A stretch of 23,104 bases of DNA from a virus. The stretch spans positions 1 to 23,104 of the IMG/VR virus record IMGVR_UViG_3300027621_000042; one strand, 5' to 3'. Below, piece after piece: positions 1 to 23,104 of the stretch. Both the position numbers and the translations under genes were made by a program. The notes beneath the pieces are model-generated. The model was not told the origin of the DNA. It did not search any database and saw only the letters and a list, made by a program, of their open reading frames with translations. Position 1 is the stretch's first letter, and each line of letters begins with the position of its first letter.

Positions 1-4
1 AAGA

Positions 5-634
5 ATGGTTTTAGCCTTATTACTAATTAGTTTTATCTTTACAAATACTGCCTACGCTTTGCCTAGCAAGACTCTTTCCTATAAGTCTATAGAGCAGGCA
101 GCAAATGCCTTAAAAGTGGCCCCAGAGGATCGTACAGGCTACGTAAGGACCAAGTTTAAGCACTGGGTTGGTGTTGGTAATGGATGCGACTCACGAAAAG
201 CAGTAATCATTTCAGAAGCAGTTATTAAGCCAGTTGTTGAAAAAGGCTGTGTAATTAAAGGCGGAGAATGGCTTAGTATTTATGACAATGTAAAAGTAAC
301 TGATGCTGGAAAGTTAGATGTAGATCATATGGTTCCACTTGCAGAAGCCTGGGACTCTGGAGCCTCTGCATGGGATGATAAAAAGCGTGAATTGTATGCA
401 AATAATCAAACAGACGCAAGACATTTAATTGCTGTAACAGGAGTCTCTAATCGTTCTAAATCAGATAGAGATCCCGCTGAGTGGATGCCAACAAATGAAA
501 AATATAAATGTCAATACATTATGAATTGGGTATCTATTAAAGTCAGATGGTCTTTATCTGTAGATGAAAAAGAATTGCTGGCAATTAAATCTATTAAATG
601 CCCTAAACTAAAAATAACAATAACATCACTTTAG
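5..634 (+). CDS. Secreted HNH-family (DUF1524/GmrSD C-terminal-like) nuclease
   Basis: Probable extracytoplasmic metal-dependent endonuclease. Residues 1-18 form a hydrophobic signal sequence ending in an AYA site before LP. The core holds DVDHMVPLAEAW (residues 105-116) with the D107-H108 pair, then N149 and K152 in VSNRSKSDRDPAEW, the layout of secreted actinobacterial HNH proteins of the DUF1524/GmrSD C-terminal group. Four cysteines (61, 81, 169, 199) could form disulfides, which fits export. The first visible ATG is only four bases into the window and the signal lacks the usual basic N-terminus, so the true start may lie upstream. It heads the + strand block and is followed after 9 bases by the FmdB-like gene. 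Family assignment is fairly sure; the substrate (free DNA, host debris, competitors) is unknown. Confidence 0.75.
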   Translation: MVLALLLISFIFTNTAYALPSKTLSYKSIEQAANALKVAPEDRTGYVRTKFKHWVGVGNGCDSRKAVIISEAVIKPVVEKGCVIKGGEWLSIYDNVKVTDAGKLDVDHMVPLAEAWDSGASAWDDKKRELYANNQTDARHLIAVTGVSNRSKSDRDPAEWMPTNEKYKCQYIMNWVSIKVRWSLSVDEKELLAIKSIKCPKLKITITSL

Positions 635-643
635 GATTAAATT

Positions 644-829
644 ATGCCAAAATATGAATACCTGTGTTATCCTTGTGCAATAAACATTACTAAAGAAAGA
701 TCTATCTTAGAAGATGAGCCTAAATATTTTTGTGAAAAATGCAACGGTGTCCTAACTAGACAATACACTTCATTTGGTGTACAATTTAATAGTAAGGGTT
801 TTTACTCCACCGACAATAAGAAGGTATAA
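644..829 (+). CDS. FmdB-like small zinc-ribbon protein
   Basis: A 61-residue protein with two CxxC knuckles (C8/C11 and C30/C33), an MPKYEYLC opening and a GFYSTDN ending. These are hallmarks of the FmdB/CxxC_CxxC_SSSS regulatory-type zinc-ribbon family. Function in phages is not established; transcriptional or assembly roles are only guesses. An AGGA Shine-Dalgarno-like string lies seven bases before the ATG. The ATG follows the nuclease stop by nine bases and the gene ends one base before the next ATG, so it looks co-transcribed. Confidence 0.7.
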   Translation: MPKYEYLCYPCAINITKERSILEDEPKYFCEKCNGVLTRQYTSFGVQFNSKGFYSTDNKKV

Positions 830-830
830 T

Positions 831-1085
831 ATGAATAGAATGACTGAGCAAACCGCTGAACGCAAATGGCTTCTTACACCTTTAGATAGGTGTGATTCTT
901 GTCCAGCACAGGCATACGTGTCTGTAACTGGAGTAAATGGCGAACTAATGTTTTGCAGCCATCATTATAATAAAATTATGAATGACCCAGTTGGAAAAGA
1001 AAAGATGATGGCATACGCATACTCTTTCTTAGATGAAAGAGAAAGGCTTATTGAAAATAGGCTACAAGGCGAATCGTATCAATAA
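831..1085 (+). CDS. DUF7455-like small zinc protein
   Basis: An 84-residue protein with C21-x2-C24 followed by AQAYVSVTG and then FCSHH (C42, H44, H45). This matches the actinobacterial DUF7455 pattern (CxxC-A-A-x-V ... FCxHH). It probably binds one zinc; the molecular role is unknown. An in-frame extension up to 774 would overlap the FmdB gene by about 55 bases. The ATG at 831 has AAGG six bases upstream and begins the recognisable protein, so it is preferred. The stop overlaps the next start as TAATG. A related, apparently duplicated domain occurs in the minus-strand gene at 13574-14188. Confidence 0.65.
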   Translation: MNRMTEQTAERKWLLTPLDRCDSCPAQAYVSVTGVNGELMFCSHHYNKIMNDPVGKEKMMAYAYSFLDERERLIENRLQGESYQ

Positions 1086-1660
1086 TGTTCATTCAAGATG
1101 ACAATTTTTTAACATACGAAGAACAGGTTGATTTTGCTAATCAAATTTTTTCAAACTATGAACCAAACTGGAAAGTTTGGAGAGCCCTAGAAATAATGAA
1201 TATTCCAGGGCAAAGAGAAAAACTACCAAAGTCATTAGTACTAGCAACACCTGATTCCTATAATACATTTCAAGTTGTGCAAGATTTAAATAATAATGAG
1301 TATGAATATGTATTTAGTAAATTTTGTGATAAACATAATATCAAACCTAAAACTGTGATTAGGGCCAGGATAAATATTTTAACTAGGTCTGATTATGATA
1401 ACTATAATTATCCACATGTTGATAATGCAATTCCCCATGATGTGTTCCTGTATTACTTTAATTCTGCAGATGGAAATACCGTTATCTTTGATAAAAAACT
1501 TGGAGATGATATTTCTAATCCTAAAGATTTACCAGTTTTACATTCTGTAGAACCTAAAATGGGTACTGCAATAAAATTTGACGGTAGATATTACCATTCA
1601 TCTACATCACCAAAAGAATCACAAATTAGATGCATTCTTAACATTGACTACAGGGAGTAA
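1085..1660 (+). CDS. 2OG-Fe(II) oxygenase family protein
   Basis: A 191-residue double-stranded beta-helix dioxygenase. The facial triad is visible as H111-V-D113 (YPHVDNAIPHD) and H171 (RYYHSSTSPKE), with R182 placed to bind the 2OG carboxylate. The opening FIQDDNFLTYEEQ resembles the N-terminal strand-helix of prolyl-4-hydroxylase-like phage enzymes. It is expected to hydroxylate a protein, nucleotide or sugar using O2 and 2-oxoglutarate; the substrate is unknown. It starts inside the previous stop (TAATG). It stands apart from the five P4Hc-type domains at 16.2-21.3 kb and lacks their NDDYxGGE signature, so it belongs to another subfamily. Confidence 0.8.
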   Translation: MFIQDDNFLTYEEQVDFANQIFSNYEPNWKVWRALEIMNIPGQREKLPKSLVLATPDSYNTFQVVQDLNNNEYEYVFSKFCDKHNIKPKTVIRARINILTRSDYDNYNYPHVDNAIPHDVFLYYFNSADGNTVIFDKKLGDDISNPKDLPVLHSVEPKMGTAIKFDGRYYHSSTSPKESQIRCILNIDYRE

Positions 1661-1662
1661 AA

Positions 1663-1989
1663 ATGAAAGAAGAAGATCTTATCTTTATAGATTTAGTTGA
1701 ACAAGGTGCAATTGAGTATGCTGGTTTAAATGAAGAGGGTGAAGCAATTTATAACTTTACCGACAAATTAAAAGACATTAATCCAGATCTATTTGACATA
1801 CATCAAACACAATTAAACCGTGAGGTAATGTTTTTGTGGGAACAAGGATTTTTAATAATTGATTTATTGCAAGACAATCCAGATGTTGGGTTAACAGAAA
1901 AGGCTTTTGATGAAGATGCTATTTCTTGGTTAGATGATATCTATAAAACAGTTTTGAACGAAATCAAAAGAATTTTATCGCAACAGTGA
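1663..1989 (+). CDS. Small acidic phage protein, unknown function
   Basis: 108 residues, rich in Asp and Glu, with predicted helices and a hydrophobic stretch (LWEQGFLIIDLL) around residues 58-69. The pattern would suit a winged-helix or helical bundle fold, but I see no catalytic motif and do not recognise the family. AGGGAG lies just upstream of the ATG. Its TGA stop (1987-1989) doubles as the TGN of the extended -10 promoter for the next gene. Confidence 0.6.
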   Translation: MKEEDLIFIDLVEQGAIEYAGLNEEGEAIYNFTDKLKDINPDLFDIHQTQLNREVMFLWEQGFLIIDLLQDNPDVGLTEKAFDEDAISWLDDIYKTVLNEIKRILSQQ

Positions 1990-1995
1990 TACAAT
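1987..1995 (+). promoter_or_regulatory. Extended -10 promoter, leaderless type
   Basis: TGATACAAT reads as TGN plus the -10 hexamer TACAAT (1990-1995). Exactly six bases separate it from the ATG at 2002, so transcription would begin at or next to the start codon. No Shine-Dalgarno sequence precedes that ATG. Confidence 0.55.
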
Positions 1996-2001
1996 AGATG
2001 T

Positions 2002-2415
2002 ATGAATGAATTTATTGTAACATTCTTGACAATTTACGGTATTTGGGCTATACTTCATACAGTAAAGAAAAACGAAAGCAAGTCTTTACCAAAAATTAAA
2101 TATAGTCAGACTAGGATTCACAGTATTATTTCTAGCCTTTTGCCAGAAGGTATAGAGATAAAACGTGTATCTCAAACTACAAAACTGAAAGAAAAAAATA
2201 CCTTTCGTGTTTTGGTTGTTGGCCCAACTGCTTACTGGGTAAATAACAATGTGTTTTATCAAGCAAATGTAGAAGAAGGCGAAGTCGATAGGGAAAATGC
2301 AAAACCAATTGACTTTACAAATATGGACAATAAAGAAGTAGCAAAGATGTTAGATATATTAGATCACCTAAAGAATGGAAAAAGAAATGAAGGTCGTAGT
2401 ACAGGGAACCAATGA
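2002..2415 (+). CDS. Small membrane-anchored protein, unknown function
   Basis: 137 residues. Residues 4-20 (FIVTFLTIYGIWAILHT) form one membrane segment, followed by a basic stretch and a soluble domain containing FRVLVVGPTAYWVNNNVF. I do not recognise a family. The likely topology is an N-terminal anchor with a cytoplasmic body. It has its own predicted leaderless promoter and overlaps the next gene by about 29 bases. Confidence 0.55.
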   Translation: MNEFIVTFLTIYGIWAILHTVKKNESKSLPKIKYSQTRIHSIISSLLPEGIEIKRVSQTTKLKEKNTFRVLVVGPTAYWVNNNVFYQANVEEGEVDRENAKPIDFTNMDNKEVAKMLDILDHLKNGKRNEGRSTGNQ

Positions 2416-2737
2416 GTTCGATGAGTATTCTGTTTTCCTTCGTTCTATGGGTGTGATGATGTCTGGTTTAAAAGAAACCGATCATGAGTTTATTGTATAT
2501 TCGTTAGGGCCATCAAATGTAAATGATTTTGCTTCTGAGTTTTGTAATGTTTCAGAACGAAATCTAAAGGCTAGAGGAATCAAAGTTAAGTTTATCAAGG
2601 TTCATTATACATGGGTCGAAGAAAACTTACATGAAATTGATTACTTTTCCTATCTATCAAAACCAAACCAAGCACTATCAAATATAGCAAGACTTGCACA
2701 AGAGCAAGATTTTGAATTTGGAACATTCCAATACTAA
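2387..2737 (+). CDS. Degenerate SLOG/YspA-like (DUF2493-type) protein, tentative
   Basis: About 116 residues from the chosen ATG (MKVVVQGT); an in-frame ATG at 2375 would add four residues. The layout MKVVVQGT, then EFIVYSLGPSNVNDFASEFC, then LKARGIKVKFIKV recalls the small Rossmann-like SLOG/DUF2493 plan of a nucleotide-binding strand, a GGARGAD-type loop, and an RGI strand. The usual GGARGAD loop is replaced by LGPSNVND. The call rests on this pattern alone. Neither start has a strong ribosome site, and the homology-like start was preferred. Confidence 0.4.
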   Translation: MKVVVQGTNEFDEYSVFLRSMGVMMSGLKETDHEFIVYSLGPSNVNDFASEFCNVSERNLKARGIKVKFIKVHYTWVEENLHEIDYFSYLSKPNQALSNIARLAQEQDFEFGTFQY

Positions 2738-2746
2738 GGAGTAATA

Positions 2747-2962
2747 ATGATTGTAAATAATTTAAAACAAATGGAATCAATTGTTTCCATGAATAGCAAA
2801 TTGTCTTGGGATGGTTGGGATGTTCTTGAACTAACTCCATTAGATTCTGCTGCCTTTGAAAAAAACGGAGTATATAAAAATAATAAATGGAATATTCAAA
2901 AAAGATATGTAGCAAACCGTAACGGCTGGACTATGCCAGATAAGTACAAACAGCATGAATAA
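2747..2962 (+). CDS. Small phage protein, unknown function
   Basis: 71 residues with an SWDGWDVLEL core and a basic, tryptophan-containing tail (NGVYKNNKWNIQKRY). No catalytic or metal motif is seen. AAGGAG six bases upstream gives a clear start. The last eight bases overlap the WhiB-like gene, which suggests translational coupling. Confidence 0.6.
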   Translation: MIVNNLKQMESIVSMNSKLSWDGWDVLELTPLDSAAFEKNGVYKNNKWNIQKRYVANRNGWTMPDKYKQHE

Positions 2963-3236
2963 ACATTTATGGAAAGAAAGTGCTGCCTGTAAAGACTTTG
3001 ATACAAATCTATTCTTTGATAAGTATGAGGAAACTCCAGATATTCGTCATGGTGTTGACAGTGTTTGCCTAAAGTGTCCAGTAGCAGCAACTTGTTTTGC
3101 TGTTGGAATATCACAGAAAGAATATGGAATTTGGGGCGGTATTTATTTAGACAAAGGTAAAATATCTAGAGAGTTTAATAGCCATAAGACAAAATCTAAA
3201 TGGTCTGAAATATGGCAGAATCTGACAATGAGGTAA
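2955..3236 (+). CDS. WhiB-like iron-sulfur transcription regulator
   Basis: 93 residues with the full WhiB signature: C12, then C38-x2-C41-x5-C47 to ligate a [4Fe-4S] cluster, and the GIWGG turn at 58-62. A basic C-terminal tail (SHKTKSK) is present for DNA or sigma-factor contact. WhiB-like (Wbl) proteins are confined to Actinobacteria and their phages. They act with the host primary sigma factor, so this is the best single marker of the host phylum. A phage copy may retune host transcription or repress host wbl genes (known of some mycobacteriophage WhiB proteins; inferred here). It overlaps the preceding gene by eight bases. Confidence 0.9.
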   Translation: MNKHLWKESAACKDFDTNLFFDKYEETPDIRHGVDSVCLKCPVAATCFAVGISQKEYGIWGGIYLDKGKISREFNSHKTKSKWSEIWQNLTMR

Positions 3237-3237
3237 A

Positions 3238-3468
3238 ATGTATACAGACGCAATGAAGCGAGCAGTTAGATCTCTTACTCCTCCACAAGGATTTGGTGTA
3301 GATATTATTGATAATGAGCATTTCATTACAGTAAGAGCAGATGAAAAAAGTTTTATGAATTTATTTGACAGAGATAAAAGAGTTGCTGTAGAATATATGG
3401 TAAGGGTTAAAAAAGCCTTAGAAGAAAATGGGGCTATAGTTATGTTAGTTAGGACGGGTGGAAAATGA
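3238..3468 (+). CDS. Small phage protein, unknown function
   Basis: 76 residues, compact alpha/beta composition: MKRAVRSLTPPQGFGVDIID, a strand region EHFITVRAD, a charged helix, and a final GAIVMLVR strand. No active-site motif is visible. GAGG five bases before the ATG supports the start. It starts two bases after the WhiB-like stop and ends in an ATGA overlap with the next microgene. Confidence 0.6.
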   Translation: MYTDAMKRAVRSLTPPQGFGVDIIDNEHFITVRADEKSFMNLFDRDKRVAVEYMVRVKKALEENGAIVMLVRTGGK

Positions 3469-3587
3469 TTATAAAAAAAATTATATGTAAATTTAAAGGT
3501 CATATTCTTGTAGATGCTGGAGCATGTCCATTTACTGGCAATACATATGTTGGCTGTACTCGTTGCAATACTCTTAAGGTTGTTTGA
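3465..3587 (+). CDS. DUF1660-like zinc microprotein
   Basis: A 40-residue gene. It begins in an ATGA overlap with the previous stop and ends in a TGATG overlap with the next start. It reads MIIKKIICKFKGH, then C21 and C31-T-R-C34. The CxxxGH ... CxRC arrangement resembles the phage DUF1660 family, which probably binds zinc and has no assigned role. Perfect stop/start coupling on both sides argues that it is translated. Confidence 0.6.
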   Translation: MIIKKIICKFKGHILVDAGACPFTGNTYVGCTRCNTLKVV

Positions 3588-4102
3588 TGCAAACATTTTT
3601 GCCGTCAAGTGACATTTCATATACCGCAAAATCTTTAGACAATAAAAGACTTAACAAACAGATCCTTGAGGGGTATCAAATACTCAAAGTGTTGTCAGGA
3701 GAGTCACCGTCTGGAGCATGGCGTAATCACCCTGCAGTGCTTATGTGGAAGGGCTATGAGACTGGCCTGTGGTCTTATATACAGCACATGATAGAAGAGG
3801 CTAAGGTTCGTGGTATTAAGACAATAAACAATGAGAACAACCTTAATGATCTTAAAGAAAAATGTTCGGGTAGATGGGGAAAGACTCCACCAATGTTTTG
3901 GTCTAATGATAATAAAGTAATGCGTATTACAACAACTCACAAGGCCAATCTATTTAAAAAAGATCCTATCTATTATATTAAATATCAGTATGCAAAATCA
4001 AGCCCATACAATGTTCCGTGCTGTCCAGAACGCAAAGTTCCTTGCCAATATTATTGGCCAACACATGAGGAAAGAAATGAGTTATTAGATGCAGTTCTTT
4101 AA
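3587..4102 (+). CDS. Pyrimidine-dimer DNA glycosylase (endonuclease V-like) family protein
   Basis: 171 residues. The N-terminal MQTFLPSSDISYTAKSLD, then DNKRLNKQILEGYQIL, and GAWRNHPAVLMWKGYE match the MSMEG_6572-type branch of the Pyr_excise family related to T4 endonuclease V. Such proteins are expected to act on UV-damaged DNA in the host cytoplasm. The C-terminal part has a cysteine cluster (CCPERKVPC) that could be structural. The ATG overlaps the DUF1660-like stop; a TTG one codon earlier is less likely. A light-exposed aquatic habitat would make repair useful, which is inference. Activity is not proven for this branch. Confidence 0.75.
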   Translation: MQTFLPSSDISYTAKSLDNKRLNKQILEGYQILKVLSGESPSGAWRNHPAVLMWKGYETGLWSYIQHMIEEAKVRGIKTINNENNLNDLKEKCSGRWGKTPPMFWSNDNKVMRITTTHKANLFKKDPIYYIKYQYAKSSPYNVPCCPERKVPCQYYWPTHEERNELLDAVL

Positions 4103-4478
4103 TTTAATTACGTTTACTGGATTATTTTTAAGCATATGCTTTATTGTATCCTTGTCCTATAAAGTATATACATTAAAAACATTATTAAAACAATTTGTTC
4201 TTGATCAAAAAATATTAAAGGCTTTTTCTGAAACTTTAAAATATCAATTAGATTTAGTTAAAAATGAAACAGATGAAACTCAAGAAAACTTTATTAAATT
4301 TTTATCAGATTCTAGAGACGTGGCTTTTAACTATATTGAAGAAACAATGGCTATTGTTAATGATATTATCTTATATTGTGAGCAACAAATTGAACAGCCA
4401 AAGTTGGCAGACTTATACTCAGATGCAAAATTAAAATTTATTTTAGAAAAACTCAAGCCTATAGTTGAGCAAAAATAA
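4089..4478 (+). CDS. Single-span membrane protein with helical tail, unknown function
   Basis: 129 residues. Residues 5-25 form one hydrophobic segment (LITFTGLFLSICFIVSLSY). The rest is strongly helical and charged, with a likely coiled-coil region from about 35 to 95. It overlaps the glycosylase gene by 14 bases and sits directly upstream of the holin-like gene. A role in lysis (a spanin-like or holin-modulating anchor) is possible from position only. Confidence 0.55.
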   Translation: MQFFNLITFTGLFLSICFIVSLSYKVYTLKTLLKQFVLDQKILKAFSETLKYQLDLVKNETDETQENFIKFLSDSRDVAFNYIEETMAIVNDIILYCEQQIEQPKLADLYSDAKLKFILEKLKPIVEQK

Positions 4479-4500
4479 AAAGATTTATAGCAATATGCGC

Positions 4501-4506
4501 TATAAT
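4501..4506 (+). promoter_or_regulatory. -10 box (TATAAT) and ribosome site for the holin-like gene
   Basis: TATAAT lies 22 bases before the ATG at 4529 and directly after the preceding gene. There is no convincing -35 element. Between it and the ATG, AGAGGTG is well placed (about seven bases) as a Shine-Dalgarno site. Unlike the leaderless starts elsewhere, this mRNA would carry a short leader. Confidence 0.45.
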
Positions 4507-4528
4507 GGTATATGGAAGAGGTGATTAA

Positions 4529-4798
4529 ATGAATAAAGAACAAATGAAAGCAATGCTAGCATCATACGGAAGATCTTTTGTTATTGCAGTGGCAGCGACA
4601 TTTGCAGTACCTGACAGCGACATGGATCTAAAGGGTCTATTAGTTGCAGGTTTAATTGCAGTTGCAGGACCAGCAATTAGAGCCGTTAACTCAAAAGATC
4701 CAGCATTTGGTTTAATTGCAGATGTTGTAGACGTAGAACTTAAAAAGTTAGCATCAAAGCCAGCAAAAAAGAAAGTTGCTAAAAAGGTAGCAAAGTAA
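4529..4798 (+). CDS. Putative holin-like small membrane protein
   Basis: 89 residues. An N-terminal helix (MNKEQMKAMLASYGRSF) leads into two hydrophobic spans, about residues 17-27 and 37-51, separated by a short acidic DSDMDLK loop. The lysine/alanine-rich C-terminal tail (KPAKKKVAKKVAK) is typical of small phage holins. It would make holes in the cytoplasmic membrane at lysis. No endolysin gene is seen next to it in this window, so the call depends on size, topology and tail. It has its own promoter, a strong ribosome site and a following terminator, forming a separate unit. Confidence 0.6.
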   Translation: MNKEQMKAMLASYGRSFVIAVAATFAVPDSDMDLKGLLVAGLIAVAGPAIRAVNSKDPAFGLIADVVDVELKKLASKPAKKKVAKKVAK

Positions 4799-4811
4799 TT
4801 ATACTTAATAG

Positions 4812-4843
4812 ATAGGGATAGATACGTCTGTCCCTATTTTTTT
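4812..4843 (+). terminator. Intrinsic terminator after the holin-like gene
   Basis: An 11-base-pair stem (4812-4822 with 4827-4837, one T-G pair) closes on a TACG tetraloop and is followed by a run of seven T. It is the clearest terminator in the window and separates the first block from the glycosyltransferase gene. Confidence 0.9.
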
Positions 4844-4858
4844 ATATAGAGGGAATTT

Positions 4859-5548
4859 ATGAATTTTGTATACATATGTAAAGATGGTGAAAACGAAGAA
4901 CTTAGATACTCAATTAGATCTGTTGTAAAAAATACTAATGATCCAAAAATTTGGGTAGTTGGTGGAAAACCAGATTGGTATGTTGGTAATCATATTTCAG
5001 TATTACAAAATCAACATAAATATCAAAATGCACTTAATAATCTTAGGGCTGCCTGTGCCTCTGAAGAAATACCCGAAGACTTTATATTAATGAATGATGA
5101 TTTCTATATTACAAATAAAATAGATGAAATAAAAATATATAACAATGGATTGCTTGAAGATCAAATAAATCAGTATCATAATCTTGGGCTTAGGTCTACT
5201 TATTTACATAGACTAGGAAAAACATATGCCTATCTACAAAGAAGAGACATACCAAACCCTATTAGTTATGAAGTTCACTTGCCAATGCCAATGAAAAAAA
5301 GCAAACTAATAACCATCCTTGAAGAAAATTATTCAACACTTTGGAGATCAAAGTATGGAAATACATTTAACATTGGCGGAGAAACAGTAAAAGATGTCAA
5401 GGTTCACAAAAGTGGTGGGTTAGTTGCACTTTCATATAATCAAGACCAAGAACAAATTCCTTACTTGTCTAGCGCAGATAGTTCTTTTATGTTTTTGTTA
5501 GATTATTTAACTACAAATTTTTCAGAAAAATCTACATATGAGCAATAA
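4859..5548 (+). CDS. Stealth-like glycosyltransferase (GT-A type)
   Basis: 229 residues. NEELRYSIRSVVKNTNDPKIWVVG (12-35) followed by a P-D-W segment and FILMNDDFYI (75-84) follows the order of the CR2 region of Stealth-type sugar-phosphate transferases. The adjacent aspartates D80-D81 would bind metal and a nucleotide sugar. It is much shorter than full Stealth proteins, so only the core is present. GAGGG precedes the ATG. Its end overlaps the convergent glycosyltransferase gene by 17 bases. It is the only glycosyltransferase here on the + strand and could act on the same polymer as the minus operon. Confidence 0.65.
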   Translation: MNFVYICKDGENEELRYSIRSVVKNTNDPKIWVVGGKPDWYVGNHISVLQNQHKYQNALNNLRAACASEEIPEDFILMNDDFYITNKIDEIKIYNNGLLEDQINQYHNLGLRSTYLHRLGKTYAYLQRRDIPNPISYEVHLPMPMKKSKLITILEENYSTLWRSKYGNTFNIGGETVKDVKVHKSGGLVALSYNQDQEQIPYLSSADSSFMFLLDYLTTNFSEKSTYEQ

Positions 5549-6572
5549 GATCTAAATACTTATCCTTTAGATTATTTTTAGCAAAATGATTTAGTCCTAT
5601 TTGTAATGCAGAATCTTTCATTTCACGCTTATCTTTGTTATCCATATACTCATCAACAATACTTGCTAGATGTTCTGGATTTCCATCATATACATCTACT
5701 AACGATTTGGCTTGAAAACTATTGATGTGTTCAGATTTTATTAACCATTTTTTAGGAAGCAACAAATTGTTTGGAGATATGTCCGTCATAAATACTGGGA
5801 GTCCACTAATCAATGCCTCATTCATTGGAAGGCACAAACCAGCATACCTTCTTGGCAAAAGCATAGCATCAAACCCATTATAAAGTTCTTCCCTATTTTC
5901 TGGATTACTATTATTAATTGTAACTCTTGAATCTTTTAAATCTAACTCTGGAAACTTTTGTGTTGTAATTACTAACTCATAACTTGCCTTTGAATACTTA
6001 AGCATTTGCAAAACAGTTTGAGTTCCATTTCTATCCTTTGCTGCAAACTTTCCACCAACGTGCAACAATCTATTATGATCTTTTGACATATTGTTTTGTC
6101 TAACATTTTCAAATAAGGTTGTGTCGGTTGGTGGTGGAAGGTGAATTACTTTACATCTTCCATCAACCATTTTTTCTATTTGCTCTATGTTCCATAAACT
6201 TGGAGCAAGTAAAACATCTGGAAGTTCTGCTTCTGGATTAGACATGTTAAGTAAAAATTCAAAATTATATTGTAAGATTGTTTTAATGCCTCTTCGTTTG
6301 GCATAATGTAAAAAATCTTGTCTATAGAAAGTTTCACAACTTAGCACCACATCTATGTTTCTTAAAAAATCTATTACTTCTGGCTTAGTTGGAAAACCTC
6401 TTTCCGTATGTACTACATTATAATCCTTATACCATTCTGGATGTTGTTCATTACTATTGAAATGTTCTGAGTCAATCAATAAAATTTTGTCGGGATTAAG
6501 CATCTTAACTAATTCCCGTGTTTGATTTCCTAGTCCAGTATTATCAGATCTAGCAATAATTCCAAGTGTCAT
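5532..6572 (-). CDS. Family 4-type (GT-B) glycosyltransferase
   Basis: 346 residues. The N-terminal part shows GIIARSDNTGLGNQTREL, a typical GT-B acceptor-side loop. The C-terminal part has HVGGKFAAKDRNG and then YAGLCLPMNEALISGLPVFMTD, the segment that grips the nucleotide sugar in GT4 enzymes, with a Glu in the usual EALxxGxPV position. It probably transfers a sugar to a growing glycan in the cytoplasm. Start: ATGA overlap with the previous gene and GAGGA nine bases upstream. It is the last gene of a five-gene minus operon. Donor and acceptor are unknown. Confidence 0.75.
   Translation of the reverse strand: MTLGIIARSDNTGLGNQTRELVKMLNPDKILLIDSEHFNSNEQHPEWYKDYNVVHTERGFPTKPEVIDFLRNIDVVLSCETFYRQDFLHYAKRRGIKTILQYNFEFLLNMSNPEAELPDVLLAPSLWNIEQIEKMVDGRCKVIHLPPPTDTTLFENVRQNNMSKDHNRLLHVGGKFAAKDRNGTQTVLQMLKYSKASYELVITTQKFPELDLKDSRVTINNSNPENREELYNGFDAMLLPRRYAGLCLPMNEALISGLPVFMTDISPNNLLLPKKWLIKSEHINSFQAKSLVDVYDGNPEHLASIVDEYMDNKDKREMKDSALQIGLNHFAKNNLKDKYLDLIAHM
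5550..5579 (+). terminator. Weak AT-rich intrinsic terminator
   Basis: A seven-pair stem (5550-5556 with 5566-5572) with a nine-base loop is followed by TATTTTT. It lies just past the + strand glycosyltransferase stop, inside the 3' coding end of the convergent gene. The low stem GC keeps confidence modest. Confidence 0.4.
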
Positions 6573-7330
6573 CCAGTGTATCCTCTAATCTCATCATCAC
6601 TTGTATATTTAAGTGTTCCTTGACGACCATCTAAATGCTGTGATCTTTTAATGTTTCCTTCTGGATGATATATCCAAAGTTTGTGTTTTTCCCATCCTTC
6701 TTCACTAAAAAGATTATAAGGTAAAATGTCATCTTGAATTATTCCATGAGTTCTATCTTCAATAAAAGCACAATCATCAAGCGGTGGCAAGATTACATTT
6801 CTATAATATGAAACCCTACTTAGATGTGGCCTTTGACTCCATTGAGCAGTTTTCATAAAACCATTTTCAAGCCCAAACATTAAATGTTTGTGTGGTTCTG
6901 GAATAGATGCTTCAAAATGAAATCTTATTGTATTTGCTTTTTCATACTCAATCATATCTAAACATTTCTGCCAATCAATTTCTATATCTGGAGTTAGAGG
7001 TGTATCTCCCTCAACATATAAAAGTAAAGATGTTTGTATTTCTTTTATTGTTTGTCTCATCATTGTTGTTTGATGGCTATGCTGATCAAAAATAACTGGC
7101 AAAACATTTTTATATTCGTGTAAACATTTCCAAAGAATGCGATTTTTATATTCATCGTAATCATTTTTTCTATGCAACTGTTCTTTTCTTAATCCATCAA
7201 TCTGCATAATGATTTCATTATCTGGAAAATGTGCTCTAACACTATGTATTGTTTCTTCTATCATTTCAGTGTTTGGATGATCTGGAACAATTGATGTTGC
7301 TAAAATTATTGTCACATCATTCTTATGCAT
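6569..7330 (-). CDS. GT-A (family 2-like) glycosyltransferase
   Basis: 253 residues. The opening VTIILATSIVPDHPNTEMIEETIHSV is the first GT-A strand and helix. LLLYVEGDTPL (residues 103-112) supplies an EGD version of the metal-binding DxD motif. The C-terminal part contains DDCAFIEDRTHGIIQDD, where acidic residues could include the catalytic base. It overlaps the upstream gene by eight bases (GAGG eight bases before the ATG) and the downstream gene by four, so translation is coupled. Substrates are unknown. Confidence 0.7.
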   Translation of the reverse strand: MHKNDVTIILATSIVPDHPNTEMIEETIHSVRAHFPDNEIIMQIDGLRKEQLHRKNDYDEYKNRILWKCLHEYKNVLPVIFDQHSHQTTMMRQTIKEIQTSLLLYVEGDTPLTPDIEIDWQKCLDMIEYEKANTIRFHFEASIPEPHKHLMFGLENGFMKTAQWSQRPHLSRVSYYRNVILPPLDDCAFIEDRTHGIIQDDILPYNLFSEEGWEKHKLWIYHPEGNIKRSQHLDGRQGTLKYTSDDEIRGYTG

Positions 7331-8177
7331 TGATTTGCCTCATTAATTTAATTCCAAAATCTCTTTTATATTTGATCCACCAGCATACCACAGTATGCAT
7401 ATTGTTTGGATAGCCTTCTAATAATCTTAATGTAAGGTTAGGTAATTCATTCCAATCTTTTGTTTTATAAAATGGAACTACTTCATTAAAAAGACGTTGA
7501 TAAAAATCATCCTCTAAGCCACTTGAATCTATAAGGTCTGCTATTGGCAAAGACATCATTTCTATTGCTTCAAACAATCTAAATGAGTCAATAACTACAG
7601 CCCCTGCAGGGCAGGCAGCAATTCTTGAACTGGCCAGGTTGTCATAGTAGTAAATTGGCTTATCTCCTCTGGCAAAGCCGTCTGTGGGCTTATAAAGGGC
7701 ATTGTTAACCAATGCTATTGCCCCTGCCAATTGTTCTCTTCTTTGATGTGTAATCTGCCCAGCAAAAAATACGTCATATGTTTTAGTCTTATAATTAGGC
7801 AAATTGTTTTTTAAATGTTGCGGGACACCAATAGGAAACTTATTATATTTTTCATGTTTTTTGTGAGGGTATTGAATCCAAATCTCTGCATTAGGATGAT
7901 CTATTCTATCTATATCAAAGACTCCTTCTTCATCCCCTGTTATAAATAAAACTAATCTAGATATATTTTTCAATTCTTTTGATATATGTTTTTCATGTCC
8001 TATATTTTGTGGCCCAGGAATTACAACAAACGCTCTGTCTGTTATAGGTAAAGAGTTAACTTTAGTTTGTTCTATGTTGTGTTTATCAAATATTTCTTTT
8101 AGAAGACCGTAATCCCATTTGTCAGCAGCACAGTCTTCTTCATTAAAAGAATATAGGTAACAGTTAGATTGCTTCAT
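7323..8177 (-). CDS. Exostosin-like/GT-B glycosyltransferase-like protein
   Basis: About 284 residues from the ATG at 8177 (MKQSNCYLYSF). Longer in-frame starts at 8195 and 8228 would overlap the FkbM gene further. YDVFFAGQITHQRREQL and SFRLFEAIEMMSLPIADL resemble the GT47/exostosin-type C-terminal half, where a FRLxEAI segment lines the donor site. No DxD motif is evident. It is the third gene of the minus operon, overlapping its upstream neighbour by 14 bases and its downstream one by eight. Confidence in glycosyltransferase membership is moderate. Confidence 0.6.
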   Translation of the reverse strand: MKQSNCYLYSFNEEDCAADKWDYGLLKEIFDKHNIEQTKVNSLPITDRAFVVIPGPQNIGHEKHISKELKNISRLVLFITGDEEGVFDIDRIDHPNAEIWIQYPHKKHEKYNKFPIGVPQHLKNNLPNYKTKTYDVFFAGQITHQRREQLAGAIALVNNALYKPTDGFARGDKPIYYYDNLASSRIAACPAGAVVIDSFRLFEAIEMMSLPIADLIDSSGLEDDFYQRLFNEVVPFYKTKDWNELPNLTLRLLEGYPNNMHTVVCWWIKYKRDFGIKLMRQINA

Positions 8178-8877
8178 AGAATAAATGTACCTCATGTTGA
8201 TAGTCAAGGAAAGTTTCTTTATATCCAATACCTTTAATAAATTGTCTTAGGTCGTAGAGATATTCATTCCAATACATCATCATAAATTCTGGATGACCAG
8301 ATAGCCAGATTTTTGGTTTGAACTCTCTCATAACTTTTTCTGCACCACCAAGTACACGCCATTCGCTACCCTCAACATCTAATGAAATTGCAGTAGGTGG
8401 CTTTAATCCTTTTTGATAAACAAGAGTATCAATCTTTGTTTGACCATATTTGTCTGCCTCATATTGAAGTTCTTTAAATCCATGCGCTGCCTCAATAGGA
8501 GCATCTGCTTCTGGTGGAAATTCTCCATAATATATTCTTGCAAGTTTATTGTCTTTGTCTGACGCAAATCCAGGAAGGCAAGCAAGTGGCATCTCTAAAT
8601 TATTTGCACTCCACAGTAATGGGAAGTGTGACCAAACCTTTGGATTAGGTTCAAATAAAACTACTTCAGCACCCCACATTTGACATAGAGCAGGCATTTC
8701 TCCTTCTTCTGCGCCAACATAATACATAACATCTCCAGATGAAATATTTTCTGACATATGTTTTAGTCTTGGCTTTTCCCAACCGTGAGGTTGATACCAA
8801 TCTGGTCTATCTGCACGATGTTTTGGTAAAGTAATCTCAAACTCTCCGTTAATAACAGCCTTAATCATTTCAGTCAT
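8164..8877 (-). CDS. FkbM-family SAM-dependent methyltransferase
   Basis: 237 residues. A Rossmann methyltransferase with a degenerate glycine loop (MYYVGAEEGEM, 51-61), the acidic FEPNP strand end at 75-79, and the family signature KIDTLV ... ISLDVEGSEWRVLGGAEKVM (148-183). FkbM proteins methylate sugar hydroxyls or related groups, so it may cap or decorate the glycan built by its neighbours. The start at 8877 makes an ATGA overlap with the upstream gene and has AAGGAG eight bases upstream; the longer version from 8907 is less likely. Confidence 0.8.
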   Translation of the reverse strand: MTEMIKAVINGEFEITLPKHRADRPDWYQPHGWEKPRLKHMSENISSGDVMYYVGAEEGEMPALCQMWGAEVVLFEPNPKVWSHFPLLWSANNLEMPLACLPGFASDKDNKLARIYYGEFPPEADAPIEAAHGFKELQYEADKYGQTKIDTLVYQKGLKPPTAISLDVEGSEWRVLGGAEKVMREFKPKIWLSGHPEFMMMYWNEYLYDLRQFIKGIGYKETFLDYQHEVHLFYEAI

Positions 8878-9830
8878 AGTCCCAACTCCTTTATAATAGT
8901 TGCCCATCTGTGAATATATGTATGTTCTTGTTTAGTTCTTTCATGACCATTTAATCTTATATCTTCCCTGCTAAGATTGTCTTCAAGATATTCATCTATT
9001 TTATCTGTTAAATCTTTTAAGTTGCCATGTTCATAAAAAACAATTTCACTTTCATCTTCAAAATATTCTTCAAGACCTTTAATACGAGGGTAGATAGTAA
9101 ATCCACCACGACCAGTACTTTCAAATAATCTATCACTTGTATAGTAAGGATAGTTAAAACCTATATTTAAACTATCACCAACTGCTATTTTGCTTTTAGC
9201 ATAAATTCTATTTAATTTGTCTCCACGAACAGTTCCAGTATCACCATCTCCACCTACATGTAAAAATTTTTTACCATAAACATCTCTTAAGTGATCTATT
9301 AGTTGCGGTCTGTATGGGTATTCATGATGGTATCTTTTACTTCCGACAAAAATTACATCATAGTCAAAATTATTTTCATCATAATCTGAATGAATATAAC
9401 AATCTTTATCATAAACTCCAGCAGGCATGAAGTGCCCCTTAACATTAGTGTTCTCATTAAACCAATCAGTCATTAACTTATCTGTTGCAAAGAAGTGCCC
9501 AATTGTTTTATAGAAGTCATCCTCTTCTAAATCTTTCTGTCTTTCTAAACCAAACCATAGGTCTAAATGGTATGTCATTGTGGGGATATTAGCCTTCTTT
9601 AACTCTTCTAGCACGTGACCCATTCCAAGCCTTCCAGGAGTCACCCAGCCGTGTGTATGCACCCATATAAAAAGATCACTATTCATTGCTTGTTCAAGAA
9701 CAAAACTATCCTTAATTGTTCTTTCCTGCAATTTACAAACGGTATGGCCAAGAGACTCTAAAGACTTAGCATGATGATTCTCACTACTATATGACACTTC
9801 AAAGTTACCTAAAAATACAATATGAGCCAT
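8874..9830 (-). CDS. CgeB-like GT-B glycosyltransferase
   Basis: 318 residues from the ATG at 9830; an in-frame TTG at 9839 would add three. It opens with AHIVFLGNFEVSYSSENHHAKSL. The C-terminal block YYTSDRLFESTGRGGF, then YPRIKGLEEYFEDESEIVFYEHGNLKDL, is the CgeB/Glyco_trans_1_2 pattern, in which the E of RLFE and a following GLEEYF segment form the donor site. It is first in the five-gene minus operon and follows a consensus extended -10 promoter, so it probably sets expression of the set. The acceptor is unknown. Confidence 0.75.
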   Translation of the reverse strand: MAHIVFLGNFEVSYSSENHHAKSLESLGHTVCKLQERTIKDSFVLEQAMNSDLFIWVHTHGWVTPGRLGMGHVLEELKKANIPTMTYHLDLWFGLERQKDLEEDDFYKTIGHFFATDKLMTDWFNENTNVKGHFMPAGVYDKDCYIHSDYDENNFDYDVIFVGSKRYHHEYPYRPQLIDHLRDVYGKKFLHVGGDGDTGTVRGDKLNRIYAKSKIAVGDSLNIGFNYPYYTSDRLFESTGRGGFTIYPRIKGLEEYFEDESEIVFYEHGNLKDLTDKIDEYLEDNLSREDIRLNGHERTKQEHTYIHRWATIIKELGL

Positions 9831-9853
9831 GAAATCCAATCGTTAGTTTTACA

Positions 9854-9862
9854 ATTATAGCA
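9854..9862 (-). promoter_or_regulatory. Extended -10 promoter for the glycosyltransferase operon
   Basis: On the minus strand TGCTATAAT is a perfect extended -10. Initiation near 9847 would leave a leader of about 17 bases before the ATG at 9830. It lies back to back with the + strand promoter at 9870-9878, and the two polymerase footprints would overlap. Confidence 0.65.
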
Positions 9863-9869
9863 GAATATA

Positions 9870-9878
9870 TGTTATACT
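9870..9878 (+). promoter_or_regulatory. Extended -10 promoter, leaderless type
   Basis: TGTTATACT: TGN followed by TATACT (9873-9878), with six bases to the ATG at 9885. Transcription would start at the initiation codon. No ribosome site precedes the ATG. Confidence 0.6.
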
Positions 9879-9884
9879 AAAAGC

Positions 9885-10166
9885 ATGATAGAAGAAAATT
9901 ATGAATTAATTGATAAAGCAGAAAAGCCAAACTATGCTGATTTTATTAAACCAAGAAGTGGTGGATCTGATCCATCAAACCCAAAACTTTATGCTAGAGT
10001 TGTTCAGGCAGCAAAAGATAAATTTGATGTATACCCATCAGCAGTTGCAAATTCTTGGGTAGTTCAGGAATACAAGCGTCGTGGTGGAACATACAAATCA
10101 AACTCAGTTGCAGCAAAATCAGTTTGGGATGGAAGTATGTTTGATACAAGAGGATTTAATAAGTAA
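9885..10166 (+). CDS. Phage protein with KFxVYPSAxANxWVVQEYKRRGGTY domain and W-D-G-S-M-F tail
   Basis: 93 residues. The centre (34-70) reads KLYARVVQAAKDKFDVYPSAVANSWVVQEYKRRGGTY, a conserved phage/bacterial small helical domain (DUF5872-like) of unknown function, often seen as an extra domain on phage proteins. The C-terminus ends in KSVWDGSMFDTRGFNK. The W81-D-G-S-x-F motif recurs twice in the next protein, which suggests a shared partner or tag. The gene overlaps the next start by one base (TAATGG) and has its own leaderless-type promoter. It may be a virion-associated or assembly protein; that is inference. Confidence 0.6.
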   Translation: MIEENYELIDKAEKPNYADFIKPRSGGSDPSNPKLYARVVQAAKDKFDVYPSAVANSWVVQEYKRRGGTYKSNSVAAKSVWDGSMFDTRGFNK

Positions 10167-10597
10167 TGGCTGACACATATAGCCCAACTTCTGGAATGAA
10201 GGCTGCAGCAAGACGTGCACTTAAATGGAAAGAAGATGGAAAAGCCACAGGCGCAGGAACACCAGTTGGTTGGGGCAGAGCAACAGATATTGTTAATGGT
10301 TCACCGATGTCTCTTAGTACCGTTAAGAGAATGTATTCTTTCTTTTCCCGTCATGAAGTAGATAAAAAAGGTAAAGGGTTTTACTCTGGCCCAGAGTTCC
10401 CATCAAATGGAAGAATTATGTGGGATGCATGGGGTGGCGATGGTGGTTTCAGTTGGAGTCGTGGCATAGTTAATCGTGAAAAAAATAGAAAAGAAAAAAT
10501 TTGGGAGGGAAGTGCTTTTAGTTTACAAGATGAAGCACAACCTGCATTTGGAAAGTCTTTATGGGATGGTTCTGCTTTTAGATTTACAAAGCATTAA
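10166..10597 (+). CDS. Phage protein with GMKAAARRALKWK ... SRHEVDKKGKGF domain and two W-[DE]-G-S-A-F motifs
   Basis: 143 residues. Residues 9-98 contain GMKAAARRALKWKEDGKATGAGTPVGWGRATDI and TVKRMYSFFSRHEVDKKGKGF, then RIMWDAWGGDGGFSWSRG. This is a widespread phage domain, often found near or fused to head or maturation proteins, without proven function. After a basic linker come KIWEGSAF (W113) and SLWDGSAF (W133), both echoing the tail of the preceding protein. It is co-transcribed with that gene. A basic, helical build would suit DNA or scaffold contact, but this is unproven. Confidence 0.6.
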   Translation: MADTYSPTSGMKAAARRALKWKEDGKATGAGTPVGWGRATDIVNGSPMSLSTVKRMYSFFSRHEVDKKGKGFYSGPEFPSNGRIMWDAWGGDGGFSWSRGIVNREKNRKEKIWEGSAFSLQDEAQPAFGKSLWDGSAFRFTKH

Positions 10598-10611
10598 CCT
10601 TAACTAAAACA

Positions 10612-11388
10612 ATGATTAATAATACTAATGATTATTTTAATCTTGACAAAGTTACTTGGGGTCCATACTTAGATAAACAAGGACAAACAAAAAACAATAT
10701 TTTTTATAGAAAAAATAACTATGAATATCGATGTGATGATTTTACCAATAAGCATGATAAAAAACATATTTTATTTTCTGGTTGTTCTATGACCTCTGGC
10801 AGTGGATTAGAGGAATCTGAAGTTTGGTCTAAAATGTTATATAAAGAACTAAATAAAAATAATACACATTCTGGATATTTTAATTTAGCAATTTCTGGTC
10901 ATTCTGTTGCAAAAATAATTCACAATTTATTTAAATATTTTAAATTATTTGGAAATCCAAAAATTATTTTTTTGTTGTTGCCACCCATAGATAGAGAAGA
11001 TGTTTTTTATAAAGATGATGTTTGCGAAGAAATGTTTTTTTATAACTACCTTATGCTTGAAGAGTATTGTTATTCTAATAAAATAAAATTAATATCAACA
11101 TTTTGGAAAGATTATACAAATAAAAAAAATTTAAACAAAAAATTTATGTCCTCTGATTTTCAAAAAAGTGGTATTTTTAATAATTTTGATACAATTTTTT
11201 CACCTTTAATTTCAAAAGATTTTTTGTTAGAAACATTTAACTATATAGAATTAAATAAAAAACATCCTAGGCTATGGAAAGCAGATGATGATGACATTGA
11301 CATTTATCGTCATCCAGGAATAGAAGCACAATATACAGTGTACAGACATTTTAAAAAACAATATGAAGATTCTCTAACTATCTTATAA
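10612..11388 (+). CDS. SGNH-hydrolase-like protein (divergent)
   Basis: 258 residues. Block I is FSGCSMTSGSG (S59 as nucleophile). NLAISGHS (91-98) gives the block II glycine. YRHPGIEAQ near residue 232 resembles the C-terminal D-x-x-H-P region, but the nearest Asp (230) is one residue too far from H234, so catalysis is uncertain. Such proteins remove or transfer acyl groups on glycans. The gene is unusually A/T-rich with long A and T runs. It is probably the last gene in the unit with the two preceding genes and is followed by a terminator. It is a distant paralog of the SGNH-like gene at 17988-18986. Confidence 0.6.
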   Translation: MINNTNDYFNLDKVTWGPYLDKQGQTKNNIFYRKNNYEYRCDDFTNKHDKKHILFSGCSMTSGSGLEESEVWSKMLYKELNKNNTHSGYFNLAISGHSVAKIIHNLFKYFKLFGNPKIIFLLLPPIDREDVFYKDDVCEEMFFYNYLMLEEYCYSNKIKLISTFWKDYTNKKNLNKKFMSSDFQKSGIFNNFDTIFSPLISKDFLLETFNYIELNKKHPRLWKADDDDIDIYRHPGIEAQYTVYRHFKKQYEDSLTIL

Positions 11389-12814
11389 TATTACTATTAT
11401 ATTTTTTTTCCCAATTAACTATATCTGCTTCATCATTTAAAAGTGGTTGCCCTTTTATGTTTAGACTTGTATTGAGAAGAATTGGCACTCCAGTTTCTAA
11501 ATAAAATTTATTTAATACTCTGTATAATCCTGGATGTTGTTTTTCGTTTACTGTTTGAACTCTAGAAGTTCCGTCAACGTGAACTACAGAAGGAATATTA
11601 TTTGGTTTTTTACATTTAACCGCATACTGCATATATGGAATAGATGTAGTTGGCATTTCAAACCATTTATCTGCTAAATGTTCTAGTACTACTGGAGCAA
11701 ATGGTCTAAACTCTTCTCGTTGTTTTATTTTATTTACCTTGTTTTTAATCTCTGGGTCTCTTGGGTCTGCCAAAATACTTCTATTTCCAAGTGCTCTTGG
11801 ACCAAACTCGGCTCTTCCTGAAGCAACTGCTGCAATTTTATTTTCTTTTAATTGTTTTAAAATTTGATCAACGGGATATGTTCCACCTAAATCATGTCCT
11901 AAGTACGGACCATTCCAATTAATATGTTTTCCATATAGTGCTGCTGCTGCACCAAGAGAACTTCCAGCATCTCCTGGATTAGGCATAATCCAAACATTAT
12001 TAAACACTTCCCACAATTGTGTATTAGCAGAACAATTTAAAGCACAACCACCCATAAATACTAAATTTTTTTTACCTGAAATTTGTTTAGCCTTTAGCAT
12101 AAAATCAAGCAGTCTGATTTCATATACTTTTTGAACTGCTGCTGCAATGTCAAATTTATCTTGTGCAAAAATATTATAAGGCCAATCAGATATTCCTTTA
12201 TGAAAACTATATTTTTGTGTATTTACATCTGGAAAATATTCTATAACTTCTTTATAGTATTTTTTCCAATCTCCATACCCTGCCATACCCATCATAATAT
12301 ACTCTTCTTCATTTGGTTTTAACCCAACCAATTGAGTAAAGGCAGAATAAAATAGTCCAAAACTAAAAGGATAGTTTTGTTTTTCTAATAGATTAATTTT
12401 GTTACCTTCTCCAGTATAAATTGACGAGGTTGTCCATTCCCCTACTGAATCTAAAACTACAATAACTGCATCATCAAATTTACTTGTAAAATACCCTGCT
12501 GCTGCATGTGAATAGTGGTGATTAAAATTTGTTATTTTTATTTTTGATGTATCAAATTTAGTTTTAAATTTTGGTTTCCAGTCTGAAGCACCACCAAAAA
12601 GCAATCTTGATTTCTTTAGCCAAGGTTTTTCATAGTACGCTATTTGATCTGGATATCCATACTGAAATGCATCATCAAATAGTTCTTGGCAGTTGTACCA
12701 ATCATTTTTTATTTTGCTATATCTTTCAGAGTGTCCAGCAAAAAGTATATTCCCATCTTCTATTAAAGATATAGATGCGTCATGAGAGGTTCCATTAATT
12801 CCAAGAATAATCAT
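11378..12814 (-). CDS. Carbamoyltransferase (NodU/CmcH/TobZ family), short form
   Basis: 478 residues. It transfers a carbamoyl group from carbamoyl phosphate, through carbamoyl-adenylate, to a hydroxyl on a sugar or other small molecule. Visible landmarks: GINGTSHDASISL (H11, D12), the metal-binding NHHYSHAA (H99, H100, H103) with D122, GGCALN (255-260), PGDAGSSLGAA (280-290), FGPRALGNRSILADPR (337-352) and LNTSLN (447-452). It ends about 26 residues after the last motif, roughly 90 shorter than NodU or TobZ. All the listed motifs remain, so it is likely a natural short form. AAGG six bases before the ATG supports the start. Beside glycosyltransferases it may carbamoylate the same glycan. 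Confidence 0.85.
   Translation of the reverse strand: MIILGINGTSHDASISLIEDGNILFAGHSERYSKIKNDWYNCQELFDDAFQYGYPDQIAYYEKPWLKKSRLLFGGASDWKPKFKTKFDTSKIKITNFNHHYSHAAAGYFTSKFDDAVIVVLDSVGEWTTSSIYTGEGNKINLLEKQNYPFSFGLFYSAFTQLVGLKPNEEEYIMMGMAGYGDWKKYYKEVIEYFPDVNTQKYSFHKGISDWPYNIFAQDKFDIAAAVQKVYEIRLLDFMLKAKQISGKKNLVFMGGCALNCSANTQLWEVFNNVWIMPNPGDAGSSLGAAAALYGKHINWNGPYLGHDLGGTYPVDQILKQLKENKIAAVASGRAEFGPRALGNRSILADPRDPEIKNKVNKIKQREEFRPFAPVVLEHLADKWFEMPTTSIPYMQYAVKCKKPNNIPSVVHVDGTSRVQTVNEKQHPGLYRVLNKFYLETGVPILLNTSLNIKGQPLLNDEADIVNWEKKYNSNIIR
11384..11409 (+). terminator. Intrinsic terminator, all-AT stem
   Basis: A perfect seven-pair stem (11384-11390 with 11395-11401), a TTAC loop and eight T. It includes the stop codon of the SGNH-like gene and lies inside the 3' end of the convergent carbamoyltransferase gene. 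Confidence 0.6.
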
Positions 12815-12917
12815 TGTATGCCTTTTCTAATAAATTAATATATAAACCTATTATTGTTTTTTCTTTTTTTTATTTTTAATAAATAATAAAATAATTTTAT
12901 TTTTTTAAATATATTAA
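12815..12917 (-). other. Short A/T homopolymer-rich intergenic spacer
   Basis: About 100 bases of almost pure A/T with long T runs on the + strand and a weak palindrome near 12880-12900. I find no ORF with a start, no GC-bearing hairpin and no clear promoter. The ribosome site of the carbamoyltransferase gene sits at its left edge. It may be a leader or a weak terminator for the thioredoxin unit. Confidence 0.3.
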
Positions 12918-13169
12918 TCAATTAAACAACGCCTCCAATTGAAAAATAGTAGCCCGACCACTTTTTCTTTCAAACAAATTTTCATCAACAATAGATATGA
13001 ATGTTGGAACACCCATTACAGCAAAGTCAACAGCAGTTTGCATATCATCATCAATATCTACTTTAGTATAAATAACATCTGGATGTCTACGTCTAAAATC
13101 TTCAATAACAGGTTCCATTGCTTTACATGGAGTACACCATTTTGCAGTAAAATGCATTAACTGTTTCAT
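12918..13169 (-). CDS. Thioredoxin-like protein
   Basis: 83 residues, a minimal thioredoxin fold. The active site is W11-C12-T-P-C15, and the cis-proline loop is MGVPTF with P55. The usual N-terminal strand and last helix are shortened, as in phage and archaeal glutaredoxin-like thioredoxins. It would reduce disulfides or serve ribonucleotide reductase; no reductase gene is visible here. It starts in an ATGA overlap with the upstream small gene and is the last gene of a three-gene minus unit driven from near 13560. Confidence 0.85.
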   Translation of the reverse strand: MKQLMHFTAKWCTPCKAMEPVIEDFRRRHPDVIYTKVDIDDDMQTAVDFAVMGVPTFISIVDENLFERKSGRATIFQLEALFN

Positions 13170-13375
13170 TGGTCCAATCCTTGTCTATTAGGATTGCTTT
13201 CTCTACCGTTCATTCCATCAGGGTTATCGTTTAAAATAAAAGGAATAATTTTATATCCATTATTTTCCAACTTATTAATAATTTTTTTAGTCATATATGA
13301 AGGATCATCTGAAAGAGTATATCCATAATCATCCCATAACATATTTTTTATAAGTGAAAAAGGAGTTGTTGTCAT
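13166..13375 (-). CDS. Small protein of unknown function
   Basis: 69 residues: SLIKNMLWDDYGYTLSDDPSYMTKKIINKLENNGYKIIPF, then a polar, probably disordered tail (NPDGMNGRESNPNRQG). No motif is recognised. It is joined to its neighbours by ATGA overlaps at both ends, so it is almost certainly translated with them. Confidence 0.6.
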   Translation of the reverse strand: MTTTPFSLIKNMLWDDYGYTLSDDPSYMTKKIINKLENNGYKIIPFILNDNPDGMNGRESNPNRQGLDQ

Positions 13376-13521
13376 TTTTGATTCTTCTTTTTTCTTTTAG
13401 GATTCAATTCGTCCTCATCTTTAAACTTTTTCTTAACAAAATCTATGTTTCGTTCTCGTCTAATACCATGCTTATTTACATCAACTATAACTCTAGGCCT
13501 TAAACCTTTTTCTTCTGCCAT
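13372..13521 (-). CDS. 49-residue highly basic protein
   Basis: Reading the minus strand from the ATG at 13521 gives MAEEKGLRPRVIVDVNKHG, then a charged segment ending in PKRKKKNQK. The sequence is consistent with a small nucleic-acid-associated phage protein, but no family is certain. AAAGGAAG just upstream gives a good start. Its stop overlaps the next ATG (ATGA). It is the first gene of the thioredoxin unit. Confidence 0.6.
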   Translation of the reverse strand: MAEEKGLRPRVIVDVNKHGIRRERNIDFVKKKFKDEDELNPKRKKKNQK

Positions 13522-13559
13522 AACTTCCTTTGGTAGTGATTATAAATAATCAGATATTT

Positions 13560-13568
13560 ATTATACCA
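13560..13568 (-). promoter_or_regulatory. Extended -10 promoter for the thioredoxin unit
   Basis: TGGTATAAT on the minus strand, just downstream of the stop of the preceding gene. Initiation near 13553 gives a leader of about 32 bases containing the AAAGGAAG ribosome site of the 49-residue gene. Confidence 0.6.
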
Positions 13569-13573
13569 CCATT

Positions 13574-14188
13574 CTAGACATATGTAAGTCTTGAGAATTC
13601 TTCAGCAAGAGTCATTGTCATCCTAGACCTTTCGTCCAATATTTGATGATAATCTTCATAAATCGTGCCGTTACTATAGTATCTATAATAGGTTCTTCTA
13701 AAATGAAAATTACAATAAAAAATACTTTCTGAGATATTGTTTCTGTCTTTTATTGCTGTAAAATTTATTTTACCAGGAACAATGCCAGTGGGTGTAACCT
13801 TTACAAGGGCATCAGCAGTGCAATTATGGCCTGGAGTATATGTATTAATTAGCGAGCATTTATGTCCAAGTGTTTCTGTAGTTGTTACATTTTTTGCAAA
13901 TGTTTCTTTTACTCTTTCTGTTTCATCAATTATAAAATTTTGAATATTTTTCCAAGAAACATTAGGTTCTGAATATCCACTCCTAGTCATATAAATTTCA
14001 TAATAATAATGATAATCACATAAAAATTTTTTACCATGTATACCATCTACATAAACAAATGCGGGAGCAACACAAGATAAATTACAATTTTGAGTAACAC
14101 CACCTGCTTCCAGTATTTCTTTAGGCAAATGCATTTTTACATCAAACGATTGACAAATCTCATTACTTATATTCAAAATAATCTCCAT
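13574..14188 (-). CDS. Protein with two DUF7455-like zinc modules
   Basis: 204 residues from the ATG at 14188. Module 1: C35-x3-C39, APAFVYVDG, then C58-x-H60. Module 2: C111 and C123, TADALVKV, then FYCNFH (C159, H162). The end (DYHQILDERSRM) resembles the SFLDERERL tail of the 84-residue DUF7455-like protein at 831-1085, so this looks like a tandem duplication of that domain. An in-frame TTG at 14272 would add a hydrophobic N-terminus, but that stretch is coding in another frame for the 57-residue gene, so the ATG is chosen. Probably zinc-binding; role unknown. Confidence 0.6.
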   Translation of the reverse strand: MEIILNISNEICQSFDVKMHLPKEILEAGGVTQNCNLSCVAPAFVYVDGIHGKKFLCDYHYYYEIYMTRSGYSEPNVSWKNIQNFIIDETERVKETFAKNVTTTETLGHKCSLINTYTPGHNCTADALVKVTPTGIVPGKINFTAIKDRNNISESIFYCNFHFRRTYYRYYSNGTIYEDYHQILDERSRMTMTLAEEFSRLTYV

Positions 14189-14336
14189 ATTTTTCTGCTT
14201 GGTTTGAAAAAAAGGTAGCAAAAAGGCCACATAGATTACCCCAAAAGCCCATAAACCTATTAGGATTAACAAATAGTTTCATTTCTTGGTACGACTTGTC
14301 TCTAACCCTTCGATCCTCATGAGAAGTATTAGTCAT
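14163..14336 (-). CDS. 57-residue protein of unknown function
   Basis: Begins at the ATG at 14336, overlapping the previous stop by eight bases. It reads MTNTSHEDRRVRDKSYQEMK, then NPNRFMGFWGNLCGLFATFFSNQAEKYGDYFEYK. An aromatic and hydrophobic middle (FMGFWGNLCGLFATFF) could be a short membrane or interface helix. It overlaps the next gene by 26 bases in a different frame. No family is recognised, but tight coupling on both sides supports it. Confidence 0.55.
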   Translation of the reverse strand: MTNTSHEDRRVRDKSYQEMKLFVNPNRFMGFWGNLCGLFATFFSNQAEKYGDYFEYK

Positions 14337-14538
14337 TTACTTTTTCCTTTGCAATAGATTCAAGTTCTCTTTGTGCCAACAGGATGTTATTGTTTCTAAT
14401 TTGACTTGTAAGTCTATATCGTTCTGCTGCTTCTTGTCTTTGTTGCTTTGATAAATGTGGTTTATCTGCAAGGCGAAGTTTATTTTTACTTGCCCGTTTT
14501 TGTTTATGTTGAGAAACCTTAGTATTACTTTTTTTCAT
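14329..14538 (-). CDS. Small basic helical protein, unknown function
   Basis: 69 residues from the ATG at 14538, which has AAGGAA close upstream; the longer frame to 14595 would sit inside the neighbouring gene. The N-terminal half is very basic (KKSNTKVSQHKQKRASKNKLRL) and the rest is helical (SKQQRQEAAERYRLTSQIRNN). RNA or DNA contact is plausible. It overlaps the upstream gene by 14 bases. Confidence 0.55.
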   Translation of the reverse strand: MKKSNTKVSQHKQKRASKNKLRLADKPHLSKQQRQEAAERYRLTSQIRNNNILLAQRELESIAKEKVND

Positions 14539-14716
14539 TATATTCCTTATCCCATATCTCATATACGCTTGTGTCATACTCACTTGCTGCCTCATGCTGT
14601 ATAATTTTCATGGCAATTAAATCATGAATTGCACTTCTACCAGTGTTTACTTCATATTTATTATGAAGATCTTGTATTTGAAACAAAATTTCAGCAGCAT
14701 GATTAGAAGAATACAT
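14525..14716 (-). CDS. Small helical protein, unknown function
   Basis: 63 residues from the ATG at 14716 (MYSSNHAAEILFQIQDLHNKY), acidic and helical, with no recognised motif. The chosen ATG sits exactly six bases after an extended -10 (TGGTATTCT). A further in-frame extension to 14758 runs through that promoter, so the shorter form is preferred. It is the first gene of a minus unit that continues through the next three genes. Confidence 0.55.
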   Translation of the reverse strand: MYSSNHAAEILFQIQDLHNKYEVNTGRSAIHDLIAMKIIQHEAASEYDTSVYEIWDKEYNEKK

Positions 14717-14722
14717 ACTACA

Positions 14723-14731
14723 AGAATACCA
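14723..14731 (-). promoter_or_regulatory. Extended -10 promoter, leaderless type
   Basis: TGGTATTCT on the minus strand, with the hexamer at 14723-14728 and six bases to the ATG at 14716. It forms a divergent pair with the pstS promoter about 80 bases away. Confidence 0.5.
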
Positions 14732-14809
14732 TATAGAACAAATAAAAGCAACAAACACCTACTGTTAATTAGATGTTCTTTTTCTATTTACCCTAAATCA
14801 AAATACTCC

Positions 14810-14818
14810 TGATATTAT
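14810..14818 (+). promoter_or_regulatory. Extended -10 promoter of the pstS-like gene, leaderless type
   Basis: TGATATTAT, with the hexamer TATTAT at 14813-14818 and six bases to the ATG at 14825. No Shine-Dalgarno site is seen, so leaderless translation is expected. I see no clear Pho-box-type direct repeat upstream. Confidence 0.55.
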
Positions 14819-14824
14819 TAAATT

Positions 14825-15868
14825 ATGAAAACTTCTAGATTTATCGTAGCAGCAATCGCTGCATCTTTATTCATCGCCCAACCAGCCCATGCAGATCAAC
14901 TTACGGGTTCTGGTTCATCATTCATTGCTAACTTTATTAATGAATGCCGTGTTCAATATGTAAAAGCCTCTGGACATAACATAGAATACACACCACTAGG
15001 ATCAGGTGCTGGAATTAATATGTTTATGCAAGGCACTGTTGATTTTGCAGCAAGTGATGTTGCTGCTTCACAAATTAATAAAGCAAAAGATTTTGTGTAT
15101 GTTCCATTAGTAGCAGGCCCTATTGCAATTGCATATAGAATTGATGGGTACAAAGGCAAGATTCAATTAAAGAAAGAAACATTGGCTAAAATTTTTGCAG
15201 GGGATATAACAAAATGGAATGATCCTCAAATACTTAAAGATAATACTATAAAGAAAGTAAAACCAAAACTACCAAACCTTCAAATCATGGTTTTCTATCG
15301 TGCAGATAGTTCAGGAACAACTCAAGTAGTAGCAGAATACCTTAGTGCTATTGCTCCATCAATCTGGACAAAGGCTCCAAACAAGTCTTTCACACAAGCA
15401 TTTCCAAAAACTCAATTACCTATAGGAACCTTTAGTTCTGTTGCTGGAACTAATCTTATGGCATCTCAGGTTGCACGTACAAATGGCGCAATAGGCTATA
15501 TGGAATCTTCTTATGCTACAAATCAAAATCTTGCTAAGGCATCTATTGAAAATGGTGCTGGTGTGTTTATGCAACCTACATCTGAAGCAGCATCTGCATT
15601 CCTGAGTGACTTTGAGCCTGAAGGAAATGGCATCATTGTTCCAAACTATAACAACAAGGATAAAAAGGCTTACAACATATCCTCGTTCTCTTATGGCCTA
15701 GCACCAACACAGGCAAGCGATAAGGCAAATATTATTAAAGGATTCTTTAAGTATACTGCCACTTCATGCGCTAGTCTTTCAGCCAAAAAATTGGAATACT
15801 CTCCACTTACAGGATCAGCATTGGCTATAGCAAAAGCACAGATTGCATTAATTGGATCTAAGTCTTAA
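14825..15868 (+). CDS. pstS: Phosphate-binding protein PstS
   Basis: 347 residues. A signal peptide (MKTSRFIVAAIAASLFIAQ, cleavage after AHA at about residue 23) leads to a type 2 periplasmic-binding fold. Phosphate contacts are visible: TGSGSSF (27-33), a SDVAAS segment, and YRADSSGTTQ, matching the RxDxSGTT loop of E. coli PstS. No lipobox cysteine is present, so it is probably secreted or wall-associated rather than a lipoprotein. It would capture phosphate for the host PstCAB transporter during infection, as proposed for cyanophage pstS genes. No other pst gene is next to it, so it is a typical lone auxiliary metabolic gene. Single-gene + unit. Confidence 0.92.
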   Translation: MKTSRFIVAAIAASLFIAQPAHADQLTGSGSSFIANFINECRVQYVKASGHNIEYTPLGSGAGINMFMQGTVDFAASDVAASQINKAKDFVYVPLVAGPIAIAYRIDGYKGKIQLKKETLAKIFAGDITKWNDPQILKDNTIKKVKPKLPNLQIMVFYRADSSGTTQVVAEYLSAIAPSIWTKAPNKSFTQAFPKTQLPIGTFSSVAGTNLMASQVARTNGAIGYMESSYATNQNLAKASIENGAGVFMQPTSEAASAFLSDFEPEGNGIIVPNYNNKDKKAYNISSFSYGLAPTQASDKANIIKGFFKYTATSCASLSAKKLEYSPLTGSALAIAKAQIALIGSKS

Positions 15869-15869
15869 C

Positions 15870-15956
15870 CTATAGAAATAAATATAATAAAACATACGCT
15901 ACAACCAGCATACATGAAATAACTATTGCTGGTTTGTAAAATTTAAGCAGTGGCAT
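15870..15956 (-). CDS. 28-residue single-span membrane microprotein
   Basis: From the ATG at 15956: MPLLKFYKPAIVISCMLVVA followed by YVLLYLFL and a stop. It is almost entirely one membrane helix after a basic K-F-Y-K start. AGGA, lying in the stop codon region of the preceding microgene, is six bases before the ATG and suggests coupling. It ends one base from the pstS stop. Coding status is likely but based only on these signals. Confidence 0.45.
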   Translation of the reverse strand: MPLLKFYKPAIVISCMLVVAYVLLYLFL

Positions 15957-15962
15957 ATTGTC

Positions 15963-16073
15963 CTAACTTGTGTGATAGTTTAAATGTTTCTTGCATACAC
16001 CAATAATTTTGTAGCCTGCCATATCGTCATATAGGGCAACCTCGCTGCAGAAATGGCATTTAAGCCTTTTCAT
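15963..16073 (-). CDS. 36-residue zinc-finger microprotein
   Basis: Starts MKRLKCHFCSEVALYDDMAG and ends with GVCKKHLNYHTS: CxxC followed by CxxH, a complete small zinc knuckle like those of other phage microproteins. An extended -10 lies upstream, and TACTCT also lies exactly six bases before the ATG. It is followed by the 28-residue membrane microprotein. Role unknown. Confidence 0.55.
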   Translation of the reverse strand: MKRLKCHFCSEVALYDDMAGYKIIGVCKKHLNYHTS

Positions 16074-16103
16074 AATATCAGAGTATACAGCAATCATACT
16101 TCA

Positions 16104-16112
16104 ATTATAGCA
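16104..16112 (-). promoter_or_regulatory. Extended -10 promoter for the microprotein pair
   Basis: TGCTATAAT on the minus strand. Initiation near 16097 would give a leader of about 24 bases before the ATG at 16073. A nearer TACTCT hexamer six bases from that ATG is an alternative. Confidence 0.5.
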
Positions 16113-16128
16113 TATGGTTAATTTCATT

Positions 16129-16158
16129 GTCTTCAGACAAAATGAAGACGTTTTTTTT
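16129..16158 (+). terminator. Intrinsic terminator reading in the pstS direction
   Basis: A perfect seven-pair stem (16129-16135 with 16143-16149) with a seven-base loop, then one G and eight T. On the minus strand no T run follows it, so it acts on + strand transcripts. It lies about 260 bases past the pstS stop, after the two minus-strand microgenes. Confidence 0.8.
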
Positions 16159-16186
16159 GTAGAGTTTACTAAATCTTCTTTTGTAA

Positions 16187-16747
16187 TCACTTACGATTTA
16201 AACCTAATGCTGGCCTTGACATATCAGAGCCATCATACTTAAACCAGAGAGTAGCAGAATATCTTTCTTTTACAGTATTTTCAAGTACTTCATGCCAATA
16301 GTCTGCATTACTAGGAAATGTGATAAAACTGTTAGCCTTTGGTTTAATTTTCAAATTATGATCCATAAAATTAATTTCTCCTCCTTCATAGTCATCATTG
16401 ATATAATATATTACTGCAAAATCTCCTGCAGTATCCGCATGCTCATGCATCTTATATCCTTTTTCAAATTTAATTAAAGGAACTGTTCCTTTTTCAAAAA
16501 CATAAAGTTTTACATTATGAAAATTTGTACATTTTTGATAAGCGGTTCTAAAAATTTTTTCTAACAAATCAACAATTTCTTCTGGCATTTCTTTTGATAA
16601 AAGAAACTTAACCCCCCAAGGTTGAGTTTGCCAAGAATCAACACTTATTGTATAATCAAGCAGTTGTTTGTGTTCTTCTTTAGACAAAACATTTTCTGTA
16701 ACCTGTATATTATTTATAGAGTTTCCTAAATTAGATTGGATCATCAT
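16187..16747 (-). CDS. P4Hc-type 2OG-Fe(II) oxygenase (array copy 1, short N-terminus)
   Basis: 186 residues from the ATG at 16747; an ATG one codon later is equally possible. It has a HxD (H103-A-D105), YYINDDYEGGEINF, FPSNADYWHEV with distal H152, and R162. It is a close paralog of the next upstream gene: the strings GNSINNIQ and TENVLS are shared, and the underlying DNA of that stretch is nearly identical. It lacks the DEIYLANVAK segment that precedes GNSINN in its paralog. It would hydroxylate a side chain or small substrate with O2 and 2OG. It overlaps the upstream gene by 17 bases and is the last of the array. Confidence 0.75.
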   Translation of the reverse strand: MMIQSNLGNSINNIQVTENVLSKEEHKQLLDYTISVDSWQTQPWGVKFLLSKEMPEEIVDLLEKIFRTAYQKCTNFHNVKLYVFEKGTVPLIKFEKGYKMHEHADTAGDFAVIYYINDDYEGGEINFMDHNLKIKPKANSFITFPSNADYWHEVLENTVKERYSATLWFKYDGSDMSRPALGLNRK

Positions 16748-17342
16748 ACCACTCGCTTTTCTTATTAAAAGTAGACCCAGTATACTGAAACCACAAAGAT
16801 GAACTATATCGGTCTCCACTTGTAATTTCAACTACTTCGTGCAAATAGTTTTCATTTCCAGGAAAAACAATTAAACTATTTGGTTTAGGTTTAATCTTTA
16901 ATTTATAATTTGGAAAATTAATTTCTCCACCTGTGTAATCATCATTAATATAATATACTGATGCAATATGATTTGATTCACTTGACTCAGCATCTATATG
17001 TTGTTTTAAAGAAAAATCTTTTTCAAATTTAAGCAAATTTAATGACAAATCTTCAAAAAAATTAATTTTTATATCATAAAAATTTTTAGATTTTTCATAA
17101 GCAAGCGTAAAAACTTTATTTAATGAATTAAGAATTTCTTTAGGCATCTCATGAAATATAATAACTTTACTATCCCAAGGTTGAATTGTCCAAGATTCAC
17201 GGGTTTTTACAAAATCAAGTATTTGTTTATGCTCATCTTGAGATAACACATTTTCAGTATATTGTATGTTATTTATAGAGTTTCCTATTTTTGCAACATT
17301 TGCTAAATAGATTTCATCTTTTTTAGAATGATTTTGGATCAT
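16731..17342 (-). CDS. P4Hc-type 2OG-Fe(II) oxygenase (array copy 2)
   Basis: 203 residues. An N-terminal DEIYLANVAKIGNSINNIQ leader is followed by the oxygenase core: H115-I-D117, YYINDDYTGGEINF (130-143), FPGNENYLHEV with H168, and R178. The triad and the 2OG-binding arginine are all present. The start codon lies in a repeat unit at the end of the preceding gene, and the C-terminus (EWYDDPI) in turn encodes the ATGATCCAA start of the next copy. The likely substrate is a protein or glycan; the prolyl-4-hydroxylase-like class does not fix it. Confidence 0.8.
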   Translation of the reverse strand: MIQNHSKKDEIYLANVAKIGNSINNIQYTENVLSQDEHKQILDFVKTRESWTIQPWDSKVIIFHEMPKEILNSLNKVFTLAYEKSKNFYDIKINFFEDLSLNLLKFEKDFSLKQHIDAESSESNHIASVYYINDDYTGGEINFPNYKLKIKPKPNSLIVFPGNENYLHEVVEITSGDRYSSSLWFQYTGSTFNKKSEWYDDPI

Positions 17343-17991
17343 AATTCATAAAATTCTTTGGATCATAATTGATCTTTTTATAATGCTTTAGATTATCTTT
17401 TGTTTCTCCTACAAATGTAGAACCTTTAAAAACAAAACTTACCTGGTAAGTATACCTAAATCCTTTTGTAACTTCATGTACTCCGTGAGCATAGTTTTCG
17501 TTACCAGGAAACATAAGTAAACTATTTGATTTTGGTTTAATTTTTAAATTATAATCTGGAAAAAATATTTCTCCACCTTCATAATCATCATTAAGGTAAT
17601 ACATACCTATAATATGTAGATTTTTTTGAGCCTGTATGTCTATATGAAGGTTCATTTTACTTCCAGGACTCCACCTTCTTAAAAGAACGTCTCTAATTTC
17701 TGGATAATCATTTACTTTTACATCATAATAATCCATACAATTTAATCTAGCAAGTGGATATATTTTTTTTATAATTTTAACGTAATCTTCCGGAATTGAA
17801 TTTGGGGCAGTTCTGTCTGTAGTCCAAGGCTCTTTAATCCAAGGGATTTGATCAGAATTATTTACAAAATTAGATAATGTTTGATACTCTTCATTAGGTA
17901 AAAAATTATCTATAACATATACGTTTTTTGCAGAACTTCCTAATTTAGCGGCATTTGCTAAATAGATTTCATCTGGGCGATCAATCATCAT
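17323..17991 (-). CDS. P4Hc-type 2OG-Fe(II) oxygenase (array copy 3)
   Basis: 222 residues. The leader DEIYLANAAKLGSSAKNV is shared with copy 2. The core has H116-I-D118 (NLHIDIQ), YYLNDDYEGGEIFF (131-144), FPGNENYAHGV with H169, and R179. The C-terminus contains the near-repeat NYDPKNF/NYDPKSF produced by the DNA repeat at the junction. The start makes an ATGA overlap with the SGNH-like gene upstream. This longer copy may be the parent form from which copies 1 and 2 arose. Confidence 0.8.
   Translation of the reverse strand: MMIDRPDEIYLANAAKLGSSAKNVYVIDNFLPNEEYQTLSNFVNNSDQIPWIKEPWTTDRTAPNSIPEDYVKIIKKIYPLARLNCMDYYDVKVNDYPEIRDVLLRRWSPGSKMNLHIDIQAQKNLHIIGMYYLNDDYEGGEIFFPDYNLKIKPKSNSLLMFPGNENYAHGVHEVTKGFRYTYQVSFVFKGSTFVGETKDNLKHYKKINYDPKNFMNYDPKSF
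17334..17366 (-). repeat. Two copies of ATGATCCAA at an oxygenase gene junction
   Basis: Read on the minus strand, ATGATCCAA occurs at 17342-17334 and 17366-17358, 24 bases apart, within a longer near-repeat (TTTGGATCATAATT on the + strand). The first carries the start codon of array copy 2; the second is in the NYDPKN coding end of copy 3. A third copy is at 16744-16736, the start of array copy 1. Confidence 0.6.
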
Positions 17992-18986
17992 ATACCTATC
18001 ATATCATAATTTTGTTGCGTACGTAACTTATAAAACAAACTTGCAATATGAGTATGAAAATGAATGCCTGGATGAGCATAATCTTTTGTCTTTTTATTAT
18101 TTATGATTGAGTAATCAGACCCTCTTTCCCACTGTGGATGATCTTCAAACTCAAAATTATAATGTGAAAGACAATCATAAGAATAACCTGGCATAGAGTG
18201 TGAAAAATTTTTTAATTTAAAATCTTTAATTTTGGACATTTCTTGCAAAATTGCATAAGTAGGCTTATCCCATGTTGTCCAATATAACTTTATGCCATTT
18301 GTTAAACAAAATGATTCTAAAATATAAATAAAATTTACAGAATCTAATATTAATTGATGCGGAGAAACAGAATCTTCTATATTGCTTTTATCTTTTATTT
18401 CCATAAGTATGCGATTTTTACTGTACTGGCTAACTTTTGGATTGCAAAAGGTTAGTATTAAATTATCTGATTCATCCCAATACCTCTTGCTTAATCCCGA
18501 TTTATAAAATTCTTTGTCTATTACAACCATACTTCTAAAAAAATCTGGAAATAAACAAAAAATTTCTTTTGGCATTTTATTATTCATACAGTATTTAATG
18601 ATATTGGTACAAACATTTTTTACAGATGCTCCTTCAACGCCTAAATTAATGATGTTTTTGTTAATTTGGTTGCTTAAAATATTTGTCCATCTTGCCTCCT
18701 CTGGAACTCCAATACCAAAAGTTATAGAACATCCAGATGCTATTACATCTGAATTTTCATCAATTTCTCCACGAAAACCATACTTATTAATTTCGTATGT
18801 ATTGTCATCATCAACAGTTACAACGTTAGCCTTGTCAAAAACATTAACACTATCAAAAACAACTGTGGAATTAGGATTGTGCAGTCCAACAATATTAGTG
18901 TTTGAAAAATGTTTTGTCAGATATTCTTTGTTTTTTTCTCTACCAAATATGTAAAAACCTAAAATATCCCTTGTGAAATAAGTCAT
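17988..18986 (-). CDS. SGNH-hydrolase-like protein
   Basis: 332 residues. INKYGFRGE (67-74), then block I ASGCSITFGIG with nucleophile S87, NLGVEGASV (114-122) giving the block II glycine, and D302-Y-A-H305-P-G as the catalytic Asp/His block. This is a complete SGNH set, unlike the more divergent relative at 10612-11388. It would remove or transfer O-acyl groups on a glycan, or serve as a carbohydrate esterase. It heads a minus unit of one SGNH and three oxygenase genes with overlapping ends. The start at 18986 sits six bases after an extended -10. Confidence 0.7.
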   Translation of the reverse strand: MTYFTRDILGFYIFGREKNKEYLTKHFSNTNIVGLHNPNSTVVFDSVNVFDKANVVTVDDDNTYEINKYGFRGEIDENSDVIASGCSITFGIGVPEEARWTNILSNQINKNIINLGVEGASVKNVCTNIIKYCMNNKMPKEIFCLFPDFFRSMVVIDKEFYKSGLSKRYWDESDNLILTFCNPKVSQYSKNRILMEIKDKSNIEDSVSPHQLILDSVNFIYILESFCLTNGIKLYWTTWDKPTYAILQEMSKIKDFKLKNFSHSMPGYSYDCLSHYNFEFEDHPQWERGSDYSIINNKKTKDYAHPGIHFHTHIASLFYKLRTQQNYDMIGI

Positions 18987-18992
18987 ATAACT

Positions 18993-19001
18993 ATTCTACC
19001 A
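18993..19001 (-). promoter_or_regulatory. Extended -10 promoter of the SGNH-oxygenase unit, leaderless type
   Basis: TGGTAGAAT on the minus strand, with the hexamer at 18993-18998 and six bases to the ATG at 18986. It occupies the 15-base gap behind the stop of the fusion gene. Confidence 0.55.
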
Positions 19002-20426
19002 TTAAACAAAATCAAACCAAAGTGGCATAATATACCTTGATCCATTTGAAGAAGCAACATGGTACCAATAGTGAATATTTCCAGGGAATAAAATTAAATC
19101 ACCAACCTTTGGTTTAAATGATACCCCTTGATGAACAAAAGACAACTCTCCACCTGCATAATCATCGTTCAAATACACCCAACCTGCTAAGTGATTTCCA
19201 TCTTTATGCCCTAAATCGTCTATTGGTATTAATTGACTATTGTTGTGTACCCATTGAGCAAAACGAGAATTTCTTGGTTTTATTTTTACATTGTATTCTT
19301 TTTCTATTAAAGACTGAATTTCAGGAATATATTTTTTTGAATAGTCAAGTGAATCATAATATAACAAAGATAAAGTAGGCTTGCCAGAGTTGTCAGTTTG
19401 AATAGAACGATTGTTGCTTATCTCTGTATTGTTCATTAATTCTATAATATTTTTACACTCTTCTTTACTTAGGTAGTTGTTAAATATTTTTATATTATCG
19501 GGACTACTTCCAATATTGGTAAAATTTTTGTTGGTTAATTCAGATATTACAATTGGTTTTTGCTCAACAAGTTCAATATTATTAAAATCTTTTACTAATT
19601 TCAACAACTGACTAATATCTTCTTGATCAGTATGAATCATAAAATCATATATTTCAAATTGTTTTGATAGTTCTTTTATTTGTTTAACAACATCTAACAT
19701 TGAACCCTTTACGTGATGATGTTGTTTTCTTGGTGCTGCATTTTTATCATACTTAACATTTTTTTCATCTTCTGAACTATTCATAATAAGAGGATCAATG
19801 ATAAGAATTGGCTTTACACGACTAAGATCAATCTTTTTAAATTGTTCCTTATATATTAAATTATCATCTACATATATGTATTCTGTATGCTTATTTGCTA
19901 TTTCAATTGTTGTGTCTGAAGATCCAACCACAGCCAAATGAGTTTTGTATTGATGCTTATCCATTAATTTAACAAAATTTTCCATCCAAACCCTTGAAAT
20001 TTCAACTCTTTTTTCAAGCGTATCAATAAGTGATGAATCAAGCATATAATGCTCTAGAACTATCCTTTCGCTATGTCCATTGCCTTCGTCCCCCCACCTT
20101 CCAGCAACAAGATTTACGCCAATTCTTTCAGGAGCAAAACGATTTAACGTATCAACAAGTTTAGCAGCGTAATCTGGACTTGTACCGTATGCTGGCAAAG
20201 CAATTGTCATAATTAATTGATCTGTTGCTTTTAATGACTCTGCAAGAACTAAAGAAAAATCTATACCTATTGGGCCATAAGGAAGCAAAACAGATTTTAC
20301 TCCTGCACCATCTAACTCTTTTGCCATCTGCATAATTCCGTTAAGGTCTAAATGATCAACGCTATCATTTATTTGCCAATGCCTTCTCCACATCCAATGA
20401 AATGTTATAGGTTTTTCATTATGCAT
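19002..20426 (-). CDS. Fusion of luciferase-like (SsuD-like) flavin monooxygenase and P4Hc-type 2OG-Fe(II) oxygenase
   Basis: 474 residues. Residues 1 to about 285 follow the luciferase-like monooxygenase TIM barrel: FHWMWRRHW, AKELDGAGVKSVLLPYGP, YGTSPDYAAKLVDTLNRF (80-97) and RIGVNLVAGRWGDEG (101-115) align with the SsuD alkanesulfonate monooxygenase order. This domain should use reduced FMN and O2. After a linker, residues 304-474 are a complete oxygenase: GSSPDNIKIFNNYLS leader, H407-K-D409, VYLNDDYAGGELSF (417-430), FPGNIHYWYHV with H456, and R464. The frame is continuous across the junction. The gene overlaps the upstream one by eight bases. Two different O2-activating chemistries in one chain suggest sequential steps on one substrate; the substrate is unknown. 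Confidence 0.8.
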   Translation of the reverse strand: MHNEKPITFHWMWRRHWQINDSVDHLDLNGIMQMAKELDGAGVKSVLLPYGPIGIDFSLVLAESLKATDQLIMTIALPAYGTSPDYAAKLVDTLNRFAPERIGVNLVAGRWGDEGNGHSERIVLEHYMLDSSLIDTLEKRVEISRVWMENFVKLMDKHQYKTHLAVVGSSDTTIEIANKHTEYIYVDDNLIYKEQFKKIDLSRVKPILIIDPLIMNSSEDEKNVKYDKNAAPRKQHHHVKGSMLDVVKQIKELSKQFEIYDFMIHTDQEDISQLLKLVKDFNNIELVEQKPIVISELTNKNFTNIGSSPDNIKIFNNYLSKEECKNIIELMNNTEISNNRSIQTDNSGKPTLSLLYYDSLDYSKKYIPEIQSLIEKEYNVKIKPRNSRFAQWVHNNSQLIPIDDLGHKDGNHLAGWVYLNDDYAGGELSFVHQGVSFKPKVGDLILFPGNIHYWYHVASSNGSRYIMPLWFDFV

Positions 20427-20685
20427 TATAAGTTTCTCTTCCTTTTGTTTTAAACCAAGATCCTATCTTGGCAGTGGCTACCTTTATGCGTAAAACTTCT
20501 GCAAATGTGTCATGAGATATTTCTGAACCAAGGTACTCTTGTCCAGTTTCAAGATCAATTAATTTCCATTTTCCAGGAGCCTTTGTGTGAAGAATTAAAT
20601 CTATAGGATGTTCGTAATCTTTTACTTCAGATCCATTTAACAATTTTCTTGTTTTATTATTCTCTGTTAAATTTTTATGCTTCAT
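20419..20685 (-). CDS. Small protein of unknown function
   Basis: 88 residues. After a basic start (MKHKNLTENNKTRKLL) it has a beta-rich core GKWKLIDLETGQEYLGSE and a KIGSWFKTKGR end. Similar short IDLETGxxYxGS segments occur in phage small proteins of no known role. It has its own predicted leaderless promoter and overlaps the fusion gene by eight bases, so the two are likely one unit. Confidence 0.6.
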   Translation of the reverse strand: MKHKNLTENNKTRKLLNGSEVKDYEHPIDLILHTKAPGKWKLIDLETGQEYLGSEISHDTFAEVLRIKVATAKIGSWFKTKGRETYNA

Positions 20686-20691
20686 ATTTTA

Positions 20692-20697
20692 ATTATA
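20692..20697 (-). promoter_or_regulatory. -10 box, leaderless type
   Basis: Consensus TATAAT on the minus strand, six bases before the ATG at 20685, placed just before the stop of the oxygenase gene upstream. No good -35 or TGN is present. Confidence 0.5.
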
Positions 20698-20699
20698 CA

Positions 20700-21311
20700 C
20701 TATACTATTGTAAACCAAACAGGCAAGGTATATCTAGTTCCAGACAACACCTCTTTAACTTCATGTGGATAATGCAAATTTCCAGGGAAAAACAAAAGAT
20801 CTCCAATTTTTGGCTTCATAGATATTCCGTGAGTTTCAAAACTTATCTCTCCACCTTCATAATCATCATTTAGGTATACAAGTGTTGCTATTTCGTTATC
20901 TGTAATATAGCCAAGATCATCGACATGCAAGTTTAATCTAGACCCTTTTTCCCATTTAACAACTTTGAGAAGTCGTGGTTCTTTTTCTACTATATTGGTA
21001 AACCCATATGCTTTAATTAATTCTTCTTTAATTTTGCCTATTATTTTAAATTTATCAAATATATTTGTATGCATATGCATCCAATTAAGGGCCTCGCCTT
21101 TATCATCTTTTTGAGATGCAAAACTTAACATTGGTGCTTTTTCTAAAGAATTCATTAAATGTTTAATCTCTTCATCAGACAAAAAATTAGGAATAACTTT
21201 TATGTTATTTGAAGAAGATCCAACTGTTTCAAAAAAATTATTGTAAGAGTCGCTTCTTTTTATATCTTGTGGATCATTACCAACTGCTATATTATTAACT
21301 ATGTATCCCAT
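20700..21311 (-). CDS. P4Hc-type 2OG-Fe(II) oxygenase (array copy 5)
   Basis: 203 residues from the ATG at 21311; a longer frame to 21374 runs through a promoter and is rejected. The leader VGSSSNNIKVIPNFLSDEE (30-48) matches the start of the oxygenase half of the fusion protein. The core has H129-V-D131, VYLNDDYEGGEISF (145-158), FPGNLHYPHEV with H183, and R193. The domain is nearer in sequence to that of the fusion than to copies 1-3 (LNDDY rather than INDDY, and a GISMKPKIGDL strand). Single-gene unit with its own leaderless-type promoter. Confidence 0.8.
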   Translation of the reverse strand: MGYIVNNIAVGNDPQDIKRSDSYNNFFETVGSSSNNIKVIPNFLSDEEIKHLMNSLEKAPMLSFASQKDDKGEALNWMHMHTNIFDKFKIIGKIKEELIKAYGFTNIVEKEPRLLKVVKWEKGSRLNLHVDDLGYITDNEIATLVYLNDDYEGGEISFETHGISMKPKIGDLLFFPGNLHYPHEVKEVLSGTRYTLPVWFTIV

Positions 21312-21317
21312 AAATCT

Positions 21318-21323
21318 ATTATA
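21318..21323 (-). promoter_or_regulatory. -10 box, leaderless type
   Basis: TATAAT on the minus strand, six bases before the ATG at 21311. A weak TTTACT lies 18 bases upstream as a possible -35. Confidence 0.55.
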
Positions 21324-21325
21324 CC

Positions 21326-21451
21326 CTAATTTTCCAGGGAAAGTAAAGAGCCATTCGTAATCCCTATATAACAATTAAGGCAATAGATACCATCAATGAT
21401 TGCTTGTGTGGCATTGAGTTCATTACAGAATTTGCATGGAATACCGTTCAT
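21326..21451 (-). CDS. 41-residue zinc-ribbon microprotein
   Basis: From the ATG at 21451: MNGIPCKFCNELNATQAIID, then CLNC at 24-27 and a short tail. Two CxxC pairs (6/9 and 24/27) make a complete zinc ribbon. It begins in an ATGA overlap with the 70-residue gene and stops just before the next promoter. Role unknown. Confidence 0.6.
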   Translation of the reverse strand: MNGIPCKFCNELNATQAIIDGIYCLNCYIGITNGSLLSLEN

Positions 21452-21660
21452 TTTAACTCTTTCTCAATAGCCTTAATGGTTTTGCATGGATAGTTTGTTC
21501 TACAAGGGTGACAGACCTTCCCAATGAGGTTTGAGACCAGATCTGACTGTCCTTTGTGTAACTCTACTACTGCACGAAGGGCAAGGTATGGAGTCTCTAA
21601 AGTTCTACTATTCTGAAACTGTGGACTGTTAATGTTTGCAAGTAATTCGTCGTGTGTCAT
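21448..21660 (-). CDS. Small Cys-containing phage protein, unknown function
   Basis: 70 residues. TPYLALRAVVELHKGQ forms a helix, then VCHPCRTNYPCKTIKAIEKEL carries C50, C53 and C59, which could bind a metal. The ALRAVVELH ... YPCxTIxAIEKEL layout is common in actinobacteriophage small proteins without assigned function. It is driven by a perfect-consensus promoter and coupled to the zinc-ribbon microgene. Confidence 0.6.
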   Translation of the reverse strand: MTHDELLANINSPQFQNSRTLETPYLALRAVVELHKGQSDLVSNLIGKVCHPCRTNYPCKTIKAIEKELK

Positions 21661-21666
21661 ATATTA

Positions 21667-21695
21667 ATTATATGCTACAAAACGGGAATTGTCAA
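21667..21695 (-). promoter_or_regulatory. Perfect-consensus -35/-10 promoter, leaderless type
   Basis: On the minus strand, TTGACA (21695-21690), a 17-base spacer, then TATAAT (21672-21667). Six bases separate it from the ATG at 21660. This is the strongest promoter by consensus in the window. Confidence 0.85.
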
Positions 21696-21721
21696 GTCTT
21701 TAAAGTTCGGCGCGAAATAGA

Positions 21722-21765
21722 AGTAACAAACCTTCCTATGCCCTATACGGGCACTATTGGTTACT
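21722..21765. other. Two-part inverted repeat at an operon end
   Basis: An inner perfect five-pair hairpin (21739-21743 with 21749-21753) lies within an outer six-pair arm (AGTAAC at 21722-21727 with GTTACT at 21760-21765). It covers the stop of the methyltransferase gene. There is no T run on either strand, so it is not a standard terminator; it may be a weak terminator or 3' end stabiliser. Confidence 0.35.
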
Positions 21766-22440
21766 ATCCTTATTCTTCTTGATGTATATATCATGAAATC
21801 CAAGAGTGTTTAGCAGCAACCCATCAACAGACCAATTTTGGTTATAATATAAGAATTCATTTACGCTTTGATATATCCCTACATGACCTTCATATAAAAC
21901 ACTGTCATAATTTAGATAAGAGGTTAATCCTATAACTCCACCAACATTAGTTAACTTAGAAGAATCTAATAAAAGTTTTCTTGCTAAAAGCCTATCTCTG
22001 TCTATGTCTAAAAAAATAAAATCATATTTTTTATCTAAAGTAGATAATATTTCTATTGCATCTCCTTTTATGGTATTTACATTGGGATGATAAGCAAATT
22101 TATTTTTTATATGCTGTTCATGTGTTATGGAATTATTTTTTGGAGCACCGACTCTATCCTGTAGAATACCTGGTGCACCATTATAATAGTCTAAAAGGTC
22201 AGCATTTTTAGCGTTTGTTGTGTCTATAATCATTTTAGCGGAATTACCCCAAAGGACCCCTACCTCTAAATATGATATATTTTTACTTAAAGTTTCTACG
22301 TAATCTTTTCTTGAACTAAATAGTTTTGCATTATTTAATTGATCTTTAGATATAGCATGTGCTTCTTCAAGTTCATAGACTTTATACATTTTTTCTTCAT
22401 TGTATGCCAATGGTTGTCTAATTACTTTTGGAACATTCAT
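21754..22440 (-). CDS. Class I SAM-dependent methyltransferase
   Basis: 228 residues. Motif I is YLEVGVLWGNSAKMI (57-71); a second acidic strand and GDAIEIL (126-132) precede YDFIFLDIDRD (139-149), then GGVIGLTSY. The order fits the Methyltransf_24 type class I fold. The insert GAPGILQDRVGAPKNNSITHEQ (88-109) may shape the acceptor site. The acceptor is unknown; sugars or small molecules are likely for this group. It starts in an ATGA overlap with the 79-residue gene and is the last gene of the rightmost minus unit. Confidence 0.75.
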   Translation of the reverse strand: MNVPKVIRQPLAYNEEKMYKVYELEEAHAISKDQLNNAKLFSSRKDYVETLSKNISYLEVGVLWGNSAKMIIDTTNAKNADLLDYYNGAPGILQDRVGAPKNNSITHEQHIKNKFAYHPNVNTIKGDAIEILSTLDKKYDFIFLDIDRDRLLARKLLLDSSKLTNVGGVIGLTSYLNYDSVLYEGHVGIYQSVNEFLYYNQNWSVDGLLLNTLGFHDIYIKKNKDSNQ

Positions 22441-22676
22441 GCATTAAGTTTATCAGATTTATCCCAAAGAACAAAACATTTACTACACTGAATGCCTGGA
22501 TCTCTCATATACCAAGTATGGCTACACTTATTATCTGTTGCCTTATCCAATAATCGTTGTTTCCATCCTTTAGGAGGAGGCCAAGGAACTCCTATTGATG
22601 CTAAGCCTGCTTTTGTAAAGCCACCTTTGGGTGTTCGTAAATTTTTAATCTTTAAAAGAATTTCATCTTCTGTCAT
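22437..22676 (-). CDS. Small zinc-type phage protein
   Basis: 79 residues from the ATG at 22676; the frame extends to 22706, but the shorter start has AAAGG upstream and overlaps the previous gene by 14 bases. GGFTKAGLASIGVPWPPPKGWKQRLL is a winged-helix-like segment found in actinophage small proteins. It is followed by a zinc-type tail KCSHTW ... CSKC. Function unknown. Confidence 0.6.
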   Translation of the reverse strand: MTEDEILLKIKNLRTPKGGFTKAGLASIGVPWPPPKGWKQRLLDKATDNKCSHTWYMRDPGIQCSKCFVLWDKSDKLNA

Positions 22677-22953
22677 TATTTGGACCTTTTTTATACTTAG
22701 ACACACAATTTACATGCTTTGTGCTTTTACTTTTCTTGTTCCATAATATCTGTGTACCAACTGATATTCTAACATTACAAGCAGAGCAGATACTAGGATA
22801 CTGGCTTACAATCTTAATGTACTTAGGACCCTTTATGGGTTCCTCTTTTGCTTTCTTAAGTTCCCTTTTCCTAGATGGAGTTAGTATGTTTCCATATTTG
22901 TCATACTTTACAGTACTATAGGCATTGCTCTTTGTTCTGACTTGTTTAATCAT
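22663..22953 (-). CDS. Small basic zinc-type protein, unknown function
   Basis: 96 residues: a basic first half (TPSRKRELKKAKEEP), then CSACNVRISVGTQILWNKKSKSTKHVNC. The CxxC ... HxxC pair should bind zinc, in a layout like small DNA-binding or RNA-binding ribbons. It lies one base from the stop of the partial gene upstream and overlaps the next gene by 14 bases. Confidence 0.6.
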   Translation of the reverse strand: MIKQVRTKSNAYSTVKYDKYGNILTPSRKRELKKAKEEPIKGPKYIKIVSQYPSICSACNVRISVGTQILWNKKSKSTKHVNCVSKYKKGPNNDRR

Positions 22954-22954
22954 A

Positions 22955-23104
22955 TCACTCTGCTGCCAATATCTTAATTTCTAGTTCATCTTTATTCTCT
23001 GCTACAGTTCGAGAAGTCCAGTTAATAAGAGCGATAGTTCTAGTGATGTCATTATGAGATGTATACTCTGACTTGGCAACTTCCAGGTATCTGGATATGT
23101 CGTT
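22955..23104 (-). CDS. 3' end of a gene that runs off the window
   Basis: The last 49 codons and TGA of a minus-strand gene whose start lies beyond the window. The visible part is helical and charged: NDISRYLEVAKSEYTSHND, then TRTIALINWTSRTVAENKDELEIKILAAE. No motif is recognised. The open frame to the window edge and the one-base spacing to the next ATG support it. Confidence 0.6.
   Translation of the reverse strand, partial: NDISRYLEVAKSEYTSHNDITRTIALINWTSRTVAENKDELEIKILAAE

Follow-up and report, generated by a model that had tools for sequence, protein, structure and literature searches.

A phage gene joining a luciferase-like barrel to a P4H-fold domain without its metal triad

The window analysed here, a virus record of 23,104 bases taken at its full length, carries on its minus strand a gene in which a luciferase-like (LLM) barrel of the SsuD/MsuD type is fused to a C-terminal domain of the P4H/2OG oxygenase fold from which the metal triad has been lost. 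The fusion, both folds, the triad loss, purifying selection, the gene order and two split variants were all recovered computationally. The protein is best explained, at a rough probability of 0.5, as a flavin-dependent tailoring oxygenase equipped with a metal-less P4H-fold domain for substrate binding or docking. The gene and its surroundings are as follows.

19002..20426, minus: fused gene for a 474-aa chain, LLM barrel plus metal-less P4H-fold domain (coordinates include the stop)
19557..20426, minus: N-terminal luciferase-like (SsuD/MsuD-type) domain, residues 1-290, eight barrel strands predicted
19005..19541, minus: C-terminal domain of the P4H/2OG fold (residues 296-474), without the metal triad
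20419..20685, minus: gene for an 88-aa protein, immediately upstream of the LLM gene, whose start it overlaps
20700..21374, minus: active-type P4H paralog, H-x-D...H...R intact
17988..18986, minus: SGNH/GDSL-like hydrolase gene, downstream (weak; PF14606, E 0.0094)
17323..17991, minus: active-type 2OG oxygenase paralog
16731..17342, minus: active-type 2OG oxygenase paralog
16187..16831, minus: active-type 2OG oxygenase paralog

The fused gene and its neighbourhood

One open frame of 474 aa runs from 20426 to 19002 on the minus strand and spans both halves; the plus strand over the same interval is crowded with stops. Uncultured viral contigs were scanned with the full protein, which gave 134 stretches encoding a relative, the best 80 being taken further, and a second time with the N-terminal half alone, which gave 129 matches, again with the best 80 used. 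The frame, counted as unbroken when it ran from before residue 60 to past residue 420, was uninterrupted in 79 of the best 80 of the 134 loci, and the 80th locus begins within the gene; an assembly or frameshift artefact is thereby ruled out. The first-pass annotation had described the halves as a single continuous chain and had named a missed stop or frameshift between them among the findings that would refute this; the chain is continuous and neither fault was found. The single chain is real, and the fusion is conserved in an uncultured phage family.

The same annotation had taken the fusion to be rare. In the annotated phage collection it is; among uncultured viral contigs, with 134 stretches encoding a relative, it is frequent. 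At E 1e-5 no record of the annotated collection matched across both halves, five records (phages of the P-SSM2 type and a contig from a marine virus) matching only 70 residues of the C-terminal half (39%), and the N-terminal half alone, searched at E up to 1, gave two weak matches. The literature, going by search results alone, held nothing relevant on LLM/luciferase-like phage genes or on the fusion, and two papers on freshwater and Nanopelagicales phages were without words beginning luciferase, oxygenase or halogenase (a form such as 'dioxygenase' would escape).

Gene order was compared over 70 distinct loci pooled from the two viral-contig scans (best 80 of each). The 88-aa gene adjoined the LLM gene upstream in all 70; 64 of the 65 loci with room had a P4H of the 20700 type as the next gene upstream of the 88-aa gene; and a downstream sulfotransferase-like (54) and/or SGNH (32) gene was present in 61 of the 63 with room. 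The 20700-type active paralog matched solved P4Hs, and the 88-aa protein matched the end of PHROG 4098 (E 6.8e-9). The 88-aa protein was also weakly like part of T4-sized enterobacterial phage proteins (45% over about 50 residues, E 7e-4), some of these relatives being annotated as GlmU-like or nucleotidyltransferase. The earlier description of an SsuD-like barrel and a P4Hc-type fold, in a phage and amid an array of related 2OG oxygenases, was accurate.

Small sulfotransferase-like proteins (PF00685/PF13469, weak to moderate) were clustered up- or downstream of the cassette in several related contigs, at the positions below; the protein from contig L128 matched PF13469 only at E 0.06.

L087, 4395-4976, 6919-7488 and 7481-8071: sulfotransferase-like genes
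L107, 771-1403: sulfotransferase-like gene
L128, 8693-9361: sulfotransferase-like gene

In a related phage contig of 113 kb (L142), a gene for an FAD-dependent tryptophan-halogenase homologue (1836-3425; PF04820, E 6.4e-102) precedes the fused gene at a distance of some 1.2 kb; such a gene was seen in 3/70 loci. Within the window, the product of 1085-1660 matched PHROG 274 over its length, a match it has in common with the 2OG oxygenases. For proteins of the 2OG fold, the labels that PHROG gives to family 2297 ('DNA endonuclease') and family 274 ('DNA endonuclease V') look mistaken.

The DnaE of a related contig was 54.5% identical to that of Streptomyces phage BillNye, and sequence comparison makes an actinobacterial freshwater host likely. 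At 14825-15868 the window encodes a PstS with its nearest relatives in Actinomycetota, including Planktophila (36%), other phyla standing at 29-37%. A gp23 search for a T4-like origin gave no match in 10 records, its 14 controls being equally unmatched.

The C-terminal domain: fold, lost iron site and selection

Residues 296-474 were 30-37% identical to four neighbouring 2OG oxygenases. Predicted alone (pLDDT 90, pTM 0.86), the domain was closest to the viral collagen prolyl hydroxylase vCPH (Z 15.3) and to PHD2 (Z about 15), and the best solved relatives in the profile search were the P4Hs 3itq and 5hv0 (E 1.4e-8); model and profile were built from 25 rows, 4 of them active paralogs. The full-length model, made without paralogs, likewise matched viral 2OG-type proteins, and the C-terminal half matched PHROG families annotated as 2OG-Fe(II) oxygenase or as DNA endonuclease, with a best E of 4.1e-14. 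On these predicted models the domain has the DSBH/P4H fold. The four neighbouring paralogs matched PF13640 at E 2e-9 to 5e-14; PF13640 was absent from the fused protein's match list at E up to 1, a list from which filters drop most matches above about 0.1.

Metal columns were counted over unique 2OG domains found by BLAST in the loci, two fused rows of fewer than 140 residues being omitted. All 91 stand-alone paralogs found carried H, D, H and R at the metal and Arg columns (H-x-D...H...R). In the fused domains of the window's type (n = 65) the first-ligand column held Pro in 48, Ser in 8, Arg in 5 and Ala in 4, the second-ligand column Asp in 59 and Asn in 6, and the distal-His column Tyr in 63 and His in 2, with the Arg present in 65/65; in the five partners encoded as separate genes these columns read Pro (3) or Ser (2), then Asp, Tyr and Arg in all five. 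The first metal His occurred in 0/70 LLM-linked domains of the window's type (65 fused and 5 split), the distal column was Tyr in 68/70, and the Arg of the R464 position, the one to which the C5 carboxylate of 2OG is bound in P4Hc-type oxygenases, was kept in 70/70. The full triad was found in none of 79 LLM-linked domains, these being the 70 of the window's type and 9 of a sister lineage. The relevant codons of the window are the following.

19224..19226, minus: Pro401 codon, at the first Fe-binding His position of active paralogs
19200..19208, minus: residues 407-409, 'HKD', earlier taken as the HxD motif
19062..19064, minus: Tyr455 codon, in the alignment column where active paralogs have their distal metal His

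The first-pass annotation had read a complete oxygenase, with HKD and a distal His, Fe(IV)-oxo chemistry on the chain and, as a possibility, two successive oxidations. HKD was rejected as an iron site: it lies six residues downstream of P401, and the H407 column holds His, Ser or Arg in 21, 8 and 4 of the rows of an alignment of 33 representatives (mutual identity below 92%, the window's protein included). K408 and D409 are fixed in 70/70 and rare among active paralogs. The window itself retains D403 and, one residue beyond the distal position, H456, the column of which reads His, Asn, Asp or Ser in 20, 7, 4 and 2 of the 33 rows. With the first His replaced by P401, Tyr455 in the distal column and the first Fe(II)-triad His gone from every LLM-linked copy of this type, the completeness of the oxygenase is contradicted, and its Fe(IV)-oxo chemistry and the two successive oxidations are left unsupported; the fused protein is probably not a double-oxidising enzyme. 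Motif spotting of this kind can yield a false active site, and annotating the protein as a 2OG oxygenase would mislead.

The median pairwise dN/dS was 0.105 for the N-terminal half (413/528 pairs in range) and 0.162 for the C-terminal half (320/528 pairs in range), the pairs not being independent. The C-terminal domain had fold residues in common with the active paralogs, yet many fixed positions of its own, defined as present in at least 95% of 70 LLM-linked copies and in fewer than 15% of 82 active ones, among them N338, R340, Y356, S359, R385, R388, H394, S397, K408, D409, W416, Q433, W454, Y455 and D472. Because purifying selection is combined with many gained fixed residues, the pattern suggests a repurposed pocket rather than decay.

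In a 117-row tree the LLM-linked 2OG domains formed one group (98/90), separate from every active domain. Bootstrap values were still changing, and both LLM-linked branches are long, which may have contributed artificially to their joining. Two split versions were found, one in contigs L087 and L089 (adjacent genes 2886-3737 and 3739-4290 in L087) and one in L128 (adjacent genes 5001-5864 and 5851-6393). They fall at two places within the fused group, which makes it probable that gene fission happened twice; the persistence of the halves as neighbours after splitting supports a joint role.

A sister lineage (represented by L107; also L216-L231) comprised 17 loci at 75% identity or above, with 9 unique C-terminal domains. 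Its first-ligand column held His in 7, Gln in 1 and Leu in 1, its second Asn in 7 and Asp in 2, and the distal His and the Arg were present in all 9; the seven domains with His carry Asn, and the two with Asp are without the first His. The H-x-N...H...R arrangement of 7/9 unique copies recalls acid-less AspH or 2OG halogenases.

The N-terminal barrel: class, flavin site and origin

The N-terminal half matched the NCBIfam alkanesulfonate monooxygenase models TIGR03565 (E 5.5e-8) and NF001939 (E 4.6e-8), far below their curated cut-offs, as did all 13 members scanned, the window's included; Pfam Bac_luciferase (PF00296) gave E 0.015, under its cut-off, and SsuD and MsuD chains matched by sequence at E 7e-5. 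The full-length AlphaFold model (mean pLDDT 79, pTM 0.58; residues 15-25, 52-54 and 111-117 of low confidence) contained eight barrel strands, and in the 50 best rows of the structural aligner it scored Z 19.6-21.9 against FMN- and F420-type LLM enzymes. By barrel fold and sequence match the half belongs to the Luciferase-like (LLM) superfamily. The SsuD-type assignment made at first sight is upheld by the TIGR03565 match and the full eight-stranded barrel, and prediction of the full chain returned both that barrel and the matches to viral 2OG-type proteins.

Residues that serve FMN, O2 and sulfonate in MsuD, as named in the available passages of PMC8234197, were mapped by alignment onto 15 phage domains. 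Of the 15 flavin or O2-pocket positions checked in this way, nine were kept in 15/15 domains (L46, A75, N104, V106, G108, H123, Y127, S177 and S178), four were replaced (T49 by Tyr, R77 by Pro, L193 by Tyr and W195 by Asp) and two, R126 and G175, fell in alignment gaps, so that the FMN site sought by the first-pass annotation is partly preserved and partly altered. The second-shell H10 of MsuD was also retained. In an hhalign profile comparison with SsuD (covering 26-183) the equivalent of Y127 stood opposite Leu, and the Y127 match is therefore alignment-dependent.

At the sulfonate site, as given in the same passages, W195 is Asp, the columns of R225, H227, R296 and S299 are gapped, and none of the 15 domains has the RGGA loop; the beta-7 region is poorly aligned, and the statements on R225 and H227 rest on this weak stretch. 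The lid region is much shorter than in SsuD/MsuD. Since the sulfonate motif is missing and the flavin positions are partly kept, a bound flavin cofactor is likely from the conserved residues, and identity as an alkanesulfonate monooxygenase is excluded by the missing motif and by a model score of 32 bits vs a cut-off of 518.

A recent host origin of the LLM half was set aside in so far as no close relative turned up. An LLM profile search matched 0/251 genomes of the presumed host order (no positive control; close relatives only are covered); in the presumed host phylum it matched 6/346 genomes, each weakly and over part of the length. The two genomes reached via the PstS loci gave 0/2 in the same search, and two short patterns found no relative of the half in genome contigs (neither with a positive control). 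Two records labelled 'Acinetobacter phage MD-2021a', CAKLQH020000009.1 (L303) and CAKLQF020000013.1, matched SsuD or the LLM half weakly; the former carries a bacterial-looking ssu operon, is probably host DNA rather than phage, and served solely as a bacterial representative of SsuD.

Candidate functions and comparison with known systems

In the preferred explanation the protein would be a tailoring oxygenase of the phage, belonging to those LLM enzymes that are two-component and depend on reduced flavin, and its C-terminal domain, kin of the neighbouring P4H-type 2OG oxygenases, would have become a non-catalytic binding or docking module on losing its iron site. As its conserved residues suggest, the barrel would take FMNH- from a host reductase and form a flavin peroxide at the O2 pocket. 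The metal-less domain would then hold the substrate, or else the active P4H whose gene lies two places upstream, a step to which Arg464, the fold and the domain's own fixed residues point. More speculatively, the P4H and the LLM enzyme might act on one common target in phage or host, such as a surface glycan or a tail protein of collagen-like type, with the downstream sulfotransferase/SGNH enzymes acting later. That the metal-less 2OG domain has become a new ligand-binding site, delivering a substrate or the live hydroxylase to the flavin peroxide, is put forward tentatively and at less than even odds. Several observations count against the preferred explanation. The flavin site is only partly conserved, with the Y127 match dependent on the alignment, and flavin reductase PF01613 was found in only 10/81 genomes of the presumed host order, the host itself being weakly inferred. 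On the side of the C-terminal domain, the AspH case given below shows that activity can survive the loss of ligands, the window retains D403 and H456, and the sister lineage has H-x-N...H in 7/9 unique copies.

It is unlikely that neither half is catalytic, the barrel being a ligand sensor or scaffold and the chain an accessory subunit of the upstream active P4H. The near-invariant linkage to that P4H would fit such a role, as would the shortened lid region and the missing sulfonate motif (W195, R225, R296 and RGGA, 15/15, as the motif is described in the passages from PMC8234197), but the O2-reactivity pocket named there (N104/V106/L46/A75) is retained in 15/15, and the N-terminal half is the more conserved of the two (50% vs 34% invariant residues) with the lower dN/dS.

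Modification of a collagen-like tail fibre, with the P4H producing hydroxyproline and the LLM::pseudo-2OG protein and sulfotransferase then decorating it, is a doubtful proposal. Two long contigs of the group (112,922 and 115,201 bases) each encode a protein of 14 G-X-Y repeats, the one scanned matching tail-fibre and Collagen models; the neighbouring active paralog matches solved P4Hs, and by Z the C-terminal fold is nearest to vCPH.

L141, 5881-6612: collagen-like protein, 14 G-X-Y repeats, in a phage carrying several P4Hs
L147, 15830-16558: collagen-like protein, 14 G-X-Y repeats, in a phage carrying several P4Hs

It is possible that the G-X-Y protein is a P4H substrate and that phage fibres contain hydroxyproline. 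Against decoration of the fibre by the cassette, the fibre genes lie away from it, and collagen-like fibres are present in many phages without the cassette.

Catalysis by both halves, with a flavin hydroperoxide and an Fe(IV)-oxo species at an unusual iron site carrying out two oxidations in turn, is improbable. The P4H fold and Arg464 are retained, and ligand loss need not end activity, AspH working with two His and single-His variants being active according to the available text of PMC10947486; the H-x-N...H of the sister lineage could be read in the same way, and H394, D404, D409 and H412, each fixed in 70/70, could in principle build a new site. However, the first His and the distal His have given way as described, H407 and H456 are not conserved, the standard site is intact in all 91 stand-alone paralogs found, and D404 and H412 are common to active paralogs, whose aligned ligands sit elsewhere. 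Use of F420 instead of FMN by the barrel, as in several actinobacterial LLM enzymes, is very improbable, since the closest sequence models are FMNH2-dependent and the F420 ligase cofE was found in 2/81 genomes of the presumed host order, even if F420 enzymes score equal to FMN ones structurally (Z about 21) and the phage resembles actinophages.

If true, the tentative version, in which the metal-less domain delivers a substrate or the live hydroxylase to the flavin peroxide, would add a new flavin monooxygenase architecture and an unusual pseudoenzyme fusion in phages. Under the preferred explanation, an oxygenase domain without its metal linked to a second oxygenase would be a clear case of natural pseudoenzyme recruitment. 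The cassette of P4H, 88-aa protein, LLM::pseudo-2OG and sulfotransferase/SGNH is defined, and its product can be sought.

The best viral fold matches of the model were the 'Luciferase-like domain containing protein' entries of uncultured Caudovirales phages, A0A6J7WN64 (E 2.3e-15, 19% identity) and A0A6J7WQ01 (E 1.9e-14, 18% identity), which at 249 and 251 residues in the fold library have no room for a fused P4H-fold domain. The nearest models and solved sequences for residues 1-290 are the SsuD/MsuD FMNH2-dependent alkanesulfonate monooxygenases (group C two-component). Like these, the phage barrel keeps the Ser-Ser pair of the phosphate site and, in the O2 pocket, four residues of six, as far as the passages from PMC8234197 name them; unlike them, it has Asp for W195, a much shorter lid and no counterpart found for R225, R296 or RGGA, and is fused to a P4H-fold domain. 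With P4H/PHD2-type enzymes, vCPH (5c5t) in particular, the C-terminal domain has in common the DSBH fold (154 residues superposed at rmsd 2.8, Z 15.3) and the 2OG-binding Arg, but in 70/70 copies of this type the facial triad for Fe(II) has lost its first His. That a DSBH domain without metal can accompany a catalytic oxygenase domain has a precedent in the prolyl 3-hydroxylase OGFOD1/Tpa1p, the second DSBH domain (CTD) of which is described as lacking a metal site in the accessible part of PMC4396695; in OGFOD1/Tpa1p, on that description, both domains are DSBH, whereas in the phage protein the partner of the metal-less domain is a flavin-type TIM barrel.
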